A DNA stretch of 64,000 bases. Origin: a virus. The translations under genes were made by a program, and so were the position numbers. Each line of letters starts with the position of its first letter. The stretch's first letter is position 1. The notes below the pieces were generated by a model. The model had not been told where the DNA came from. It did no database searches and was given only the letters and a program-made list of their open reading frames with translations. The DNA lies in the IMG/VR virus record IMGVR_UViG_3300023179_000016, positions 1 to 64,000 of that record; one strand, 5' to 3'. Positions 1 through 64,000 of the stretch are shown in pieces.

Positions 1-1271
1 TCCTCGATACTCTTAAAGAACTTGCAGATGCGCTTGGCTCTGATCCAAACTTTGCTACCAGCGTAGCCAATAATATTGGTACTGCTAAGCAAGAAGCTAA
101 AGACTATGCTGATGGTCAGGTTGATGCTGAAAAAGTTCGTGCAATGGCTGCTGAAGGCGTTCTTCAGGGCAATATTGATTCTGAACAGACTGCTCGCATT
201 GCTGGCGATAATGCCCTTGATGCTCGTCTTGACGTGCTTGAAGGTGATGAGAACACAGCTGGTTCAGTAGCTAAAGCTCTTAAAGATGCTAAAGCTTACA
301 CTGACCAAGAAGTTTCTTCTGAAGAATCTGCTCGTATTGCTGGCGATAATGCCCTTGATAGCCGTCTTGACGTGCTTGAAGGTGATGAGAACACAGCTGG
401 TTCAGTAGCTAAAGCTCTTAAAGATGCTAAAGCTTACACTGACCAAGAAGTTTCTTCTGAAGAATCTGCTCGTATTGCTGGCGATAATGCCCTTGATGCT
501 CGTCTTGACGTGCTTGAGGCAGATCCAGTCACTAAAACTTATGTTGATAATAAGGTTATAGATCTTACTTCTTCTATAAGCGATGTTGATGCATATGCTC
601 AAGATATACGTGGCGATCTAGATCAAGAAATACTTGATAGAGCTGCAGACGTAAATGCTGAAGAGTCCCGTGCAATGGCTGCTGAAGGCGTTCTTCAGGG
701 CAATATTGATGCTGAAGAATCTGCTCGTGTTGCTGCTGTTTCTGCCGAGGCTCTTGCTCGCTCTACTGAAGATGCTTCTATCCGTTCTGATTTTGCTGCG
801 CAAGATGCTGCAAAGCTTGCAGAAGCTAAAGCTTATACTGACAGTGAAATCGCTGATCTTGTCAATAGTGCACCAGCTGTCCTCGATACTCTTAAAGAAC
901 TTGCAGATGCGCTTGGCTCTGATCCAAACTTTGCTACCAGCGTAGCCAATAATATTGGTACTGCTAAGCAAGAAGCTAAAGACTATGCTGATGGTCAGGT
1001 TGATGCATTAGGCGACAGATTCATGGTTCAGTATAAAGTACTTGAAGATGGCGACATTACTGCAGAAGAATATGCCCTAACCTATAAAGGTTTTGCTAAT
1101 TCTATGGTTGTATCTATCGACAGACTCATGCTTCTTCCTGGAATCGACTATGATATAGTCGTTGAGAACAGTGTTTCTGTTATTAAGTTTACTTCTTCTT
1201 TAATGAGCAGCGATGAAGCACCTCAAAAAGATGATGTTTTAGTTGTTCGTTATCTCAAAGACGTTCGATAA
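1..1271 (+). CDS. Coiled-coil tail-fibre-like virion protein, 5' end outside window
   Basis: The frame is open from the left edge (codons begin at base 3), so only the C-terminal 422 or so residues are visible. They are rich in Ala, Asp, Glu and Lys with a heptad-like pattern, as in trimeric fibre shafts. A 46-residue block (core KAYTDQEVSSEESARIAG) is repeated in tandem, and a second block (core LDTLKELADALGSDPNF) occurs at both ends of the visible part. The last 85 or so residues are non-repetitive and beta-rich, and probably form a cap or an attachment domain. A strong hairpin follows the stop. The next genes downstream are also fibre-like. The role as a virion fibre is inferred from composition and context; no specific family was recognised. 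Confidence 0.75.
   Translation, partial: LDTLKELADALGSDPNFATSVANNIGTAKQEAKDYADGQVDAEKVRAMAAEGVLQGNIDSEQTARIAGDNALDARLDVLEGDENTAGSVAKALKDAKAYTDQEVSSEESARIAGDNALDSRLDVLEGDENTAGSVAKALKDAKAYTDQEVSSEESARIAGDNALDARLDVLEADPVTKTYVDNKVIDLTSSISDVDAYAQDIRGDLDQEILDRAADVNAEESRAMAAEGVLQGNIDAEESARVAAVSAEALARSTEDASIRSDFAAQDAAKLAEAKAYTDSEIADLVNSAPAVLDTLKELADALGSDPNFATSVANNIGTAKQEAKDYADGQVDALGDRFMVQYKVLEDGDITAEEYALTYKGFANSMVVSIDRLMLLPGIDYDIVVENSVSVIKFTSSLMSSDEAPQKDDVLVVRYLKDVR
204..518 (+). repeat. 138-bp tandem repeat inside fibre gene (2 full copies and a part)
   Basis: The sequence from 204 recurs at 342 and again, partly, at 480, an exact period of 138 bp (46 codons), almost identical at the DNA level. 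Near-identity in DNA rather than only in protein points to recent duplication and to possible length variation by recombination. Confidence 0.9.
880..1006 (+). repeat. 127-bp direct repeat of bases 1-127
   Basis: Bases 1-127 and 880-1006 are identical. The copies lie in the same frame of the same gene. A shorter repeat joins 139-180 to 669-710. Together they indicate that the shaft grew by internal duplication. Confidence 0.9.
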
Positions 1272-1288
1272 TATCTCAATTAGTTGAT

Positions 1289-1329
1289 GAATAGACGAGA
1301 AGACGGCTATATGCTCTTCTCGTCTATTC
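1289..1329 (+). terminator. Hairpin terminator after fibre gene
   Basis: Perfect 14-bp stem (1289-1302 with 1316-1329) and a 13-base loop, followed by AT-rich sequence, 17 bases after the stop. There is no clean T run, so it may act partly as an mRNA 3' stabiliser. Confidence 0.7.
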
Positions 1330-1433
1330 GCAACACAATATTTAATTTAATTTTTAATATTTATCTTAACAGATAAGATTACGGTTCATATCAGAATCGG
1401 TTAACTACGGCTAATGCCGGTAAAGGAAAAAAC

Positions 1434-3584
1434 ATGGCAACATTAATGGTTCGTAAAGACGGAACAGGTCAATATACTCAAATCATGGCCGCTATCTATG
1501 CAGCGACCAACGGCGATGTAATCAACATCGGTCCTGGCACTTATAAAGAAAACATAGAATTTTTAGGCAAGAGTCTTACTCTTCAAGGCGCTGGAAAAGA
1601 TCTTACAATTGTAGAGGGTAAGGCAGCTAATGATACTTTAGTTGGAACTTGGTTTGCTGGCGATCAAACAATTACGCTTGCAAATTCGACTAATGCAGTT
1701 GTTGGAAAAGCTATTTCTGGAACAGGTATCACTGCTGGAACTAGAATTGCATCAATAAGCGGAAATCAAATGATGCTTAGTTTGGCGTCTCCAACCTCAG
1801 GAAACTTTTCTAAGAACGTTATCACTTATCAGACTGTTCAATTTTCTGCTGCTCCCACTACCGGTGTTTTTAAATTAGCTTACGGAGCGACTTCAACTGT
1901 AAATATTGCCTATAACGCAACTGTATCAACTATTCAAACCGCTTTAAGAGCAATTTCAGGTCTTGGATCTGTAACCGTTTCAGGTTCTTTTTCGGCTGGA
2001 TTTACAGTGGCTATGGTTGGCGTTACTTCTCCGGTTAATGTCCTTACATCCAATAGCAATACTACTGGCAAAACTATCACTATTTCAAAGACCGGTGCAG
2101 TTACTGCAGGTTCTAGTATCGTGATACTTCCAGATACAACTTCAGTTGCAGTTGGTCAAAAAGTTGACGGTGTTGGTGTAAATGCAACTGTATCTGCTTG
2201 GAATTCGACTACACGCACTATGACCTTAAGTTCTCCAGCCACCGCAAGCAACGACAACGTCACCCTGTACTTTAGACTTGCTAGATCTGGGATAAGCATT
2301 ACGCAGGCAAACAACCCAGCGTCTGTTCCTGCGACAATAGCCATGGCTAATACAAGCGACGGTATGGTGATTAAAGATCTTTGCGTTATCGGCTTTGATT
2401 GGACTTCACCTGGTACAGAAGCCGCTGCCATATCATTTGTAACCGCCAGCGGTCTTGCCCCTGGACACAAAAATTTCATGATTGACGGTTGTAAAATAGT
2501 TGCAAACGGCGATGCTGCGATAATGTCTTCTGCAAATCCATATTTAGATGGTGGAGTAATTCAAAATTGTCTATTTGAAGGCAAGACATTCGCAGGCTCT
2601 GAACCAGCAGATGTGCCGGCATTTTCTACTTTTACTGTCAATGCTGTCATTAAATCTATAGGTGCATCGTCGACAATTGAAGTTTCTAGCACTAAAGGAA
2701 TAGTTGTCGGATCTACAATGCAATCGCCATCTGGCGCTTGGGCATCTAGCGCAACAGTTCAAGCCATAAATGGAAACATACTCACTATCAATAAATTGGT
2801 TTCTGGTCAAGTGAACGATACTATTTCTGCGACCGTATCTAACGTAGCATATGTAGTACCAAACGTAGCAAGAAATCTAGTTTATATAGGTCAAAACGTT
2901 GTCGGCTGTGCGGCTAAAAATATTACTTTTAAAAATAACGTAATAAATGCTCAAACTGGCGCGTATATTGCATCAAGTGACAACAAAAATATGTTTAATT
3001 CTGTTGTTACTATGGAAGTCATAAACGGTGTATGCGAAGGTAACATTATTCTTGCTACATCGATGGTCGGTGTTGGGGCTGGTTTCTCAAACTATCTATT
3101 TAGAAATCGTCAGGCTGGCGCTGTAATTCAATACAATGTTGACTACACCAATGGTCAGTCGTTGTTGAGTGTTTATGCACCAAACGGTTCTGCTAAAGAG
3201 AATATTAAACCTAGCGGTTCATTAGTGTCTCAATCCCAGTCTGCAAATTCTGCTCCAGAGGTTCAAATGAGCGCTGGCGATGTCAATATTTTAAGCGGCA
3301 TATTGAACCATCCAACGTTTAAAGATCAAACCGCATGGAAGATGGTTGCCTTTATTTACAAGCACGAATCTTCGGCTAAACGTTTAGTCGGAGCATTTAA
3401 AGATTTTACCGCCGGTAAAAAAGCAAAAATGCGCAAGAGAAGCGGAATATCGATTGGTCAAAAATATGAATTACATAAAATAATAGTATCAGATGAATCT
3501 AGAAATCTTGCTGTAATTAAGCGCAGCGAAATAGCATCTGCTTCGAATTATGATTTTACATTGTCGTCGGACTGGGAAAATTAA
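1434..3584 (+). CDS. Beta-helix tail fibre or tailspike-like protein
   Basis: 716 residues. The first 60 or so residues match the start of pectate-lyase-like right-handed beta-helix proteins: a short strand, G-x-Y-x-x-I-x-x-A with D-G-D-x-I-x-I-G-P-G-T-Y, then N-I-x-F-x-G-K-S-L-T-L-Q-G-A-G. Later parts (about residues 250-450) again show helix-turn patterns such as I-x-N-C-x-F and N-x-x-F-x-N-N-V-I. The middle is Ser/Thr-rich. Phage tailspikes of this fold often bind or cleave surface polysaccharide, but no catalytic residues can be assigned by eye. AAGGAA precedes the ATG at good spacing. It lies between two other fibre genes. Confidence 0.75.
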   Translation: MATLMVRKDGTGQYTQIMAAIYAATNGDVINIGPGTYKENIEFLGKSLTLQGAGKDLTIVEGKAANDTLVGTWFAGDQTITLANSTNAVVGKAISGTGITAGTRIASISGNQMMLSLASPTSGNFSKNVITYQTVQFSAAPTTGVFKLAYGATSTVNIAYNATVSTIQTALRAISGLGSVTVSGSFSAGFTVAMVGVTSPVNVLTSNSNTTGKTITISKTGAVTAGSSIVILPDTTSVAVGQKVDGVGVNATVSAWNSTTRTMTLSSPATASNDNVTLYFRLARSGISITQANNPASVPATIAMANTSDGMVIKDLCVIGFDWTSPGTEAAAISFVTASGLAPGHKNFMIDGCKIVANGDAAIMSSANPYLDGGVIQNCLFEGKTFAGSEPADVPAFSTFTVNAVIKSIGASSTIEVSSTKGIVVGSTMQSPSGAWASSATVQAINGNILTINKLVSGQVNDTISATVSNVAYVVPNVARNLVYIGQNVVGCAAKNITFKNNVINAQTGAYIASSDNKNMFNSVVTMEVINGVCEGNIILATSMVGVGAGFSNYLFRNRQAGAVIQYNVDYTNGQSLLSVYAPNGSAKENIKPSGSLVSQSQSANSAPEVQMSAGDVNILSGILNHPTFKDQTAWKMVAFIYKHESSAKRLVGAFKDFTAGKKAKMRKRSGISIGQKYELHKIIVSDESRNLAVIKRSEIASASNYDFTLSSDWEN

Positions 3585-3637
3585 TCGAACAATATAATAA
3601 TGTTTTATTTACAAGTATAGGATAACAGGAAATTTTT

Positions 3638-6600
3638 ATGTCAGATATTAGAATTAAGAAAAAATTTATAGGTTCAGGAACAGTAGGAACAGAAAAGATA
3701 CTATTAGAAAACGATAGTGCTGTTCGCGCGCGAAATGCCGCAAATGGCGCAGATGTTGATCTATTTAAATTAAACGGTAGTGATAGATTAGAGTTTTTAA
3801 CCATACCTCAAGTACCAGCAGATCCGCAAGATGCAGATGATCTTGCTCGTAAGCAATATGTAGATTCGCTTGTAAGTGGAATAGAATCTATGCGCAGTGA
3901 GGTCATAACCTTATCTGAACAGCAAATAAACAATCAATATATTGATTTAGAATTTAAAATAAATACTGATGGTTTATTTGTTGCCACTGATTCACGAATT
4001 CTATTGTTTAAGAACGTGGACTATTCATTAAGTGAAGTCATGAATTCGAGCGGCGAAACCATAAGTCGTTTAAGTTTTATGGGACCTTCAGCTATTAATG
4101 GAGATACAGAATTAAAAGAAAACGATGTTCTCTACATAAATTATTTTCCAGTAAGCGGAATATCTATTAGTAGTGGGGGCGGAGGCGGAAGCGGTCAAGA
4201 TGGTCGTTCTGTATTGTCTGGTTCTTCAAATCCATCGTCTGGTGCAGGTAATTTAGGTGATTTTTATATTAATACTACTAGTTGGAATATATTTGGGCCT
4301 AAAACACTTTCTGGATGGGGATCTGGCACATCGCTAGTAGGTGCTACTGGCCAACAAGGTCTTATCGGTCCGCAGGGTCCTATCGGTCCACAAGGTCCTG
4401 CTGGCGCAGATGGCGCAGATGGATCTATAGGTCCACAAGGTTTACAGGGTCTTACCGGCCCACAAGGTGCTACTGGTGCTACTGGTGCAACTGGCCCACA
4501 AGGTCCTGCTGGTGCAACTGGTGCAACTGGTGCTACTGGCCCGCAAGGCCCTGCTGGTGCAACTATTATTGAGGGATTTCAATATTATCAAGACGATTTA
4601 CGCTATCCAATGGTTCTTGATGCGGCTAATAAAGTAAGAGTAAATTTAGCACAGGATTATCAATTAAATGATCTTAGGGTAGGAGATAAAATAGTTAGTG
4701 GAAATTGGTGGAGCAATGGTCCAAGCGGTCCTCATATAGCTTCTATAGTTAGAACTGCAAATTATTTAGATATAACTTTTACAGCAGATCTCAAAGACGT
4801 TTTAATTAATAGCGGTTGGGCTATTCAAAGCCTAGTTGTTCTTATGAAAAATTTTGACAACGTATCGCCTCCAGTTGAATACACTGGATCAAACGGCGAT
4901 TACTATTTAGCTAAAATTAGCCCTACAGACGTTCGTTTATATGGCCCTAAAACAGATGGATCTTGGAGTTCTTCTTATGTCCAATTGATTGGTCCTGCTG
5001 GCCCTGCTGGCGCCGATGGTGCTGCTGGTGCTGCTGGTGCTAACGGTGTTGATGGCGCAACGATCATCGCAGGCCTCTACGAATATGATGAGGTGAACGA
5101 CAGAAATATCGTCCCACCTAATCTTGGCAAAGTCGGCGACTATTTTATAGAAAAGACTATTTATCACATCCATGGACCCAAAACTGCGTCAGGCTGGCCT
5201 ATATCCGGTCTCAATATGCAAGGACCTCGAGGTCCAGAAGGTCCTCGTGGTCTTACTGGCTCGCGTGGCGCAACTGGTGCAACTGGCGCAACTGGTGCAA
5301 CTGGTGCAACTGGTGCAACTGGTGCAACTGGTGCTACTGGTCCACAAGGCCCGCAAGGTCCTGCTGGTCAAGCTTTTTCTATAGCTAAAGTGTACGTTTC
5401 ATTGTCTGAATTGTTAGCGGATACTAGTCCATCGGGAATTGTTTCGGGTCAATTTGCTATAATTGACACTGGAAATGCAGAAGACGCAGATAACGCAAAA
5501 CTTTATCTTTGGGATGGATCTTCATATGGTTATATAACAGATTTGAGTGGCGCACAAGGTATGACTGGTCCACAAGGTCCACAAGGTATACAAGGTCCAC
5601 AAGGCGATACCGGTCCACAAGGTCCACAAGGCGATACCGGTCCACAAGGTCCTACTGGCGCAACTGGAGCAACTGGCGCAACTGGAGCAACTGGTCCACA
5701 AGGCCCGCAAGGTCCTCAAGGCTTGAAGGGCGATACTGGCGATCAAGGCCCGCAAGGTCCTCAAGGCTTGAAGGGCGATACTGGCGCGCAAGGCGTGGCT
5801 GGAAATAATGGAGCTGCTGCTAGTATCTCAGTTGGAACCGTCACTACTGGCGCGGCAGGATCATCCGCGACTGTGACCAATGCCGGAACTTCAAGCGCCG
5901 CCGTATTCAATTTCGTAATACCTAAAGGTGATAATGCTGTCATCACTGGCGCTGCCAGCACTATCACAAGCTCTGATCTGACCGTTAATCGCGCGGTGAT
6001 ATCGAACGCTTCAGGAAAAATTGCTGTCTCGGCTGCGACTGATACCGAATTGGGCTATCTTTCGGGAGTTACTAGCTCAATTCAAAATCAATTCACAACA
6101 AAAGCAAATCTTGCTGGCGGGAACAATTTTGCCGGAAAACAAATAACTACGGCTAACGCATCTGAAGCAGGATTGATGATTGGTTCAACCGCGAGCGATC
6201 CTAGCTTACTGGCTAATGGGGATATTTGGTACAACTCGGCAACTAACGAGTTAAAGCATCGGCAAAATGGCGTTTCAATTCCAAATCGTAATCTGCTCGG
6301 AGTTAGAGTCTTATCTACGGTCGGAGTCGGGACCTATACGCCTACCCCCGGAACGAAATATGCAGATATCACCTTGATTGGGGGCGGTGGAGGCGGCGGT
6401 GGAGTTACCGGCGCAACATCGAGCGTGGGTGTCGGAGGCGGCGGTATGTCGGGAAATATCATACGACTTTATTTGACCGTTACTTTGGCAAGTTATTCAA
6501 TCAGCATCGGAGCTGGAGGAGCGGGCGGAATAGGAGGGAATTCGGGTGACACAGGCGGCACAACTTGGATTAACACTGGCAGCGCAATTAACTGCTTTGG

Positions 6601-6934
6601 CGGGATTGGCGGACTTGTCGGCGCTGCTGGAACTACAGTCGCTTTTGTGGCCGGTGGAAGCACTGCCACCGCGCCGCCTACGGCGGGATTTATCAACGTA
6701 AGAGGTACTCCCGGAAGTGTAGGCATACGCCTCAGCGGGACAGTGGGACGACCGGGTGCAGGCGCAAGTTCTCCATTTGGCGCGGGAGGTGCCTCAGTCG
6801 GAGTGAACGGTTCCGGCGAGAACGGTACGGGCTACGGCGCTGGAGGGAGCGGCGCATTGAGCACTCAGGCGACCGGCACCTTTAACGGCGGCAGCGGTAG
6901 CCAAGGCGCGATCATCATTTTCGAGTACGCATAG
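3638..6934 (+). CDS. Collagen-like tail fibre with glycine-rich tip
   Basis: 1098 residues. About 190 N-terminal residues are followed by three collagen-like G-x-Y tracts (about residues 235-308, 450-475 and 530-725) separated by small globular inserts that share the motif Y-x-x-G-P-K-T. The C-terminal 200 or so residues are very Gly-rich (GGGGGG, GAGGAGG), like the adhesive tips of some phage fibres. Collagen-like phage fibres are known to form trimers. DNA composition shifts to clearly GC-richer from about 5.8-6.1 kb to the stop, which suggests that the tip was acquired separately. A displaced fibre end lies just downstream. AGGAAATTTTT precedes the ATG. Confidence 0.8.
5269..5340 (+). repeat. 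9-bp microsatellite coding G-A-T triplets
   Basis: About eight near-exact copies of GCAACTGGT encode a collagen-like run. Such tracts change length easily by slippage. Similar shorter tracts occur at about 4462-4563 and 5650-5700. Confidence 0.85.
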
Positions 6935-6965
6935 TTTTATTGAGTTTTCTTCAATATATCCGTAA

Positions 6966-7064
6966 GATAGGATACGCGACGGGGGCAGTCTCGCCTCAGC
7001 GCTTGACTACAGCGCGATCAGCGACAACGTGGACAACCTTGAGTTCGTTCAGGTGTACTCGTAA
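6966..7064 (+). pseudogene. Remnant of a displaced tail-fibre C-terminus
   Basis: After the stop of the preceding gene, an open frame without a start codon encodes about 32 residues and ends in TAA at 7062. Its end, LDYSAISDNVDNLEFVQVYS, resembles the repeated x-D-Y-x-x-I-x-x-x-V tails of phage structural proteins. It is GC-rich, like the fibre tip before it. It is read as the leftover 3' end of an earlier fibre tip after domain replacement; that reading is inference. Confidence 0.5.
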
Positions 7065-7072
7065 TATGCGCG

Positions 7073-7113
7073 GAGTGGCTTGGGTAGGTTATTTAAACCT
7101 GCTTGAGCCACTC
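7073..7113 (+). terminator. Hairpin terminator after fibre block
   Basis: GAGTGGCT (7073-7080) pairs with AGCCACTC (7106-7113). An inner AGGTT/AACCT stem extends it. It follows the fibre remnant. Confidence 0.6.
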
Positions 7114-7290
7114 TAATAGCTGAAATAATTATTGTCAAACTAATTATATTGTGATAAATAAAGTATTAGAATCAACAGATTAGTTGATTTAAATTCAAAC
7201 AGAGCTTTATATATTATATTTATGCAAGTATCGTAGATGGCGGGAAAATCAGTAGAGCAATTAGTAAAATATATGAGTCATATAATAATA

Positions 7291-7299
7291 TGATATAAT
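7291..7299 (+). promoter_or_regulatory. Extended -10 promoter
   Basis: TGATATAAT, a perfect extended -10 element, lies 24 bases before the next start codon within very AT-rich DNA. Confidence 0.5.
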
Positions 7300-7323
7300 A
7301 TATAAATTATATTATAGTAAATT

Positions 7324-7695
7324 ATGTCTATAAGTCGTACTAATTTTGATATCGATCAGGGTTCAGATTTCATATTAAATATGGCCCTTCTAGACTCTGA
7401 AAATAACCCAATTGATTTGACAGGCGCTGAAATATTAGGTCATATCAGAAAGACTGCATCTAGCGATAAGATCGAGACCGAATTCGACTTTGTCCCTGTT
7501 AATCTAGCAAATGGCGAATTTATAATAAGATTACCTGCCGCTAAGACTTCTTTATTAAAGATCATGCCTTCTTTTGCTGCAGAAAGAACTATTACGCAAT
7601 ATGCGTACGATATAAAAATAGCCTATCCAGATGGCGCCATAAATAGAATCCTCACCGGCATCATCAATATATCACCCGAAGTTACTAGAGAATAA
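7324..7695 (+). CDS. Small virion structural protein, conserved in tailed phages
   Basis: 123 residues: start S-x-S-R-T-x-F-D-I-D-Q-G-S-x-F, middle D-L-T-G-A, end G-x-I-N-I-S-P-E-V-T-R. As I recall, this layout is typical of a short beta-sandwich protein found near baseplate or fibre genes in many large phages. It has no signal peptide or membrane segment. It is followed after 1 base by the next gene. The exact position in the virion is unknown. Confidence 0.65.
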   Translation: MSISRTNFDIDQGSDFILNMALLDSENNPIDLTGAEILGHIRKTASSDKIETEFDFVPVNLANGEFIIRLPAAKTSLLKIMPSFAAERTITQYAYDIKIAYPDGAINRILTGIINISPEVTRE

Positions 7696-7696
7696 G

Positions 7697-8053
7697 ATGG
7701 CAACAACTATAGTTAAAACTATCGTAATAAGGGAACAGTCTACTCCGATAAAGACTATAGTTGTTAATCGGGGACCTAGAGGTCTTTCTGGTACATCTCA
7801 AGAATACGCTATAGTAACACAGACATTTAATTTAAGTAATCAAAACATATTAGATAAAAAAGTAATTCTTAGTTCTGCGCCGGTCAATGAAGATATAACA
7901 TTAACTGTCGATGGAGCGGGCGCTGCCTCTATAATAAATACTGATTTCGCCCTAATAAATAATAGAGAGATATCTTGGGCAGGTCTTCGTCTAGAGTTTA
8001 TATTGGACAATAGCGACACCGTATATATAAGTTATCGCACAAGAACATCTTAA
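7697..8053 (+). CDS. Hypothetical virion-associated protein
   Basis: 118 residues, not recognised. The N-terminus is a beta-rich stretch with two T-I-V repeats followed by a collagen-like R-G-P-R-G-L-S-G segment. The rest is predicted beta. It follows the previous gene directly and is probably co-transcribed. The Gly-Pro motif and the context suggest a fibre or baseplate accessory protein, but this is inference. Confidence 0.6.
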   Translation: MATTIVKTIVIREQSTPIKTIVVNRGPRGLSGTSQEYAIVTQTFNLSNQNILDKKVILSSAPVNEDITLTVDGAGAASIINTDFALINNREISWAGLRLEFILDNSDTVYISYRTRTS

Positions 8054-8055
8054 TC

Positions 8056-8064
8056 GTGATATAA
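8056..8064 (+). promoter_or_regulatory. Extended -10 promoter
   Basis: TGATATAAT overlaps nothing coding and lies 46 bases before the start of the next large gene. Confidence 0.5.
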
Positions 8065-8109
8065 TATTTATTCTTGCAAATGGTTGTGAGAATACGGTAA
8101 GGTGTGGTA

Positions 8110-11100
8110 ATGTTAGAAAAACGTCTGATTGCGGTTTCTCCGCAATCGTTTATTGCTGACGGTGGCAGCGATGGTTTAATCAGTGTTAATGACACTAGTT
8201 TATTTAAAGTAAAACAAGAAGTTATAATTACAGCTACTTCTTTGCCAACTTTAGATCAAATAGAAATAAAAAGAATCATAAATTCTAATGTCATGTTTGT
8301 GGGTCCTAAAGGCGGAAACATAGATTCTAGAATTAATGTAAGCGCATATACATTAATTTTATCAGCTAAAATATCTGCTAACGAGCAAAAAAGACCATCA
8401 ATACCGTTTGAAGAATACACTAGGGCCGTCTATGACGAAGAGCCTATTGTAGCCGATAGAGTTGTTTCAGTCGACAAACATGGTCAATACTATACTGTTG
8501 ATAACCCTCTCCCCGTACAGCTATCCGACGGGTCTTTAAACATCGGCACGGTAAATGCAGAGTTAGAGGTACAACTAAGTCACAAGGATGGTTATCCTAA
8601 TACTGGCGATGTAGCCGATTCTGTAAGAATAGGTGACGGTACAGAAACATTAGCTATAAACGCAGATGGATCTATTAATGCCAATGCAACTGTAACTGCA
8701 AATAACTTAGATATTAGAGATTTAACATTTGCAACTGATAAAGTTGATGTATCTGGCTCAAATGTTAATGCAACTGTAACTGCAAATAACTTAGATATTA
8801 GAGATTTAACATTTGCAACTGATAAAGTTGATGTGTCTGGCTCAAATGTTAATGCAACTGTAACTGCAAATAACTTAGATATTAGAGATTTAAATCATAC
8901 TCAAGATTCTATAAAAATCGGAGATGGAATAGATTTTCTAGCGATTAATTCTGATGGTTCAATAAACACAAATACTGAGATTAGCGCTACAGACGGGGAC
9001 AATATTGGACTACAGGTTCAGCAGAGAAATTTAACGCCAGACGATACAAAATATAATAAAAAAGTCACTGCTGTTACAGGCTCTGGCACATACGGCGATA
9101 CAACATCGCTTGATGTATCGCTTCACGATCAAAATGGTAATGCCTATACGACATTAAATCCACTGCCGGTGAACTCAACCGCAATACTAAATAAACTAAG
9201 CGCACCATTAGATTTTTTTGGTAATCAATCTGTATCAATTAGAACAAATCAAATCGAGGTCCAATTAGATGACATTAATTGGACTAATTTTATAGATGCT
9301 ATAAATGTAAGTACGGGTTCAGCATCGCAAGCTAATGGTCAAGTTACACTTACTACTGGCACTAATGCTAATGGTCGCTATGCGATAATCAGTAAGGACT
9401 TTGTTAAATATAGACCAAATTCAGAAGTTGGATGGGGCTTTACGTGGGCATTTCCTACTGTGTCAATAATCGGTGTAACTTTGAGAATCGGCGCCACCGA
9501 CGACGCGACTACTTGGGCCAATAGTGTTTTCTTCTCGCATGAGGATGGAATCTTTTCGTTGAAATATAGTCGTAACGGTACTATTATATTCAGTGCGCAG
9601 CGATCTTCATGGCTAGATCCGTGCAATGGTGCTGCAGGCAGCGCATATGTAGATTTTGCAGGTAATCCGGTCGTAATGGATATATCTAAAGATCAACTTT
9701 CTCGTATTAGAGCTGGTCTATTTGGTCATGCTGGTTTTATTGTTGAGATACTTGCTCCAAACCAGACATGGGTAACCATTTACAGACACACAAATATCAA
9801 CGATGCCTCGGTTCCAGTATTCTCTAACTTTGATCTTAAGGTTGCAGCTGAAGTTAAAAAAGTGGCAGCAGGTTCTGGTGTATATACTCTTTCTAGTGCA
9901 TGTTGGGCTGGTTGGGCAGGATCTCAGTTGATTAGGCTGTCTGATCCTATCTCAGATAGATCACTTACTCAGATTACAAGAACTATAATTGAAGGTAAAT
10001 CTAGTTCTGGCGGCGGCACATTTATTCCGGTTAAGGTAAATCCTTCTGGATCGTTAGAAGTGTCTCTTGGCGATATTGCCGGCGTTACCGGCCAAGACAC
10101 AATGGCTAATTCTTTGCCGGTCACTATAGCTTCAGATCAGACACCGGTAGATGCCGGTGTGGTTCTAGGCGATCAATATACTCCAAACATACCTGACACC
10201 GGGACAACTCAAACTAGGCTATTAACCGATCCCGATAATCAACTAAAGATTCGTGGAAATATGTTGACAGACGAAGGAACGTACAGAGACGATTTTTCTG
10301 GTATATCGCTTTCACCCGATTGGGTAGTTTCTACCAATGGTTCTGCATCGTATTCCGTCGGATCTTCTCTATTAACGTTATCTTCAGGCGTTACATCTGG
10401 TAATAGAGTTACTGCTGTCTACGCCGGTGATTATGGTCCAATAAGTCTTAGAACAAATTTTAGCATTTCCAATAGATCTGCAAATCAGGTTGTAACTGTA
10501 GGTTTTCAAGATTCTGGGGCAGGTGCGTATTTTGAATTTACAGGTACAAATAATACTCAATTAAGATGTATTACTCAATCTTCCACGGATCCCACCGATT
10601 TTCAAATCACTGCTATTAATTATTTTAATGGCTCCAACAGCAGTCAAAGTCATGAATATTACATAGAAGTTCAACCAGATCAGGTTAGTTTCTTATTGGA
10701 CCAGCAGTTAATAGCTCAACATAGGTTGCATTTACCCGGACCATATGATGTGGTTGATTTAAATTTAGAGGTGTTAAATACAGGCGCCGCAACAAACACG
10801 AATATAGTGTTTGATTATATTTATTTGATAAACCAAGATTCGATACAAATAAATAACTCGTTCGATGGAGATTCTTTACCGATAAGACAAAAGACAGGGT
10901 TTATATCAACATACGCTGCAGCTACAGCAAATTTTACGTATGCAGCTAATGGTACTGATATTTTTACTATAACCGGTAGTAATTCAAAAGTAGTTAAAAT
11001 AAAACATATATCTGTAGATGGTACTCAAACTGCTACCGCAACTAGAACCGTAAGTTTAATAAAAAGATCTAGTCAAAATGTAGGTGGAACTTTTACCAAT

Positions 11101-11394
11101 TTAACAGCCGTACCGTATGACTCCTTCAATGAATCTGCTACAGCCACTGTGCGATATTATACGGCAAATCCAACTACGTTAGGTACTACAGTAGGAGCAT
11201 TGCATACCGAAAAATTAATAATTCCCTCTACTGGCGCTACAGTAGAAGACTCATTGGTTTGGTCTACTATAGAGGCAACCACCATGCAAGACATAACTCT
11301 TCGTTCTTCTAATGAAGTTCTTGCCTTGAATTTTGGTGGGGTTACTTCAGCTGGAAATCTAATGAACGTAGATGTTGTTTGGACCGAGGAGTAA
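8110..11394 (+). CDS. Large virion protein with internal repeats
   Basis: 1094 residues from ATG 8110; AAGGTG at 8099-8104 gives ideal spacing, so this start is preferred to the in-frame GTG at 8104. Residues 190-262 carry a 28-residue repeat (core TANNLDIRDLTFATDKVDVS). The centre (about 400-620) looks like a lectin-like sandwich. The segment around residue 720-890 (D-D-F-S-G-I-S-L-S-P-D-W-V) resembles concanavalin-like domains. The C-terminus (about 935-1094) is a separate beta domain. It is probably a fibre, baseplate-wedge or decoration protein that contacts the cell surface. Family not identified. Confidence 0.65.
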   Translation: MLEKRLIAVSPQSFIADGGSDGLISVNDTSLFKVKQEVIITATSLPTLDQIEIKRIINSNVMFVGPKGGNIDSRINVSAYTLILSAKISANEQKRPSIPFEEYTRAVYDEEPIVADRVVSVDKHGQYYTVDNPLPVQLSDGSLNIGTVNAELEVQLSHKDGYPNTGDVADSVRIGDGTETLAINADGSINANATVTANNLDIRDLTFATDKVDVSGSNVNATVTANNLDIRDLTFATDKVDVSGSNVNATVTANNLDIRDLNHTQDSIKIGDGIDFLAINSDGSINTNTEISATDGDNIGLQVQQRNLTPDDTKYNKKVTAVTGSGTYGDTTSLDVSLHDQNGNAYTTLNPLPVNSTAILNKLSAPLDFFGNQSVSIRTNQIEVQLDDINWTNFIDAINVSTGSASQANGQVTLTTGTNANGRYAIISKDFVKYRPNSEVGWGFTWAFPTVSIIGVTLRIGATDDATTWANSVFFSHEDGIFSLKYSRNGTIIFSAQRSSWLDPCNGAAGSAYVDFAGNPVVMDISKDQLSRIRAGLFGHAGFIVEILAPNQTWVTIYRHTNINDASVPVFSNFDLKVAAEVKKVAAGSGVYTLSSACWAGWAGSQLIRLSDPISDRSLTQITRTIIEGKSSSGGGTFIPVKVNPSGSLEVSLGDIAGVTGQDTMANSLPVTIASDQTPVDAGVVLGDQYTPNIPDTGTTQTRLLTDPDNQLKIRGNMLTDEGTYRDDFSGISLSPDWVVSTNGSASYSVGSSLLTLSSGVTSGNRVTAVYAGDYGPISLRTNFSISNRSANQVVTVGFQDSGAGAYFEFTGTNNTQLRCITQSSTDPTDFQITAINYFNGSNSSQSHEYYIEVQPDQVSFLLDQQLIAQHRLHLPGPYDVVDLNLEVLNTGAATNTNIVFDYIYLINQDSIQINNSFDGDSLPIRQKTGFISTYAAATANFTYAANGTDIFTITGSNSKVVKIKHISVDGTQTATATRTVSLIKRSSQNVGGTFTNLTAVPYDSFNESATATVRYYTANPTTLGTTVGALHTEKLIIPSTGATVEDSLVWSTIEATTMQDITLRSSNEVLALNFGGVTSAGNLMNVDVVWTEE
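8683..8894 (+). repeat. 84-bp in-frame tandem repeat, about 2.5 copies
   Basis: Units begin at 8683, 8767 and 8851 and differ by only one or two bases, so they are recent duplications. Confidence 0.9.
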
Positions 11395-11400
11395 TCATTT

Positions 11401-11727
11401 ATGACTATTAGAGAAATATCATACATCTGGAAAAATTTTACATCTAATTTAAATAGACATGGATTACCGCTACCGACTATTAGAGATCCTAAGACGGGTA
11501 AGGGAAGTATTTCTCTAACACTGGTATTTGTTAGCTTTAATACAGTTCTTGTGGGACTTGTTGGCAAATGGTCTGGTGCTTTAGGTGGAATTGATATTGC
11601 TCAAGCATTAAATTTATTTTATGCTTGTGCGGCTCTTTATTGGGGCAGAAAGTTTCAAGGTAAAGATGCTAATTTTGGTGACTCTGAGGGCGTTAAGCAA
11701 GACGGCGACACGTACACTAAAAACTAG
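11401..11727 (+). CDS. Two-helix membrane protein, holin-like
   Basis: 108 residues. Two hydrophobic segments (about 37-57 and 67-82) are separated by a short polar turn, with a polar, charged C-terminus. Before the first helix is R-D-P-K-T-G-K, a pattern I recall from small membrane proteins next to phage tail genes. Size and topology would fit a class II holin, but no endolysin gene is visible nearby, so this is only one possibility. It follows the large virion gene after 6 bases. Confidence 0.55.
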   Translation: MTIREISYIWKNFTSNLNRHGLPLPTIRDPKTGKGSISLTLVFVSFNTVLVGLVGKWSGALGGIDIAQALNLFYACAALYWGRKFQGKDANFGDSEGVKQDGDTYTKN

Positions 11728-11912
11728 TCTTCCTTTGCCTCATCGTCTTCTTTAGATATCAGAGATTGCAGCTCATATAATGCACCAACTAATTGATGCA
11801 TTCTCACTTCTATTTCTGACAATCTTGATTCTAATGTTTTCTTTTCGTCTTGAAGATCGTATATCTTTTGCGATATAAGGTTTATTCGTTCTTTTATCTT
11901 ATCATTTAGCAT
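11724..11912 (-). CDS. Small coiled-coil protein
   Basis: 62 residues, almost entirely one predicted coiled coil (I-x-D-L-x-D-E-K-K-x-L-E-S-R-L-S-E-I-E), with an acidic tail. It overlaps the upstream gene by 11 bases, so it is probably translationally coupled. Its stop overlaps the stop of the convergent plus-strand gene. Function unknown. Confidence 0.6.
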   Translation of the reverse strand: MLNDKIKERINLISQKIYDLQDEKKTLESRLSEIEVRMHQLVGALYELQSLISKEDDEAKED

Positions 11913-12498
11913 TTTTGTCTCTTTTAGACCTAGAAAGTCTAACGCCTGTCCATTTAAACTCGCCTTCCGTAGTGGAGGTAAGTAAGATCATTTCTGAATT
12001 GTACCAATCAGGCTTATTGCTATTGGTCCATATTGGTTCTTTCGCATCGTGCTCCCATTTATATATCATTGTCATTTTATACGCCATCACGGGATCTTCT
12101 ATTTGTTTATAGGGCGTGCAATTTGCAAACGGCGTCAATTCGCCAATGGGTATAAAATTTGCTCCCCTCGTCAAAACGGGGATGTTATACGACATGCAGT
12201 GATCCGTGCCCCTCCTGCCCTTTATCTCGTTTATGAGGGCGATGGTATGATTTAATAGCCATTCATAATTGCTTCTGCTCTCTTTTACCCATAGGCAACT
12301 AGGATGCTTCTGCCACGCTTTTGTCTTAAAAGGGTTGCCGGATATCTTAGATATCGGCAGATCTGCAGTAGATCCGCCATGATGCGCTATGGCATTGGCC
12401 AATAGAGATGCAGACTCTATGATCATCTTATTGACCCTGAGATCATCTAAGTTCTGTGCTGATGTTTTAGGATCAAAATCGGTGGAAAAAATATTCAT
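11902..12498 (-). CDS. Conserved phage protein of unknown function
   Basis: 198 residues. The start N-I-F-S-T-D-F-D-P-x-x-S-A-x-x-L-D-D-x-R-V-N-K-M-I-I-E-S-A matches a family I recall from many T4-like phages, usually with D-x-D-P-x-x-A-A and a K-H-x-x-K-M-I-x-E-x-A motif. Conserved His, Trp and Asp residues later (K-H-P-S-C-L-W, N-Y-x-W-L) suggest an enzyme. No activity is assigned. GGAGG precedes the ATG. Confidence 0.65.
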   Translation of the reverse strand: MNIFSTDFDPKTSAQNLDDLRVNKMIIESASLLANAIAHHGGSTADLPISKISGNPFKTKAWQKHPSCLWVKESRSNYEWLLNHTIALINEIKGRRGTDHCMSYNIPVLTRGANFIPIGELTPFANCTPYKQIEDPVMAYKMTMIYKWEHDAKEPIWTNSNKPDWYNSEMILLTSTTEGEFKWTGVRLSRSKRDKNAK

Positions 12499-12609
12499 AT
12501 TTACCTCCGCAAATCATTATACAAATCAATTGTATATCTATGCCTTTGCCTAATCAGCACTCTATGATATGATAGGTGTATGTAATTTTAATGTTTTGCA
12601 ATTCGTTTT

Positions 12610-13011
12610 ATGGCTAAAGATACAGAAGATAAGCTAAGCTACATACAAGAAAAGATTGACGATGTCGATAGTTGTGTAAAGAACATCGATAAAGAGTTGG
12701 CCCTTCAGAAAGCCGCTTTCGACGATCATTTAAAGCAGGACGAAAGAATGTATGAAGAGTTCAAGCGCATGAACGACATTCTCCAGCAAAACACGGACTC
12801 CTTAAAAGAACACATGCATAGAACCGAATTGCTAGAGTCGCTGGTCCAAAAGATGGACGTTAGACTCAGTCCGTTAGAGATACAGAACATAGAAGCGCAA
12901 GCTATAAAAGCTTATAGAAATAGTGCCATCGTTAAGTTTGCTAAGATTGTTGGTATAGTTGCAGGCTTAGTGGGCGTAATCGCGACTATATGGCCACTAT
13001 TTAAACACTAA
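12610..13011 (+). CDS. Coiled-coil protein with C-terminal membrane anchor
   Basis: 133 residues. Residues 1-95 form a long charged coiled coil. Residues 108-128 are one hydrophobic helix (F-A-K-I-V-G-I-V-A-G-L-V-G-V-I-A-T-I-W) followed by a short basic tail. The layout resembles haemolysin-XhlA-type or spanin-like lysis accessories, but no family motif was found. A weak extended -10 element (TGATATGAT) lies about 40 bases upstream. Confidence 0.55.
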   Translation: MAKDTEDKLSYIQEKIDDVDSCVKNIDKELALQKAAFDDHLKQDERMYEEFKRMNDILQQNTDSLKEHMHRTELLESLVQKMDVRLSPLEIQNIEAQAIKAYRNSAIVKFAKIVGIVAGLVGVIATIWPLFKH

Positions 13012-13020
13012 ATAAATTCA

Positions 13021-13029
13021 TGATATAAT
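13021..13029 (+). promoter_or_regulatory. Extended -10 promoter
   Basis: TGATATAAT lies 19 bases before the ATG at 13049, followed by a GTAGGAG ribosome binding site. Confidence 0.6.
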
Positions 13030-13048
13030 CTATACTGTAGGAGTATAT

Positions 13049-13336
13049 ATGTTAACTGCAAAGACCAAAAAACGCCTCATCAACGCTCTAACTAGAAAGA
13101 GCCTGGCTGATGAATTAGAAGCCGCACTTGCTGCAAGCGCGCCATTGAGTGCTAAACTTAAGCGGGCAATTGAAGTTGCACTTGCTAGTAAAAAGGCTGC
13201 ATTAGATTTAATAGCAGCTGTTCAAACCGCTGGAGCTCAATCTCTTAAATTAGATACCAAAAGACGCATAATTCAAGAGATGGCAAGCAAGACTGCGGGT
13301 AACGAAGTTATATCTCAGGCACAATCTGCCAACTAA
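13049..13336 (+). CDS. Small Ala/Lys-rich helical protein
   Basis: 95 residues, not recognised. It is helical, rich in Ala, Lys and Leu, and basic, with repeated A-L-A-A-S and K-R-x-I motifs and no hydrophobic segment. It has its own promoter, a strong ribosome binding site and a strong terminator, so it is a single-gene transcript and likely to be highly expressed. It could be a small nucleic-acid-binding or structural protein. Confidence 0.6.
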   Translation: MLTAKTKKRLINALTRKSLADELEAALAASAPLSAKLKRAIEVALASKKAALDLIAAVQTAGAQSLKLDTKRRIIQEMASKTAGNEVISQAQSAN

Positions 13337-13346
13337 TTAAATTAGT

Positions 13347-13763
13347 TTAGAGATGGGATGGGGACTCAAGAAATTTCTTGAGTCCCTTTATTTTTTCTTC
13401 TACAAAATATTTGTCGTTGAGCTTCCTGTTTCTTCCTGATGGGTGCGGCATATGATAAAAGCTCAACTGTAGCAGTGTCAATGCCCTTGCAGCGCTATTG
13501 CCCAACGCTATTAATTTATAGTTGTTGCGCTCATCTAATGATTTTTTAAGTCTAATCGCAGACTCCCTTATGTCTTTTGCCGACAGAGGCTTATTATCTT
13601 TAGTTTTAAGATCGCTTAGATTAAGATACTCTATAGATAGTTCTACATCTAATCTTTTTATCCATGAATCTAATACCCTCCTAGATAGAGTATCGTTATC
13701 AAAAGGTCTATTAGTAGAGGAAGAATTGCTGGGATTTGAACCGATAAAGATTATTCTTGTCAT
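13347..13763 (-). CDS. Uracil-DNA-glycosylase-superfamily-like protein
   Basis: 138 residues. It has the two signatures of the uracil-DNA-glycosylase fold: an N-terminal strand then G-S-N-P-S-N-S (family G-x-N-P-S), and a C-terminal H-P-S-G-R-N-R loop, with A-L-G-N-S-A-A between them. It is shorter than classical enzymes (200 or more residues), like small phage and bacterial members. Beside the dCMP deaminase it would fit repair of deaminated DNA or removal of uracil, but activity is not certain. It overlaps the deaminase stop by 4 bases. Confidence 0.6.
   Translation of the reverse strand: MTRIIFIGSNPSNSSSTNRPFDNDTLSRRVLDSWIKRLDVELSIEYLNLSDLKTKDNKPLSAKDIRESAIRLKKSLDERNNYKLIALGNSAARALTLLQLSFYHMPHPSGRNRKLNDKYFVEEKIKGLKKFLESPSHL
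13361..13386 (+). terminator. Rho-independent terminator
   Basis: A 26-base perfect palindrome (GGGACTCAAG... to ...CTTGAGTCCC) followed by TTTATTTTTT. It lies inside the 3' end of the convergent minus-strand gene. Confidence 0.85.
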
Positions 13764-14266
13764 CTTTTTTTATGCTTGTTGGCTATTTTACGTTTAGTTT
13801 TTGGCTTGTTCAATAGGTAGGTCAAATAATAATAGCCTGTGTCTTTACAGAACATGTAATCCACAGCCAGATCGTCCATATGAAGTATATCTTGCCAATC
13901 TCTATATAGAGACTTGGCGATAACCTGCGTAATGCCGCAGCTAAACAACATACGCATGCACAGTCGACATGGCGTGTGAGTACATATAAGCGTAGTATTT
14001 TGCGTACCTATTCCATGCTTCGCGCAATTAAATATCAAGTTCTGTTCTGCGTGTAGTATGTATTCATACTTATCTGGTCTCTTTGACGGCAGTTCGTCAT
14101 CTTGAGCTCCGCGTATAAAACCGTTGTATCCGGTTGCAACTATAGCGCTGGAATCATTCTTTATTAGAATTGCACCGACCTGCGTCTCTTCATCATGAGA
14201 TCTTTGAGAGACTATGTCGGCCATGTTCATGAAATTCTCTATCTTAGAGATTCTTTTTCTAGACAT
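13760..14266 (-). CDS. dCMP deaminase
   Basis: 168 residues from the ATG at 14266 (an upstream in-frame ATG at 14311 would lie inside the previous gene). Zinc-site motifs are complete: H-A-E-Q-N and P-C-R-L-C. E-E-T-Q-V-G-A-I-L and G-Y-N-G-F-I-R-G-A are the usual substrate-loop motifs of deoxycytidylate deaminases. The product, dUMP, feeds thymidylate synthesis, and thymidylate-synthase-type genes lie close by. The last 15 residues are very basic. The start overlaps the previous stop as ATGTCTAG. Confidence 0.9.
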   Translation of the reverse strand: MSRKRISKIENFMNMADIVSQRSHDEETQVGAILIKNDSSAIVATGYNGFIRGAQDDELPSKRPDKYEYILHAEQNLIFNCAKHGIGTQNTTLICTHTPCRLCMRMLFSCGITQVIAKSLYRDWQDILHMDDLAVDYMFCKDTGYYYLTYLLNKPKTKRKIANKHKKR

Positions 14267-14555
14267 CGTCTTCTGTCTCCGTGGTTCCGTATATCGGAGA
14301 ATTTTCTTCATCGATCTTGTCTAGATAGTCGCTAGACTCTACAAAACTTTTTTGATCGACTTTGACCGGCTTTAACACTTTCACTTTAAACATCTTCTTA
14401 ATCTTGCCTCTTACCGGACAAATTATTTCTATCTCCTTCTCTACTATCTCTAGTATATTGGGATCTGCGGTTTTAGTTTTCTTTTGTTTAGTGCTTTTTT
14501 TCATTTTCTTTTTCTTCTTGGGTTTTTTCTTCTTGGTTTTTTTTACGGTTTCCAT
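14259..14555 (-). CDS. Lysine-rich small protein
   Basis: 98 residues. Residues 2-30 are almost only Lys with some Thr and Pro. The centre carries I-C-P-V-R-G-K and the C-terminus is acidic. A cationic tail of this kind suggests nucleic-acid binding. It overlaps both neighbours (13 bases upstream, 8 bases downstream) in a coupled operon. Family unknown. Confidence 0.55.
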   Translation of the reverse strand: METVKKTKKKKPKKKKKMKKSTKQKKTKTADPNILEIVEKEIEIICPVRGKIKKMFKVKVLKPVKVDQKSFVESSDYLDKIDEENSPIYGTTETEDDV

Positions 14556-15076
14556 TCTGCCTCTATTATCTGTTGTATGGCTCTTGAATATGATTCTATT
14601 AATTTAGAGCTATTTTTGTATGCGAATTTGCACCATTCATTATACGAACCATGAACAATGAGTGTAGTGTATATATTTATGGGTGTCAATATTTGACTTA
14701 TGTCGCTGTCTGCGCCGTCGGCTCTATAAGCCTTGGGATTTATCATTAAAGCCTGCGTAGTCCTATCTATATCGTCAGATATTAGATCGTTCAACTGACG
14801 ATCTTTAGTACCTATCTCATGAGATTTAGGTATGAACGCCTCCAACTCCGGGGATGGTTTAGTGCCTATTATCTTAAAGTTGTATTTTGATAGAGTTAAT
14901 TGAATAAAAATTGGGCACTTCAACACGAGTGTCAAAGTGCCCAATTCTTCTATGGAAGAGGGATAATCGCCGCCAAAAAATTCTTGGCCGATATCGCGTA
15001 ATTTTTTAGTAGTATTACTGCTATCTATTAGACCTACATAGCCCTTATCAAGGACTGGTATCTTGCTTATCAGCAT
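14543..15076 (-). CDS. Degenerate ThyX-like paralogue
   Basis: 177 residues. It aligns by eye with the intact ThyX of this window (40146-40826). The stretch S-S-I-E-E-L-G-T-L-T-L-V-L-K matches S-P-F-E-M-A-S-M-T-L-Q-I-K. The end L-T-P-I-N-I-Y-T-T-L-I-V-H-G-S-Y-N-E-W matches L-P-L-G-T-A-T-T-L-Y-M-S-G-S-I-R-S-W. The ThyX signature R-H-R-x-x-S-x-x-E-x-S-x-R is replaced by S-K-Y-N-F with nothing resembling E-x-S-x-R-Y after it. It should not be a normal thymidylate synthase. It may be a regulator, a partner subunit or an enzyme with a new substrate. It overlaps both neighbours. Confidence 0.6.
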   Translation of the reverse strand: MLISKIPVLDKGYVGLIDSSNTTKKLRDIGQEFFGGDYPSSIEELGTLTLVLKCPIFIQLTLSKYNFKIIGTKPSPELEAFIPKSHEIGTKDRQLNDLISDDIDRTTQALMINPKAYRADGADSDISQILTPINIYTTLIVHGSYNEWCKFAYKNSSKLIESYSRAIQQIIEAEWKP

Positions 15077-15500
15077 CTGTGTTTTCTATCTTTTTGGGCA
15101 AATTTTCTTGAGAAGAATCAATTATGTTTGCCTTGCATGTATAGGTTTTAACTTCGTCAAATACACCACCTAACATAGATTCAGTCACGATATCTTCATA
15201 GTGCGCTTCTATGTAATCGACTGTGTTCTCGTCCAAGATTTTAGCTGGCTTGTCCTGCTCTCTTTCCAAGATTACGACTTTAGCATGATGTTGGTGATTT
15301 CTCCACATCAAGCCAACGTTCTCGCACATCTCCTCAAACGAGAATGGGCCCTTGATAGTGGAACAGACAAATTTAGGTCCACTTCTATCACCCTGATTTA
15401 CCGCAACCACATATTGTTTATTCTTGAGATCGCTAAGATCCATCGTCTCAAGTTCTGCGATAAAATCTTCACCTGTCTTGACCGGCAATGTATTTTCCAT
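15048..15500 (-). CDS. Hypothetical protein
   Basis: 150 residues, not recognised. Acidic with mixed alpha/beta. The central part S-F-E-E-M-C-E-N-V-G-L-M-W-R-N-H-Q-H-H-A-K is His-rich and might bind metal. The C-terminal 20 residues are low-complexity and charged. A CCGA-TATA promoter lies just upstream, inside the end of the preceding gene. Confidence 0.55.
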   Translation of the reverse strand: MENTLPVKTGEDFIAELETMDLSDLKNKQYVVAVNQGDRSGPKFVCSTIKGPFSFEEMCENVGLMWRNHQHHAKVVILEREQDKPAKILDENTVDYIEAHYEDIVTESMLGGVFDEVKTYTCKANIIDSSQENLPKKIENTDADKQDTSP

Positions 15501-15510
15501 AGATATCTCC

Positions 15511-15528
15511 GATATATTATATATTCGG
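15511..15528 (-). promoter_or_regulatory. CCGA-TATA promoter
   Basis: On the minus strand CCGAATATATAATATATC starts 28 bases before the ATG at 15500, followed by a GGAG ribosome site. It is one of many copies of this motif in the window. Confidence 0.6.
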
Positions 15529-16290
15529 ATCTTTGAGTTCTTTATATGAGCGGGGTCTAGCCGTATAGAACACTTTATTACATAAGTCTTTTCTAGAAAT
15601 AAGAACTTCTTTGTTTAGGGAATTTATGGCCCGCGCCACATATTTACCCTTGATACTATTGGAAGAATACTTGGGATAAACTTCCAATATTGTCAGGCAG
15701 TTGTTTACAGATCGCCATATTGAGGCACCAACTTTTATGTGATTACTGATAAATTTATTTAATTTAACAGGGTTATCTATCCTAATAGATATAGACTTAT
15801 TGTGCTTGGCTATCTCTCTATGTAGCTTAGATTTTGATTTAAGTACGGCGCATGGGTCATAGTTTTCTATGTCTCCCATTATTATAGCATCTGCGTAGTC
15901 GGGATCAATCATGTAAGTTAACGTAGAGCCTCGCGATGAATTGTTGCTTGGCACGACACTAATTAAATTAGTGGTGTCTGAATAATCTAGTTGGCTAAAA
16001 TCTAACATACTGTATAAAAAACCCGTAGGTCTTCCATTTTTAGAGAGTCTCTTGATATAAGGAAAACCTAATTTATCGATATATAGGACTCTATATTTTA
16101 TGACCGAACCGTATGCGTCTCTGACGTAATCTTTATTGTCTGTTCTTGCCACTAGATAATCACCCAGATTAAACTGGGCGACATGATCCAGCGCATTGAC
16201 GATTCTTTCTGTGATTAAAGCGCAGTCCTTGACATCTAAAAAATCGTCTGCCGAAGGTGGTTCTCCGTTTATACCCTTTAACTCATGCAT
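15517..16290 (-). CDS. Hypothetical protein
   Basis: 257 residues, not recognised. No signal peptide or membrane segment. It contains G-D-Y-L-V-A-R-T-D and a Y-R-V-L-Y-I-D-K-L-G-F-P-Y-I-K-R-L stretch that looks like a small beta-barrel (SH3- or KOW-like) around residues 43-85. It overlaps the ThyA-like gene by 8 bases, so it may be in the same transcript. Confidence 0.55.
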   Translation of the reverse strand: MHELKGINGEPPSADDFLDVKDCALITERIVNALDHVAQFNLGDYLVARTDNKDYVRDAYGSVIKYRVLYIDKLGFPYIKRLSKNGRPTGFLYSMLDFSQLDYSDTTNLISVVPSNNSSRGSTLTYMIDPDYADAIIMGDIENYDPCAVLKSKSKLHREIAKHNKSISIRIDNPVKLNKFISNHIKVGASIWRSVNNCLTILEVYPKYSSNSIKGKYVARAINSLNKEVLISRKDLCNKVFYTARPRSYKELKDPNI

Positions 16291-17080
16291 AATTTTTACC
16301 TAACATCTTAAGAACAGTCTGCGTATCTTTTTCATATATATGAATAGAATGGACTGTGTGCGTATATGTACCCATTTTTAAAGTAGGATATGCGTCTCTT
16401 AGATCTTCTACCATCTTGGGAATTAGACTGCAAAACCAAGGTAGATCATACACTAGACCTTTTACAAGATCATTACTTCGCATTACGATAGATAAGTTTA
16501 ATCTATCTTCTCTTATCAAGAATAATCCGTGCATGGTGCATGTCTGATCTTTATTTCCGAACCACTGGTGGTCCGGAAGAGAAAATCTAAGTATCGCCTG
16601 TCGAGTATCCTTATCTCTCTTAAGAGACTCTATGCACCACTCCCATGGAGTTCTTCTTATGGGCTTGGTAATATACAGTGCGCCTTCTTTGGAAGTAGAT
16701 TTTATTATCTCTTGCGGCACCTGTTCAAAATCAGATCCATGAGACTTATTTGCCCATATAAGGTGACCATACGCAGAATTAATAGTGCCGTCGGGGTTTG
16801 CAAGAGACAGCCAAAACTTACTGGCCTTGCCAAAATCTTCCGCTAGATTACTGCAGCTCTCATATAGTTCATTTTCTTTTATAGAGTAATTCTCTATAAC
16901 TTGATTTCTGGAGCTGTCTAAGGTCTTGAGAGGCAAACTATCCGGGCACAGCACTTTAAAAGTATAATCTAATTTCTCTCTTATAGGTTGCCCTCTGGGA
17001 GAAGACTTGATGTCAAAATTAAAATACACGTCCTCTAGGGTGCCGAGATATGCTTGACTAGGCGTCTCATATGATTTCAT
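16283..17080 (-). CDS. Thymidylate-synthase-family enzyme, probable dCMP hydroxymethylase
   Basis: 265 residues with the ThyA fold signatures: R-Q-A-I-L-R-F, the nucleophile loop Q-T-C-T-M-H, the R-S-N-D phosphate-binding motif, and T-H-T-V-H-S-I-H-I-Y-E. In ThyA the Asn of P-F-N-I-A contacts the uracil ring. Here the matching segment reads V-Y-D-L-P, so Asp replaces Asn. In T4 gp42, Asp at this position goes with dCMP specificity and 5-hydroxymethylation. An enzyme making hydroxymethyl-dCMP is therefore likelier than a normal thymidylate synthase. The family assignment is firm; the substrate is inference. Confidence 0.75.
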   Translation of the reverse strand: MKSYETPSQAYLGTLEDVYFNFDIKSSPRGQPIREKLDYTFKVLCPDSLPLKTLDSSRNQVIENYSIKENELYESCSNLAEDFGKASKFWLSLANPDGTINSAYGHLIWANKSHGSDFEQVPQEIIKSTSKEGALYITKPIRRTPWEWCIESLKRDKDTRQAILRFSLPDHQWFGNKDQTCTMHGLFLIREDRLNLSIVMRSNDLVKGLVYDLPWFCSLIPKMVEDLRDAYPTLKMGTYTHTVHSIHIYEKDTQTVLKMLGKNYA

Positions 17081-17282
17081 CTATTTCGTCCCACATGTCG
17101 TAATGTTCTTTTTTAACAACTATTTCGTCTATGTCGTGACGAAATTTATACTGTCTATTCCAGTACCATACGACTAACTTTATCGATGTCGGCGAATCTT
17201 CGAGAACTTTCGTGACATCGATATCTATATCTATAGAGTTTTTATGTCTATATCTTTTAGGCGCCTTGAATTCTGTTATCAT
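17067..17282 (-). CDS. Hypothetical small protein
   Basis: 71 residues, not recognised. Beta-rich, with an alternating I-D-I-D-I-D-V run and a W-Y-W-N-R-Q-Y core, and an acidic end. It overlaps the ThyA-like gene by 14 bases and is probably co-translated with it. Confidence 0.5.
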   Translation of the reverse strand: MITEFKAPKRYRHKNSIDIDIDVTKVLEDSPTSIKLVVWYWNRQYKFRHDIDEIVVKKEHYDMWDEIDEII

Positions 17283-17283
17283 A

Positions 17284-17826
17284 TTAGTAAGGTAGACCTA
17301 TCTTAAGCAACAAAAAATCTTTGCCGTTGTTTGGTTCTTTTATTCCAGCATTTGATATGTGCTTGTAACATAGACTTATATTCGTACCGTTATTAGAATC
17401 TTTTATACCAATGCATACATCGTGAAAGAATTGAAAGTTAGACCCTAAATTATTGTCAGTTCTCCCTATCAGGCCGATACCATTAGCCAATGAGGCAATT
17501 AATATGTCGTTTGTTATTGTTGTTCCGAGCTGGATAGAGCCGTATGGATTATAGCCGATAGCATCCTTGTTTGGAAACATCCACATGCCAGTCTCCATCG
17601 ACCAATCGATGGTATTAAATGGTCTTATGTCTAGAATCTTATCTTTGTAGCCCAAAGATATTATCCTAGTGCTGGATGTGTTTCTAAGATCCATTCCGTT
17701 CTTTATGAACGTCTCGGATGCTTCAGACGTAGGAACTATCGATAGGATTGCGGTGATAGCTGCGACGATGAATATTAGTCGCCACTCTCTATTTCCCACA
17801 TGGTCTCTTCCAAGTTTGAGTGCCAT
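17284..17826 (-). CDS. PagL-like lipid A deacylase, outer-membrane protein
   Basis: Up to 180 residues. A hydrophobic segment (L-I-F-I-V-A-A-I-T-A-I-L-S) ending in S-E-A-S reads as a signal peptide. The C-terminal motif H-I-S-N-A-G-I-K-E-P-N-N-G followed by a final beta strand with terminal aromatic residue is the signature of PagL, whose catalytic His and Ser are the H and S here. The third catalytic position appears to hold Asp rather than Glu. PagL removes the 3-O acyl chain of lipid A. A GTG at 17799 has a better ribosome site (GGAAGAG) and may be the true start. Confidence 0.6.
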   Translation of the reverse strand: MALKLGRDHVGNREWRLIFIVAAITAILSIVPTSEASETFIKNGMDLRNTSSTRIISLGYKDKILDIRPFNTIDWSMETGMWMFPNKDAIGYNPYGSIQLGTTITNDILIASLANGIGLIGRTDNNLGSNFQFFHDVCIGIKDSNNGTNISLCYKHISNAGIKEPNNGKDFLLLKIGLPY

Positions 17827-18161
17827 ACGCCGTATCCATACCTCTTCTTAGTTAGACGTTTCATCAACTGACCTATCCTGTTGAATAGATGCTGATATAC
17901 GAACGTAGATTCTTTGACAGATTTACCTTCTTTTGTCCTATAGTCTGGATTATAGTTGTAAAGCGCTACGCAGACTTCTGTTCTCAGATGCTGCCTGATG
18001 TCATTTACGCACATGCCGGTGTTGCCGAGTGCCACTTCACCCTTATTCTTGATAGTAGAAGCTTCATTCCAATTCTTTACTACGTAATCTCTTATGTATT
18101 TCTCTACCATCGGTTCGTACTTCAATATATCGTCGTTATTTAATTTACGATCGCGCTTCAT
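17775..18161 (-). CDS. Possible sigma-factor-like protein
   Basis: 128 residues. The part L-R-T-E-V-C-V-A-L-Y-N-Y-N-P-D-Y followed by S-T-F-V-Y-Q-H-L-F-N-R-I-G-Q-L-M-K-R-L resembles sigma region 2 (pattern Y-x-P, then T-F/Y plus a basic helix). There is no region 4, as in short phage late sigma proteins. If correct it could direct RNA polymerase to the CCGA-TATA promoters. The likeness is weak; another DNA-binding role is possible. It overlaps both neighbours. Confidence 0.4.
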   Translation of the reverse strand: MKRDRKLNNDDILKYEPMVEKYIRDYVVKNWNEASTIKNKGEVALGNTGMCVNDIRQHLRTEVCVALYNYNPDYRTKEGKSVKESTFVYQHLFNRIGQLMKRLTKKRYGYGVWHSNLEETMWEIESGD

Positions 18162-18669
18162 GTTTTTCCTTCATAGCCTCTAGCAGAGCAAATATATTTG
18201 GGGTATGTTGTTTCTTATCTTCTAAGATTTTAAAAGAGTTAGGATCTACCAAAGGCTCCATGTATGTGTATATCAGTAACATGCCGTCCAATACTTCGTC
18301 TGAACAATTGTATTTTACATTGTAGACCCATTTATATAGTTTAGTCATCTTGGGATTTTTACATGGCATGTTAGACTCGATAAAGGCCACCATGTTTGTT
18401 ATTACCGTGGTGATAACTTGACTCGTTATGGTATCCGGATACACGTCATATTTTTTACTTCTCATGTTAAAAGTTTCGCTGTAGCACTCAGCCACAAGTT
18501 TAGCTAATGGCTCGCTCATGTCCATTTGAGCCTTATATTTGAAATTTTCATCTTTTTCCACGCGAATACTGTAACCCTCGATAGGATCGGGAATAGATAC
18601 CTTGAATATCGGGGTAGAGGGTGTAATACTCTCTATGTATTTCATTATGCGTTTCTTGGCCGAACTCAC
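18145..18669 (-). CDS. Hypothetical protein
   Basis: 174 residues, not recognised. Mostly helical after residue 50. A P-C-K-N-P-K-M-T-K-L-Y-K-W stretch precedes two hydrophobic helices that look soluble rather than membrane-spanning. It overlaps the neighbouring genes by 4 and 17 bases, in a coupled operon with the sigma-like protein. Confidence 0.55.
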   Translation of the reverse strand: MSSAKKRIMKYIESITPSTPIFKVSIPDPIEGYSIRVEKDENFKYKAQMDMSEPLAKLVAECYSETFNMRSKKYDVYPDTITSQVITTVITNMVAFIESNMPCKNPKMTKLYKWVYNVKYNCSDEVLDGMLLIYTYMEPLVDPNSFKILEDKKQHTPNIFALLEAMKEKHEARS

Positions 18670-19412
18670 GATACTTCCTCCATGGAGTAGATAGGATTTC
18701 CTTTGTGGGTCATAACTTTAAGTCTGCAGAAATTAGATAGAGCAGAAAGATCGCCTTTTGTTATATAAAGCGCGATCCAATGACCCATCTTGTCCGCTAG
18801 GTCCGTGTCCTTAATGCTCCACTCGTTATTTTTAAAGATTTCGCGGAGTCTGTTTATCAGAACGTGTCTTTTTTTCTTGATAGATTTCTGCTTTATTCCA
18901 TTTTCGCATTTGCCTAGCAGTTCCATTATCTCGTTTACTCTGTTGCCACAAGATGGATGAAAGTAAACGGAATATATCTCGCCGAGACCCTCTTGACCTA
19001 AGATTTTACTGAGAACTTTTTCTTCTACTGTAGAACCGGTCTTAATAAGTTTAATTTGACCGCCGGAAATTACACCATTGACATGATCAATGATCGGTGA
19101 ACCTTCCAGTTCAAATTTGAAACTATCTAAAAGAATAGATTTATTAGAGTAACCCATACTCTTCATCTTGAGCATGGCACTCTCTTCTATTGGATTCTGA
19201 GGTTTATAGGTATTGCTCACATGCCTTAATACGCCATTCGCGTCTATATTAAGACTCCATGAGTCTCCAACTATATTTAGATAGGTGGGATAATCGACCA
19301 CTATACAATCTGGTAACACGGCCAGGACTTCATTTATTGAGGACTCCATAGGCTCTGTGGCCGCGGATATCCAGTCTAAATTTTCAAACTTTTTATCTAC
19401 AAAAACGCTCAT
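18666..19412 (-). CDS. Hypothetical protein
   Basis: 248 residues, not recognised. It has a central basic block (K-Q-K-S-I-K-K-K-R-H-V) and a helical C-terminus. Single Cys residues at F-H-P-S-C-G-N and G-K-C-E-N are not spaced as a zinc site. It starts a minus-strand transcript from a CCGA-TATA promoter about 10-30 bases upstream, with GAGG before the ATG. Confidence 0.55.
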   Translation of the reverse strand: MSVFVDKKFENLDWISAATEPMESSINEVLAVLPDCIVVDYPTYLNIVGDSWSLNIDANGVLRHVSNTYKPQNPIEESAMLKMKSMGYSNKSILLDSFKFELEGSPIIDHVNGVISGGQIKLIKTGSTVEEKVLSKILGQEGLGEIYSVYFHPSCGNRVNEIMELLGKCENGIKQKSIKKKRHVLINRLREIFKNNEWSIKDTDLADKMGHWIALYITKGDLSALSNFCRLKVMTHKGNPIYSMEEVS

Positions 19413-19420
19413 ATTTTACC

Positions 19421-19440
19421 TCGAATAGATATACGTTCGG
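19421..19440 (-). promoter_or_regulatory. CCGA-TATA promoter
   Basis: Minus-strand CCGAACGTATATCTATTCGA starts 28 bases before the ATG at 19412. Confidence 0.55.
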
Positions 19441-19446
19441 TAAAAA

Positions 19447-19734
19447 TTACTTGCGGGTAATGGAGAATCCCGCTTCTTCGGCCTCTTTAAGAGATAGGTC
19501 TCCGCGTTTTTCGTGCTCTCTTCTAGTTCTAAGATAAGAGAATTGTTCAAATTGAACCCATTTACCTTCGGGCGTCACCGTCTTATACACAACACCCTGC
19601 TCATCTTGAAAATAAGAATTAACGCCTATTTCTTTTACCACGTCTTCCAGGGCGGACTTTAGTTCTTCGTAATAGCGTTTTACTTCTTCTTTCTTCTTTT
19701 CCAGATTCACAAATTTCTGTTGTGCTGGGGTCAT
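19447..19734 (-). CDS. Small coiled-coil protein, conserved type
   Basis: 95 residues. The N-terminal half is a coiled coil. The second half reads I-G-V-N-S-Y-F-Q-D-E-x-G-x-V-Y-K and W-V-x-F-E-Q-F-S-Y-x-R-T-R-R, then L-S-x-K-E-A-E-E-A-G-F. I recall this arrangement from uncharacterised bacterial and phage proteins. The start lies 115 bases inside the upstream gene, an unusually long overlap. Confidence 0.6.
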   Translation of the reverse strand: MTPAQQKFVNLEKKKEEVKRYYEELKSALEDVVKEIGVNSYFQDEQGVVYKTVTPEGKWVQFEQFSYLRTRREHEKRGDLSLKEAEEAGFSITRK

Positions 19735-20071
19735 CCTCTTCTCTCCTCGTTAAAAAGCTTTCAGCTATCTTATCCAAATAAACTTGATCTGGGCACTGCT
19801 CGCGTATCTGATTCACTATGTCTTTGTAAACATTTATCGCTCTGCTATGACCATGAACTTTAAATTCTACTGTCATAATATCATTGGATCGGGATGGAGT
19901 TATAGTGGTCTGGTTGCCTGCGTCGTCTGGTTCAAAAGTGATTTTTATGTTGTAGCAGAAAAAAGTTAATCTGCTCCTGCCGTAATAACGCAGATCAATA
20001 TCTTCATCTAAATAGATAGAATAGATCTTTTTTGCTACCACATACATCTTGTCGGTGGCTATCACTATCAT
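19619..20071 (-). CDS. Hypothetical protein with long 3' overlap
   Basis: 150 residues. Residues 1-112 look like a compact alpha/beta domain. The last 38 residues, which share DNA with the next gene, are polar and Arg-rich and look like a by-product of the other frame. The 4-base overlap with the preceding gene supports a real start. Function unknown. Confidence 0.5.
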   Translation of the reverse strand: MIVIATDKMYVVAKKIYSIYLDEDIDLRYYGRSRLTFFCYNIKITFEPDDAGNQTTITPSRSNDIMTVEFKVHGHSRAINVYKDIVNQIREQCPDQVYLDKIAESFLTRREEDDPSTTEICESGKEERRSKTLLRRTKVRPGRRGKRNRR

Positions 20072-20646
20072 TGTGGAGTCTCGTTATGTTCTTCTTTAGG
20101 TTCTTCTTTAGATTCTTCTTTGGGTTCTTCTTTTAATGGCTCTATTAATTTAAGCTTAGCTTTAGATTTAGATTTAGTTTTTATAGTTGGTTCGGCAGAC
20201 ATGTTATTTCTAGTCATGAACTCAGATAATTTCATTGTTTCTAACTTTGATTCTGAGTTCATTATCGTGATTTCTGGGTCAAAACCATCATTCAGTATCG
20301 ATTGCAAAATGCCCTTTTTCTCTTCTTCCATCGAGGTTATCTTTCTCGATAGACTATTTTTATACTGGCCGTCTAGTGCATTTTTTTGAGGCAGTTCAAC
20401 CTGCATCTGCAGATCTAACTGTTCTTTGGTTATCTGCTTGACCTTGTTCATTCTTTCTTGAACATCTGTAGCCTTCTTTAGGGTATCTTTGACTTTATCT
20501 AATTCTTTGTAGAAATCCATAACTCTGGATTTTTTCTTCTTCATCTCTTTTCCAGCATAATAGAAAGCCATCGACATCACAGTCGCAACACCAAATACAA
20601 AACCAACAATTCCGCCAACCAACAAACCTATAGCTCTATCGGACAT
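20068..20646 (-). CDS. Membrane-anchored coiled-coil protein with acidic repeat tail
   Basis: 192 residues. An N-terminal hydrophobic helix (about 6-31, G-L-L-V-G-G-I-V-G-F-V-F-G) anchors it. A basic patch and a coiled coil follow (about 35-125). The tail has repeats of E-E-P-K-E-E. The layout (inner-membrane anchor, long helical part) resembles spanin- or tether-like proteins, but which face of the membrane it is on cannot be told. Confidence 0.6.
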   Translation of the reverse strand: MSDRAIGLLVGGIVGFVFGVATVMSMAFYYAGKEMKKKKSRVMDFYKELDKVKDTLKKATDVQERMNKVKQITKEQLDLQMQVELPQKNALDGQYKNSLSRKITSMEEEKKGILQSILNDGFDPEITIMNSESKLETMKLSEFMTRNNMSAEPTIKTKSKSKAKLKLIEPLKEEPKEESKEEPKEEHNETPQ

Positions 20647-20653
20647 TTAAACC

Positions 20654-21052
20654 TCACAGAAAGTTTTTTTCAAACTCTTTATTCAAGATACAGTTTTCTA
20701 TTTTTTTAGCAATGAGGCCGCTATAGTCTTCTATAACTCTTATATTGCACGCGTGCCTCATCATCTTAAGATCTTTTATACTAAGTGTGTCTAGATACGA
20801 TGGATCTAAGTGATAGCACCATATGTGGTTCTCTATCTTTTTTCTTACGAATTCTTTATATTTATCTTCTATCTTAAAGTATATTATGCATAAAAAACTT
20901 ATTGGCCAAAGTATGGCCAACATGATTACATTAGCGTCCATTATGGGTTGATAGGTGTAATGTCTAAAGTCGGCATTCAATACAACATTTATTATAGCAG
21001 TAACTAATATTATTAGTGTCACTATACAAGTATATGCCAATAAATACAGCAT
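20654..21052 (-). CDS. Two-helix membrane protein
   Basis: 132 residues. Hydrophobic helices at about 3-25 and 42-59, then a cytoplasmic-looking helical domain with conserved-looking H-I-W-C-Y-H and L-K-M-M-R-H-A-C. It sits next to another membrane protein gene, 7 bases away. Not recognised. Confidence 0.55.
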   Translation of the reverse strand: MLYLLAYTCIVTLIILVTAIINVVLNADFRHYTYQPIMDANVIMLAILWPISFLCIIYFKIEDKYKEFVRKKIENHIWCYHLDPSYLDTLSIKDLKMMRHACNIRVIEDYSGLIAKKIENCILNKEFEKNFL

Positions 21053-21126
21053 TTATACTTTATACTTCACCATTGCACTTTACATAATAAAAACTGGCAC
21101 TATATTATAGGTAAAGGAGTACACTT

Positions 21127-21465
21127 ATGTTACCATCATTATTTATAAACGATATGTTTTTTAAGGACTTAGAGCTCAATAGATGCCATAGAGATGACAT
21201 GATTGAGAAAAACAAGAATGAATCTATATTGTATCTCGATTTACCGGGCGTAAAAAAAGAGAACATAAAGCTAACAGTGGAAAATAGATATCTCGTGGTG
21301 GAGTTCGAGAGGTCGGATCACATCAAGAACAAAGGCAAGAAGACCTATGTTCTTCCTGATAGGACAGATATCGATAAGATAGAATGCTCTTTAGAACACG
21401 GGGTTCTGAAGATACAATTGCCGTTGTCAACCTCAGCGCGTCCCAAAGAGATACAGATACGATAA
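21127..21465 (+). CDS. Small heat-shock protein, Hsp20/alpha-crystallin family
   Basis: 112 residues. The alpha-crystallin domain covers about residues 28-112: L-D-L-P-G-V-K-K-E-N-I-K-L-T-V-E-N, then V-L-P-D-R-T-D-I-D-K-I, and the signature C-S-L-E-H-G-V-L-K-I-Q-L-P. The N-terminal arm is short and the C-terminal tail (P-K-E-I-Q-I-R) includes the I-x-I motif used for oligomer contacts. ATP-independent holdases of this family occur in many large phages and are thought to help virion protein folding. AAAGGAG ribosome site; own terminator. Confidence 0.9.
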   Translation: MLPSLFINDMFFKDLELNRCHRDDMIEKNKNESILYLDLPGVKKENIKLTVENRYLVVEFERSDHIKNKGKKTYVLPDRTDIDKIECSLEHGVLKIQLPLSTSARPKEIQIR

Positions 21466-21473
21466 TGAACTTG

Positions 21474-21497
21474 GAGGCCAGGCGCGAGTCTGGCCTC
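21474..21497 (+). terminator. Hairpin terminator of hsp20
   Basis: GAGGCCAG (21474-21481) pairs with CTGGCCTC (21490-21497), a GC-rich 8-bp stem 9 bases after the stop. No T run. Confidence 0.65.
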
Positions 21498-21571
21498 TCT
21501 AACACCTGCAGATAGCAAATCTGCCAATACCGTTACGCCTAGCTAAGGCACCCTAGTCATCAGTGTTAGAG
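21497..21571. ncRNA. Candidate structured RNA, about 75 nt
   Basis: A 9-bp outer stem CTCTAACAC/GTGTTAGAG closes a region with two perfect inner hairpins, GCAGAT/ATCTGC and GCCT/AGGC. It lies between convergent genes and has no reading frame. It is the size of a tRNA but lacks T-loop and anticodon-arm features. The transcribed strand is unknown. Confidence 0.4.
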
Positions 21572-21639
21572 TATATAGGTTCAACGTGTCTCTAAGCGCC
21601 GACATGCGCGCAGCGGATTCCCACGTCGCTCCAAGTTAC

Positions 21640-21683
21640 CTCGCCGAAAATGTGCTCGATAAGATTCGAGTATCGACGGCGAG
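21640..21683 (-). terminator. Nested hairpin after guaC
   Basis: CTCGCCG (21640-21646) pairs with CGGCGAG (21677-21683) around an inner CTCGA/TCGAG hairpin, 3 bases downstream of the GMP reductase stop. Stretch 21572-21639 between the two structures also has small GC-rich hairpins but no gene. Confidence 0.5.
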
Positions 21684-21686
21684 CGC

Positions 21687-22694
21687 TTACAGCTTCAGTG
21701 TCTTGTGAGGCATGCTCTCTATCTTACCAGATTGTGTCACGATAACAAACTGCACCTTTTCCTGCAGTTCTCTGATATTACCGGCCCCAGCATATGTTAA
21801 TCCAGATCGCAGTCCGCCGGCAATATCAGACAATATTTCGTCTTGATTGTCGTTGAATTTAACCAGCGTAGATACGCCTTCGGATGTTTTCCACGACGAC
21901 ATCTGACCCATAAAGTCCTCTTGGGCTTCCTTGCTCGCCATACCTCTATATTCTTTATAGAGAGCACCATTTTTTTCTACTACTGCACCTGGAGTATATT
22001 TGGTTCCAGCCAGCATGCCGCCTATCATCACAAAATCTGCACCGAACGCCAGAGCCTTGACTATATCACCAGCAGTTTTTATTCCGCCATCTGCCACGAT
22101 AGATCGATCTATGTCTGCGCAGGCCTCGACGGAAGCTAAAGTGGGTATTCCAAAACCAGTCTTTATCCTAGTGCTGCAGACAGAGCCTCCGCCGATACCT
22201 ACCTTCACTATGTCGGCGCCATTGTCTGCCAGATACTGCGCTCCAGTCCTAGTAGCGACATTGCCTGCCATTATGCAGGAGTTCGGCATCATCTCTCTTA
22301 GACGTCTGAGAGCTCTACCTACATAAGTGGCATGCGCGTGCGCGACATCTACACAGAAATATGTAGCGCCTGCATCGCGCAGTGCTTCTGCTCTCTGCAT
22401 CTCAGATTCTGAGACACCTACAGAGACAAACACATTACTGCTACATTTTTTAAAATCTTCTACGTTTCCATCTATCGACATGAATCGATGTAGTGCGCCT
22501 ATTCCGCCTCTAGAGGCTATATAGTTGGCCATATCGCTTCCCGTGACGGTATCCATGTTTGCTGTTATGACCGGTAATTTAAGTGCAAGCTTATTTGTTT
22601 TATCGGTAGAGGAGATCGTTACGTCTCTTCTCGATTCATACTCGTTGAATGATGGTATTAATAGAATATCGTCAAACGTTATAGCTTCGCTCAT
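21687..22694 (-). CDS. guaC: GMP reductase / IMP dehydrogenase family, GuaC type
   Basis: 335 residues, a full TIM barrel without CBS domains. The catalytic loop is G-I-G-G-G-S-V-C-S-T-R-I-K-T-G. The Lys-Thr-Gly after the Cys loop and the segment G-G-M-L-A-G-T, with Y-R-G-M-A-S-K-E-A later, are features of GMP reductase rather than of IMP dehydrogenase. The reaction is GMP + NADPH to IMP + NH3. In an AT-rich phage this could shift purine pools from G to A. The gene stands alone with its own terminator. Confidence 0.85.
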   Translation of the reverse strand: MSEAITFDDILLIPSFNEYESRRDVTISSTDKTNKLALKLPVITANMDTVTGSDMANYIASRGGIGALHRFMSIDGNVEDFKKCSSNVFVSVGVSESEMQRAEALRDAGATYFCVDVAHAHATYVGRALRRLREMMPNSCIMAGNVATRTGAQYLADNGADIVKVGIGGGSVCSTRIKTGFGIPTLASVEACADIDRSIVADGGIKTAGDIVKALAFGADFVMIGGMLAGTKYTPGAVVEKNGALYKEYRGMASKEAQEDFMGQMSSWKTSEGVSTLVKFNDNQDEILSDIAGGLRSGLTYAGAGNIRELQEKVQFVIVTQSGKIESMPHKTLKL

Positions 22695-22712
22695 CGTGAC
22701 TCCTATGTTGGT

Positions 22713-22910
22713 TTATTGACTGCACTTATTGGGGCATTTTAATATAAGTTGTGGTATCGTGCCCTTAATCTTCACTCGATAAAGTATACATTCTTCTAGG
22801 GAACCGACGCGCGTGTAGGAGATTTGATGCTCGTTCTCCGATACTTCTTGTTTAAAACAAGAGGAGACAAGCATTACTATTAGACTTAATGCAAATAAAT
22901 TTTTTTTCAT
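22713..22910 (-). CDS. Small lipoprotein
   Basis: 65 residues. A signal peptide with lipobox L-V-S-S-C at residues 14-18 gives a mature lipoprotein of about 48 residues. The mature part has E-C-I-L-Y-R-V and K-C-P-N-K-C, so it has four further or paired Cys. Small phage lipoproteins serve as outer spanins or in superinfection exclusion. No proline-rich spanin signature is seen here, so the role is open. Confidence 0.65.
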   Translation of the reverse strand: MKKNLFALSLIVMLVSSCFKQEVSENEHQISYTRVGSLEECILYRVKIKGTIPQLILKCPNKCSQ

Positions 22911-22920
22911 GTTTTAATAG

Positions 22921-22995
22921 TGGCTGGGAGGGTAGGAGTCGAACCTACATAATACGCATTAACAGTGCGGCGCATTACCATTATGCTACCTCCCA
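22921..22995 (-). tRNA. tRNA-Asn (anticodon GTT)
   Basis: Complete cloverleaf on the minus strand: acceptor TGGGAGG/CCTCCCA, anticodon loop CTGTTAA, T-loop TTCGACT, encoded CCA end. Confidence 0.95.
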
Positions 22996-23050
22996 ACGCG
23001 ATCCGTTATATGATTATACCTTTTTAAGGAGGACTGTTTCGTGTAGAAAT

Positions 23051-23101
23051 TTATATCGTATCGACAACGTTAAGCAGTGAAAATATTAAAAGCGGATTCA
23101 T
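23051..23101 (-). pseudogene. Truncated copy of the start of the repeat-protein gene
   Basis: A 16-codon frame beginning M-N-P-L-L-I-F-S-L-L-N duplicates the start of the next gene (M-D-P-L-L-V-F-S-L-L-N). The DNA is similar over about 30 bases before diverging to a stop. It is a remnant of a duplication or deletion. Confidence 0.5.
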
Positions 23102-23109
23102 AGTTAAGC

Positions 23110-23817
23110 TTAATCTATTAACTTGCTAGCTGCATTCCTAATAAACCAATTAGTATGGTTCAGCGCCTTATCAATCCCATGCTGTGCTATGTAACCGTCT
23201 AGCCATGGTTTAAAATCAGGGTGATAAAAGGCACTTTCTACTACCTCTTGATTCGGATGCTCCAGCGTCTTCTCAATCCCATGCTGGGCTATGTGACCTT
23301 TTAGCCATGGTTCAAAATCAGGGTAATTAGTAGCATTATATGCAACAACTCCATTTGGATGCTCCAGCGCCTTCTCAATTCCATTCTGTGCTATGTAACC
23401 GTCTAACCATGGTTTAAAATCAGGGTGGCCAGTAGCATCATATGCAACAATTCCATTCGGATGCCTCAGCGCCTTATCAAGGCCATGCTGTGCTACGTAA
23501 CCTTTTAGCCATGGTTCAAAATCATGGTGATTGGTGGCATTAGATGCAATAACTACATTCGGATGCTCCAGTGCTTTCTCAACCCCATGCTGAGCTACGT
23601 AGCTAGCTATGTATGGTTTAAAATGTCTGCTGTGCTGCGCTATATTAAAATCATTATTTGCAGTACACTTATCAAATAATCTTTTAGAAAATGCTTTTGA
23701 ACTACCTATAGCCGCGGCTATATCTTCATCTTTACGGGCCAGAGGTAATAGTTTCTCTGCATGCTCTTCTTTAGCGTGCGGATGGTTAAGCAGTGAAAAT
23801 ACTAAAAGTGGGTCCAC
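23110..23817 (-). CDS. Tandem-repeat protein (about 35-residue repeats)
   Basis: 235 residues. After an N-terminal 60-residue helical part come about five repeats with the pattern Y-[IV]-A-Q-H-G-x-[ED]-K-A-L-x-H-P-N-x-x-V-x-x-N-A-T-x-H-P-D-F-x-P-W-L, ending mid-repeat. A regular two-helix repeat like HEAT or pumilio-type solenoids is likely, suggesting protein binding. It is 8 bases from the upstream HNH-like gene, in one operon, and a truncated copy of its 5' end lies downstream. Repeat family not recognised. Confidence 0.65.
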   Translation of the reverse strand: MDPLLVFSLLNHPHAKEEHAEKLLPLARKDEDIAAAIGSSKAFSKRLFDKCTANNDFNIAQHSRHFKPYIASYVAQHGVEKALEHPNVVIASNATNHHDFEPWLKGYVAQHGLDKALRHPNGIVAYDATGHPDFKPWLDGYIAQNGIEKALEHPNGVVAYNATNYPDFEPWLKGHIAQHGIEKTLEHPNQEVVESAFYHPDFKPWLDGYIAQHGIDKALNHTNWFIRNAASKLID

Positions 23818-23825
23818 TTCGGCTC

Positions 23826-25391
23826 CTATTCACTGTGACTTTTGTCTATATTATTTATTAAATCTTCTATATGTTGAGCCGAGAATAATTTATATATATT
23901 AGCGTGCCTCAACAGCAGCTCTAGCTCCCCGTCTTTTATATCTCCTCTAATATAAGAGTTGACTATATTATCTATGTTTTTGTCATTTTTTTTATATAAA
24001 TTTACGGCCTTATTATGGTCCGATATTGTGCTTTGAAAGGCTTCGGGAAAATTATCTTCATCCAACTCATTTTCTGTATCTAATACATCTATGTTGGGTT
24101 TTTTATCTTTTAGTTTTTTATTTAGTTCTGGAGATAAATCGGACACGCTGAAGTTGTTTTGCGGCAGATATCCGCCACCTATGATACCTTTTATATCTGG
24201 ATGATCGCTTAAAAATTCAACTATAGCCCCGTGATCTTTTTCACTAGGTTTGAAATTATGCGGCCCTTTCATTTCTCCAACGTATCCGTTGTTTACTATG
24301 AATGTTGAACTTAAGTTATCGTGATATTTTTTATGGTTTCTATCGGTTTTTTCTTGACCAAGGTAGTGTACCCTGTCGTCCTCATGGCTATTAGCGTTTC
24401 CGCAGTGTCCTAATTTTAGGCCTAGTGTATTGCACGATGGAGTACCTGTATTAAACCAGGTTCTATTGTCGCTAGTATCCATCACCTTGAAATTTGTACT
24501 GGATGGTCTATATACGTGATTTTCAAATTCTTTTGCTTTTTTTTGAGCAATCTCTTCTGCCTTCTTTATCAAAGAGTCTAAGCCTTCGCCAAAATTGAGT
24601 TTGGACACGTCATGCTGTCTTAACTCGTCATGTATCTTCATCTGGCCAGAAATATGCTCTAATGTATCCATGTTGGCATTAAATATAGACGGATTGTCTC
24701 TATAGTGACGAGTAAGCCAGACGTCGTGATTAGAGTTCGGAAAAAGATCTCTTATTTTCTTAACTGCCTCTATGTGTTCCGGTTGATTACCTACGTCGCC
24801 CAACATCTGAGTAAGTTGTTTTCTACTGGCCTTGCGTAGATTTTCACTATTTTCATAAAAGTTTTTTATTGTTTTTTTAATAAAAACCTTTATCATGGCG
24901 TCATGTAGAATATGGGATTTTTCTGCGGTCTTTATTAAAAGTGCAGTCTTGAAAGTATCCATATCTATGTTGTTTTTTGACAGTTTTTTACGCCACTGTC
25001 TAAGTTTTTTGCCGTCTACTTTGTGCCTGCCTCTATTTAATTTTTCTGGCACCATTCTGACATTAGACGACGCATACCCCTTGCCGTTGTTTTTTCTATC
25101 TGGGCTTAGTTTTTGTTTAGTTTTCTTTTCTGCTCTTTGAACCTGTTTAACTATTGCTGCTCTATTACCTCTGCCAGACGATTTATGGTGTGCGGTACCA
25201 TTTTTTCCATCTTGACGTCTTAAGGCATCGTCCGCTTTAGTCTGGGCTCTCTGCCAATGACCAGGTTTGTGCTTATTTTGGCGAAGTTTTTTGAGGCAGG
25301 ATGAACACCTGCCGGAAGGATTGGACTTATCTGCCGATGCTTTTCCGCATCTTGGGCATTTTTTTTCTAAAAATTCAATGTATTGACTCAT
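23826..25391 (-). CDS. Zinc-ribbon / HNH-like N-terminus fused to a conserved phage domain
   Basis: 521 residues. Residues 12-35 form a zinc ribbon (C-P-R-C-G-K ... C-S-S-C). Residues 92-130 read L-S-P-D-R-K-N-N-G-K-G-Y-A-S-S-N-V-R-M-V-P, the pattern of HNH nuclease ends, then a basic helix. Residues 320-400 carry S-C-N-T-L-G-L-K-L-G-H-C-G-N-A and F-I-V-N-N-G-Y-V-G-E-M-K-G, which resembles the core of PcfJ-like and related phage proteins. The combination suggests a selfish or DNA-processing protein with an added domain. Function uncertain. Confidence 0.5.
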   Translation of the reverse strand: MSQYIEFLEKKCPRCGKASADKSNPSGRCSSCLKKLRQNKHKPGHWQRAQTKADDALRRQDGKNGTAHHKSSGRGNRAAIVKQVQRAEKKTKQKLSPDRKNNGKGYASSNVRMVPEKLNRGRHKVDGKKLRQWRKKLSKNNIDMDTFKTALLIKTAEKSHILHDAMIKVFIKKTIKNFYENSENLRKASRKQLTQMLGDVGNQPEHIEAVKKIRDLFPNSNHDVWLTRHYRDNPSIFNANMDTLEHISGQMKIHDELRQHDVSKLNFGEGLDSLIKKAEEIAQKKAKEFENHVYRPSSTNFKVMDTSDNRTWFNTGTPSCNTLGLKLGHCGNANSHEDDRVHYLGQEKTDRNHKKYHDNLSSTFIVNNGYVGEMKGPHNFKPSEKDHGAIVEFLSDHPDIKGIIGGGYLPQNNFSVSDLSPELNKKLKDKKPNIDVLDTENELDEDNFPEAFQSTISDHNKAVNLYKKNDKNIDNIVNSYIRGDIKDGELELLLRHANIYKLFSAQHIEDLINNIDKSHSE

Positions 25392-25418
25392 GCATATATT
25401 ATACTATATATATGAGCG

Positions 25419-25934
25419 TTAATCGTGGTCGTATGTGGTGACCGTTATGTCTTTTTTAGATATAGTTATCTGAGCATGATCGCCAAATTCATTCAGTAGG
25501 GCGTCCGAAATAGCATCCAACTTACAATGGATGATGTGCATGTCTCTGCATATATATTCAATACGCTCTAACTCTTCAAAATTCAATATGTCTTTGTTTT
25601 CACAGAGTATTCTTTCTATGCCATGGATCGTGCTATATCCATCATCGTCTAACCACTTAGAACCAATACCTAATTCGACACCCGATAACTTATACTCCAG
25701 ATAAAGGATTTGAAAAGTACACTCCTCGCCGTCATTAAAATATGGTGTATATTGAGACCACCTGACAGACTCAATATGCTTGTTTATATTGACAATGCTC
25801 TGCAGTGCTTTTACTATATTGCGCACTACTTTGCGCTTCTTCTTTGAAAAGATCTCCCTATCTTCGTCTAGATCTTTTAACTGCGAGTCGATATCAGTCA
25901 AAATCGATTTTTCTTTTGTCACTCTTTTTACCAC
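25419..25934 (-). CDS. Conserved hypothetical phage protein
   Basis: 171 residues. Coiled coil at 1-45, then the stretch I-E-S-V-R-W-S-Q-Y-T-P-Y-F-N-D-G-E-E-C-x-F, which I recall from a group of uncharacterised phage proteins (Y-T-P-Y-F-N-D-G). Acidic alpha/beta C-terminus. It overlaps the upstream gene by 41 bases. Function unknown. Confidence 0.6.
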   Translation of the reverse strand: MVKRVTKEKSILTDIDSQLKDLDEDREIFSKKKRKVVRNIVKALQSIVNINKHIESVRWSQYTPYFNDGEECTFQILYLEYKLSGVELGIGSKWLDDDGYSTIHGIERILCENKDILNFEELERIEYICRDMHIIHCKLDAISDALLNEFGDHAQITISKKDITVTTYDHD

Positions 25935-26241
25935 CTAACCATGTATAAAACGGCATCTCACCTAAATAATCTTGGATAGTTGGTATACGACCCATATCGT
26001 CAATTACATGTTGCTCTGCTATATCTCTAACAGAGACAGTCTTTCCATCCGAGTTGACGATATTGATGCCAAACATCTGTTCGCATAAAAATATGCCAAA
26101 AGAAGAGTGGAGAATTGCTCTGTGTCTCATGTCTGGAAAATGACTCTTGGTCTGATCAAGCCAATCATGTATCTTTTGATAGTCTTTCTCTATTCCGCCC
26201 CATCGTTTGACCGAGATTTTTCCGTGTAAAAAAGGTTTCAT
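25894..26241 (-). CDS. DUF6915-type conserved protein
   Basis: 115 residues. The sequence follows a known uncharacterised family: W-G-G-x-x-x-D-Y-x-x-I-H-x-x-x-D, then R-H-R-A-I-L-H-S-S-F-G-I-F-L-C-E-Q-x-F-G, then V-R-D-I-A-E-Q-H-V-x-D-D-M-G-R-I-P-T. Conserved His and Asp suggest a metal-dependent enzyme or nucleotide-binding protein, but the family has no known activity that I can name. Two bases separate it from the upstream gene. Confidence 0.7.
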   Translation of the reverse strand: MKPFLHGKISVKRWGGIEKDYQKIHDWLDQTKSHFPDMRHRAILHSSFGIFLCEQMFGINIVNSDGKTVSVRDIAEQHVIDDMGRIPTIQDYLGEMPFYTWLGGKKSDKRKIDFD

Positions 26242-26243
26242 AG

Positions 26244-26498
26244 CTATTTGTTTTGCCCCAATGCAATACGAGCTATTTCTTGATATGCTTCATCTAAGTA
26301 TCCGCCTATAGATGATGGGGCAATATCTCCATCTGCAATCTGTTTTAATGCTTGCTTCAAGCGGATATTTTCTCGTTTTAGTTTTACAAAAAGTTTATTA
26401 TTGCAATCGCAGAGTTTTTCCGGATAACACGATGTGTCTGTGACGTACTTGTTTTTATGTCCCCTTAGAGATTTAATTTTTTCACGTCGTTTTTTCAT
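26244..26498 (-). CDS. Hypothetical small protein
   Basis: 84 residues, basic N-terminus, C-D-C-N-N in the middle, then a short coiled coil (L-K-R-E-N-I-R-L-K-Q-A-L-K-Q-I). The last 20 residues (L-D-E-A-Y-Q-E-I-A-R-I-A-L-G) faintly recall the ENARLREAL...ARAAL proteins at the right end of the window. It overlaps the upstream gene by 17 bases. Confidence 0.5.
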   Translation of the reverse strand: MKKRREKIKSLRGHKNKYVTDTSCYPEKLCDCNNKLFVKLKRENIRLKQALKQIADGDIAPSSIGGYLDEAYQEIARIALGQNK

Positions 26499-27018
26499 AT
26501 TTTGCTTTTAACTCCGCTGGCAGTTGTTCCCAGTCGTCATCGCTGACACTGCTACGTTGCGGCTCTGACTTTTCTAGACATCTGTATTTTTTCTCTTCTG
26601 GCTTGCGGGCCTCGATGACCGGTACACTGGAAATGCCCAAGCCGGTCTCCGCAAGCATGGCATCCATCTTGGCGCCGTTGATATACAGATAATCATTGGC
26701 TATGCATGCAACAGACATTGTCAACTGTATCTCTGAGCTATATGAATAATGCTTACTGCTGAAATATGTAGACCATACATCAAATTTGACACAAAGATCG
26801 GTATTCTTATATAGGATCTTTACCGTTCTATTGCATCTCATGGGAATCTTTCTCTTACCTATGACATCGTTGAATAGCGATATACCCATGTTATAGAAAT
26901 AAGTCACGATGTCATTTTCTGAGTCACCAGATATTGCTTTGATCGCATACATGAGACTGTTGCTGATCTGCAGCGATTTAAAGATGACCGGTCTATTGTT
27001 TACCTTAGCTACTTCCAT
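26482..27018 (-). CDS. Hypothetical protein with LPxELxxKY tail
   Basis: 178 residues from the ATG at 27018, chosen because AAGGAGATAAT precedes it; the frame also opens further upstream inside the previous gene. The body is beta-rich with a helix at A-I-K-A-I-S-G-D-S-E-N. The C-terminus reads W-E-Q-L-P-A-E-L-K-A-K-Y and resembles the shared LPxELxxKF tail of several other small proteins here. It is downstream of the MoxR/VWA genes and probably in their transcript. Confidence 0.55.
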   Translation of the reverse strand: MEVAKVNNRPVIFKSLQISNSLMYAIKAISGDSENDIVTYFYNMGISLFNDVIGKRKIPMRCNRTVKILYKNTDLCVKFDVWSTYFSSKHYSYSSEIQLTMSVACIANDYLYINGAKMDAMLAETGLGISSVPVIEARKPEEKKYRCLEKSEPQRSSVSDDDWEQLPAELKAKYEKTT

Positions 27019-27019
27019 A

Positions 27020-28402
27020 TTATCTCCTTGAGCTAGAGTCTGGAACTTTAACAGTCTCACCGATTCTCTTCAGCGGATGATCCTCGGTGCCGTTCTTACT
27101 GATGATCCATAGAACTTGCGGAAATTGTTCTCCGGGTTTGAGCCATGACTCATATTCTACGTCGCCGTAGCAACCGTCTGTAATGATGATGCTGAGATCG
27201 CCTCTGCGCTTCATTACGTCTTGTAGCGTCTCCGTTAGATCTGTTCCGCCGCTCTCGATCTGCGATCTATCGATCTTGGTACCCATCTTATACGATTGAC
27301 GACCGTACGCAGCCGTGTGGAAGAAGGACATATTGCACTTGCGAGCGCCCACCTTCAAGAATTGATCTACAATCTCTAGGAATTCGTTTAATTCTTCGAT
27401 TGAGACCGAACCAGACGTATCGAGGTGTAGCTCGAGTTTGGGTAGTTCGCCGACCTTAGTACCTGGAGCCTTGAAACCAAATCGCTTAGATTTTCTAGTC
27501 CACGTAGATTTGCGATCGTGCCCTGCAGCATGCTTCTTCATCGCAGACATGATGAGGGCACGATAGTTGAGTTCTGCCCTGCGCGTCTTGATGTCGTCGA
27601 GCAATTCCTTTACATGGCCAGGCATGTCATCGTACGATAGGCGAGCCTTCACCATGGCGCGCTTGACTAGCTCCTCTGTGGCGTCAAGCATATCTTTTTC
27701 TTCTGCTGCGCCATCCCACATGTGCTCGTCCAGAGTCTGAGGAATATCACTTGATTCTGTTCCGCCGCCAGAGTTACCTTGTCCATCGCCCGACTCTTCA
27801 TCTGGATCGTCGAATCTCTTGATCAGGCGCTCGTAGTATGTCTCCATGGTCTGGTTTGCAGGCCACGGAATCTTAGCATTAGTTTTCTCGTCGAGGTCGA
27901 AGAAGTCTGCAACATCGATGCATCGACCCGGGCACATCTCGTTTGGACATTGCTCCATCTTTTCTGGAGGAGGGCAGGCAGCGCACCCTTTGGGAATGTC
28001 CTTGATGAACTGATTGATTGCCATATCGGCCGCGACATTCATGAGCATCCGCTTTCGGGCAGAGATCTTCATGAACGGTACGCGAAGTGGATGCTTATGC
28101 GTGATATGAGAGAGTTCATGTATTAGGACAGCCTTGCGCTGTGGACCTGTCAACTTCCTGCAAAAGAAAAATGGATTGATGAGCATGTCCCAACGTTTAG
28201 CATCTGTATTAAACAAGATGCCTGCAGTCGGCAGAGTGTGCGAATAAGAGATAGTTAGACATTGCAGAACAGACCCGAGGAATGGGTGTGTCTTTGATGT
28301 CTCGTAGATCGCGGTGGCCAGACATTGAGTCTTCTCCTCCACGGTGACAAACTCTTTGTCCATTATATCTTTGGTTATGTTAGGCCTAATTCTAGACGAC
28401 AT
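27020..28402 (-). CDS. VWA-like domain protein with metallopeptidase motif
   Basis: 460 residues from the ATG at 28402, which has AAAGGAG before it. Residues about 85-105 carry H-E-L-S-H-I-T-H-K-H, a zincin H-E-x-x-H motif. A Cys-rich insert follows (C-A-A-C-P, C-P-N-E-M-C-P-G-R-C). The C-terminal third has a VWA-like domain with L-D-T-S-G-S-V-S (MIDAS) and I-I-I-T-D-G. This matches the DUF2201-type peptidase/VWA pairing that often accompanies MoxR ATPases; the MoxR gene is just upstream. Such pairs are thought to remodel or insert metals into proteins. Phage role unknown. Confidence 0.8.
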   Translation of the reverse strand: MSSRIRPNITKDIMDKEFVTVEEKTQCLATAIYETSKTHPFLGSVLQCLTISYSHTLPTAGILFNTDAKRWDMLINPFFFCRKLTGPQRKAVLIHELSHITHKHPLRVPFMKISARKRMLMNVAADMAINQFIKDIPKGCAACPPPEKMEQCPNEMCPGRCIDVADFFDLDEKTNAKIPWPANQTMETYYERLIKRFDDPDEESGDGQGNSGGGTESSDIPQTLDEHMWDGAAEEKDMLDATEELVKRAMVKARLSYDDMPGHVKELLDDIKTRRAELNYRALIMSAMKKHAAGHDRKSTWTRKSKRFGFKAPGTKVGELPKLELHLDTSGSVSIEELNEFLEIVDQFLKVGARKCNMSFFHTAAYGRQSYKMGTKIDRSQIESGGTDLTETLQDVMKRRGDLSIIITDGCYGDVEYESWLKPGEQFPQVLWIISKNGTEDHPLKRIGETVKVPDSSSRR

Positions 28403-28413
28403 ATGGCTCCTTT

Positions 28414-28434
28414 TATAGATTATAATAAAATCGG
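28414..28434 (-). promoter_or_regulatory. CCGA-TATA promoter
   Basis: Minus-strand CCGATTTTATTATAATCTAT lies just before the ribosome site of the VWA gene and overlaps nothing coding. Confidence 0.5.
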
Positions 28435-28441
28435 ATAAAGC

Positions 28442-28480
28442 AACATGCCCGGAACTGGGAGGAGTAGTTCCGGGCATGTT
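28442..28480 (-). terminator. Strong hairpin between MoxR and VWA genes
   Basis: A 15-bp perfect stem (28442-28456 with 28466-28480), CATGCCCGGAACT core, 30 bases after the MoxR stop. On the minus strand TTGCTTTAT follows. It separates two transcripts or attenuates readthrough. Confidence 0.8.
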
Positions 28481-28510
28481 GGCCGATGCGCATTTGGTGC
28501 AGCACCGATT

Positions 28511-29656
28511 TTATTTCTTGGGTTTATCGACACCAGTCGCGCGCGAGATCTTGATGTTATCTTTCAAGATCTTGACAAGTTCTGGATGACGAACGCTGAA
28601 TTGCTTGAAGAATTCAGTGATCTGGCCCTTAGATTGTTTGTACCCGCACGCCTTGATGAGGTTGACAGCATGATCTGCAGGGATGATCTTCGCTACTTCT
28701 GCCATGGTGTCCTCGTCGATCTGGTCCTGCTTGCAATCTTTCTTGAGGCCACCGTAGTGCTTCTCGATCGATTCGACCGTGGCCGCGATCATGTCGCCCT
28801 GATAGGTCTGAGGATCGGACTGCGAGCGCAACCTGGTGAATGCCGCAGAAGAATCCTTGATGATGTCTTGCGCGGTCACTGGAGCCTGCTCGAACCTGAA
28901 CTTGTGGTATTCATTGCCGATATCTTTACCCAAGATAGAGGCAGCGACGATTCGGTGGAGCTGCCTGTTCTTGTCGATACCGGCCATCTCGGCAGCATTT
29001 ACCTTAGACCAGGTGCGTGGCGAGATGTATTGCCCGTCTTTACCAAGTTCCTTGGTGGTTTTATATGTCCAGATGCCGCTGCCGACGAACATCTGCACGC
29101 CTTCGTGCCAGGAACTATTCTCCATGAAGTCGATGAACGATATGTGGTCGAATTCAACCTCAAACGACTCGAATCGATCGCGGAGAGCGGCGTCCATCGT
29201 GTTGACGTCGTATTCCGAAGAATCCGGATTGACGCAACCTGCGATGATCCAACCCTTAGGAAGTTCATAGTTATGAACCTTGCGGTCGGTGAGAAGCTGC
29301 ATGAGACAGTTCATGACGCCGGTCGTACCGCGATTCGGCTCCTCGAGAAGAATAAGGCCTTCGCTCTTCTTGTCATTTGGCCAGAATTCCGGCAGGCGAT
29401 GCTTGGTCCTGACCGTGCCATCGGTATCTCTCTCGGTCTCGGGAAACCCGATGAGATCGGGAGCTTCCATGTAGGCGATTCGCAGATCGAGAAATCCGAA
29501 GTTGGGATTCCGTTCGCGCTGCTTTTTGACCCATTGCTGCACGATCTGCGATTTACCGAGACCGGCTTCGCCGGTAAAAAGAGGGTTGAACACTTGACCG
29601 AGCTTGCGTGCCTCGGCCGCCACATCCATAATGCTGAAAATATTGTTTGGTTTCAT
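28511..29656 (-). CDS. MoxR-type AAA+ ATPase
   Basis: 381 residues. Walker A G-E-A-G-L-G-K-S near residue 29, Walker B L-I-L-L-E-E-P-N-R near 95, sensor-1 A-G-C-V-N-P, and D-A-A-L-R-D-R-F as arginine finger. The start I-M-D-V-A-A-E-A-R and Y-M-E-A-P-D-L-I-G-F-P pore-loop region are typical of MoxR proteins. They act as hexameric chaperone-like motors with VWA partners, and the partner gene follows. GC content looks somewhat higher than that of neighbouring genes. Confidence 0.85.
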   Translation of the reverse strand: MKPNNIFSIMDVAAEARKLGQVFNPLFTGEAGLGKSQIVQQWVKKQRERNPNFGFLDLRIAYMEAPDLIGFPETERDTDGTVRTKHRLPEFWPNDKKSEGLILLEEPNRGTTGVMNCLMQLLTDRKVHNYELPKGWIIAGCVNPDSSEYDVNTMDAALRDRFESFEVEFDHISFIDFMENSSWHEGVQMFVGSGIWTYKTTKELGKDGQYISPRTWSKVNAAEMAGIDKNRQLHRIVAASILGKDIGNEYHKFRFEQAPVTAQDIIKDSSAAFTRLRSQSDPQTYQGDMIAATVESIEKHYGGLKKDCKQDQIDEDTMAEVAKIIPADHAVNLIKACGYKQSKGQITEFFKQFSVRHPELVKILKDNIKISRATGVDKPKK

Positions 29657-29670
29657 TCTTCGTTCCTCCG

Positions 29671-29693
29671 CTTGTGATATATATATGATCAGA
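29671..29693 (-). promoter_or_regulatory. CCGA-TATA-like promoter (CTGA variant)
   Basis: Minus-strand TCTGATCATATATATATCAC lies about 20 bases before the MoxR ribosome site (GGAGG). Confidence 0.45.
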
Positions 29694-29713
29694 ATTTAGT
29701 CGTAGTCCGGCAG

Positions 29714-30010
29714 TCAATGATATTCTCTAGAGTCGGGTTCACCTATGGTCATAGATGCCACTAGCCTAGAAACATACAGATTTGAAAGTTTCTGTCTAGC
29801 TGCAAATACATCGAAAGAGGACTTGTCGTCTTCTTGAGCTGCTCTAATGGCTAGAGTCTCAAACGTCTTGGCGCTTATAGTCATCAAGTTTATCAGCGTA
29901 TTTAACTCCTCTTTTGACATGGTCAAATTTATAGTGCCTACTTGCACAGTAGGTGCAGACTTCAGTACCTCTTCAACCGGCTTACTCTTTTTCTTCGTCT
30001 TCGTCTTCAT
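29714..30010 (-). CDS. Hypothetical small protein
   Basis: 98 residues from the ATG at 30010; an in-frame ATG at 30022 is also possible. Lys-rich N-terminus, then a helical domain (L-T-M-S-K-E-E-L-N-T-L-I-N-L-M). It overlaps the upstream gene by about 29 bases. Not recognised. Confidence 0.5.
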   Translation of the reverse strand: MKTKTKKKSKPVEEVLKSAPTVQVGTINLTMSKEELNTLINLMTISAKTFETLAIRAAQEDDKSSFDVFAARQKLSNLYVSRLVASMTIGEPDSREYH

Positions 30011-30290
30011 CTGTCTCACCATCGATTAATTTGTCAATAAACTTAGACTTGATTCCAGGAGGAAGCGCGCTGATGTCGATTTTCGGCGCTTTATTTTTCT
30101 TAACTTTAGGTTTAAGTCTAGTCTCACTATAAAAAAGTTCAGCCTCCTCCATAGACATCATGGAGGCGCAACCGATGAGATTTTTCTTAGGAACAACGCT
30201 CTTGATTTCGCTAACTACGGTCGGTATGAGCGTGATTACTCCACCCCTGGCCATATATTCTTCAACAGATTCAGTCTTTTTACTTGCCAT
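29982..30290 (-). CDS. Small protein with GGxITxLP start and LPxxIKxKF tail
   Basis: 102 residues from the ATG at 30290 (GAGG 5 bases upstream; the frame opens earlier). It has E-E-Y-M-A-R-G-G-V-I-T-L-I-P near the start and K-I-D-I-S-A-L-P-P-G-I-K-S-K-F near the end, followed by an acidic tail. The gene at 50648-50848 has the same two motifs, so they are distant paralogues. The tail motif also occurs on other families here. Function unknown. Confidence 0.6.
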   Translation of the reverse strand: MASKKTESVEEYMARGGVITLIPTVVSEIKSVVPKKNLIGCASMMSMEEAELFYSETRLKPKVKKNKAPKIDISALPPGIKSKFIDKLIDGETDEDEDEEKE

Positions 30291-30319
30291 CATTACCTCA
30301 ACGAGGATTCGTTTCGGGA

Positions 30320-30784
30320 TCAGTCGAATAGTTTTTCGTCTAACGCAGCGGGAAATATGCAATTTAACTTTTTTAAGTAATCAAGTTGTTCTTTTTCTTT
30401 TATTTTGTTTATTAGGTTGGTTCTAAATTTCTTAAATTTTCTATAGGACTTATTGAATATAGGAAACTTGTATGCCACATCGATAGCTGCATCCGCCATT
30501 ATCGCCTTGTGCGGACTATCTACGTCCCTGAAATAGATGTAGCAACTTAATTTTTTAGAAAAGAATGAATAACTCAATATGATGGTTCTAGGTGAATTAT
30601 TGGGATCTAAGTAGGTATCGCCGTTTATGTCTATCTTCAGGCGCCACACTATAGTGATATAGCTCTTAGTCGTATCCAGTATAGGCCACAGTGGATCTTC
30701 CAATAGCTCAAAGCATTCAGGTGAACTATTTAAACTCTCATTTAATTGTTTAATAGTTAGCTGAATTAACTCATCTTTTGTCAT
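30320..30784 (-). CDS. Hypothetical protein
   Basis: 154 residues. Alpha/beta; a helical start, a beta-rich centre (I-T-I-V-W-R-L-K-I-D-I-N-G) and a basic helical end. Not recognised. Own transcript with a divergent ClpP-like gene upstream. Confidence 0.55.
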   Translation of the reverse strand: MTKDELIQLTIKQLNESLNSSPECFELLEDPLWPILDTTKSYITIVWRLKIDINGDTYLDPNNSPRTIILSYSFFSKKLSCYIYFRDVDSPHKAIMADAAIDVAYKFPIFNKSYRKFKKFRTNLINKIKEKEQLDYLKKLNCIFPAALDEKLFD

Positions 30785-30880
30785 TTTATAATACCAACAT
30801 AGTATATTTTACCCATTTCGCATCCTTAAGCGAGGGGCATACATACGGTTAGGTAGAATTAACTTGTATAGAGGTCCTCT

Positions 30881-31708
30881 ATGAAGATAGAATTAGATGA
30901 GCTTTTAGCATACGGCGTAGACATTAAAAATAGAAAGATATACTTCGGTTCTCCTCTGGACGGCATAGACAATGAGTCTATAGGTGATTTTACTCAGGCT
31001 TCCATAGAGTTGGCGGTCAGAGCCCTACATAAGCTGTCGGCAGATGCTCCTGGTAAACCAATAGAGATATATATGAATAGCTATGGTGGTTCGCCATACG
31101 ATATGTTGCGTCTTCACGACGAGATATTGGCAAGCCCATGTCAGATAAAGTTCATCGGTAGCGGTGTCATAATGTCTGCAGCCACATGGATAATGGTGGC
31201 ATGCGATGAGCGGTTGCTTCACCCCAATACTACAGTCATGGTGCACGACGGCACTGATGGTTTTGAAGGAAAACATACGGATGCTCAGATTCAAGCAGCG
31301 GAGATGAAGAGACTTCAAACGCTGCTATATCAAATATATGCTGTAAATTCTAGAATGCCTAAGGAGTTTTGGGAAGACGTGTGTCAAAGAGACCTGTATT
31401 TAACAGCAGATGAGGCCATAATGCTGGGATTGGCAGATAAGATAATAGAGCCAAGAAAGAGAGGCAACTTAAGAAAGGCGAGACAGTCCGCTTTAAAGAA
31501 AGTGCCCTCCAGCAAGGACATGAAGAACCTCATACACGGTATATACGCTAGGATAAATAAGTTAAAGGTTCCTAAAATAGAACTGAACGAGATTAAAAAA
31601 GAACCCGTTGATCCTAACTTAGTTCTTCAAGAAAATCAACCAGAGCAAAACAAAAATGCGCCGGCAGAGGTGTTAATCTCGCCGGCGCATCAATCTGTTA
31701 TCGCCTAA
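30881..31708 (+). CDS. ClpP-like serine protease 1
   Basis: 275 residues. ClpP/crotonase fold: E-I-Y-M-N-S-Y-G-G-S-P-Y-D, the nucleophile segment G-V-I-M-S-A-A-T-W-I-M, the His segment T-T-V-M-V-H-D-G, and the Asp segment R-D-L-Y-L-T-A-D-E-A. All three catalytic residues are present. After residue 195 there is a basic, Pro-rich extension not found in ClpP. A plus-strand promoter-like element (AGGTAGAAT) lies close before the ATG. The last 18 codons contain the terminator of the convergent gene. A ClpX-like protein is encoded at 53.1 kb. Confidence 0.8.
   Translation: MKIELDELLAYGVDIKNRKIYFGSPLDGIDNESIGDFTQASIELAVRALHKLSADAPGKPIEIYMNSYGGSPYDMLRLHDEILASPCQIKFIGSGVIMSAATWIMVACDERLLHPNTTVMVHDGTDGFEGKHTDAQIQAAEMKRLQTLLYQIYAVNSRMPKEFWEDVCQRDLYLTADEAIMLGLADKIIEPRKRGNLRKARQSALKKVPSSKDMKNLIHGIYARINKLKVPKIELNEIKKEPVDPNLVLQENQPEQNKNAPAEVLISPAHQSVIA
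31656..31690 (-). terminator. Terminator embedded in the ClpP-like coding sequence
   Basis: ATGCGCCGGC/GCCGGCGCAT, a 10-bp perfect stem. On the minus strand TTTTTGTTTTG follows, so it serves the minus gene that ends at 31710 although it lies within the plus-strand gene. Confidence 0.75.
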
Positions 31709-31709
31709 T

Positions 31710-31979
31710 TCAATTAGTGAAAGAACGGCTGGACTTCCTGGTCCTCAGTGCTCTCAGCAGTCGTTGGCGCGGCGTGCGGCCGAGCGATGAATTATTCAGC
31801 ACTCGCGAGACATTACCTCCGACATAAGAGGAGAGTGCGGCAATCTTTGCACTGCGCGCGCCTGCTCGAGGACTCAGAGCGCTGACGATAGAAGAAAAAT
31901 CGCTGACCTGACTAGAGGTGAGAGATTCAACTTCGGACATCAGAAGGCTGATAGTGTACTTATGAGTGACAAACGACAT
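31710..31979 (-). CDS. Small basic protein
   Basis: 89 residues from the ATG at 31979 with AAAGGAG before it. Ser-rich N-terminal half, Arg-rich end (R-Q-R-L-L-R-A-L-R-T-R-K). Sizeable positive charge suggests nucleic-acid binding. Single-gene transcript flanked by two terminators. Not recognised. Confidence 0.55.
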   Translation of the reverse strand: MSFVTHKYTISLLMSEVESLTSSQVSDFSSIVSALSPRAGARSAKIAALSSYVGGNVSRVLNNSSLGRTPRQRLLRALRTRKSSRSFTN

Positions 31980-32010
31980 AGTTTCTCCTTTGATTTGCGT
32001 GCTTATACCG

Positions 32011-32040
32011 CCATCGCGCGTGCACGCAGTCACGCGATGG
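32011..32040 (-). terminator. Terminator of the AAA ATPase gene
   Basis: CCATCGCG/CGCGATGG, 8-bp stem, 4 bases after the stop at 32044. Confidence 0.65.
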
Positions 32041-32043
32041 TTT

Positions 32044-33033
32044 TTAGAAATGGAAACCCATCTTAGAACTCTTGTCGTCAAAATCTTTCGAAAAGAGTTC
32101 TTTATGTTTTATTAGTTCGTCTATGACTTGCTCATATGTCTTATCATGAAGTTCTGCTCTTACCGCAATTTCTTCTAGATGGGCTATGCTAAAGCTTTCT
32201 GTGCCCTTCTTGGATAGAGCAGATTTTTCTACTTCCGTCAAAGACCTTTTGCATATGAACTGCATTAATTCTATTTTTTCTTCGACAGACGGAGCCTGTA
32301 ATTTCATCATCAAATCGAATCGGCCGGGGCGATCAGCAAGAGAAGAAAGCAGGTTTTCTGGGTGATTTGTGGTTGCAATGATGAATGTAGGTAATTTAAA
32401 TACCTTACCTACTCCGTCTAATAAGTTCAATAGACCAGAATCGACTGCATTCGCGCCCCTGCTTGCCTGCCTTTCCCCGCCTCCTATATCTTCTATAACT
32501 AGAACCAGTTTTGTGCACTCTGATGCATATTTCGATCTCACACTAAAAAATTTTACGATCTGGTCTGCGTCGACATCAGATGTGGGCCAAACGGCCACTA
32601 CAGTGCCGGGATCTTGTTTTAGAAGATCTAAACATACTTTTTCTATCGCAGAGGTTTTTCCCATGCCGGGAGAAGAATACAATAGTACCCCTCTTTTTTT
32701 AGGTCTATTGAGACGCTCATATACATGAAGTTTTTTAAAGAATGTATGCGCCTCATTTATGATTTTATTGGTGTTTGTAGCAGAATCCAATAAGTTTCTT
32801 TCTTTAAAGAGAAGAGTCTTTAATTCTAGACCCGCTCTAGTTTCTAGAAACATGTAGGTTCCGGGTTTTATTTCGTAAAGATCTTCTTGTTCTATACTGT
32901 GAAACTCAAATTGATATATGTTTTGAGTATCTTGAAAGCATAGATCTGATTCTGGCAATTCAGAGCATGCGCCATTTGCCATCTCAGTAAATGAGGTCTT
33001 CTTTTTTAGAATAAATTTACCTTGTTTGCTCAT
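32044..33033 (-). CDS. AAA ATPase
   Basis: 329 residues. Walker A S-S-P-G-M-G-K-T-S near residue 120, Walker B L-V-L-V-I-E-D-I, sensor A-T-T-N-H-P-E, and A-D-R-P-G-R-F-D with the arginine finger, as in Bcs1/proteasome-type AAA proteins. About 100 residues of unknown N-terminal domain precede it. It probably unfolds or remodels a protein substrate; two ClpP-like genes are nearby but no docking motif can be seen. Confidence 0.8.
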   Translation of the reverse strand: MSKQGKFILKKKTSFTEMANGACSELPESDLCFQDTQNIYQFEFHSIEQEDLYEIKPGTYMFLETRAGLELKTLLFKERNLLDSATNTNKIINEAHTFFKKLHVYERLNRPKKRGVLLYSSPGMGKTSAIEKVCLDLLKQDPGTVVAVWPTSDVDADQIVKFFSVRSKYASECTKLVLVIEDIGGGERQASRGANAVDSGLLNLLDGVGKVFKLPTFIIATTNHPENLLSSLADRPGRFDLMMKLQAPSVEEKIELMQFICKRSLTEVEKSALSKKGTESFSIAHLEEIAVRAELHDKTYEQVIDELIKHKELFSKDFDDKSSKMGFHF

Positions 33034-33050
33034 TAAATTCTCGTTAAGAT

Positions 33051-33299
33051 TTAAAATGTCTTGCCAATTGCTGGACCATTATAGTCTACGTTGACTCCGC
33101 AAAATGAGACATTGTATATTTTTTTGTCGATACCGTATTCTACTTCTTCAAGTTCATCGATACCCCACGCAATTGTGGAATTACTAGAAAATTTCATCAG
33201 CCTATTTGACACACGGCCATTATCGTGTATGAACTTGTTGTTAGAAAATATCCCACTGTCTGGATCAGAAAGGCGCCATTTAATTTTAAAGTTTGACAT
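33051..33299 (-). CDS. Hypothetical small protein
   Basis: 82 residues, beta-rich, single Cys. The start overlaps the stop of the short gene upstream as TAATG, so translation is coupled. Not recognised. Confidence 0.55.
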   Translation of the reverse strand: MSNFKIKWRLSDPDSGIFSNNKFIHDNGRVSNRLMKFSSNSTIAWGIDELEEVEYGIDKKIYNVSFCGVNVDYNGPAIGKTF

Positions 33300-33421
33300 T
33301 ATTCTGTGTTATCTTCTCTTATCTTTTTAAGATACCAGCACTTTATGCACACTAAATGCAGTGCATAATCTTTATTGGCTAACCAAACTTTATGCCAGGA
33401 GTGTTCACATTGATCAGTCAT
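33299..33421 (-). CDS. Very short Cys/His zinc-like peptide (40 residues)
   Basis: The frame runs from ATG 33421 to TAA 33299 and overlaps the next start by one base (TAATG); its start abuts the stop of the upstream gene. The pattern C-E-H-S-W ... V-C-I-K-C-W-Y-L-K gives a C-x-H plus C-x-x-C set that could bind one zinc. A similar spacing (C-I-H-D-W ... F-C-K-K-C) occurs in the 51-residue protein at 48185-48340. Confidence 0.6.
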   Translation of the reverse strand: MTDQCEHSWHKVWLANKDYALHLVCIKCWYLKKIREDNTE

Positions 33422-33802
33422 TTATTTAACCAACGATACTGCGAGATCTACTAGATAATCTGGCAAAATATTAAGATCTATACCCTTGGGAAGAGGTTGG
33501 GACGCTGAACGGGGTACGTGTTTAGATGTTAAAGCTTTTTTTCTCATGCCGCCATTTAGCGAACTTGCTCTTTTTAGATGATTCATCACCATACTCTTCA
33601 CATAGATGCGAACATTGCGTTTTATAGTAGTAGGTTTACTGTAAGTAACATGTCCAGCACATATGCTGTCTGTAATCGAATCGCATATCCTATCGATGTC
33701 AAAAGTAGACAACAGTGACAATGCCACGTCTTTTCCAAAGACAAAACTGTTGCCCAAAGTTTTGGCAACTTCATCTACGACCGCTTGCTTTTGACTCTTC
33801 AT
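33422..33802 (-). CDS. Divergent member of the NWLRKD/LNGG family
   Basis: 126 residues. Start K-x-Q-K-Q-A-V-V-D-E-V-A-K-T-L and centre Y-V-K-S-M-V-M-N-H-L-K-R-A-S-S-L-N-G-G match, less closely, the four proteins at 48.9, 57.9, 62.0 and 63.1 kb. The tail I-D-L-N-I-L-P corresponds to their I-D-x-S-x-L-P. Internal region is shorter. It suggests an old duplication. Function unknown. Confidence 0.6.
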   Translation of the reverse strand: MKSQKQAVVDEVAKTLGNSFVFGKDVALSLLSTFDIDRICDSITDSICAGHVTYSKPTTIKRNVRIYVKSMVMNHLKRASSLNGGMRKKALTSKHVPRSASQPLPKGIDLNILPDYLVDLAVSLVK

Positions 33803-34105
33803 TTATTCACCAAAGGAAAATTGTTTTTGATTTTTATCTGTAACGATCAATAGTGTCAGTATTTCAACTGGCAAAATGTTCCATTTATATTCCAATAATT
33901 GGATTTTACCAATTGTATTTAATTTTTTGAGCAATGATTGTATTTCTTTAGGTCTATCAGAAGAATTCTTAATGGTCTTAATGGCGACCACATCTATCAG
34001 TCCCTCTTCTTTCAAGAAGAAGAGAACGTCTTCAAGTTGACCAGTCAAGTCATTTAATCGTTTAAGAGCTTCTATTTCAGATCTAATACTCACGGTGAGT
34101 TCCAC
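33803..34105 (-). CDS. Hypothetical protein
   Basis: 100 residues starting with GTG at 34105. Helical then beta; no recognisable motif. The stop lies 1 base from the next gene, and the start 3 bases from the ligase stop, so it is co-transcribed with DNA ligase. Confidence 0.5.
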   Translation of the reverse strand: MELTVSIRSEIEALKRLNDLTGQLEDVLFFLKEEGLIDVVAIKTIKNSSDRPKEIQSLLKKLNTIGKIQLLEYKWNILPVEILTLLIVTDKNQKQFSFGE

Positions 34106-34108
34106 ATA

Positions 34109-35029
34109 TTATGTCGACATGTCGATAGGATCTCTGAAACCTTGAAAAGAGGGTATTCTAGGTAAATCTTTTACCCCAACCTCTTGGTATCTGTATCGAA
34201 CTATCTTTCCCAAATACTCTTCTTTATTGTCCCAAATCCTTTTTCTGAGAGAATCATCTAGGCCTTTACCCGTGCCTATTCCGAACTCTCTACCGTCGTG
34301 AACATCTTTCACGAACATGGTGCCTAATGTATTGACACCCACCATACCCGCTTTCGCAGTGGATCGCTTGGTATGACCCAATTCATCCAGCGATGCTTCA
34401 TTGGTGTTATGCAGTCTTTCTTCTAGTTTAACTATGATTGCTTCTGAATCTACGAATCTTTTTATCTTGACTAGATATTGTTCTTTGAACGATGACCGAC
34501 CGCATTTATAGGGTCCAGTTAATTTTCTGGTCATTATGCCCTCATGACCTTGTCTTATCGCCTGTTCCTCGTATTCCAATAATTCTGCCTCGTTGTTGAC
34601 GATTGTGGGTAACACCAGGACGCAGAACTCCGGTTTATCATTTGCCCAGGCAACCAAGTCTTTGACTCTATCTATGTAAGGCTTATCTATGGAGTCTTTT
34701 ACGAAATCAAAGATTTGATATATAAAGTTAGGTTCGCCATCTTCTGACATCACCTCGCTTTGGATGTCAGAAAACTCCTTCAAAGAACCGTCTCGATTTA
34801 TAGTCATCAATTCGCCGTCGAGACCGTCCGGCAATACAGACATTTTGGCTTGAATATACCTATTAGGTATGTCCTTGAATGATCTAGACAGCGACTTAGA
34901 ATTAAGTCTTAAACACCTGATGCCATCTAGTTTAATAGATGCCGCTAATGGGTATTTTAAATCAACAAATGACATCTGCTGACCACGACTATTTTCCATA
35001 GAGGCGGCCAACATGGGTTTCTTAATCAT
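34109..35029 (-). CDS. ATP-dependent DNA ligase
   Basis: 306 residues from the ATG at 35029; GGAGAG precedes it, overlapping an in-frame ATG at 35041. Motif I S-I-K-L-D-G-I-R holds the AMP-accepting Lys. L-D-G-E-L (motif III-like), E-G-I-M (motif IV) and Q-Y-L-V-K-I-K-R (motif V) follow. The C-terminal OB part begins near residue 215. Small single-subunit ligases of this kind seal nicks during phage replication and repair. Confidence 0.9.
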   Translation of the reverse strand: MIKKPMLAASMENSRGQQMSFVDLKYPLAASIKLDGIRCLRLNSKSLSRSFKDIPNRYIQAKMSVLPDGLDGELMTINRDGSLKEFSDIQSEVMSEDGEPNFIYQIFDFVKDSIDKPYIDRVKDLVAWANDKPEFCVLVLPTIVNNEAELLEYEEQAIRQGHEGIMTRKLTGPYKCGRSSFKEQYLVKIKRFVDSEAIIVKLEERLHNTNEASLDELGHTKRSTAKAGMVGVNTLGTMFVKDVHDGREFGIGTGKGLDDSLRKRIWDNKEEYLGKIVRYRYQEVGVKDLPRIPSFQGFRDPIDMST

Positions 35030-35063
35030 AATTCTCTCCATCCGAAAATGGATAAATTCGGAT

Positions 35064-35948
35064 TTAGTACTTTTTCAAGAAATCTTGCATATCTTCTTGA
35101 GATACGAGCATTGACCAGCCAAATGAATCGCCGGCAAATAGAACACCGATTACTTGACCCCATCCATTTACCACAGCAGACCCGCTACTTCCAGGTTGCG
35201 CGAGAATTGTTGTAAAATATGCGTTTTTAGTAACATTCATGCACACCTTAACTACATATTCTAGACCTAAAAAATCCCTTTTTTGAACTAGGACTTTGTT
35301 TTTAGGCTTATCGCATTCGCTCTCAAGCATTCCACCCAGTTCTTGGGGAATTAATTCTTCTGGCGCGCTACCCATCTTAATGGAGATGTATCCTTCTGGA
35401 ATCTCTATGTCTTTAGACATGATGAGAGTACCTTTTGTCATCGTCGTCAAATATCCGGCAGGATGCCCAACCGCTGCCAGCGAGTCTCCCTTGTCTGGAG
35501 GCGAAGTACTGACCGTTAGACCTTCTACTCCTGGCATGCCCTCTAGTAGGCAAAGATCAGTTTTTTCAGATCTATGTAATATGGATCTAGGTATAAACTC
35601 GCCATTGTCATCCATCACAGATAAGTGGGCTCCGTCTGTTGACGCATCGCATACATGATCGTTTGTTAGCAAATATGATTTGCCACTCGGCGCCTTCACC
35701 ATGAATCCTGTGCCGCTACCGATTCCAGGTTCAAACATTATATAACTCTTTGATCCTACTTTATTTCTTAGCCAAGCGTCCCTAAGTTCCGGGGCTTTTA
35801 CAGCAATAGCTGCAATGGCTGCCGCAATAGCTGCAGCTAAAGTTGTTGCAGCAATAGCGTCTTTATGCTTCAGTACTGCCTTTTTAGCATTGGCAATTGC
35901 AGGTTTTAATTTTTTGTTGAGTTTAGTTTTAACTTTAGATTTTTTCAT
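35064..35948 (-). CDS. Trypsin/HtrA-like serine protease, membrane-anchored
   Basis: 294 residues from the ATG at 35948 (TTGGAG before it). Basic N-terminus, an Ala-rich hydrophobic helix (about residues 35-53), then a chymotrypsin-fold domain with T-N-D-H-V-C, K-T-D-L-C-L-L-E and P-G-S-S-G-S-A-V-V-N as His, Asp and Ser motifs. There is no PDZ domain. It is likely to face the periplasm. It precedes (in transcription follows) a secreted subtilisin-like gene, and the pair overlaps slightly upstream of this start. Confidence 0.8.
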   Translation of the reverse strand: MKKSKVKTKLNKKLKPAIANAKKAVLKHKDAIAATTLAAAIAAAIAAIAVKAPELRDAWLRNKVGSKSYIMFEPGIGSGTGFMVKAPSGKSYLLTNDHVCDASTDGAHLSVMDDNGEFIPRSILHRSEKTDLCLLEGMPGVEGLTVSTSPPDKGDSLAAVGHPAGYLTTMTKGTLIMSKDIEIPEGYISIKMGSAPEELIPQELGGMLESECDKPKNKVLVQKRDFLGLEYVVKVCMNVTKNAYFTTILAQPGSSGSAVVNGWGQVIGVLFAGDSFGWSMLVSQEDMQDFLKKY

Positions 35949-35980
35949 TTTGACTCCAATATTTGGATATTCTACCTCAC

Positions 35981-36781
35981 TCAACGAGAGTCTAACATAG
36001 ACTTCACGAGTTTTCCTGTTTTTACAGCAGTGGCCTGCGATGTACCAGTGCTCGACTCAGAAATCTTCTCTATGCCGTAAGAAATTCTAGATACGCCGTG
36101 TTCCCAACTATTGACATAATTACCATAGTTAGAGCTATAATAGCGATTATTGTTAACATCTAGGTTACCTACTACAATTAGGCGCTCATCGTACATCGCT
36201 GGGTAAAAACTGCAACCTGTAATAGTTGTTTTGTTATTGACTTTTTTATGTGTCGCGGATCCAAGTTCGCAACCATAGTTGCCAGCAGCAACTACAACTT
36301 TTATGCCCGTATCAAGAGCGCGCTTGATATACTTTTTTTCTTCATCGTTTGAGGATCCACCGCCAGCAGATATGTTTATGATGTCCACTTTGATGTTGAT
36401 CGCCCACCTGAGCGCATTCACCATGCTTCTGACAGTAGAACTAGATGTTGCTGTGCGGGGATCATAGAATTTGAGTATGACCTGACAATAATTGATCTTT
36501 TTATCTTTGAGGGACAAGAGCTCATCGTCGCTGCGGGCGACAGAATTTTTTGCATACTGATCTATGAGGCCACTAATGTGAGAACCATGACCAGAAGTAT
36601 CTATCAGAGATGTTTTTGTGAAATCTCGATGACCATGCTTACACATGGAAATAGAATTCTTAGCTAGATTGCCAATGCCGCTATCTATTACTGCCACTAT
36701 GATAGGCTTATCGGCATTAGCAGAAGAGGCAGAGATGAAACCGCAGACGATAAAAAAAGATATTTTATTTAGAATCTTCAT
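35981..36781 (-). CDS. Secreted subtilisin-like serine protease
   Basis: 266 residues with a signal peptide (I-S-F-F-I-V-C-G-F-I-S-A-S-S-A-N-A). Catalytic Asp in V-I-D-S-G-I-G, His in S-G-H-G-S-H-I-S-G, the oxyanion Asn in A-A-G-N-Y-G, and Ser in T-G-T-S-Q-A-T-A. No propeptide is obvious; the catalytic domain is compact. It should act in the periplasm or outside the cell. Very few phage subtilases have a known role. Confidence 0.85.
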   Translation of the reverse strand: MKILNKISFFIVCGFISASSANADKPIIVAVIDSGIGNLAKNSISMCKHGHRDFTKTSLIDTSGHGSHISGLIDQYAKNSVARSDDELLSLKDKKINYCQVILKFYDPRTATSSSTVRSMVNALRWAINIKVDIINISAGGGSSNDEEKKYIKRALDTGIKVVVAAGNYGCELGSATHKKVNNKTTITGCSFYPAMYDERLIVVGNLDVNNNRYYSSNYGNYVNSWEHGVSRISYGIEKISESSTGTSQATAVKTGKLVKSMLDSR

Positions 36782-37046
36782 TGTTGACAGATACCATTAA
36801 ACGTTCTAAACACTTGTAGATATCGGATCGGTATTTGTCGTCAGTAAAATGAGAGCAATCTTTAATATGTTTCTTTATGTCCTGTTGGGATAAGCCCATG
36901 TCGATTAGCTTTTGATATACGGATAGCGCTTCTATCAGAAGACTAAAATTAAATGGTTTATTTTCTGATTTGTCGACAGAAGATTTATTCTGCCGTTCAA
37001 ACCGTTTATTTTTTGCTCTTATTCTGTCGTCTTCGTAGAATCCCAT
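36765..37046 (-). CDS. Hypothetical small protein
   Basis: 93 residues. Basic first 25 residues, then a helical domain with G-L-S-Q-Q-D-I-K-K-H-I, which resembles a small helix-turn-helix-like unit. It overlaps both neighbours (17 and 28 bases). Not recognised. Confidence 0.5.
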   Translation of the reverse strand: MGFYEDDRIRAKNKRFERQNKSSVDKSENKPFNFSLLIEALSVYQKLIDMGLSQQDIKKHIKDCSHFTDDKYRSDIYKCLERLMVSVNNEDSK

Positions 37047-37495
37047 ATCTTTTCACCAAATAGTTCTTGTGTCTCTTCAAGAGAGTATACCGGATAATCT
37101 ATATCTAAGTTTTTAGACTTAGGCTGTTTTGCAGGCCTATTGCTTTCCAACAACAGCAATGCGCATTCTTCCGGGGTGAAACTGGCGTAACTGGCTTCTT
37201 TGGAGGAGAAGATTTTTGAGCTCACCTTGAATTCGATCTCTGGATCGAACTTTTCCGGTACACTCTTTTGTAATTCCATCTGCTCTCTTTGTCGATCGCT
37301 GATCGACTGTGACTGAATCACGGACAGCATCACGCGCTCTACCTCTTTATATGTGCAACCTAAAATTTGGTTGCAGATAGATTGCTTTGCATCTTTACTA
37401 TGAAGTATCTCGTTGGCTCTCATAAGTCTATCTTCTTTATTTAATAGACTTAATCCACTAATGTCTTTGATCTTCTGTTTGAGTCGCTTTGACAG
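37019..37495 (-). CDS. Hypothetical protein, probable CTG start
   Basis: 158 residues if it starts at CTG 37495, 134 if at the ATG 37423. The codons between are open and encode a plausible helical segment (S-K-R-L-K-Q-K-I-K-D-I-S-G-L-S). AGGAG stands 7 bases before the CTG and a perfect extended -10 promoter lies 21 bases further upstream, while the ATG has only weak upstream purines. The rest is helical with a T-Y-K-E-V-E-R-V-M core. Not recognised. Confidence 0.5.
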   Translation of the reverse strand: MSKRLKQKIKDISGLSLLNKEDRLMRANEILHSKDAKQSICNQILGCTYKEVERVMLSVIQSQSISDRQREQMELQKSVPEKFDPEIEFKVSSKIFSSKEASYASFTPEECALLLLESNRPAKQPKSKNLDIDYPVYSLEETQELFGEKIWDSTKTTE

Positions 37496-37515
37496 AAATT
37501 AACTCCTACACCTAG

Positions 37516-37524
37516 ATTATATCA
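37516..37524 (-). promoter_or_regulatory. Extended -10 promoter
   Basis: Minus-strand TGATATAAT, followed by GTAGGAG and the presumed CTG start. Confidence 0.55.
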
Positions 37525-37567
37525 CTCGACTATATAAAGTCGAACGACATCTACGTTAGATTATAAG

Positions 37568-37885
37568 TTATTGTTCTGTCAGAGATTTTTCTAGATCTTG
37601 ATCAAATGTCATGCTGTAGGCAACAGCGGCGCACTCCTCGACTATCTTAACAAAGTACTCGTCTTTAAAGGCCGGATGGTCTGAAGTGGAAATGGCTTTG
37701 CACACTTCATATTTAACCCGCTCTTGGTTTGGAAAAGATGGCTCATCGGTGAACGATTCAACTGCCTTAAGCAGTTCTTCCGGGACAGGTATATTAAAGT
37801 GGCGCCAGAAATCTAGCGCGCTCTGACAATCTCTTGCCGAGATGACCACTTTACCTTCATTTGCAGCAGTAGTTTCTTTGCTCAT
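37568..37885 (-). CDS. Hypothetical protein
   Basis: 105 residues, acidic and helical: S-A-R-D-C-Q-S-A-L-D-F-W and I-P-V-P-E-E-L-L-K-A-V. The pattern is one I recall from uncharacterised phage proteins. It overlaps the ClpP-like gene by 4 bases and is probably co-translated with it. Confidence 0.55.
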   Translation of the reverse strand: MSKETTAANEGKVVISARDCQSALDFWRHFNIPVPEELLKAVESFTDEPSFPNQERVKYEVCKAISTSDHPAFKDEYFVKIVEECAAVAYSMTFDQDLEKSLTEQ

Positions 37886-38553
37886 TTTTCCACCCGTTGT
37901 TTTTTAATATCGGATTTTTGTTTCTTAGTCTTCTTTATTTTAGGACTTAGAGTGGTTTTATTGTGCTTATCTATCATTGGTTTTTCGGGTGTCTGAACTA
38001 TTTCATACATAAGATTGGATACTATCTTAGGCGTCCCTATTGCGTCTATGATACCAAATTTTAAAGCTGAGGGGGCATCCATATATCTATCCCTGCCATC
38101 TTGCTTTTTTATAAGCTCTCTAATCTCTTCATAATCTTTGAATCCGCAGTTCTTAGCTAGGAGGCCTAAAAAGTGCTCGTTTAATCTTTTGGTCTCAGTG
38201 ATGTCTGCATGCATATCGTGGACATCGCCTGCGGTCCCAGAGCTTGTCTCGTGCACCATAACCCTACTGTGCTTACCGCAGAACCTAATGTCTCCGTGGC
38301 TCAATAAGATGGCTCCGCAAGACATAGCCTTACCCATGCAGGTTGTAACTACCGTATTTGGTATTTCATCTATCGTCTCTATCATTTTAGCCAGGGCATC
38401 AACGGAGCCGCCATAGGAATCGATGTATACCATTATTGGTCTTCTTGGGTCCATTCTAGATTGATTTAAGATGGCATCTCTAAACTTTTGAGCAGATTCC
38501 TCGTCAAACTTAGTCACCCAAATCTCATGAGATCTCACGAAGTCATCTTCCAT
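37882..38553 (-). CDS. ClpP-like serine protease 2
   Basis: 223 residues. Y-I-D-S-Y-G-G-S, nucleophile segment M-G-K-A-M-S-C-G-A-I-L-L, His segment R-V-M-V-H-E-T, Asp seg R-D-R-Y-M-D-A-P-S-A. All catalytic residues are present. The last 35 residues are very Lys-rich. It differs strongly from the ClpP-like protein at 30.9 kb, so the two are not recent duplicates. Confidence 0.8.
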   Translation of the reverse strand: MEDDFVRSHEIWVTKFDEESAQKFRDAILNQSRMDPRRPIMVYIDSYGGSVDALAKMIETIDEIPNTVVTTCMGKAMSCGAILLSHGDIRFCGKHSRVMVHETSSGTAGDVHDMHADITETKRLNEHFLGLLAKNCGFKDYEEIRELIKKQDGRDRYMDAPSALKFGIIDAIGTPKIVSNLMYEIVQTPEKPMIDKHNKTTLSPKIKKTKKQKSDIKKQRVEK

Positions 38554-38648
38554 TTTGCACCACCTTTTATATATTGTACTAATTTCGTTTTTTAAATGGT
38601 AAATATGGTAAAATTAACTTATAATAACTAATCAACTGAAGCACTTAT

Positions 38649-39287
38649 ATGGGTCAACTAATTAAAAACGTGAACGAATCTTATGGCTCCGCAGCAAACA
38701 ACGGTGCGTCTGCGCAACCGATGGCTATGTCTGAAGATCATGTTTGTACCTCAAAGTGCGAAAAGACTGTAGTTAAGTCAAATGGTCAGTGGCAATTAGA
38801 GAAAAGATGCTGGGAAGGATATAAGCCAGTTCCTGGCAAGAAAGCGTATAGCAAGGGATCTTGCGAACCGATTAAAAAAGAAGAAGTTGCGCCTAAAAAT
38901 TCCAACAATAGAGAGACATACTTAGAGGCTTTTGGAAAATCAGATATAGAGATGTCTATGTATGACAACGAAGACATAGATATGTTATTTGGGTCTGATG
39001 TATCTAAAGAAACAGAAGATGCTCTAATAAAGGCCATATTAGCCAAAGGTTGGACACCTAAAAAAGAACATAAGTCAGAAAAAGGCGGCTTAACAGAAGC
39101 TGGTAGAAAGTCATACAATAAGGCGACTGGCGGCAATCTAAAAGCGCCACAGCCAGAAGGTGGACCTCGTAAAAGAAGTTTTTGTGCGCGCAACAAGGGA
39201 CAAATAGAGATGCACAACATAGATTGCAAAAAAGACCCAGAAAAAAGGGCTTGTAAAGCAAGACGTAGATGGAAATGTAGCAACTAA
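38649..39287 (+). CDS. DUF6321-type Cys-rich protein
   Basis: 212 residues. An N-terminal Cys-containing part has N-G-Q-W-Q-L-E and C-W-E-G-Y-K-P-V-P-G-K-K. An acidic middle follows. The C-terminal 70 residues read K-G-G-L-T-E-A-G-R-K-S-Y-N-K-A-T-G-G-N-L-K-A-P, then R-K-R-S-F-C-A-R-N, ending R-R-R-W-K-C. That is the DUF6321 pattern found in large phages and marine viruses. An extended -10-like element (TGGTAAAAT) lies about 30 bases upstream. Role unknown; possibly packaged. Confidence 0.65.
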   Translation: MGQLIKNVNESYGSAANNGASAQPMAMSEDHVCTSKCEKTVVKSNGQWQLEKRCWEGYKPVPGKKAYSKGSCEPIKKEEVAPKNSNNRETYLEAFGKSDIEMSMYDNEDIDMLFGSDVSKETEDALIKAILAKGWTPKKEHKSEKGGLTEAGRKSYNKATGGNLKAPQPEGGPRKRSFCARNKGQIEMHNIDCKKDPEKRACKARRRWKCSN

Positions 39288-39302
39288 AAAGGGTATGAAA
39301 AT

Positions 39303-40145
39303 ATGTCTAACCGTCTAGATTGGTCTGAATGGATTTTACAAAAGAATAATGAATATAAAAAAGAACTAAACAAGATGGAGCCCAGCGTTGTTCCAGCGAT
39401 GCCTCCTGGCGATGGTTCGCAGAGAAGACCTAAGAAACCACCTATTGTTCAACCAGATCATAAAGAGCCCGTCAAGCCGAATAAGAAGGATGAAGTTGGC
39501 AAGCCAATCTTACCTAAACCAAAGAAGAATGTCACTAGCGTGGTAAAAAGTTTACCAGATTGGTCTGAATGGGTCTTAAATAAGAACCAGCAAGCTACAG
39601 AAGAATTAAATAAAGGGGTTGCCGTTGCAGTCCCACCCTCTTCAGATGATGATTCTAAATCTAAACCTAAAAAAGGTGAGTCTGTGTTTAACATAGGCCA
39701 CGTTAATGAAGTTGCCGCAATGAAAGATCACAGTGAAACTAAAAAACTAGCGCATTCACTGGTAGATAATTCTAATGCAAAACCAGAAAATAAAAAGAAA
39801 ATAAAGCTAATGATCGACAAATCTAAATCTTCTGCTCATTTAGCTCAAGGTATGGCTAATCATATACTCGCTCATCCAGGCGAGGGATTGAGGGTAATCA
39901 AGAATGAAGATGAAGATTCACAAGAATTGTCTTTAAATAAGGCCAAAGATATGGCCGGCGACGATGTAGATTCTAGCATGTTAATGTCCGAACTTGAATC
40001 AATGGATCATCACATAGAGGAAATAAGAGATCACTTAAAAGAATCTGAAGTTGCGCCTGACTGGGTTAAAGCTAAAGTTTCTAGAGCTGCATCTTCTATT
40101 TCTGATATAGCACATTATGTGATGGGTATCAAACAGCATAAATAA
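39303..40145 (+). CDS. Virion-associated protein with DWSEWIL motifs
   Basis: 280 residues. The motif D-W-S-E-W-[IV]-L-x-K-N occurs twice (about residues 5 and 88) with Pro/Lys-rich linkers. The C-terminal part has a helical domain and the closing pattern P-D-W-V-K-A-K-V-S-R-A-A-S-S-I-S-D-I-A-H-Y-V, which I recall from small head-region proteins of large phages. The same DWSEWIL motif opens the protein at 54.1 kb. It probably binds a common partner. Gap to the previous gene is 15 bases. Confidence 0.6.
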   Translation: MSNRLDWSEWILQKNNEYKKELNKMEPSVVPAMPPGDGSQRRPKKPPIVQPDHKEPVKPNKKDEVGKPILPKPKKNVTSVVKSLPDWSEWVLNKNQQATEELNKGVAVAVPPSSDDDSKSKPKKGESVFNIGHVNEVAAMKDHSETKKLAHSLVDNSNAKPENKKKIKLMIDKSKSSAHLAQGMANHILAHPGEGLRVIKNEDEDSQELSLNKAKDMAGDDVDSSMLMSELESMDHHIEEIRDHLKESEVAPDWVKAKVSRAASSISDIAHYVMGIKQHK

Positions 40146-40826
40146 TCACCACTCTACGGCTCTTGCTATTAGTGGTAATTCTGCCTTGAATATCTCTTTA
40201 CATTTTTCTGCTATGTCCATATGCTCTTTCTGAGTACCGTTGGCAGATCTTAATTCTATATAATGGATCCAGCTTCTAATAGAACCGCTCATATATAGTG
40301 TCGTTGCGGTTCCTAACGGAAGAATAAACCTGGCGCACTCCTTTGCAATACCGTTATTGAGTGCCCAAGTGTAATGCTCAAAAGAATTTTTCCAATTTTG
40401 TAATTGTCTATTTTCCCACTCGTTTTTTATGTGCTGAGGCACGTCATCGATTGAGTTTTGTCTATTCTTGTTGTCTTGTCTTCTGGCCGCTGTAAGTACT
40501 AAACCAGATTCATCTACAGAGGAATATCTCTGGCTAAATTCTTGAAATGTAAAAGATCTATGGCGCAATATTTGAGGCGCAATTGCCCTAGAAGTTTTTA
40601 TCTGTAGAGTCATACTGGCCATCTCAAATGGACTCCAGTGCTTATGCTTTATCAGATAATTGATTAGTTTTTCTGAATTACTAAAATTTAATTGATTATT
40701 CGGATTGCTTACCCTAGCGCAATACGAAATTATTTCCTCTGCGTTGGGAGTGCACGACACCAACTCCACGTCTTTATCGCTGTAAAAAATATTTTCTAAG
40801 TTATTTTTATTTTGCTCTATGCTCAT
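40146..40826 (-). CDS. thyX: Flavin-dependent thymidylate synthase
   Basis: 226 residues. The ThyX signature is complete in R-H-R-S-F-T-F-Q-E-F-S-Q-R-Y. The second half has L-P-L-G-T-A-T-T-L-Y-M-S-G-S-I-R-S-W with the substrate-binding Arg. Converts dUMP to dTMP with methylene-tetrahydrofolate and FAD. Its stop lies directly against that of the convergent gene. A degenerate paralogue is at 14.5-15.1 kb. Confidence 0.9.
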   Translation of the reverse strand: MSIEQNKNNLENIFYSDKDVELVSCTPNAEEIISYCARVSNPNNQLNFSNSEKLINYLIKHKHWSPFEMASMTLQIKTSRAIAPQILRHRSFTFQEFSQRYSSVDESGLVLTAARRQDNKNRQNSIDDVPQHIKNEWENRQLQNWKNSFEHYTWALNNGIAKECARFILPLGTATTLYMSGSIRSWIHYIELRSANGTQKEHMDIAEKCKEIFKAELPLIARAVEW

Positions 40827-40973
40827 ATTTGACCCTCATGTTCTGGTAATATATTTCTACCACGTATGATTTACATTTTCGATCGCGTAAATTTTAAACT
40901 CTCATACATATACACATCAACAGCTTCATTGCTGCAAGAACAACAACAAAAATAAATTAAAAGGGAGTCGACC

Positions 40974-42875
40974 GTGAAAACACCATGGGGCGAATTGGGC
41001 TATATTACATTCAAAAGAACATATGCAAGAAAGTTAGTAGAAGATGATGCTAGCTCAAACACTGAAGAATTTGAAGATACGATAGAGAGAGTAGTCGAAT
41101 CTTGCAGATCGCAGCTAAAGGTTGGTTTTTCGGCAGAAGAGGAAGATAGATTAAGAAAATATCTTCTAGGTCTAAAGGGAATGGTTGCCGGTAGATTTCT
41201 ATGGCAATTAGGATCAAAAACAGTCGATAGACACGGTCTCGCGTCTCTGCAGAATTGCGCCGTCACTGCTGTAGACCATCCAATCAGACCGTTTGTTTGG
41301 GCATTCGATATGCTAATGCTCGGTTCTGGGGTTGGATACAACATACAAAGAGAGTATGTGTACAAGATGCCGCCCACACTAAATAAAGACGTGAGTGTAA
41401 CGCGAAAAGACACTAAAGATGCAGATTTCATTGTGCCGGATTCCAGAGAGGGTTGGACAGAACTTTTAGATAGAGTACTGAGAGCATTTTTCTATACTGG
41501 TAAGAGCTTTACATACTCAACGATGTTAGTGAGAGGCAGAGGTGCATCGATCAAAGGTTTTGGCGGAGTTGCTTCTGGTCCAGAAGAATTGTGCTGGGGA
41601 ATAGAGAAAATTGCGGAGATAATTAAACTCAGAAGAGGAAAACAACTTAGGCCAATAGATTGTCTAGACATCATGAACATAATCGGATATATAGTGGTAT
41701 CCGGAAATGTCAGAAGATCTGCGCAGATAGCGATAGGCGACATGGACGATTTACAGTTCTTGAACGCAAAGAGATGGGATTTAGGAAATGTTCCTAACTG
41801 GAGAGCGATGTCCAATAACTCTATTGTCTGTAATGACATGAACCTTCTTCCTGAGCAATTTTGGCAGGGCTATATAGGCAATGGGGAACCATATGGTCTT
41901 ATAAATCTAAAGTTAGCTAGAAATTGCGGCAGACTTTTAGATGGAGAAAAATATCCAGATAAAAATATTGTTGGCTTCAATCCGTGCGCAGAGCAATCCC
42001 TGGAAGATAAGGAGACCTGCTGTCTTGCAGAGATATTCCTTCCAAATATTGCCAATAAGAGTGAACTAATGGACGTCGCATCAATGCTTTACAGAATAAA
42101 TAAGCACTCCCTTAGATTGAGGTGCCACCATGAAGATACAGAATCTGTGGTGCACAAAAACATGAGGATGGGTATTGGGGTCACTGGATATCTTCAAGCC
42201 ACAGAAGAACAACGTTCTTGGCTCTCTGAAACTTATGAATTTCTTAGAAAATTCGACGATGAATATTCTAGATCAAAAGGTTGGCCTAAGTCGATCAAAT
42301 TAACTACTACTAAGCCCAGTGGAACATTAAGTCTATTGGCTGGAGTTACTCCCGGTGTTCATCCAGGCATATATCAGTATTTTATAAGAAGAATACGTAT
42401 GTCGTCCGATTCTCCACTGGTTCAAGTATGTAAAGATCATGGATACAAGATAGAGTTTCAAAGAAACTTTGATAGGACAGAAGACAAGAATACCGTGGTA
42501 GTAGAGTTTCCATGCTCTTACCCTGTCGGAACAATTCTAGCAAAAGATGTATCCGCTATATCTCAACTTAATTGGGTCAAAAGACTTCAGACAGAATGGA
42601 GTGACAATGCTGTATCGTGTACGGTGTATTATCGCAAAGAAGAGCTACCAGAAATAAGGGAATGGCTTAAAACAAACTACAATGACAATATTAAAACTTG
42701 CAGTTTTTTATTACACAGCGATCACGGTTTTGATCAAGCCCCATATGAAGAAATTTCCAAAGAGCAATATGAATCGCTTAAGAATAAGACGATACCAATA
42801 TCTAGTATGCAACTTGGGTACGTTGAATTCTTAGATTCGATGGAGTGTGCTTCTGGGGTCTGCCCCGTAAAGTAA
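40974..42875 (+). CDS. nrdJ: Adenosylcobalamin-dependent ribonucleotide reductase
   Basis: 633 residues starting with GTG (GGGAG before it). The layout follows the monomeric class II triphosphate reductase: S-L-Q-N-C near residue 93, the finger loop N-P-C-A-E-Q near 341, and C-terminal cysteines in C-A-S-G-V-C-P. S-G-N-V-R-R-S-A-Q-I-A-I-G-D is the usual B12-enzyme segment. It makes dNTPs without oxygen dependence. The C-terminal Cys pair allows re-reduction. ThyX is encoded divergently upstream. Confidence 0.9.
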   Translation: MKTPWGELGYITFKRTYARKLVEDDASSNTEEFEDTIERVVESCRSQLKVGFSAEEEDRLRKYLLGLKGMVAGRFLWQLGSKTVDRHGLASLQNCAVTAVDHPIRPFVWAFDMLMLGSGVGYNIQREYVYKMPPTLNKDVSVTRKDTKDADFIVPDSREGWTELLDRVLRAFFYTGKSFTYSTMLVRGRGASIKGFGGVASGPEELCWGIEKIAEIIKLRRGKQLRPIDCLDIMNIIGYIVVSGNVRRSAQIAIGDMDDLQFLNAKRWDLGNVPNWRAMSNNSIVCNDMNLLPEQFWQGYIGNGEPYGLINLKLARNCGRLLDGEKYPDKNIVGFNPCAEQSLEDKETCCLAEIFLPNIANKSELMDVASMLYRINKHSLRLRCHHEDTESVVHKNMRMGIGVTGYLQATEEQRSWLSETYEFLRKFDDEYSRSKGWPKSIKLTTTKPSGTLSLLAGVTPGVHPGIYQYFIRRIRMSSDSPLVQVCKDHGYKIEFQRNFDRTEDKNTVVVEFPCSYPVGTILAKDVSAISQLNWVKRLQTEWSDNAVSCTVYYRKEELPEIREWLKTNYNDNIKTCSFLLHSDHGFDQAPYEEISKEQYESLKNKTIPISSMQLGYVEFLDSMECASGVCPVK

Positions 42876-42885
42876 TCATGCAACT

Positions 42886-42897
42886 GTAGCAGTGTCA
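42886..42897 (+). repeat. GTAGCAGTGTCA element, copy 1
   Basis: One copy of the short element that also occurs at 55073, 58738, 61465, 61958, 62601 and 63004 (consensus GGCGTAGCRGTGTC). The longer version CAACTGTAGCAGTGTCA is shared with 13464-13480 inside the glycosylase-like gene. Confidence 0.6.
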
Positions 42898-42924
42898 GCC
42901 CGCGGGAACGTTCTTGCGGGCTGA
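42895..42924. terminator. Bidirectional terminator between nrdJ and RNase H
   Basis: TCAGCCCGC/GCGGGCTGA, 9-bp GC-rich stem, overlapping the RNase H stop codon and 20 bases from the nrdJ stop. Confidence 0.6.
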
Positions 42925-43323
42925 CTTTGCTAACTTATCACATGCCTCGTTATTCAAATCACCTGAGTGACTTTTGACCCATGTAGTCTGTAAATTTAAT
43001 TTAGAACTAAGCTCTTTCAATTCAAGATATAGAGTTATCAAATGTTGCGCCTTACACGAATAAGTGCCATCTGCGTAACCTAATACAAGTTTAGAATCAC
43101 TGATAAGTGAATATGTTTTCTTGTCAGAAAGATTCTTGCATATCTCTAATGCCTTTTTTAAACCTTCAATTGCGCCACGTAGTTCAGCAGAGTTATTTGT
43201 TGCATCTTTTATGTGCCCAGAATCTTCTGCAACTAATTTACCGTCTATTAATATTCTATATGCCCATCCGCCATTCTTAGTCTGCGTATTTCCAGATCCG
43301 TCAGAGTATATATCTACATCCAT
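42895..43323 (-). CDS. rnhA: Ribonuclease H (type I)
   Basis: 142 residues from the ATG at 43323. Catalytic carboxylates: Y-S-D-G-S-G, N-N-S-A-E-L, I-S-D-S-K-L-V, and the last in N-N-E-A-C-D-K-L-A. The substrate-handling loop W-V-K-S-H-S-G-D is intact. Removes RNA from RNA-DNA hybrids in replication. A TATAAA box stands 8 bases before the ATG, so the transcript probably has no leader. Confidence 0.9.
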   Translation of the reverse strand: MDVDIYSDGSGNTQTKNGGWAYRILIDGKLVAEDSGHIKDATNNSAELRGAIEGLKKALEICKNLSDKKTYSLISDSKLVLGYADGTYSCKAQHLITLYLELKELSSKLNLQTTWVKSHSGDLNNEACDKLAKSARKNVPAG

Positions 43324-43337
43324 AGTATAATTTATAC
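43324..43337. promoter_or_regulatory. Symmetric bidirectional promoter
   Basis: AGTATAATTTATAC is nearly palindromic. Read on the plus strand TATAAT serves the gene at 43350; on the minus strand TATAAA serves RNase H without a leader. Confidence 0.5.
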
Positions 43338-43349
43338 GAGGTAAATAAA

Positions 43350-43652
43350 ATGCCAATGAGCCCAGGTGGACTAAAGTCCAAGATAAAAGAGACTATATAT
43401 AACGGATTAAAGACGCAATTTGGTCCGGCTGCTAGCAAGGGAGATGGTTATGATAGTGAGGCCAATGCCCAATGGCAAAAGATGGCAGAGGCCATATCTG
43501 GCATAGCTGCCGACATAATAGATGAGATCACTAGCAATGCCCAAGTTGAACCAGGAATATCCATTACCGGCATAGCTAATACCATTGGCGGTCCTTCATC
43601 TCAGACTGGACCAGTCTCAGGCTCTACCAGTTCACCTGGTAAGATTTCTTAG
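43350..43652 (+). CDS. Small virion-like protein
   Basis: 100 residues. Start M-P-M-S-P-G-G-L-K-S-K-I, then W-Q-K-M-A-E-A-I-S-G-I-A-A-D-I-I-D-E-I-x-x-N-A-x-V-x-P-G. I recall this from short conserved proteins near tail genes of large phages. Ser/Gly-rich tail. GAGG ribosome site. Role in the virion is inference. Confidence 0.6.
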   Translation: MPMSPGGLKSKIKETIYNGLKTQFGPAASKGDGYDSEANAQWQKMAEAISGIAADIIDEITSNAQVEPGISITGIANTIGGPSSQTGPVSGSTSSPGKIS

Positions 43653-43945
43653 CTTTTCGTTGAGACTTCGCTGACCTCTTGTCTGGAGAATCTTGGCACC
43701 CAAGTGGATTCAGCAGAATATACTTCTATAGTGCGCGTCACCTCGATGGCTTTACCCGTATATAGAGTTTTTGCCTGACTGACGGACGAGAGTCTAAGAC
43801 AGCCAACCATAACACCTTCGCCTGGATTTTCCTCTACGATTTCGACGGTAAGAACCGCTTTTTCAGCATCTTCGCCGCCAACTCTAGAATAATCATATTT
43901 CATCTCTTTCAGAGACTCCAGGAGCGAAAGAAAATCAATCTTCAT
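43649..43945 (-). CDS. Hypothetical protein
   Basis: 98 residues, acidic alpha/beta; no motif recognised. It overlaps the convergent plus gene by 4 bases and follows the upstream gene after 1 base. Confidence 0.5.
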   Translation of the reverse strand: MKIDFLSLLESLKEMKYDYSRVGGEDAEKAVLTVEIVEENPGEGVMVGCLRLSSVSQAKTLYTGKAIEVTRTIEVYSAESTWVPRFSRQEVSEVSTKS

Positions 43946-43946
43946 A

Positions 43947-44162
43947 TCAACGAACCTTTCTCTCGAGGTTTGATCGACTTTTTTCTGCGTACTCTATGAA
44001 ATCTTCAATGTGTCTCATGAGAGAGGTCGCTTTCTTTTCTCCTAGAGATACCAGTGGATATTGGCCAATTTTATTGTCGCTATCATCCACTTCCCAGACT
44101 GAAAAAACATTTGAACCCTTAAAAGATTCAACAAATACTTTAGATTTCATCTTGTCCTCCAA
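43947..44162 (-). CDS. Hypothetical small protein
   Basis: 71 residues with a V-F-V-E-S-F-K-G-S-N-V-F-S-V-W-E-V-D-D beta-hairpin start and a charged helical end. Own CCGA-TATA promoter and GGAGG ribosome site. Confidence 0.55.
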   Translation of the reverse strand: MEDKMKSKVFVESFKGSNVFSVWEVDDSDNKIGQYPLVSLGEKKATSLMRHIEDFIEYAEKSRSNLERKVR

Positions 44163-44514
44163 TATTGGAGATATTATATTCGGGAGGTAGTTCGCCCGTC
44201 AAGAATCTTTTGTCGACAGAAACAATGACATCCATGGCGTGATCGCACGCCATGTTTGCGTAGTGCTTACTTCTTAATAGAAATTCACGAAAATTATTTG
44301 AGTAAAGTAGGTCAGATAGGGCTCTTTGTCTTTGAATTTTAGCCTTTACAGTCAAAATATTGTCACCTTTTACAGGTAGACATCTTAGCATTGTTGCTTT
44401 ATATAGTGCAGAACTGCGCTCCGCAGCTATGTTTGCGGAAACATATTTCAATGTGGAAAGCATCAATCTTTTAATTAGAGTTATTGCATCGATTGCTTGG
44501 TCTGAAGAGTTCAT
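44140..44514 (-). CDS. Hypothetical helical protein
   Basis: 124 residues, all helical, basic centre. The start at 44514 lies 44 bases inside the upstream gene; an ATG at 44463 just after the upstream stop is an alternative. Not recognised. Confidence 0.5.
   Translation of the reverse strand: MNSSDQAIDAITLIKRLMLSTLKYVSANIAAERSSALYKATMLRCLPVKGDNILTVKAKIQRQRALSDLLYSNNFREFLLRSKHYANMACDHAMDVIVSVDKRFLTGELPPEYNISNIGGQDEI
44171..44184 (-). promoter_or_regulatory. CCGA-TATA promoter
   Basis: Minus-strand CCCGAATATAATAT, 9-22 bases before the ATG at 44162, inside the 3' end of the upstream gene. Confidence 0.55.
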
Positions 44515-44983
44515 CTAAATACTCTTTTCTCTTGTTCTTGTACTGTAGTGTAGTTAATATGCGCGGACTCATTATAGATATCGGCACATTTTCTTCTTCT
44601 ACCTCGCAATGATGCCTACCAAGAACGCAATGAGCAAGTTCGTGAAACACCAACATCTCTTTTTCTTCCGGCGACATTGGATACCACGTGTCTGTTTTTA
44701 TCCTGATGTAGGACTTGCGGAAGTTGGCATAGCAAGCACCGATAGTATCTGGATCATCATCAACCAGATCAAATATTAGTGTAATATTTTTGGTATCTAT
44801 CTTTAGACCTCTAATCTCTGCTTCCTCTTTAAAGAGAAGTACCAGCGGTCTAAATTGCGAATCAACATATGGATCTATATCGCTTTCTACGATAAAAGTA
44901 TTTACCATTGAGCAGCCGGCCAACAATATCGATAGAAAACTTAGCCTCTTTGTTAGGTCCAACTTATGAGATAATTTAGTCAT
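44471..44983 (-). CDS. Lipoprotein metalloprotease 1
   Basis: 170 residues. Lipoprotein signal with lipobox L-L-A-G-C at residues 20-24. Zinc motif H-E-L-A-H-C-V-L-G-R-H-H (H-E-x-x-H with a third His in metzincin spacing), followed by S-I-M-S-P (Met-turn-like). It should be anchored in the outer or inner membrane facing the periplasm. A second such gene lies at 47.3 kb. The start codon overlaps that of the divergent plus-strand gene. Confidence 0.75.
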   Translation of the reverse strand: MTKLSHKLDLTKRLSFLSILLAGCSMVNTFIVESDIDPYVDSQFRPLVLLFKEEAEIRGLKIDTKNITLIFDLVDDDPDTIGACYANFRKSYIRIKTDTWYPMSPEEKEMLVFHELAHCVLGRHHCEVEEENVPISIMSPRILTTLQYKNKRKEYLDELFRPSNRCNNSN

Positions 44984-45179
44984 GGTAATCTGCTCCGAGT
45001 GTCATATTGCTGTTCTTAGACCGCACGAGGAGCTCGTCTGGTGGTTAAAATGCCCAACGTGTGGATTCTGCTGCTTTGCCATAGAGTCAATGCACCCGTC
45101 GCGAAGAGAATTTGCATTAAAAAATCCGTACATTAGATGGGACCATCACTTAACCAATAAGATTAAAATTGAAGAGTAA
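44982..45179 (+). CDS. Small zinc-ribbon protein
   Basis: 65 residues. C-S-E-C at 4-7 and C-P-T-C at 24-27 form a zinc ribbon; the rest is basic and His-containing. The ATG shares CATG with the start of the minus-strand lipoprotein gene, and there is no usable ribosome site, so expression would need a leaderless mRNA. It could also be a chance frame. Confidence 0.45.
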   Translation: MVICSECHIAVLRPHEELVWWLKCPTCGFCCFAIESMHPSRREFALKNPYIRWDHHLTNKIKIEE

Positions 45180-45615
45180 TTCCGGTCTCTGCGACTTCTC
45201 TATTCCACTTTATGTAGTGATTTACAGATTTATTAAGTGGATTTTTAAAAGTACTTTGATAATGTTTTTTGATTGCTATGGTATACAATCCGCCTACAAC
45301 AATCAAGAAATGATCTTTATTGATGGGTGTATCATCTAGTAAAGAATAAGCCTTGTTCTCCAAAAAAGAGATCTTATTATTCACTGCACGCTTCAATGTT
45401 TCATAGCTGTGCTGAGCCCCTGTCTGTATAAAAAATGCTCTTTGCGCTGCAATAAAGGCGGTTCTATCTATAGAGCTAGATATCGGCAACATAGATTCAA
45501 GCGGCGGAACAACATCAAACGATAGAGCTTTAGTCGGAGACATTACGACTATCGCAATCAAGATAATGAATATGATTGTGTCAATAGTCGTCTTCAAACG
45601 AGGCACCATCATCAT
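45163..45615 (-). CDS. Secreted or membrane-anchored protein
   Basis: 150 residues. Hydrophobic segment at about 13-30 (I-I-F-I-I-L-I-A-I-V-V-M-S) then S-P-T-K-A, a possible cleavage site. The mature part is helical with a second weakly hydrophobic segment (F-L-I-V-V-G-G-L-Y-T-I-A-I). Start could be at any of three adjacent Met codons. Not recognised. Confidence 0.55.
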   Translation of the reverse strand: MMMVPRLKTTIDTIIFIILIAIVVMSPTKALSFDVVPPLESMLPISSSIDRTAFIAAQRAFFIQTGAQHSYETLKRAVNNKISFLENKAYSLLDDTPINKDHFLIVVGGLYTIAIKKHYQSTFKNPLNKSVNHYIKWNREVAETGITLQF

Positions 45616-45814
45616 ATTCTCTGTGAGATCTATAGTTTTCTATTTCGTGGCACACGCAAAGTTCATTGGACGCGCCGCAGTCATCACAAAAGCGAAGAGA
45701 TATTTCGTCTATGGTTTTCAAGTGCTGGTTGTCTATTATAGACAATGCGTTTAAAACCCATACAACTTCACCAACTAAACTAGTAGTGTATTGATCTTCA
45801 AATAGATCGGTCAC
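45581..45814 (-). CDS. Small acidic zinc-binding protein
   Basis: 77 residues. C-D-D-C-G-A-S-N-E-L-C-V-C gives two C-x-x-C/C-x-C pairs for one zinc. Acidic tail. Overlaps both neighbours. Confidence 0.55.
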   Translation of the reverse strand: MTDLFEDQYTTSLVGEVVWVLNALSIIDNQHLKTIDEISLRFCDDCGASNELCVCHEIENYRSHREYDDGASFEDDY

Positions 45815-46134
45815 GTCATTTTACCTTTAGCGTTTGAACCATTTACAGTAAGGAGGCAGCGATCGCTGCCCTTAGTTTTATAAGTAACCTTACCATTGTT
45901 GCCAAGATTTGATGTCTTGCTTCTAAGTTTAGTGGCATTGATTATGTAATTGGTCAATCCCGGATCACTGTTGATCTGGATAGAGCAACCCGTCTTGTGA
46001 TCGTAAATCATATTGCCTGTAAATCTTACGGCGTCATCTTCTGCACAGTCTGAGCAATGCGTAAGTTTGCCGGGCTTGCCACGGCGCAAATCAATATTAT
46101 ATTCCATGTCGCACAGTTCACATTTTTTCTGCAT
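45811..46134 (-). CDS. Zinc-finger protein
   Basis: 107 residues. C-E-L-C and C-S-D-C near the N-terminus form a zinc ribbon, followed by a beta-rich part (Y-D-H-K-T-G-C-S-I-Q-I). Own CCGA-TATA promoter 13-27 bases upstream. 4-base overlap with the next gene. Confidence 0.6.
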   Translation of the reverse strand: MQKKCELCDMEYNIDLRRGKPGKLTHCSDCAEDDAVRFTGNMIYDHKTGCSIQINSDPGLTNYIINATKLRSKTSNLGNNGKVTYKTKGSDRCLLTVNGSNAKGKMT

Positions 46135-46146
46135 ACAACCTCGAGA

Positions 46147-46161
46147 GGTTTATATATTCGG
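46147..46161 (-). promoter_or_regulatory. CCGA-TATA promoter
   Basis: Minus-strand CCGAATATATAAACC before the zinc-finger gene. Confidence 0.6.
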
Positions 46162-46165
46162 TATA

Positions 46166-46723
46166 TTATTTAAGCAATTTAGATATTTCTAGATCCAGAC
46201 GGTGCTGAACAGCTAACTCGTCTATTTTAGATCTATTTATGTCTTTGCTTATATCTCTATTTATGCCGCCTTTAGGCTTATCATCTAGTCTAAAGCAGAT
46301 ATAGTACGCGTATCCGTTATCCCAAACGATAAAGGCATTAATCTTTTTAAGTAAGAAAAGAATCCGATTGTGATACTTTTTTGTAAGTTTATATGTCTCT
46401 AGCTTACATTTGACATATTTTTTTTCTGCTCTAAGGGCCTTCTTAAGCAAGAATTGCACGCCTAGTTTCAGATGTTTTACAGGGACTTTGGAAGAAATAT
46501 TAGATCTATAATTGTCAGATTTAAGAATTGCAGTGAGTCTATCGATATCTTTCTTCGACAGGGAAGAACCAGTAGAATTATTTAGCTCTAAAAAAGCTTT
46601 TAAGTTATTTGCTGCAGTTTCGTAATAGTACATCGAATATCGGGCCTTCGAGCGCCGATTATTTATCTCGTTCCTAAGCGAAAGGATATAGCAAATTTCT
46701 TTTATTAGAGAAAAATCTTCCAT
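46166..46723 (-). CDS. Hypothetical protein
   Basis: 185 residues from the ATG at 46723, placed just after the upstream stop; the frame is open earlier. Helical and basic, with a beta segment A-F-I-V-W-D-N-G-Y-A-Y-Y-I-C-F near residue 145. Not recognised. Confidence 0.55.
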   Translation of the reverse strand: MEDFSLIKEICYILSLRNEINNRRSKARYSMYYYETAANNLKAFLELNNSTGSSLSKKDIDRLTAILKSDNYRSNISSKVPVKHLKLGVQFLLKKALRAEKKYVKCKLETYKLTKKYHNRILFLLKKINAFIVWDNGYAYYICFRLDDKPKGGINRDISKDINRSKIDELAVQHRLDLEISKLLK

Positions 46724-46727
46724 CGCA

Positions 46728-47093
46728 CTACTTGCGCTGTTGCTCCAGCAGTTGCTTGATTCTGGATAAGGAGTATTCGGTGTATGACATTGGGGCTTGT
46801 CGTCCGCCGTCAACTGCATTCAACAGCGGCTTGAACAAGCAGAACACGCCAATGTTAAAGGTGATAGCTGCTAAAAGAGCAGAAGTCTTTTCAGTGAACG
46901 GCAGAGTGATATTTGACGTAATGACCAATGAGCTCAACGCAACGAGACACACACCAAGTAGTACGTAGGGCATGGTGGATCTCTTACGTGGCTGAACAGC
47001 CTCTGTTCTTCTATCGTTATCTATCATGATGTTGGTCCTTACCTTTTTTCGTTTTTTTGTAGAGACAGTCTTCTTTTTAAGAGTTCGACGCAT
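46728..47093 (-). CDS. Two-helix membrane protein with basic N-terminus
   Basis: 121 residues from the ATG at 47093 (GAGGAG before it). Residues 1-40 are strongly basic, then hydrophobic helices at about 42-60 and 73-92. The topology with a positively charged cytoplasmic tail is clear; function unknown. The ATG overlaps the stop of the gene before it. Confidence 0.6.
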   Translation of the reverse strand: MRRTLKKKTVSTKKRKKVRTNIMIDNDRRTEAVQPRKRSTMPYVLLGVCLVALSSLVITSNITLPFTEKTSALLAAITFNIGVFCLFKPLLNAVDGGRQAPMSYTEYSLSRIKQLLEQQRK

Positions 47094-47338
47094 TATTTGC
47101 TCCTCACGAGTGCTTTGCACTTGACATATTCGACCACATCAAATTTGAGACTTCTATACGCGACTATGAACAGTGTTAATCCAGAGGTTACAGACATCAA
47201 CCAAGTGACAGGAAACAGTCTGGTCGCATTCATGGACATTAGCAGCATATATGTCAATACATTTAGTGACATCCAGGCGCCAAAGCCGCACATAGCTAGC
47301 CAGCAAAAAATAAAAAGTTTTAGCAGAACGCGCATCAA
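47093..47338 (-). CDS. Small membrane protein
   Basis: 81 residues with two hydrophobic helices (about 4-30 and 43-60). Overlaps the neighbours by 1 and 4 bases. Not recognised. Confidence 0.55.
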   Translation of the reverse strand: MMRVLLKLFIFCWLAMCGFGAWMSLNVLTYMLLMSMNATRLFPVTWLMSVTSGLTLFIVAYRSLKFDVVEYVKCKALVRSK

Positions 47339-47829
47339 TCCACCTTCCTCAAGTCTGGAGAGATTAGCTCTGAAAAATAATAGTTCTCCAGAGGTTTATA
47401 GAAGTCACCATAAAAAATGCTCGGATACATGAAGCTTGAAGGTACCTTGTATGTTAGATTTTGTTTTTTGTACGACATCTTATCGGTCGTATGATCTCTA
47501 TTGAGGTGACAATGTCCAATTTCGTGGAAGATGGCGCTTACTTTTTGATCTTCCGTGACATTTGGATCGTTCCAATAAGTCGGATCTACGTAGATGTACT
47601 TGTCTTGGCCATTTCTATCTGACCAGATAACACAGAGACCAATTACGGGTTTCTGCATATCCTTGAATTCAAAGTCAATATCTGACACCTTGCTGCCGCT
47701 CATTGCCTCAAATTTGGCTACATATGGTACAAATTCTGGCTGTATCTTGCCTATCTTGACGGAATGGACTTCCGGGGCACAAGAGGTAGATAGCGCAGTA
47801 ATCATGATGGTGGCAATTTTATTCTTCAT
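47335..47829 (-). CDS. Lipoprotein metalloprotease 2
   Basis: 164 residues. Signal peptide ending L-S-T-S-C-A (lipobox near residue 17). Zinc motif F-H-E-I-G-H-C-H-L-N-R-D-H, metzincin-like spacing with a third His, and S-S-F-M-Y-P later as possible Met-turn. Related in layout to the lipoprotein at 44.5-45.0 kb (H-E-x-x-H-C-x-L-x-R-x-H). The start overlaps the previous stop by 11 bases. Confidence 0.75.
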   Translation of the reverse strand: MKNKIATIMITALSTSCAPEVHSVKIGKIQPEFVPYVAKFEAMSGSKVSDIDFEFKDMQKPVIGLCVIWSDRNGQDKYIYVDPTYWNDPNVTEDQKVSAIFHEIGHCHLNRDHTTDKMSYKKQNLTYKVPSSFMYPSIFYGDFYKPLENYYFSELISPDLRKVD

Positions 47830-47968
47830 TTGAAGAGATCAACCGAAGTTTAGGTTTGACGACCACAGGCTCCGTATAATTACCAATATCTAGTGTGTCA
47901 AGAGACATGATGGCATAGATTTTACCATCGAGAACGACAAAATCAATATGTCCAAAAATGCACTCCAT
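47819..47968 (-). CDS. Very short protein (49 residues)
   Basis: The frame runs from ATG 47968 to TAA 47819. The ATG overlaps the upstream stop by one base (TAATG) and the stop overlaps the next start by 11 bases. Beta-rich: H-I-D-F-V-V-L-D-G-K-I-Y-A-I-M. The tight packing supports a real gene. Function unknown. Confidence 0.6.
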   Translation of the reverse strand: MECIFGHIDFVVLDGKIYAIMSLDTLDIGNYTEPVVVKPKLRLISSNEE

Positions 47969-48183
47969 TATGCGTTGCCCTTTATCTTGTCAGATGATTT
48001 AATATCGGATTCTAGCTCTTCTAGTTGCGAATCCAGCCTCAGCGCCTGCTCTAAAAACATGTCCTTTATGACGCCATTGGACCTTTTAGCTGCCCTCATT
48101 GAGACCTTGATCAACAACTTGACGAAGTCCATTTTTTTCTGTTTAGATTTCAACAGTTTTTTCTTAGAGATTTTTTTTGCCAT
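47968..48183 (-). CDS. Small basic helical protein
   Basis: 71 residues from the ATG at 48183, one base after the upstream stop; an ATG at 48201 is also possible. Lys-rich first half, acidic end. Not recognised. Confidence 0.5.
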   Translation of the reverse strand: MAKKISKKKLLKSKQKKMDFVKLLIKVSMRAAKRSNGVIKDMFLEQALRLDSQLEELESDIKSSDKIKGNA

Positions 48184-48184
48184 C

Positions 48185-48340
48185 TTAGCACTGTTTGACA
48201 TCGCATTTCTTACAGAAGAGATAAATATCTGTAAAACCGACATACTCGGTCCAATCGTGGATACAAGACTTTATATCTAACTCCAACGACGACGATTCCA
48301 AATCTAACTCAAAAACATATTGATTTTGGTCGTTATCCAT
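48185..48340 (-). CDS. Short Cys/His zinc-like protein
   Basis: 51 residues from ATG 48340. Acidic start, then C-I-H-D-W ... F-C-K-K-C-D-V-K-Q-C, close in spacing to the 40-residue protein at 33.3 kb. The CCGA-TATA box ends only 4 bases before the ATG, so the mRNA leader must be very short. Confidence 0.6.
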   Translation of the reverse strand: MDNDQNQYVFELDLESSSLELDIKSCIHDWTEYVGFTDIYLFCKKCDVKQC

Positions 48341-48344
48341 AGAG

Positions 48345-48358
48345 GTATGTATATTCGG
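48345..48358 (-). promoter_or_regulatory. CCGA-TATA promoter
   Basis: Minus-strand CCGAATATACATAC directly before the start codon of the 51-residue protein. Confidence 0.55.
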
Positions 48359-48359
48359 A

Positions 48360-48722
48360 TTAAGCGACATCTATCGCTGTATAGCCGCCATCTACAGTGT
48401 AGAATATCGTGTTTATGCCTGCCTTCTTCAAGGCAAGCATGCAGGTAGAACATGGTCTTGCTAAGGCAAGTTTGCCATCTTTGTGCTCTCTAAAAATATA
48501 TGCATCACAGTCTTTAGTGAGATCAAAATCTAAGCCTATCAGGGCATCCACCTCGGCATGAAGGGTGTTATATGATGCATTAGATTTTGGATGAGTCTTA
48601 GTCATGTCGTTGAATCCGACATTTATGACTCTATTTTTTCTAACAATAACACACCCCAACTTGTATTTGGAGGTGCTCTTGCGAGCAATCTTTCTTGCTA
48701 GTTCAAAGTATTTGAGTTTCAT
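48360..48722 (-). CDS. Cytidine/dCMP deaminase family protein 2
   Basis: 120 residues. Zinc motifs L-H-A-E-V-D-A and P-C-S-T-C. Shorter than, and different from, the dCMP deaminase at 13.8 kb. Y-K-L-G-C-V-I-V-R-K-N-R-V-I-N-V-G-F-N-D and T-H-P-K-S are the usual early motifs. Substrate could be a free nucleotide, or a base in nucleic acid. Overlaps the upstream gene by 20 bases. Confidence 0.8.
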   Translation of the reverse strand: MKLKYFELARKIARKSTSKYKLGCVIVRKNRVINVGFNDMTKTHPKSNASYNTLHAEVDALIGLDFDLTKDCDAYIFREHKDGKLALARPCSTCMLALKKAGINTIFYTVDGGYTAIDVA

Positions 48723-48939
48723 TTTTGAAACTATGATTTTTGGCGCACCAAGCGCGCAGCTCTGGACCGTATATTAGAATAGACAAAGGTATGTCCCACG
48801 CCTCGAACCATGCCACCCCAGGCGTCAGCTTTAATTTACAAATAAAGTCTAATAGACCAAATTTTGTATTTGCGCTAATAGAGTCCACGCGGATAGGATC
48901 CGCAGTAGATGCGCATGGTTCGAGACGTGAATCACTCAT
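48703..48939 (-). CDS. Hypothetical small protein
   Basis: 78 residues: W-F-E-A-W-D-I-P-L-S-I-L-I-Y-G-P-E-L-R-A-W-C-A. No family recognised. One base from the upstream gene. Confidence 0.5.
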   Translation of the reverse strand: MSDSRLEPCASTADPIRVDSISANTKFGLLDFICKLKLTPGVAWFEAWDIPLSILIYGPELRAWCAKNHSFKNETQIL

Positions 48940-48940
48940 G

Positions 48941-49432
48941 TTAGCTAGCGATGAATTTAGCAGCGAGTTCTGGCGGGAGAACAGAGTAATCGATTGTAGT
49001 GTTCATCTTATTTGTCTGAGAAATCTCAGCAGTCCTGTTGTCGATGTGGCCCTGAACCTCAGCGATCTCGCTGGGATCGGTGAGAGTGGAAAGAAGGGCA
49101 CGAAGCGCTTTTAGCTGAGGGTCAGAAGAACCCTTACGAGAACCAGGATTCTTTGCTGCATAAGATACGCCGCCGTTCAAGCGAGTATCTTTGCGGAGCC
49201 AATTTGACTGAAGACCGGAGACATACGCCCGCAGCTCAGAAGCGTTAAAACTCTTATCAAGAGCGATGTTTCCAGCAGAAAAACCTTCTACCAGAATTTG
49301 GTTAACCTGCAACCGCAGTTCACGAGTCATCATCGAGCTGATATTGTCGCCCTCAGATACCGTGATATTGTTCTCAGCCAGAACGTTCATAACTGCTGAA
49401 TAGACTGCTTCTTTTTGAGTTTGCTTAGACAT
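48941..49432 (-). CDS. NWLRKD/LNGG family protein, copy A
   Basis: 163 residues. Pattern: Q-K-E-A-V-Y-S-A-V near the start, Q-I-L-V-E-G-F-S-A-G-N-I, Y-V-S-G-L-Q-S-N-W-L-R-K-D, R-L-N-G-G-V, K-N-P-G-S-R-K-G, D-P-Q-L-K-A-L-R-A-L, and the tail I-D-Y-S-V-L-P-P-E-L-A-A-K-F. Helical, soluble. The three close relatives lie in the GC-rich right part, one distant relative at 33.4 kb. Function not known; the repeated basic W-L-R-K-D helix could contact nucleic acid. Confidence 0.7.
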   Translation of the reverse strand: MSKQTQKEAVYSAVMNVLAENNITVSEGDNISSMMTRELRLQVNQILVEGFSAGNIALDKSFNASELRAYVSGLQSNWLRKDTRLNGGVSYAAKNPGSRKGSSDPQLKALRALLSTLTDPSEIAEVQGHIDNRTAEISQTNKMNTTIDYSVLPPELAAKFIAS

Positions 49433-49466
49433 ATTCTATCTCCTAAAATGTTAACCCGCATAAATC

Positions 49467-49499
49467 TTGCACGTGATAGCGGGCCAATATCACGTGCAA
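49467..49499 (-). terminator. Hairpin terminator
   Basis: TTGCACGTGATA/TATCACGTGCAA, 12-bp perfect stem with a 9-base loop, downstream of the short genes and tRNAs to its right. Confidence 0.65.
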
Positions 49500-49571
49500 A
49501 TATGATTATTTTATACCCGATGATTCATTCAACGTTTTTGTTAGTTCCGCGAGAACATCATCAAGTTGTTC

Positions 49572-49706
49572 TTAAGAGTGAAGTCGTAAATATCTTTCAA
49601 AGTCTCTATAGATATCTTTCATGTCGTTGCCATAAACAAATTCAAACTTATTCAAGTCAGGTAGTTTGTCGAAAAGTTTTCTGGCCTCGTTTAATTTTGA
49701 ATTCAT
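49572..49706 (-). CDS. Short protein with in-frame extension after the stop
   Basis: 44 residues from the ATG at 49706 (N-S-K-L-N-E-A-R-K-L-F-D-K-L-P). After TAA at 49572 the same frame stays open for 21 more codons to 49506, encoding E-Q-L-D-D-V-L-A-E-L-T-K-T-L-N-E, a plausible helix. Either a nonsense mutation shortened the gene or the stop is read through. Confidence 0.45.
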   Translation of the reverse strand: MNSKLNEARKLFDKLPDLNKFEFVYGNDMKDIYRDFERYLRLHS

Positions 49707-49756
49707 GGTAGCTGTTGTCAACAGCTTAAAAATATAGCCAACGTATATTTTTGGAA

Positions 49757-49897
49757 CTACGGTCTGTTGCAAGCGCGTGTCCTAATGCATCGACATTGTT
49801 CTTCGTTATTGGTTTCGGAACATTTTTTAGGAGGAGCGCTAGTGCAAGCAGAAATTATCGTTAATAACGCATAGACCGCAAATAGTTTAGTTTTCAT
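49757..49897 (-). CDS. Small Cys-rich lipoprotein (46 residues)
   Basis: Frame from ATG 49897 to TAG 49757. Lipoprotein signal with I-I-S-A-C at residues 14-18, leaving about 29 mature residues with four more Cys (K-C-S, Q-C-R-C, A-C). Length and lipobox match outer spanins such as Rz1, but the Pro-rich part is short (A-P-P). No inner spanin is assured nearby. Close to the tRNA cluster. Confidence 0.6.
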   Translation of the reverse strand: MKTKLFAVYALLTIISACTSAPPKKCSETNNEEQCRCIRTRACNRP

Positions 49898-49914
49898 GCT
49901 GTTCTCGTTTTAAA

Positions 49915-49990
49915 TGGTGGGAGTGGTGGGATTCGAACCCACACTGAACAGGGTTTAAGTCTGTTGTCTCTGCCGTTGGACTACACTCCC
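49915..49990 (-). tRNA. tRNA with anticodon TAA (Leu)
   Basis: Acceptor GGGAGTG/CACTCCC, anticodon loop CTTAAAC, T-loop TTCGAAT, encoded CCA. The variable loop is only 5 bases, whereas bacterial tRNA-Leu has a long variable arm; the last anticodon-stem pair is A-C. Confidence 0.85.
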
Positions 49991-49997
49991 GTTTAAA

Positions 49998-50073
49998 TGG
50001 TGGGCGAGGTGGGAATTGAACCCACTACCAAAGGTTTATAAGACCCCTATGCAAACCGGTACACCTCTCGCCC
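49998..50073 (-). tRNA. tRNA with anticodon TAT (Ile, AUA codon)
   Basis: Acceptor GGGCGAG/CTCGCCC, anticodon loop CTTATAA, T-loop TTCAATT, encoded CCA. 7 bases from the previous tRNA. Confidence 0.9.
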
Positions 50074-50157
50074 ATACTAGATCTTTTCAGGTGTATGCAA
50101 TCGTCAGGGTCATCTCTTTGGCGTCTTAAATTTACTCCTCATTATATTTTCGGAAAA

Positions 50158-50235
50158 TGGCGACCCCGGCAGGGCTCGAACCTGCGACCCACAGCTTAGA
50201 AGGCTGTTGCTCTGATCCTACTGAGCTACGGGGTC
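50158..50235 (-). tRNA. tRNA-Arg (anticodon TCT)
   Basis: Acceptor GACCCCG/CGGGGTC, D-stem GCTC/GAGC, anticodon loop CTTCTAA, T-loop TTCGAGC, encoded CCA. Reads AGA, common in AT-rich genes. Confidence 0.95.
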
Positions 50236-50247
50236 GTTTAAAGTTGA

Positions 50248-50400
50248 TCACAGAGTCTCTTCTTCGCCATCCGGGTGATACACGATAACTTCATATTCGC
50301 CAACTAATTCTTCTCCAAGTTCCAAAGCCTCGTCATGAGAGGGAACTTCTTTCTCGAAGACAAGATGACCGATTTCGTTATACGCAACCACCAGATACAT
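50248..50400 (-). CDS. Short protein, related to the one at 61.2 kb
   Basis: 50 residues from ATG 50400, overlapping the upstream stop as TAATG. E-V-P-S-H-D-E-A-L-E-L-G-E-E-L-V matches the 53-residue protein at 61243-61404 (R-F-D-S-Y-D-Q-A-L-E-V-G-D-K-Y-L). Strongly acidic. Confidence 0.6.
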   Translation of the reverse strand: MYLVVAYNEIGHLVFEKEVPSHDEALELGEELVGEYEVIVYHPDGEEETL

Positions 50401-50401
50401 A

Positions 50402-50647
50402 TTATTCGAGTTCCGAGTAGATGAAATTACCGAGGACACCGAAATGCGCCATCGAATGGCCGAGCGATGTCATCATGTCGACTGCCAGATTTACCTCTTC
50501 GCGGAAATTTTGTTTTTCATCGAGAGATTTGATTCTACCAATTTGAATCCAACCGATGTTGTAGACTTCTTGCATGTTCGAGCACCAGACAACGTAGTCT
50601 GAGTTTTTCCAGCCAATGAGACCGTCGTTGGTCTTGATAAGTCTCAT
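50402..50647 (-). CDS. Hypothetical small protein
   Basis: 81 residues; beta-rich start with two Trp motifs (I-G-W-K-N-S, V-V-W-C-S-N), helical end. One base from the upstream gene. Not recognised. Confidence 0.55.
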   Translation of the reverse strand: MRLIKTNDGLIGWKNSDYVVWCSNMQEVYNIGWIQIGRIKSLDEKQNFREEVNLAVDMMTSLGHSMAHFGVLGNFIYSELE

Positions 50648-50848
50648 TTACTTGATACCGAAGCGGATCTTGATGCTGGTCGGAAGAGCCGAGAAGTCTG
50701 CAGGTTTTTTATCTGCATTAGAAGTCGATCGTGACCTAGTTCCCCTAGGAACCCTCCTGGTGGGAAGCTTGGTGATTTTTCCACCAGCTTCCAGAAAACT
50801 TGCGATCTCAGAAGACATTTGAACGCGAACAACAGTTTTACTCCTCAT
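50648..50848 (-). CDS. Small basic protein with GGxITxLP start and LPxxIKxRF tail
   Basis: 66 residues. S-F-L-E-A-G-G-K-I-T-K-L-P near the start, an Arg/Ser-rich linker, and A-D-F-S-A-L-P-T-S-I-K-I-R-F at the end. Related to 29982-30290 by both motifs. First gene after a CCGA-TATA promoter, with GGAGG before ATG 50848. Confidence 0.6.
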   Translation of the reverse strand: MRSKTVVRVQMSSEIASFLEAGGKITKLPTRRVPRGTRSRSTSNADKKPADFSALPTSIKIRFGIK

Positions 50849-50857
50849 ATATCCTCC

Positions 50858-50875
50858 ACGAATATATATATTCGG
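50858..50875 (-). promoter_or_regulatory. CCGA-TATA promoter
   Basis: Minus-strand CCGAATATATATATTCGT, 10-27 bases before the ATG. Best match to the consensus. Confidence 0.65.
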
Positions 50876-50884
50876 AATCAGTCG

Positions 50885-51061
50885 TTATGCCCTCGGCCAC
50901 TCTTCGTAGTCAGTGTTCCAGATCTTCTCCATTATTGTGCCCATGTAGACATCGTACATGGAGATAATACCTTCGTCCATCAGGTCTGACAGTTCGTCGT
51001 ATGAATAGTCTTTTATGTTCTCCATGATTTCTAATCTAGAGAGCTTATTCTTGTCGGTCAT
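50885..51061 (-). CDS. Short acidic protein (58 residues)
   Basis: Frame from ATG 51061 to TAA 50885; the start directly follows the stop of the upstream gene (TAAATG). Helical and acidic: S-Y-D-E-L-S-D-L-M-D-E-G-I-I-S-M-Y-D-V-Y-M-G. Not recognised. Confidence 0.6.
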   Translation of the reverse strand: MTDKNKLSRLEIMENIKDYSYDELSDLMDEGIISMYDVYMGTIMEKIWNTDYEEWPRA

Positions 51062-51262
51062 TTAGTACTCAAATTCGGGTTCGTAGCTGAAATCTTTATC
51101 CAGATCTTCAATGTATTCTACTTCCTCTTCCGAGTACTCGGGCTCATATTCTTCAAAATCTTCAGAGGGACGGGGGAGATCTTCTTCGTCAAACGCGAAG
51201 TTTTCTTCTGCGAGCTCGATGCGCTCAAAATTCTCATCAAGAAATCTTTTGCGTCCGTACAT
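51062..51262 (-). CDS. Extremely acidic small protein, DNA-mimic candidate
   Basis: 66 residues with about 27 Asp/Glu and only 6 Lys/Arg; after residue 15 almost every second or third residue is acidic, mixed with aromatic residues (E-Y-E-P-E-Y-S-E-E-E-V-E-Y). The composition fits a DNA-mimic inhibitor of a host DNA-binding enzyme such as a restriction system. That is inference from charge. CCGA-TATA promoter and GGAG site upstream. Confidence 0.6.
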   Translation of the reverse strand: MYGRKRFLDENFERIELAEENFAFDEEDLPRPSEDFEEYEPEYSEEEVEYIEDLDKDFSYEPEFEY

Positions 51263-51293
51263 ATTAGGTCTCCTTAATGGTTGATTTTACTTG

Positions 51294-51310
51294 CAAATTT
51301 ATATATTCGG
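51294..51310 (-). promoter_or_regulatory. CCGA-TATA promoter
   Basis: Minus-strand CCGAATATATAAATTTG, about 32 bases before the acidic protein gene. Confidence 0.6.
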
Positions 51311-51325
51311 AAATCCGTCGATATA

Positions 51326-51334
51326 TGGTACTAT
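51326..51334 (+). promoter_or_regulatory. Extended -10 promoter, nearly leaderless
   Basis: TGGTACTAT ends 9 bases before ATG 51344, so transcription would start 2-3 bases before the start codon. No ribosome binding site is present. Confidence 0.5.
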
Positions 51335-51343
51335 ATACATAAG

Positions 51344-51895
51344 ATGAAAGAGTTAATAAAGTACTTTCCGAATGGGCAGTGGAAAATAGAATCATTGAAC
51401 AAGGTCGGAGAAGGATACAAGAGACTGGTAGAAGATGGGATCGCTCTACTACACCCCGTTACCGTAGAAGGAAGGCCGCTTTCCGATGACGGAATACCAT
51501 ATCATGCGACAATAAAAGCATTCAATAAGGATAAAGACTCCATAGATGATGCGCACGGCATAGCAAACCAGTTAAAGATGGATAAACCAGATGCATCTAA
51601 GGTATTCATACAGCCGCATATATTCAAGGACAGATTTGGCGATGACGTGCACGTATTAACCATGCACGGCGAAGATGCAGATAAGATAATTCAAAACTAC
51701 CATCGGTTCACGGGCATGGGTTGGTTGCCAAGACCAGAAGGATATAGACCACACATCACTGTCGACGAGTCTACTTATAATAAGGCCTTACAATCCGGAG
51801 CAAAGACTGCGGCAGATTTGGGTATTCAGTTTGGTGATGCTGAACTGAGAAGAGGTTTTCAAACGGTATCGCGCTATCCAACCGATACAGGTTAA
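51344..51895 (+). CDS. 2H phosphoesterase-like protein, possible anti-CBASS
   Basis: 183 residues. Two H-x-T motifs, Y-H-A-T-I-K at residues 53-58 and R-P-H-I-T-V at 135-140, are the signature of the 2H phosphoesterase fold. T4 Acb1, which cleaves the cyclic nucleotides of CBASS defence, has the same two-motif layout. Other 2H enzymes act on RNA ends or cyclic phosphates, so anti-CBASS is only one option. The start K-E-L-I-K-Y-F-P-N-G-Q-W resembles the end of the protein at 54.1 kb. Leaderless promoter. Confidence 0.65.
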   Translation: MKELIKYFPNGQWKIESLNKVGEGYKRLVEDGIALLHPVTVEGRPLSDDGIPYHATIKAFNKDKDSIDDAHGIANQLKMDKPDASKVFIQPHIFKDRFGDDVHVLTMHGEDADKIIQNYHRFTGMGWLPRPEGYRPHITVDESTYNKALQSGAKTAADLGIQFGDAELRRGFQTVSRYPTDTG

Positions 51896-52431
51896 CCGGT
51901 ATCTAATTGAGTAGTCCAATAAGCGATCGATTGGGCATCGATATATGGAGTCCATTCTTCCGGCATGGATGTTATCCTCACGATAACCTGTGCGGGTAGC
52001 CACTTAGGCTTGATTGGTTTTTTAACCAGTTTCATTCCGGCTTGTTCTGGAGTCATATATGCTTTTTTAGCATTGCACGGTTGACATGCGGCTACTATAT
52101 TTTGCCAATTTGTAAGTCCACCCTGCGCCCTAGGAATAACATGATCAAACGTTAATTCTTTAGTCTGTTTTCTCTCGGCGCAATACTGACACGTCCAGTT
52201 GTCTCTCAGATAAACATTTATGCGACTGAACTGTATCTCGCCTCTTTTTCTAAATTTAGACAACTGCCTAATAACACTAGGCATTTTGAAAATTCTGCTA
52301 GTGCTTCTAACAAACTCTTCCGTCTTTTCTTCAACGACCTCGGCATCGCCTGATATCACTAAAGTCATTGCCTTAGTCCAGCTTATTATCCTTAATGGCT
52401 CGTAGGTGCAATCCAACAACAGAACTGACAT
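51892..52431 (-). CDS. HNH endonuclease, McrA-like
   Basis: 179 residues. N-terminal L-L-L-D-C-T-Y-E-P-L-R-I-I-S-W-T-K-A, then the HNH core with two C-x-x-C knuckles (C-Q-Y-C and C-Q-P-C), F-D-H-V-I-P-R and W-Q-N-I-V. This layout is usual in cellular and cyanophage HNH proteins rather than in homing endonucleases. It overlaps the convergent gene by 4 bases. Confidence 0.85.
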   Translation of the reverse strand: MSVLLLDCTYEPLRIISWTKAMTLVISGDAEVVEEKTEEFVRSTSRIFKMPSVIRQLSKFRKRGEIQFSRINVYLRDNWTCQYCAERKQTKELTFDHVIPRAQGGLTNWQNIVAACQPCNAKKAYMTPEQAGMKLVKKPIKPKWLPAQVIVRITSMPEEWTPYIDAQSIAYWTTQLDTG

Positions 52432-52541
52432 AGAATGTATTTATTTTATCACGGGTCATTGCATTAAAAATATATATAAAAACATCATAAAAATCTGCTA
52501 CAAGCGTGATTATACTAAAATCAATGATTGTGTATCTTTTG

Positions 52542-52550
52542 TGGTAAAAT
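52542..52550 (+). promoter_or_regulatory. Extended -10 promoter for a leaderless mRNA
   Basis: TGGTAAAAT ends 6 bases before ATG 52557. No ribosome site. Confidence 0.55.
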
Positions 52551-52556
52551 TAGCTT

Positions 52557-53078
52557 ATGGCTCTTGCAACTATATATTCATCCGCCGCTGTCTCTATAAA
52601 TAGTGCATTGACGACGGCAGGTATCACTACTCTTCTAGTGGCTCACGCTCAAAATCAGACAATAAATGCGGTCGTCCATAATAATCTTATAGATTACATA
52701 GGATACGTGTTAAACTCTGACCTGATGAAGGTTAACAACATAATAGAGACAGAGCTTGCAAGATACGGTAAATTTGCCACTCTCAAATCGCCCGCAAGAC
52801 CAGTGACCGTACCGTCTAATCCTGTCGATGATCACTATGTTACATTGAACGGCTATTACATAGAAAACTCCGATATAGACACAGACAAAGTATTATTCGA
52901 CGATTTTAAGGGAAAAATAGAGTCGGACGTACGATACTGCTCGTCTGTTGTTCAGAGCAGGGCCAAGACGATACAATGGAATACATCTGACGAGACCTCG
53001 ACAATAACCATAACCGACGTCTCTCCTACAGCGAAGACTATATCGGTTGCCATCACAATAGATTTGACTAAGAGCTAA
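52557..53078 (+). CDS. Hypothetical, possible virion protein
   Basis: 173 residues. Helical first half, then a beta-rich second half ending T-I-T-I-T-D-V-S-P-T-A-K-T-I-S-V-A-I-T-I-D. Such composition is common in virion proteins. 6 bases before the ClpX-like gene, so co-transcribed. Leaderless start. Confidence 0.55.
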   Translation: MALATIYSSAAVSINSALTTAGITTLLVAHAQNQTINAVVHNNLIDYIGYVLNSDLMKVNNIIETELARYGKFATLKSPARPVTVPSNPVDDHYVTLNGYYIENSDIDTDKVLFDDFKGKIESDVRYCSSVVQSRAKTIQWNTSDETSTITITDVSPTAKTISVAITIDLTKS

Positions 53079-53084
53079 TAACGT

Positions 53085-54020
53085 ATGCGAGTTACTCCTG
53101 AGCAAATAAAGAAGTATCTTGATATGTATGTTATTGGCCAAGATCAAGCAAAAAAAGCCTTATCTGTCGCTGCATATAATCACAATAAGAGAGTTAATTC
53201 TAGCGGCAACTTGAAGAAATCAAACGTGTTGTTAATCGGCCCTACTGGGTCAGGTAAGACTTATATGGTAACACTATTGGCGCATATGTTGAATGTAAAG
53301 TTCATATCAGTTGATGCCACGCAGTTTACTAGTTCAGGCTATGCTGGAAGAGATGTCGAAGAAATAGCGTTCGAGATAATGTCAGCATGTGACGGTGACG
53401 AGAGCGAAGCTGTAAAATCTATAGTGCACATAGATGAAATAGATAAGATAAGAAAAAAGACCACACACAATGGTGTTTCAGATATAAACGGCGTGGAAGT
53501 TCAACAGGCGCTATTAAAGATGATAGAGGGTACAGATCTAAGTTATGCATCCACCGGATCCAAAACGGACCCACATGATAGAAAACTAAACACAAACAAT
53601 ATCATGTTTATATGTTCCGGTGCATTTGTTGGTCTGGAAAATTCCACGTCGCAGTCTTTGGTGAAATTTGGGATAATACCTGAATTTTTGGGCAGATTTT
53701 CTACTATTGCTACGTTGAATTCCTTGAGCGCATCAGATTTAAAGTCGATAATATTAGACTCTAAAGGATCAATTCTTGAATCTTACAAGGAGTGGTTCTC
53801 GAGTGAGGGCATAGAATTATCTGTTTCTGAGGATGGTTTGGATTGTATTGTAGAGAGAGCACTACTAAAAAACGTGGGGGCGAGAGGTCTACACGGCACT
53901 ATAGATGAAGCTCTACTTAATGCTCAGTTTGAAGCTCCAGGTCTAGTAATAAAACCTAAAGCCTTAATCATAAACAGAAATATGGTAGAGACTGGCATAG
54001 CAAACTGGGTATATGCTTAA
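53085..54020 (+). CDS. ClpX-like AAA+ unfoldase lacking the IGF loop and zinc domain
   Basis: 311 residues. Walker A G-P-T-G-S-G-K-T, pore loop G-Y-A-G-R-D-V-E, Walker B I-V-H-I-D-E-I-D-K-I, and L-V-K-F-G-I-I-P-E-F-L-G-R-F are clear ClpX features. The N-terminal zinc-binding domain is absent. Between C-S-G-A-F-V-G-L-E and L-V-K-F-G only a few residues remain, where ClpX carries the IGF loop that docks on ClpP. It therefore should not dock on host ClpP in the usual way. Confidence 0.85.
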   Translation: MRVTPEQIKKYLDMYVIGQDQAKKALSVAAYNHNKRVNSSGNLKKSNVLLIGPTGSGKTYMVTLLAHMLNVKFISVDATQFTSSGYAGRDVEEIAFEIMSACDGDESEAVKSIVHIDEIDKIRKKTTHNGVSDINGVEVQQALLKMIEGTDLSYASTGSKTDPHDRKLNTNNIMFICSGAFVGLENSTSQSLVKFGIIPEFLGRFSTIATLNSLSASDLKSIILDSKGSILESYKEWFSSEGIELSVSEDGLDCIVERALLKNVGARGLHGTIDEALLNAQFEAPGLVIKPKALIINRNMVETGIANWVYA

Positions 54021-54037
54021 AATTATAGGTCAATTTG

Positions 54038-54046
54038 TGGTATAAT
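54038..54046 (+). promoter_or_regulatory. Extended -10 promoter for a leaderless mRNA
   Basis: TGGTATAAT ends 6 bases before ATG 54053. No ribosome site. Confidence 0.6.
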
Positions 54047-54052
54047 TTCTAT

Positions 54053-54757
54053 ATGGATAAATTTATAGATTGGTCCGAATGGATCCTGCAAAAAAACGAC
54101 GAATTCGCAAGCGAAGAGCTTAACAAGGCAAAAATATACGACATCAAGTCAAAGAAGAAGGTGGCAGATTTACCTTCTGACATTACACCAAAGCGCTCAC
54201 CAAAGTTAAAAGTCATTGACAAGCAAAAAGAAGAAGAAAAAAATAAAAAGTCAAAAGATGCAGACGACAAAGCCACACACAATACAACTCATTACAAATC
54301 TAGATTAAAACAATTACAAGAAAAGATAAAGCAGGTCGTAAAGCCTGCAAATGTACCAAATATATCACCGTCAAAGAAAGACAGTGATATGCTGAAAACT
54401 GAACGAGCAGAAAAGCAAAAAAAACAGTCTGATTTGCCAAGCGGACACTTGGACAGAAGAGATCAAGCAGCTAAGCCGCCAAGCGAGATAGCTAAGAAGC
54501 CAATAATCTCTAGAGTAAAACTACCAGAAGAAAAAAAGCTAGAGACCGAGTCTGTTGAAGAATTCAAGAGAAAGAGGATGGAAGATCTTAGAGCGGCTAG
54601 AAGTGTTCGAGATATCGGGGAAAGAGCCAAACAGTTGTCCGATAAAGAAACCATTATAAGAGATAGAGAAAAAGAAAAAAATAAAGTTGTAAAGACTGAA
54701 CTGTTAAAGACCTTACCGAACGGCCAGTGGGAATTACTCGAAAAAAAAATATGTTAA
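54053..54757 (+). CDS. DWSEWIL-motif protein, 5' part of a frame-shifted gene
   Basis: 234 residues. Starts with I-D-W-S-E-W-I-L-Q-K-N (as in the protein at 39.3 kb), then a very charged Lys/Glu-rich region, and ends L-P-N-G-Q-W-E-L-L-E-K-K. Just before the stop is a run of nine A (54741-54749). One base less would join it in frame to the Cys-rich part that follows. Promoter gives a leaderless mRNA. Confidence 0.65.
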   Translation: MDKFIDWSEWILQKNDEFASEELNKAKIYDIKSKKKVADLPSDITPKRSPKLKVIDKQKEEEKNKKSKDADDKATHNTTHYKSRLKQLQEKIKQVVKPANVPNISPSKKDSDMLKTERAEKQKKQSDLPSGHLDRRDQAAKPPSEIAKKPIISRVKLPEEKKLETESVEEFKRKRMEDLRAARSVRDIGERAKQLSDKETIIRDREKEKNKVVKTELLKTLPNGQWELLEKKIC

Positions 54758-55058
54758 TAACTCAGATGTTTCTGAGGGCTCTTGCGATTGCGGAGCTCAT
54801 GCTACGGGCTCAGACATGCACTCTGAATGGTGTGGCGGGTTAAAGTCTCCGCAAGACAGAGCAAAGGATCTTCAAGATAGACTTAATTCTATACAAGGGA
54901 TGAAGGGCGTGAGGCCTCACGATGTCGATAAAAAGGATTACGAGAAATGGGCGGAGACGGGAGACGACGGCGCTATTCATCATTACATGGGCAAAGACAT
55001 GAGAGAGATCTCTAGAGATGGTATGTGCACAAAATGCAAGGCCAAAAATGAGAGCTAG
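54750..55058 (+). CDS. Cys-rich 3' part of the frame-shifted gene
   Basis: The frame after the A run is open from before the run to 55058. It encodes C-D-C-G-A-H-A-T-G and a helical part, and ends C-T-K-C-K-A-K. Its first ATG (54816) has no ribosome site, and the residues between the run and that ATG look coding. It is best read as the C-terminal domain of the previous gene, reached by slippage or frameshift. Otherwise a separate 80-residue protein. Confidence 0.55.
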   Translation, partial: YVNNSDVSEGSCDCGAHATGSDMHSEWCGGLKSPQDRAKDLQDRLNSIQGMKGVRPHDVDKKDYEKWAETGDDGAIHHYMGKDMREISRDGMCTKCKAKNES

Positions 55059-55103
55059 CCGCTGCATTTGGCGGCGTAGCGGTGTCAGCCGCGCGGCTGA
55101 CAC
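55059..55103. terminator. Double hairpin
   Basis: GCCGC/GCGGC near 55058-55074 and the 22-base palindrome GTGTCAGCCGC/GCGGCTGACAC (55082-55103), between convergent genes. Includes copy 2 of the GGCGTAGCRGTGTC element at 55073-55086. Confidence 0.65.
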
Positions 55104-55114
55104 ACTCGAGCAAG

Positions 55115-55333
55115 TTATTCCTCTTCAGTGTACGGGTTGGAGAAGTCCAGCGCGCCAATAAATCTGGTGGCTAGTACAACTTTAGGTCTTGGAATAACCT
55201 CAACCTCTTTCACGTTCACCCTAATTTTCTTGTGATTATACAGCTGCACCAGCAGATTTTCATCTCCAATAGAGTTTAGAACTTTTGCTTCGGACCCTGA
55301 CCAAATGCCGGACTTAATCTTGATCTTCACCAT
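55115..55333 (-). CDS. Small KOW-like protein
   Basis: 72 residues. I-K-I-K-S-G-I-W-S-G-S-E-A-K-V-L then K-K-I-R-V-N-V-K-E-V-E-V-I resembles a KOW/SH3-type barrel that binds RNA or ribosomal partners. The likeness is by pattern only. Confidence 0.5.
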   Translation of the reverse strand: MVKIKIKSGIWSGSEAKVLNSIGDENLLVQLYNHKKIRVNVKEVEVIPRPKVVLATRFIGALDFSNPYTEEE

Positions 55334-55343
55334 TCGCTGACCC

Positions 55344-55592
55344 TCACTCGGTTGCTTCGCTGTTGTAATTGCGCTGCTGCAGCTCTTCCATGAATCTAGT
55401 ATATGACTTTACGTGTCTCTTGAAGAGAGGGATCGCTTCGTCCCACTTCTCGTCTCCGAGAGCGCACTCGGTCTCTATTACATCTGTCACGAAAGAGATT
55501 GCTTCCGCGTCTGACCCAACCTTCCAAGAAGAAGAAATACCCTTGTTGCTGAGAATGTCATTAACCTGTTCTGCTTTGTTGCTGTTGCTCAT
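55344..55592 (-). CDS. Hypothetical small protein
   Basis: 82 residues, helical and acidic, no motif. Own CCGA-TATA promoter; GGGAGG before the ATG. Confidence 0.55.
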   Translation of the reverse strand: MSNSNKAEQVNDILSNKGISSSWKVGSDAEAISFVTDVIETECALGDEKWDEAIPLFKRHVKSYTRFMEELQQRNYNSEATE

Positions 55593-55610
55593 TAGAGCCT
55601 CCCGTTACTT

Positions 55611-55626
55611 GGAATAATAGATTCGG
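55611..55626 (-). promoter_or_regulatory. CCGA-TATA promoter
   Basis: Minus-strand ACCGAATCTATTATTC before the gene that starts at 55592. Confidence 0.5.
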
Positions 55627-55635
55627 TTTTTAGAA

Positions 55636-55746
55636 CTATTTATCTTCGTCGTTGTCGTCTGGGATGTTGGGCGCTAGACAGATAGTGATGATCAGCATGA
55701 TAGCCATCAAGATTAGTGGCGCTGCCTCTGATGCCTTGTCTTCCAT
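55636..55746 (-). CDS. Very short membrane protein (36 residues)
   Basis: Frame from ATG 55746 to TAG 55636, with AGGATC before the ATG. One hydrophobic helix (P-L-I-L-M-A-I-M-L-I-I-T-I-C-L-A) between acidic ends. Phages often use such peptides as holin-like or membrane-protease regulators; none can be assigned. Confidence 0.55.
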   Translation of the reverse strand: MEDKASEAAPLILMAIMLIITICLAPNIPDDNDEDK

Positions 55747-55755
55747 GTTGATCCT

Positions 55756-56106
55756 TTAGGGAAGATAAGAGAAATGTATCTGCTCTTCTCTCACTTCGCG
55801 GCTGCACTCGCCGCATTTAGTTTCTCTGAGCAATACGGGATCTCGCTTGATTCCGGTGCCGCCGCAACTCTTGCAGACATTAGATTTTAAGCTGCTGATC
55901 TCCGCTCTCAGCGCTTCATTCTCGAGCTCCAATAGTCTCACATGCCACTCGCGGCACGCACATGCGTTGTGGTGGGAAGTGCACTTCGGAATTTGTCTCA
56001 GTTCTTGCGGTAGAGAATTGAGATCGCACTCGCAATCCAGCACTAGATTGCAACCTGGACACGCCTCATTATACATATAATCACTGTTGGACTTGTATGA
56101 CATCAT
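55756..56106 (-). CDS. Cys-rich coiled-coil protein
   Basis: 116 residues. N-terminal C-P-G-C and C-E-C, C-A-C in the middle, coiled coil L-E-L-E-N-E-A-L-R-A-E-I-S-S-L-K, then C-K-S-C-G-G-T-G and C-G-E-C, a DnaJ-type zinc centre. CTGA variant of the CCGA-TATA promoter upstream. Confidence 0.6.
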   Translation of the reverse strand: MMSYKSNSDYMYNEACPGCNLVLDCECDLNSLPQELRQIPKCTSHHNACACREWHVRLLELENEALRAEISSLKSNVCKSCGGTGIKRDPVLLRETKCGECSREVREEQIHFSYLP

Positions 56107-56117
56107 TTTCTCCTGTT

Positions 56118-56132
56118 TGGTTGTTATATTCA
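56118..56132 (-). promoter_or_regulatory. CCGA-TATA-like promoter (CTGA variant)
   Basis: Minus-strand CTGAATATAACAACC, 12-26 bases before the ATG. Confidence 0.4.
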
Positions 56133-56136
56133 GTTT

Positions 56137-56391
56137 TTAATCGGCGAGCTCGAACTTCATCGAGTTGATCCTCTTCACTGGAACCATATACCAGCTGGCG
56201 GACAAACCGGACAGGAAGAATGTTTTGCTGACAATACTCCAGTAGATGTAGGATTTAAAGTTCGGATTATCGTTAAACATGCCCATAAGATCATCACCGG
56301 ACTTCTCTTCGAGACCGATCATGCGAGCTGCTTCTCTGGGATCGACGGTGGTACCATCTTTGAAGATAACTTTCGTGAGTCTTGACTTCAT
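56137..56391 (-). CDS. Hypothetical small protein
   Basis: 84 residues. V-I-F-K-D-G-T-T-V-D-P-R-E-A-A-R-M-I-G start, weakly hydrophobic centre (I-V-S-K-T-F-F-L-S-G-L-S-A-S-W-Y). Not recognised. GGAG ribosome site. Confidence 0.5.
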   Translation of the reverse strand: MKSRLTKVIFKDGTTVDPREAARMIGLEEKSGDDLMGMFNDNPNFKSYIYWSIVSKTFFLSGLSASWYMVPVKRINSMKFELAD

Positions 56392-56470
56392 TTTTCTCCT
56401 CGACTTAAGAGGTTCTCAATCACTATATTAACTCAAAATACACTACTATCCCACGTGTTTTTATCGTGTC

Positions 56471-56478
56471 GGTATAAA
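56471..56478 (+). promoter_or_regulatory. Promoter for a leaderless mRNA
   Basis: GGTATAAA ends 6 bases before ATG 56485, the same geometry as at 52.5 and 54.0 kb. Confidence 0.45.
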
Positions 56479-56484
56479 TTACCC

Positions 56485-56640
56485 ATGGAATGGTTGAAAT
56501 GGTTCTTAGTGATACTGGCAGCAGATGTGTGCGCGAGCCTCTTAAAGGAAAGCAATTGGAAGAGATTATTCAAGAAGAAGCGCAAGCGCAGCAGGTCTCG
56601 CAAGGTCGCTCAGATTATACCCCTCAAAAAGGTGGATTAG
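56485..56640 (+). CDS. Short membrane protein with basic tail
   Basis: 51 residues from ATG 56485. A hydrophobic helix (W-L-K-W-F-L-V-I-L-A-A-D-V-C-A) followed by a run of Lys/Arg (F-K-K-K-R-K-R-S-R-S-R-K). Only plus-strand gene in this stretch. Likely leaderless. Confidence 0.5.
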   Translation: MEWLKWFLVILAADVCASLLKESNWKRLFKKKRKRSRSRKVAQIIPLKKVD

Positions 56641-56849
56641 ATCTTCCTGTCCGCGCACTCGTCGCAGCCTTGAATCTCATTGGAGAACGAGTTGCACTCC
56701 TTGCACGACTCAGCCCAGTATAGGTCCACGATGTTCCCCAAGTCCTCGACCTGCACAGAGCACGCCACCGTCGCATTATTCATCTCGTTGTACGGGACGG
56801 CCTCATTCGACTCAAACTCCACGATGATTCTATACTTGGGCATGATCAC
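56637..56849 (-). CDS. Small Cys-rich protein
   Basis: 70 residues. Beta-rich start (Y-R-I-I-V-E-F-E), later C-K-E-C and C-D-E-C forming a zinc site. GC-rich DNA. Overlaps the neighbour by 4 bases. Confidence 0.6.
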   Translation of the reverse strand: MIMPKYRIIVEFESNEAVPYNEMNNATVACSVQVEDLGNIVDLYWAESCKECNSFSNEIQGCDECADRKI

Positions 56850-57037
56850 TTCACCTTCTTGATGTTGAGAACTTCCTCGTTGAACTCAATATTTTTGTAG
56901 TCGTACTCCACTTCAGACATGGACTTGCGCTTTGAGACCCCGCCGTAGATCTCTGCCGCTCCCCTCTTGGATTTGGCCTTTATGTACCTCACGGAATAGA
57001 TGGTCTGCTTCACTCGGACAGCATACTTCGGCATCAC
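56846..57037 (-). CDS. Hypothetical small protein
   Basis: 63 residues: K-Y-A-V-R-V-K-Q-T-I-Y-S-V-R-Y-I-K-A-K-S-K-R-G-A-A-E, a beta-beta-helix layout with basic centre. The start resembles that of the neighbour (M-P-K-Y), suggesting a shared origin. Confidence 0.55.
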   Translation of the reverse strand: MMPKYAVRVKQTIYSVRYIKAKSKRGAAEIYGGVSKRKSMSEVEYDYKNIEFNEEVLNIKKVK

Positions 57038-57052
57038 TCGACTCTCGCCCCT

Positions 57053-57244
57053 TTATGAGTTGGTCTCTGCGCATGCCGCGATGTGCTGCGCTACGTCCTC
57101 ATCTACGCCCCTCTCTCGCTTCTCGGCCAAGGAGTCTGCGTCGCACCTGCCGCAGGTCTTGACATCGTAACCCTTGAGCCTCAGAAAGAGAGCTTCGCAC
57201 CTCTCGCACGTATGCTTCACGAACGTCATACCCAAGTACTCCAT
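57053..57244 (-). CDS. Zinc-finger protein
   Basis: 63 residues from ATG 57244 with GAGGAG before it. C-E-R-C and C-G-R-C form a zinc ribbon. Helical end. Part of a coupled minus-strand cluster. Confidence 0.6.
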   Translation of the reverse strand: MEYLGMTFVKHTCERCEALFLRLKGYDVKTCGRCDADSLAEKRERGVDEDVAQHIAACAETNS

Positions 57245-57245
57245 A

Positions 57246-57392
57246 TCACTCCTCCTCGCAAGAGAGCTCAAACGTCTTCTTGTGCTTGACCCGGTCCTTC
57301 TTCAGGGGGTGGACCTTGCTGGGCAATGGTTCCACCCTGGGTCTAATCCTTGGGCGCTTAATCTTCAGGGTGATCTTCTTCATAGAAGACAT
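57246..57392 (-). CDS. Very short basic protein (48 residues)
   Basis: Frame from ATG 57392 (GAGGTG before it) to TGA 57246. Very basic: K-K-I-T-L-K-I-K-R-P-R-I-R-P-R-V then K-K-D-R-V-K-H-K-K. Ends 1 base before the next start. Probably binds nucleic acid. Confidence 0.6.
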   Translation of the reverse strand: MSSMKKITLKIKRPRIRPRVEPLPSKVHPLKKDRVKHKKTFELSCEEE

Positions 57393-57420
57393 AGTGCCAC
57401 CTCATCCTTTCGTTATAGGT

Positions 57421-57711
57421 TTACAGCTCGAACTCCCCAACCTTGGGATTCGAACTCGAATTATAGCGGATCCAGGAGCTGCAGGAGTTGCACCTGACAG
57501 TGACGGGGTCGTAGCGATGGACGTACACGTCGGGGGACCCGCAAGCGTAGCAGCTCCTAGAGCAGTAGATGATGTCGATCAGAGCCTCCATAGTGGTCTT
57601 CTCCTCGCTGTGCTTGCCGCAGGAGGTGCAGGTGAAGATGTACGGGTCGCCCACCGTGTACTCGTCGTCCATACCAATATAGACATTGCAGTGGCGGCAG
57701 TAGATCTTCAT
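57421..57711 (-). CDS. Multi-zinc-ribbon protein
   Basis: 96 residues from ATG 57711 (GAGGAGG upstream). Four C-x-x-C pairs: C-R-H-C, C-T-S-C, C-Y-A-C and C-N-S-C, enough for two zinc ribbons. Starts with K-I-Y-C-R-H-C. Not assigned. Confidence 0.65.
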   Translation of the reverse strand: MKIYCRHCNVYIGMDDEYTVGDPYIFTCTSCGKHSEEKTTMEALIDIIYCSRSCYACGSPDVYVHRYDPVTVRCNSCSSWIRYNSSSNPKVGEFEL

Positions 57712-57850
57712 AGGTCTAAATCCTCCTCGATTCCAGCGGATATAATCTCGGGGAAAAGTCGACCGCGCAGAAAAGAGAAGTCCACGCACGTCCCTCATAG
57801 ACACACGTGGACCTCTCTATATCAGCCGGGCTCGCGACCCAACAACCAAC

Positions 57851-58333
57851 TCACTCGCCAGACGTTGCCGTCGGAGCAAACTTGGCAGCGAGCTCCGGGG
57901 GCAGAGCACTGAGGTCGATCGTCGGCTGCTTGGACCGAGCGATCTCGGCGACCCGGGCATCGATGTGGGCCTGGACCTCAGCCCGGTCAGTGACGTCGGT
58001 GAGCGTTCCGAGCAGGGCTCGAAGAGCCTTGAGCTGCGGATCACCAGAACCAGAGCGAGAGCCAGGGTTCTTAGCCACATATGCGACCCCACCGTTCAGC
58101 CGCTTGTCCTTTCGGAGCCAGTTGCTCTGCAGGCCAGAGACATAGGCCTTCAGCTGCTGGTCGGTGAACTCCGTATCGAGCTCGATAGCTCCACCGCGGA
58201 ACCCCTCGAACAGGATCTGGTTCACCATGGCCCGCTCCTCACGGGACATCTCGACTGCACTCGAGAACTCGGTAGTTCCCTTGACGTTGACGACTGCACC
58301 ATAGACTGCTTCTTTCTGACTCATCTTGCTCAT
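57851..58333 (-). CDS. NWLRKD/LNGG family protein, copy B
   Basis: 160 residues. Q-K-E-A-V-Y-G-A-V, Y-V-S-G-L-Q-S-N-W-L-R-K-D, R-L-N-G-G-V, K-N-P-G-S-R-S-G-S, D-P-Q-L-K-A-L-R-A-L-L and the tail I-D-L-S-A-L-P-P-E-L-A-A-K-F plus nine residues. Closest to copy A at 48.9 kb in protein but clearly GC-richer in DNA. Promoter 58354-58370 and GGAGG upstream. Confidence 0.7.
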   Translation of the reverse strand: MSKMSQKEAVYGAVVNVKGTTEFSSAVEMSREERAMVNQILFEGFRGGAIELDTEFTDQQLKAYVSGLQSNWLRKDKRLNGGVAYVAKNPGSRSGSGDPQLKALRALLGTLTDVTDRAEVQAHIDARVAEIARSKQPTIDLSALPPELAAKFAPTATSGE

Positions 58334-58353
58334 AACTAACGTTCCTCCGTTGT

Positions 58354-58370
58354 TGTTCTATAAGATCGGG
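58354..58370 (-). promoter_or_regulatory. CCGA-TATA promoter
   Basis: Minus-strand TCCCGATCTTATAGAAC, 21-37 bases before copy B. Confidence 0.6.
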
Positions 58371-58528
58371 ATATCGGTCACCACGACCGGTATCTTCACC
58401 TATGGGGTGTTCGGTACTCACTCAAAACTGGCTACTTCCGCGTCTGCTGTGGCTACCTACTGCTTGCCGCCTGCCTCCACTGGGGAGAGCTCCACTCGCG
58501 CTACTCCCTGCTCTCTACATCATTACCA

Positions 58529-58546
58529 CCTAGATATATGTTCGGG
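58529..58546 (-). promoter_or_regulatory. CCGA-TATA promoter, upstream copy
   Basis: Minus-strand CCCGAACATATATCTAGG. The 160 bases between it and the next promoter have no convincing gene. Confidence 0.5.
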
Positions 58547-58737
58547 ATAATGGGATGTCGTGTAAGTCGCTGATACTATTGGTGGGGAAGGTTGGTGTGG
58601 AAGGGGTGTAACGGTGCCCACCTGAGTCACACTGAGTCTGACCCGACCTGCACGTCGCACTCACCGAGACTCCCCGATACCCGTCCAGACAGCCGATCGG
58701 GCTCGTGAGGTCATAGGCTCGGCTGCACCCGACAGCC

Positions 58738-58751
58738 GGCGTAGCAGTGTC
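58738..58751 (+). repeat. GGCGTAGCRGTGTC element, copy 3
   Basis: Exact GGCGTAGCAGTGTC just before the structured RNA region. Confidence 0.7.
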
Positions 58752-58764
58752 GGCGCGCGCTGAA

Positions 58765-59295
58765 AAGCAGTGGGTAGGGCAAGCAGCCGCTATTATATAG
58801 CCCGGCCAGGGCCATGTGCTGCCAGATCCCTACCCACGGACGCTTGTTGATCCCTTACTGCCTGAGTCTAGCCGTCGTCAGACAGGTCACCAACCTGTTA
58901 CGACCTCTAGATCGTTTCGGCCTTGGAAAGACTCACGTATCCGGGTACGGTTTTGAGAGCCACCCATCATACATATTCAGCAGGAGACAGAACCGTACAA
59001 GATTCTCCTACCGGTTAGACAATACATCCCGGTACTTCCGTCTAACAAGAGTACCGGATTTACCCCTCACTTTACCCGGACTAGGGACCGGTCACCGATA
59101 AGTGTCCTGGCTAGGACCACCGGTGAGTGGAAAACTGACTTACTTTCTGAGGCAGATGATCGGGAGCAGCGCGCGTGTTTCTGCGCCGAGAAGAAAAGCT
59201 ACGAGCGCATGACAGAAAAGCGTCTAATCCTACCAAGGCGGGCGCCGGGAATTGACCCGCCCACCCAGCGACCGCCCGATAAACCGCTGTTTTTT
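58765..59295 (+). ncRNA. Candidate large structured non-coding RNA
   Basis: About 530 bases without a believable gene but dense in pairing. A 10-bp stem GTGGGTAGGG/CCCTACCCAC closes 58770-58837 with inner hairpins (GCTAT/ATAGC, GCAGC/GCTGC). ACAGGT/ACCTGT follows at 58882-58898. GTACGGTT (58945) pairs with AACCGTAC (58991). GTTAGAC (59014)/GTCTAAC (59040) and CCGGTAC (59029)/GTACCGG (59051) interleave as a pseudoknot. A nested TCACCG/CGGTGA hairpin lies at 59092-59126. It ends in a T-run terminator on the plus strand. The layout recalls large ornate phage RNAs, but no family was recognised. 58551-58764 is also GC-rich and may belong to it. Confidence 0.5.
59266..59295 (+). terminator. Rho-independent terminator on the plus strand
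   Basis: CAGCG/CGCTG stem (59266-59270 with 59285-59289) followed by six T. A GC-rich hairpin GGCGGG/CCCGCC at 59237-59261 stands just before it. All neighbouring genes are on the minus strand. Confidence 0.6.
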
Positions 59296-59322
59296 GAGCC
59301 TAGCTAACCTCCGGGGCGTGGC

Positions 59323-59592
59323 TCATTTCCCCTCCAGCGCGGCGCGGGCAATACTTGGCAATGCACAATCACAGGACTTCCCAAATTGAATGTCGCACCG
59401 TTCATGGTGAATGGTCAGATATTGCTTCAGCGCCTCCCGAAGCCTGGCGTTTTCAGCGCTGACTTCCTCGATTGCGACACGATACCCAGCCAAAAACACT
59501 TCTATGTCAATGTGCATTACAGATGCGTCTTTCTGATAGGCTGGGAATCGCTGCTTTAGATATTCTTCTGCCAGTTTTTCGGCTCTAGTCAT
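59323..59592 (-). CDS. ENARLREAL cassette protein 1
   Basis: 89 residues from ATG 59592. Helical, with E-N-A-R-L-R-E-A-L in the middle, two Cys/His groups (H-H-E-R-C, C-D-C) and the tail A-R-A-A-L-E-G-K. Last member of a six-gene array whose members share the middle motif and the tail. Its start overlaps the stop of the gene before it as ATGA. Confidence 0.65.
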   Translation of the reverse strand: MTRAEKLAEEYLKQRFPAYQKDASVMHIDIEVFLAGYRVAIEEVSAENARLREALKQYLTIHHERCDIQFGKSCDCALPSIARAALEGK

Positions 59593-59792
59593 TTCCCCTC
59601 CAGCGCGGCGCGGGCGATCGATGCGCCACAAAGACAACCAGCGGTATAGTCACAACCTTCATCATGGGCGGCAAATCTTTCCAGCGCCTCCCGAAGCCGG
59701 GCGTTCTCGGCTTCCATTTCGGCTCGTCCGGATTCGTAACCCTGTTGCCATCCTGAGCACGTTCCCTTGCATGGGTGATTCAGCTTGTTCAT
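59589..59792 (-). CDS. ENARLREAL cassette protein 2
   Basis: 67 residues. C-K-G-T-C-S-G-W-Q-Q-G-Y-E-S-G start, A-E-N-A-R-L-R-E-A-L, H-D-E-G-C and C-L-C-G, tail A-R-A-A-L-E-G-K. The codons of L-E-G-K contain GGAGGGGAA, the ribosome site of the next gene. Confidence 0.65.
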   Translation of the reverse strand: MNKLNHPCKGTCSGWQQGYESGRAEMEAENARLREALERFAAHDEGCDYTAGCLCGASIARAALEGK

Positions 59793-60019
59793 TACTTCCC
59801 CTCCAGCGCGGCGCGGGCTTCAATTACTTCCTGTCTAAGTTCATCCCAAGCCTGACCTAGCTCTTCGTCCAGCAGAAGAGCCTCATCCACTTTATTGGTG
59901 ATCTTGCGAAGCGCCTCCCGAAGCCGGGTGTTTTCGGCTAAGAATCGATTCCTGGCCTCTTCAAATCCCCGCAACCACACCAATTCATCCGGACTTCCCG
60001 CCTCAGGTCTTGTGCTCAT
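59792..60019 (-). CDS. ENARLREAL cassette protein 3
   Basis: 75 residues. W-L-R-G-F-E-E-A-R-N-R-F-L-A-E-N-T-R-L-R-E-A-L-R, acidic centre without Cys, tail A-R-A-A-L-E-G-K. Confidence 0.65.
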   Translation of the reverse strand: MSTRPEAGSPDELVWLRGFEEARNRFLAENTRLREALRKITNKVDEALLLDEELGQAWDELRQEVIEARAALEGK

Positions 60020-60233
60020 TTAGTTTCTCCATAACATTGGCAGGGAGCATCTTTTCGTCTTCTAAAAAGACGTAATCGTACCCATCCGCGTGTTTCATCA
60101 GGTCTTCTTTTAACGAGCGAATGTCGGAGCTTATCCACTGTCCTAGAACCTGACCGTCTTCAGTGACACACACACCAACCACGTCCCAACCCGGGCTGGA
60201 CCCAAAGATCGGAAATCCATAAGCCTTCTTCAT
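60003..60233 (-). CDS. Unrelated cargo gene within the cassette array
   Basis: 76 residues from ATG 60233 with GAGGGGAGG before it. Has no ENARLREAL motif: F-P-I-F-G-S-S-P-G-W-D-V-V-G-V-C-V-T-E-D-G-Q-V-L-G-Q-W. Beta-rich start, helical end. Appears inserted between two cassette genes and uses the same type of coupled start. I recall similar sequences from uncharacterised small phage proteins. Confidence 0.6.
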   Translation of the reverse strand: MKKAYGFPIFGSSPGWDVVGVCVTEDGQVLGQWISSDIRSLKEDLMKHADGYDYVFLEDEKMLPANVMEKLNEHKT

Positions 60234-60565
60234 GCTTCCCTCCCCTCCAGCGCGGCACGGGCTGCACACTGCAGGCACCCCTGGTCGGAATAGCTGCACC
60301 GCTCATCGTGCCCACGGACCATTTCTTTCAGCGCCTCTCGCAGTCGTGCATTCTCAGACCGAAGCATAATTACCTCGTTAAGCCACTGCGGTGGCTCAAT
60401 AATGAGGTAAGACATACCCGCCCTTGTCCCCGGTGGATCGGACAAATGAATTTGTAAAGGCTCTGATGAGGCCAGTACGCAAGCATGGTCCTGAAGCGTG
60501 TTCAGTGAAACTTCTGCACCGCAGCGGGAGCATTTCCCAATTTTGTCGTTTGTAAAAAGGCTCAT
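60230..60565 (-). CDS. ENARLREAL cassette protein 4, with zinc ribbon
   Basis: 111 residues from ATG 60565. N-terminal C-S-R-C-G-A-E zinc knuckle with H-A-C later, then R-S-E-N-A-R-L-R-E-A-L-K, H-D-E-R-C, C-L-Q-C-A-A-R-A-A-L-E-G-R. The longest member of the array. Confidence 0.65.
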   Translation of the reverse strand: MSLFTNDKIGKCSRCGAEVSLNTLQDHACVLASSEPLQIHLSDPPGTRAGMSYLIIEPPQWLNEVIMLRSENARLREALKEMVRGHDERCSYSDQGCLQCAARAALEGREA

Positions 60566-60804
60566 TTCCCCTCCAGCGCGGCGCGGGCGATATTTCCGAG
60601 CGTGCAATCGCAGAATCGAGCAGCGTCCAGCGGTGGGTTATCCCGCGAGGCGCAATCGTGGAAATGCGTGTAAGCGTACTCCTCCAGCGCCTCCCGAAGC
60701 CGGGCATTTTCAGCTTCAAGCTCTTTCATTTTTGTAGTGACTTCTTGGTTATACCGATCGGCAGAATCCAGCATGTCCTTTGTGAGATCCAATTCATCCT
60801 TCAC
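60562..60804 (-). CDS. ENARLREAL cassette protein 5, first gene of the array
   Basis: 80 residues starting with GTG 60804 (GGAAAGGAG upstream). Coiled-coil start, L-E-A-E-N-A-R-L-R-E-A-L-E, H-D-C, C-D-C, tail A-R-A-A-L-E-G-K. A perfect extended -10 box lies about 135 bases upstream. Confidence 0.65.
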   Translation of the reverse strand: MKDELDLTKDMLDSADRYNQEVTTKMKELEAENARLREALEEYAYTHFHDCASRDNPPLDAARFCDCTLGNIARAALEGK

Positions 60805-60938
60805 ACAAACGCTCCTTTCCGAAACTGGGGACTGGCCGCCTTATCCTTTTCCGGAGAGAGTTATGTGTGACACTACTACTCTTCGATGAAGTTTCACGAT
60901 CTTACGCGGCACCGCAGGCACTTCAAGCCTTCTGGGCC

Positions 60939-60947
60939 ATTATATCA
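60939..60947 (-). promoter_or_regulatory. Extended -10 promoter of the cassette array
   Basis: Minus-strand TGATATAAT. The stretch 60805-60993 otherwise holds only this leader and no gene. Confidence 0.5.
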
Positions 60948-60993
60948 CACTGTGCGAGATCTGTGGAGCTCTACGTAGGTGAGACTCATGGTA

Positions 60994-61206
60994 TCAACCC
61001 TTGTCTTTGCCGAGGCTGATGGGCAGCAGAGCCATCATCTCGGCGATGACCTGCTCGTCGGTCATCGGAGTGAGCTCGGGATTGGGCGTGAGCTCGGCTG
61101 GCACGTTCGGCCAGGGATACGAGGTCATCTTGAAGGGCTTGCCGGCCGCGACGCCGTACACGGTCTGTGTCTCTGTCTCAGAGTTGTAGCACGAGAGGTA
61201 TCTCAT
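60994..61206 (-). CDS. Hypothetical small protein
   Basis: 70 residues. R-Y-L-S-C-Y-N-S-E-T-E-T-Q-T-V-Y-G-V-A-A-G, then a Pro-rich centre and a helical end M-T-D-E-Q-V-I-A-E-M-M-A-L-L-P. AGGAGAAAG before the ATG and its own CCGA-TATA box. Chosen over the longer plus-strand frame opposite because of these signals. Confidence 0.6.
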   Translation of the reverse strand: MRYLSCYNSETETQTVYGVAAGKPFKMTSYPWPNVPAELTPNPELTPMTDEQVIAEMMALLPISLGKDKG

Positions 61207-61220
61207 ATCTTTCTCCTGTT

Positions 61221-61236
61221 GAGATTTAGGATCGGG
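61221..61236 (-). promoter_or_regulatory. CCGA-TATA-like promoter
   Basis: Minus-strand CCCGATCCTAAATCTC, 15-30 bases before ATG 61206; weaker TATA part. Confidence 0.4.
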
Positions 61237-61242
61237 ATGGGT

Positions 61243-61404
61243 TCAGAGGTCCTCGACCAGATACTCGCCCTCGATCTCCAGCTCGACTGCGTAGCCCTGC
61301 TCGAGGTACTTATCTCCCACCTCGAGTGCCTGGTCGTAGGAGTCAAACCTGATGCTGGCGAACCTGGAGCACTGACCGATCTCGCGGACGTGGATGGTGT
61401 ACAT
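61243..61404 (-). CDS. Short acidic protein (53 residues), paralogue of 50.2 kb gene
   Basis: Frame from ATG 61404 (GGAGG 6 bases upstream) to TGA 61243. I-R-F-D-S-Y-D-Q-A-L-E-V-G-D-K-Y-L-E-Q-G-Y-A-V-E-L-E matches the 50-residue protein at 50248-50400 in pattern. A longer frame on the same strand overlaps it but looks like a by-product. Confidence 0.65.
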   Translation of the reverse strand: MYTIHVREIGQCSRFASIRFDSYDQALEVGDKYLEQGYAVELEIEGEYLVEDL

Positions 61405-61421
61405 TCATATCCTCCATACAT

Positions 61422-61440
61422 GGAATTATATGATCGGGAT
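61422..61440 (-). promoter_or_regulatory. CCGA-TATA promoter
   Basis: Minus-strand TCCCGATCATATAATTCC, 18-36 bases before ATG 61404. Confidence 0.6.
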
Positions 61441-61464
61441 CGGGTGGGATTCGGTTATATAGTC

Positions 61465-61478
61465 GGCGTGGCGGTGTC
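61465..61478 (+). repeat. GGCGTRGCRGTGTC element, copy 4
   Basis: GGCGTGGCGGTGTC, between the hairpin at 61495 and the promoter at 61422. Confidence 0.65.
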
Positions 61479-61494
61479 GGTCGGCGAGCAGCCG

Positions 61495-61516
61495 GGCGGA
61501 GCTTCCTTGCTCCGCC
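61495..61516 (-). terminator. Hairpin terminator GGCGGAGC/GCTCCGCC
   Basis: 8-bp GC-rich stem with loop TTCCTT, 13 bases after the stop of the gene at 61529. The same stem and loop recur at 61983 and, slightly changed, at 63045. Confidence 0.7.
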
Positions 61517-61528
61517 TGCTCACTCAGG

Positions 61529-61879
61529 TTACTTGGAGTAGGCGACCACACCGTACAGTAGTCCGTTACCGGAACCATCGACTGGTTCGTCGACCATCTT
61601 GTATCCGAAAAGCTCCATGTTGTAGTTGAGTGCGTCGAGCATGTGGTCGATCCACTCGTTGAGTTCATGAGCATCGTCGGGTTTCAAGCCGTCGTCTGCG
61701 TAGTCATAGTGGACGACTATATCGCCCAACTTTATTGAAGGAAGAACTCCGTAGTTAGAGATGTTGGTCGGATCGATCGCTTCGACATACATGCTGCCAG
61801 GCATGTCACACTTGGCCTGGTGCGGAGCAGTTGACTCGAGATTGCTCACCAGTTTCACTACGGTGTTCATGTTAGCCAT
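61529..61879 (-). CDS. Hypothetical acidic protein
   Basis: 116 residues. V-V-H-Y-D-Y-A-D-D-G-L-K-P-D-D-A-H-E-L-N-E-W-I-D-H-M-L-D-A-L-N-Y-N-M-E-L-F-G-Y-K is a helical acidic core; start M-N-T-V-V-K-L-V-S-N. It shares its 5' leader with the gene at 62668-62925. Not recognised. Confidence 0.6.
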   Translation of the reverse strand: MANMNTVVKLVSNLESTAPHQAKCDMPGSMYVEAIDPTNISNYGVLPSIKLGDIVVHYDYADDGLKPDDAHELNEWIDHMLDALNYNMELFGYKMVDEPVDGSGNGLLYGVVAYSK

Positions 61880-61918
61880 CAGGCAGACCTCTGGGTTATG
61901 AGTTAATTATTTAACCCA
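61880..61918 (-). repeat. Conserved 5' leader, copy 1
   Basis: Nearly the same 40 bases as at 62926-62967, with an AT-rich hairpin and GAGGTCTGCCTGATG around the start. Confidence 0.7.
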
Positions 61919-61920
61919 TC

Positions 61921-61941
61921 GACAATTATATATAATGTCGG
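61921..61941 (-). promoter_or_regulatory. CCGA-TATA promoter
   Basis: Minus-strand CCGACATTATATATAATTG, with a longer leader (about 40 bases) than most. Confidence 0.6.
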
Positions 61942-61957
61942 TAATGAGTTTACGGGT

Positions 61958-61971
61958 GGCGTAGCAGTGTC
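61958..61971 (+). repeat. GGCGTAGCRGTGTC element, copy 5
   Basis: Exact GGCGTAGCAGTGTC between promoter and terminator. Confidence 0.7.
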
Positions 61972-61982
61972 AGCGAGCAGCT

Positions 61983-62006
61983 GGGCGGAGCTTCCTTGCT
62001 CCGCCC
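61983..62006 (-). terminator. Hairpin terminator GGGCGGAGC/GCTCCGCCC
   Basis: 9-bp stem, loop TTCCTT, 15 bases after the stop of copy C. Confidence 0.7.
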
Positions 62007-62020
62007 AACCGCAGGTCAGC

Positions 62021-62488
62021 TCAGGCCTTGAACTTCGCGGCCAGCTCTGCAGGCAGCTGGCTGAAGTCGATGGCGGGCTTCGCGGGCTTGGCGATCTCGG
62101 CACTCCTGAGGTCGATGAAGTGCTGGATCTCAGCCCTGTCGGCCGGGTCAGTCACCGTGCTGAGCAGGGCCTTGAGAGCCTTGATCTGCGGGTCGCCAGA
62201 GCCAGAGCGAGCACCAGGGTTCTTGGTGACCCAGGTAGTCCCGCCGTTGAGTCGCTGGTCCTTGCGGAGCCAGTTGTTCACGAGGCCGACCACGTACTTC
62301 TTGAGCTCCGGCTCAGAGAAGTTGGCCTTGAGGGTGATCTTACCCTCCTTGAACATGGTGACCAGCTCCGAGTGGATCTGGGCCAGCTCAGACTTGCTGG
62401 GCGTGTGAGCTCCGTTAGGAGCGAACTGAGTGCAGAAGCAGCTGACGACATTGAAGACCGCTTCCTTCTGGTTCATTGCTGCGATCAT
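62021..62488 (-). CDS. NWLRKD/LNGG family protein, copy C
   Basis: 155 residues from ATG 62488 (GGAGG upstream; the frame opens further up). N-Q-K-E-A-V-F-N-V-V, Y-V-V-G-L-V-N-N-W-L-R-K-D, R-L-N-G-G-T, K-N-P-G-A-R-S-G-S, D-P-Q-I-K-A-L-K-A-L-L, tail I-D-F-S-Q-L-P-A-E-L-A-A-K-F. Terminator and CCGA-TATA promoter belong to this gene alone. Confidence 0.7.
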   Translation of the reverse strand: MIAAMNQKEAVFNVVSCFCTQFAPNGAHTPSKSELAQIHSELVTMFKEGKITLKANFSEPELKKYVVGLVNNWLRKDQRLNGGTTWVTKNPGARSGSGDPQIKALKALLSTVTDPADRAEIQHFIDLRSAEIAKPAKPAIDFSQLPAELAAKFKA

Positions 62489-62563
62489 GCGGGTTTCCTC
62501 CGTTGGTTGGTTGTAGGTTCGGGCGCGAGCTGTAAACTCGAGCATCATGCGCTCGACATTTAC

Positions 62564-62583
62564 AATTAGATATAAGATCGGGG
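62564..62583 (-). promoter_or_regulatory. CCGA-TATA promoter
   Basis: Minus-strand CCCGATCTTATATCTAATTG. The leader to ATG 62488 is about 70 bases and holds no gene. Confidence 0.6.
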
Positions 62584-62600
62584 GAAGTCGGTATGCGGCC

Positions 62601-62614
62601 GGCGTAGCAGTGTC
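62601..62614 (+). repeat. GGCGTAGCRGTGTC element, copy 6
   Basis: Exact GGCGTAGCAGTGTC. Confidence 0.7.
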
Positions 62615-62632
62615 ACGGCGCGCGGACCAAAG

Positions 62633-62656
62633 GGTGGGGTCGTCCATGACCCCACC
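62633..62656 (-). terminator. Hairpin terminator GGTGGGGTC/GACCCCACC
   Basis: 9-bp stem, 6-base loop, 12 bases after the stop of the gene at 62668. Confidence 0.7.
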
Positions 62657-62667
62657 GTATCAGCGAC

Positions 62668-62925
62668 TCAACCGGTCAGCAGGTCGTTCCAGTCGACTGG
62701 TACGTAGCACTCGCCGGTCTCGCGGGCGAACTCGGATGGAGTGGGTTCGCGGCCGACTCGCACGTGCTGGTCGAGCTCCTCGATGTAGACGACCGACGGT
62801 TCGGAGTCAGTGACCTCATAGAAGTACTGATCAGCGTCCGCATCCAGCATCTCCCGCTGGATTCCCTCGTGGGTGACGAGGACGGTATAGTCGGTGCACG
62901 GCACAATAGAGATGAGTTTCACCAT
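62668..62925 (-). CDS. Hypothetical acidic protein
   Basis: 85 residues, acidic: V-V-Y-I-E-E-L-D-Q-H-V-R-V-G-R-E-P-T-P-S-E-F-A-R-E-T-G. Starts M-V-K-L-I-S, like the neighbour at 61529-61879 (V-V-K-L-V-S), with which it shares the leader. Probably an old duplication of the 5' part. Function unknown. Confidence 0.6.
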   Translation of the reverse strand: MVKLISIVPCTDYTVLVTHEGIQREMLDADADQYFYEVTDSEPSVVYIEELDQHVRVGREPTPSEFARETGECYVPVDWNDLLTG

Positions 62926-62967
62926 CAGGCAGACCTCCAGGTTATGAGTTAATTATTTAACTCATCA
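62926..62967 (-). repeat. Conserved 5' leader, copy 2
   Basis: Contains an 8-bp hairpin TGAGTTAA/TTAACTCA (62945-62964) and the ribosome site GGAGGTCTGCCTGATG. See 61880-61918. Confidence 0.7.
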
Positions 62968-62969
62968 TT

Positions 62970-62990
62970 CACTTTTATATATAATGTCGG
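62970..62990 (-). promoter_or_regulatory. CCGA-TATA promoter
   Basis: Minus-strand CCGACATTATATATAAAAG. Confidence 0.6.
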
Positions 62991-63003
62991 TAATAGGACA
63001 CCA

Positions 63004-63017
63004 GGCGTAGCAGTGTC
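63004..63017 (+). repeat. GGCGTAGCRGTGTC element, copy 7
   Basis: Exact GGCGTAGCAGTGTC, followed by a GGCTCG/CGAGCC hairpin. Confidence 0.7.
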
Positions 63018-63044
63018 GGTGGCTCGAGCTACCGAGCCCGCTGC

Positions 63045-63070
63045 GGGGCGGAGCTTCCGTGCTCCGCCCC
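63045..63070 (-). terminator. Hairpin terminator GGGGCGGAGC/GCTCCGCCCC
   Basis: 10-bp stem with loop TTCCGT, 15 bases after the stop of copy D. Confidence 0.75.
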
Positions 63071-63084
63071 GACCCGCTCTTCGC

Positions 63085-63522
63085 TCAGCGCTTGCCGAAC
63101 TTGGCTGCGATCTCTGCAGGCAGCTTGCTGAAGTCGACCTTGGGTCGGTTCAGCTCGGCGATCCGAGAGTCGATGTGTCGCTGGATCTCAGCTCGATCCG
63201 TCGGGTCGGTGATGGTGCTGAGCAGAGCCCTGAGCGCAGTCAGCTGGGGATCATCGACTCGGGAGGACTTGGGTTGGTGATCGACCCCACCGTTCAGCCG
63301 CTTGTCCTTTCGGAGCCAGTTGTTGAGCAACCCTGAGACATAGTTGCTCAGCTCCTTGTCGGTGTACTCCTTCCTGAGCTCGATGCTCCCGTTCCTGAAC
63401 CCCTCGAACAAGACCTGACGGATGGTTCGGGTCTGCTCAGAAGTCGGCTCGCAGACGCCGACTCCATCGAACCCGGTGATCGCGACCACTGCCTGGTAGA
63501 CTGCTTCCTTCTGGTTCATCAT
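63085..63522 (-). CDS. NWLRKD/LNGG family protein, copy D
   Basis: 145 residues from ATG 63522 (GAGGAG upstream). M-N-Q-K-E-A-V-Y-Q-A-V, Y-V-S-G-L-L-N-N-W-L-R-K-D, R-L-N-G-G-V-D, D-P-Q-L-T-A-L-R-A-L-L, tail V-D-F-S-K-L-P-A-E-I-A-A-K-F. The K-N-P-G-S-R loop is shortened. Three CCGA/CTGA-TATA-like boxes lie upstream. Confidence 0.7.
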   Translation of the reverse strand: MMNQKEAVYQAVVAITGFDGVGVCEPTSEQTRTIRQVLFEGFRNGSIELRKEYTDKELSNYVSGLLNNWLRKDKRLNGGVDHQPKSSRVDDPQLTALRALLSTITDPTDRAEIQRHIDSRIAELNRPKVDFSKLPAEIAAKFGKR

Positions 63523-63579
63523 GCGATGCTCCTCATGATCCATTGTAGGATCAGTTGACACATCCATGCGTCGGGTTGA

Positions 63580-63671
63580 TTGATATGTAATGTCAGTACA
63601 ACATCACACATCAACATGTAAGATCAGTATTTAATTAAATACCAATCATTTACATATAGATATAAGATCGG
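63580..63671 (-). promoter_or_regulatory. Tandem promoter region of copy D
   Basis: Minus-strand CCGATCTTATATCTATATG (63652-63671), CTGATCTTACATG (63615-63627) and CTGACATTACATATC (63580-63594) repeat the motif three times in 90 bases. Confidence 0.5.
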
Positions 63672-63695
63672 AAATCGTCGGGAAGAGATCATCCG

Positions 63696-63802
63696 AAAAT
63701 AGGGCCCGCCGACCTCGACTTACAAGGGATCCCTAGAGTCGGGACCGGTACACGCTGCGCGAACGCTCTCTACATGCAACTTTTTATAAAATAGGGCCCG
63801 CC
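63696..63802. repeat. Two copies of AAAATAGGGCCCGCC
   Basis: Identical 15-base strings at 63696-63710 and 63788-63802. The DNA between carries a further shared ACCGGTAC. No gene is seen in 63672-63868. Confidence 0.6.
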
Positions 63803-63868
63803 ACCCTTGCTCCCTAATAGGTACAATTTAACCGGTACCTCTTTTGCCTATTATATAAAAATAAACTC

Positions 63869-63994
63869 ATGAAGACCTATCATTTTAAGAAAGACAACGA
63901 GATACACTCTAGCATACCGAGAATAAAATTAACCGCTCTGCTTCTTCTCCTGAAGATAACGACGATCAAGGACCTAAACCTAGAACACATATGA
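63869..63994 (+). CDS. Possible short protein (41 residues)
   Basis: ATG 63869 to TGA 63992-63994. Basic start (K-T-Y-H-F-K-K-D-N-E-I-H), then hydrophobic (L-T-A-L-L-L-L-L-K-I-T-T-I). TATATAAAAATA precedes the ATG. No good ribosome site. Could be a chance frame. Confidence 0.35.
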   Translation: MKTYHFKKDNEIHSSIPRIKLTALLLLLKITTIKDLNLEHI

Positions 63995-64000
63995 CACGCG

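Follow-up and report, generated by a model that had tools for sequence, protein, structure and literature searches.

The window analysed here comprises bases 1-64000 of a 153,399-base virus record. The record belongs to a tailed phage and encodes tail fibres, ribonucleotide reductase, portal protein, and a UvsX-like recombinase (L007:5391-6515). Five small genes lie head to tail on the minus strand from 60804 to 59323, with an unrelated sixth gene between genes 2 and 3. As the first-pass annotation had reported, the five encoded proteins share a core, ENARLREAL, and a tail, ARAALEGK, although the final residue of the tail is either K or R. One of them reads ENTRLREAL, and alignment of the five gave 15 invariant columns. 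In the DNA, the core corresponds to a 38-nt block and the tail to one of 31 nt, each present five times. The features are as follows.

60562..60804, minus strand: array gene 1, 80 aa; GTG start with Shine-Dalgarno (SD) sequence GGAG; long N-terminal helix, ENARLREAL core, H/C-rich middle module, and IARAALEGK tail
60230..60565, minus strand: array gene 2, 111 aa; starts within the ATGA joint of gene 1; tail ARAALEGREA
60003..60233, minus strand: unrelated inserted gene, 76 aa; array-type joint at the 5' end, own SD (GGAG) at the 3' end
59792..60019, minus strand: array gene 3, 75 aa; ENTRLREAL core, EARAALEGK tail; middle module without the H/C pattern
59589..59792, minus strand: array gene 4, 67 aa; starts at the TAATG joint of gene 3
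59323..59592, minus strand: array gene 5 (last), 89 aa; full tail and ATGA kept, followed only by an 8-codon ORF
60562..60592, minus strand: tail joint copy 1 (SD and overlapping start), tail repeat family
60236..60266, minus strand: tail joint copy 2, tail repeat family
59792..59822, minus strand: tail joint copy 3, tail repeat family
59589..59619, minus strand: tail joint copy 4, tail repeat family
59323..59353, minus strand: tail joint copy 5 (terminal, no successor gene), tail repeat family
60677..60714, minus strand: core joint of gene 1 (ENARLREAL codons), core repeat family
60321..60358, minus strand: core joint of gene 2, core repeat family
59901..59938, minus strand: core joint of gene 3, core repeat family
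59674..59711, minus strand: core joint of gene 4, core repeat family
59420..59457, minus strand: core joint of gene 5, core repeat family
26244..26507, minus strand: lone distant family member, frame up to 87 aa; core ENIRLKQAL, end IARIALGQNK

The predicted model of the gene 1 protein (mean pLDDT 82.5) consists of a 51-residue helix (residues 2-52), a loop, and a second helix (67-78), which is formed by the ARAALEGK end. Given this helix-loop-helix arrangement, the middle module forms the tip of a helical stalk in the model. Four of the five window proteins have a possible zinc site, H-x3-C-x(5-13)-C-x(1,2)-C, in this module. A looser pattern, H-x(1-3)-C-x(4-14)-C-x(1,2)-C, which may be a zinc knuckle, was present in seven of the 69 family members listed (four window genes, L015, L079, and L155). 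Profile searches against Pfam, PHROGs, and PADLOC gave no significant match to a known protein family, and the array proteins had weak coiled-coil or zinc-finger scores only, below cut-off.

The tail codons CTGGAGGGGAA form an SD site ahead of the next start. The strong SD lies in CTG GAG GGG AA, and the stop codon overlaps or directly adjoins the start of the following gene (ATGA, TAATG), leaving no intergenic space at the joints. The five array joints read GCGCTGGAGGGGAA|ATGA (three copies), GCGCTGGAGGGGAAGTA|ATGA (one copy), and GCGCTGGAGGGGAGGGAAGC|ATGA (one copy). Glycine codons in 31 EG-type tails were GGG in 26, GGA in three, GGT in one, and GGC in one, while GGG made up 15.7% of glycine codons in the same loci. 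Codon identity within ARAAL, including GCCCGCGCC upstream of the SD, is also far above the expectation from codon usage. Together, the GGG bias and the ARAAL codon identity indicate that the tail match is beyond chance. The proposal that each gene carries the ribosome site of its successor is thus borne out. The inserted gene (60233-60003) had been described as having the same joint. This holds for its 5' end, which is entered through an array joint; it leaves through its own SD, ATGGAGAAACTAA-ATG, and overlaps gene 3 by 17 nt, so the joint is not the same on both sides.

The last 3-9 residues vary in the family, and LREAL...ARAAL is constant as protein. Ends include EGK, GEGKE, GEKE, AKEGQ, NKEGE, KEVRK, and QGEGK, and among the matches listed their codons nearly always hold an SD and an overlapping start. 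In the less biased subset, where only the core and ARAAL were fixed, 28/37 of the matches listed had both, compared with 68/189 small same-strand genes within 4 kb (OR 5.5, p=1.6e-5, uncorrected for shared ancestry). For all members listed, many of which were found by their tail, the figures were 55/69 against 126/764 neighbours (OR 20). An SD was missing from the last 26 nt in six of the seven listed members scored without a close start and in 6/62 of those with one (p=5e-5); neither this comparison nor that for all members is corrected for shared ancestry. One of those six, L183, really has an SD and start at the joint and then reads on to a later stop. LREAL...ARAAL is kept in SD-less members (L011, L013, L108, and window 26244). 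Because the ends vary while the SD stays, and members without a successor mostly lack the SD, ARAAL is conserved for the protein and the final residues for the ribosome site. The conserved tail is, on these sequences, best described by two constraints. The first-pass annotation had counted a conserved tail in the last gene of an operon against its own cassette proposal. The last window gene (59323) does keep its full tail with no successor, and it is the SD-bearing exception among the seven; in five other successor-less members the SD is absent.

The overlapping codons make translational coupling of the array genes likely. Start and stop codons overlap at nearly all joints, which would also suit an account in which the joints are conserved for regulated translation, by coupling or by an SD-sequestering hairpin, and not for exchange. 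Twelve joints folded no better than shuffled sequences (10 of the 12 z-scores were positive), which rules out an SD-hiding RNA hairpin at these joints. Regulated translation also leaves the modular assortment and breakpoints described below unexplained, and we consider it highly improbable.

Relatives were sought in metagenomic, isolate, and cellular sequences. Scanning IMG/VR for ARAALEGK followed by a stop returned 17 stretches; all but one of the tails that were translated from this set lay in small genes with an upstream LR.AL-type core, and all used GAG GGG or GAG GGA. The same string in 257 Gb of cellular genomes gave only nine stretches, in unrelated proteins with mixed codons. A second IMG/VR scan, in which the core and ARAAL were fixed and the following residues free, returned at least 120 stretches. 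The family contains at least 69 genes, nearly all on metagenomic virus contigs; membership was set by motif rules, the contigs are mostly fragments from metagenomes, and some of the genes sampled were picked up via the tail itself. The lone distant member in the window (26244-26507) has no SD tail or close successor, and its middle module (GGYLDEAYQ) is common to L030. Searches by DNA and by protein found no close relatives in isolate phages. One relative's module had weak matches in Rhizobium phage, and the small-gene chain of the matched phage lacks the ARAALEGK tail. Rhizobium phages RHph_Y1_10 and RHph_N2 (L221, L222) have overlapping small-gene chains before an integrase, with shared ends and different contents. 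Plasmid matches to the 32-nt joint were short and partial (glpK and others) and look like chance. For the inserted gene there was a single match, short and partial, and the sequence read around that match contained no array; no relatives of the upstream neighbour at 61879 were found.

Exchange of cassettes is visible in related phages of other lineages. L020, L027, and L015/L024 have the same flanks and different cassettes between them, with breaks at core and tail, which supports the suggestion that cassettes can be gained, lost, or swapped at the repeats with the ribosome site kept. The upstream flank gene has 88-93% identity, which continues into the first array gene as far as its core, QAAEN(K/R)RLR, and the downstream flank gene has 80-97% identity from the tail GCCCGCGCCGCGCTGGAGGGGAA onward. 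Every small gene between these flanks has a core and a tail. Parts of genes are exchanged as well: the last 32 residues of one L027 gene match an L020 gene, and the N-terminus is different. Among 2346 pairs of the members listed, 11 shared the middle with an unrelated N-terminus, 26 shared the N-terminus with an unrelated middle, and three shared both.

Tails coincided with 24 homology breakpoints (random 7.8 +/- 2.7) and cores with 19 (random 8.0 +/- 2.8), a breakpoint being the end of a homologous stretch of at least 60 nt between loci. None of 1000 simulations was as high in either case, and the counts are uncorrected for shared ancestry. Ordinary exchange at gene ends could account for part of the enrichment, though not for the core signal. 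A short sequence is thus common to the borders of exchanged modules, both in L020, L027, and L015 and in the breakpoint enrichment.

Tandem duplication and divergence of a coiled-coil gene could yield an ordinary paralogous family, in which the motifs are kept for protein function and the SD overlap reflects tight operon packing. Retention of LREAL...ARAAL in the SD-less members agrees with this, as do the simple predicted helix-loop-helix fold and the frequency of SD with overlapping start in small neighbours (68/189). Paralogy is largely refuted by the independent assortment of N-terminal parts and middle modules; the replacement of cassettes between identical flanks, the GGG bias, the persistence of the SD while terminal residues differ, and the identity of ARAAL codons between unrelated phages also speak against it. 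We regard it as unlikely.

Still less probable is a tail that serves as the site of a dedicated recombinase (integron-like or site-specific) or as some other DNA-level signal, with the SD secondary. Conservation of GCCCGCGCC upstream of the SD goes far beyond codon usage, and near-identical tails of 25-30 nt recur across unrelated contigs, as such a site would predict. The core blocks are breakpoints too, and their sequence is a different one. The tails themselves differ in length and sequence (ALEGK, ALGEGK, AKEGQ), the RNA strand folds no better than shuffles, and, by ORF size alone, no integrase-size ORF adjoins the array in the stretch read. The SD does not account for the conservation of the ARAAL codons that precede it. 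Shared, recombining ancestry fits these sequences, and a further role of the codons at the DNA level is conceivable.

Recombination has been reported to need a pairing length of at least 31-34 bp with RecA and 23-27 with Red beta (PMC3945230), and the minimal homology for phage recombination is approximately 30 bp (PMC2327257). The core and tail blocks, at 25-45 nt, are within this range. Our preferred interpretation, to which we assign a probability of about 0.78, is that the genes form a combinatorial array, each with two joints built in, and that they are probably shuffled by short-homology recombination. Each protein consists of an N-terminal part, a coiled-coil core (ENARLREAL or EIERLREAL), an exchangeable middle, a C-terminal helix (IARAAL), and a few residues whose codons are the SD, and the successor gene starts inside or beside the stop codon. 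Blocks of ~25-45 nt that are nearly identical between unrelated phages could act as short homology patches. Recombination between tails would swap, add, or remove whole genes, and recombination between cores, or between core and tail, would swap N-terminal parts or middle modules in frame. In every product the frame would stay open and the successor would still have its ribosome site. Having a core and a tail joint in every gene thus allows parts of genes to be swapped as well as whole genes, and because the shared end piece carries the start signal of the next gene, swaps between viruses would leave the row intact. Homologous or annealing recombination may carry out the exchange, and the phage's own UvsX-like recombinase is a candidate. 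Several points stand against the two-joint model. Recent common ancestry of the whole block could explain ARAAL codon conservation without repeated recombination, and the last window gene keeps its tail with no successor.

In the window's own lineage, the comparison concerns presence or absence of the array only, the exchange described above being from other lineages. Other virus records, of up to 176 kb, encode the family of the flanking gene at 58333-57851 at nine loci, with 60-68% identity. The comparison yielded no close relative carrying a different array. None of these nine loci has the array motif, and the core pattern is absent from six whole records that carry the flanking gene. The array therefore looks like an acquisition in this lineage, where the compared records are known to share one gene family. 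At the level of sequence comparison, the absence of the array from records with the flanking gene is established, as are the modular structure, the SD in the tail with its codon bias, and the cassette differences with breaks at the joints.

Several known phage arrangements resemble the array in part. Kroger and Hobom (1982, cited in PMC7166090) are said to have described the ninR region as a "chain of interlinked genes", with the nin genes as a chain of overlapping genes. Boundary sequences of lambdoid phages are short homologies at module borders that have been proposed to mediate exchange (PMC3029335). The array shares short homologies at module borders with these boundary sequences, and a chain of overlapping genes with ninR. 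It differs from the lambdoid boundary sequences in that its boundary is coding sequence, at the 3' end of the genes of a protein family, and is repeated many times per array, that its genes have a second, internal boundary, and that it is found in unrelated non-lambdoid phages. The array is best read as a variant of the known phage boundary sequences in which the boundary codes for protein.

Start-Associated Sequences (SAS) of cluster K mycobacteriophages are 13-bp elements, GGGATAGGAGCCC (Pope et al., 2011; PMC3203893). They are SD-containing repeats directly upstream of many genes, are conserved beyond the need for SD pairing, and sometimes overlap the upstream stop (PMC3203893). The array joint is likewise an SD-containing repeat immediately upstream of many different genes, but its sequence, GCCCGCGCCGCGCTGGAGGGGAA, does not match the 13-bp consensus GGGATAGGAGCCC. 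In addition, SAS lie outside any conserved protein C-terminus, lack a core joint, and have not been reported with modular proteins. Promoter early stem-loop (PeSL) cassettes of T4-type phages consist of a promoter and stem-loop between small accessory genes and are thought to promote shuffling. Both systems have a regulatory element repeated among small accessory genes, whereas in the array the ribosome site is embedded in the 3' coding sequence of the gene before it, and the 12 joints form no stem-loop when compared with shuffles. Integron cassettes also form a row of exchangeable small genes, but the joints of the array are coding and have no attC-like structure. Lack of an RNA hairpin at the joint thus sets the array apart from both PeSL cassettes and attC sites.

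The nearest protein analogue is Ea22 of lambdoid phages, a product of mosaic genes with a short variable N-terminus, a central coiled coil, and exchangeable C-terminal domains (PMC10834534). In the array proteins, by contrast, the exchangeable module sits between the coiled coil and a C-terminal helix, and the genes occur in arrays. Neither the Pfam Ead_Ea22 nor the DUF551 profile matched the window array proteins (E<=1) or their relatives (E<=0.01). A literature search covering few subscription journals found no description of this arrangement.

The borders of this array are visible, repeated, and inside coding sequence, and the SD in the tail gives a clear reason for exchange products to be translatable. 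The two-joint structure is a directly testable model of combinatorial gene making. LREAL...ARAAL with an SD and overlapping start is a simple search key for a large unannotated class of small phage proteins. The array proteins may be quickly diversified accessory proteins, perhaps for early host takeover or counter-defence, each shaped as a long helix with a variable tip that in some cases resembles a zinc knuckle. Our guess is that a constant stalk with a rapidly exchanged tip is suited to accessory proteins that meet varied host partners. More tentatively, and at slightly less than even odds, the array may represent a widespread diversity-generating arrangement of phages, in which conserved segments of the protein double as recombination patches and ribosome site and a "standard part" joint is common to unrelated phages. 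If so, new accessory proteins would be made by shuffling head, tip, and gene order independently.

The surroundings of the array contain other repeated elements. Three paralogous genes with a NWLRKDKRLNGG motif flank the array region on the minus strand (57851-58333, 62021-62647, and 63085-63567), and other virus records also carry several copies of this family. Approximately 1 kb 3' of the array (58340-59320) has no convincing gene; the single Rfam match there is weak and below threshold (Cupriavidus-1, 59029-59106), and near 59240 lies a T-arm-like stretch that ARAGORN does not call. Near-identical hairpin repeats, GGGCGGAGCTTCCTTGCTCCGCC, lie between small genes at 61494-61516 and 61984-62006 and are perhaps terminators. 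A leader-like repeat ending in GATCGGGAT is located beside small genes at 58351-58372, 61217-61238, and 61419-61440.
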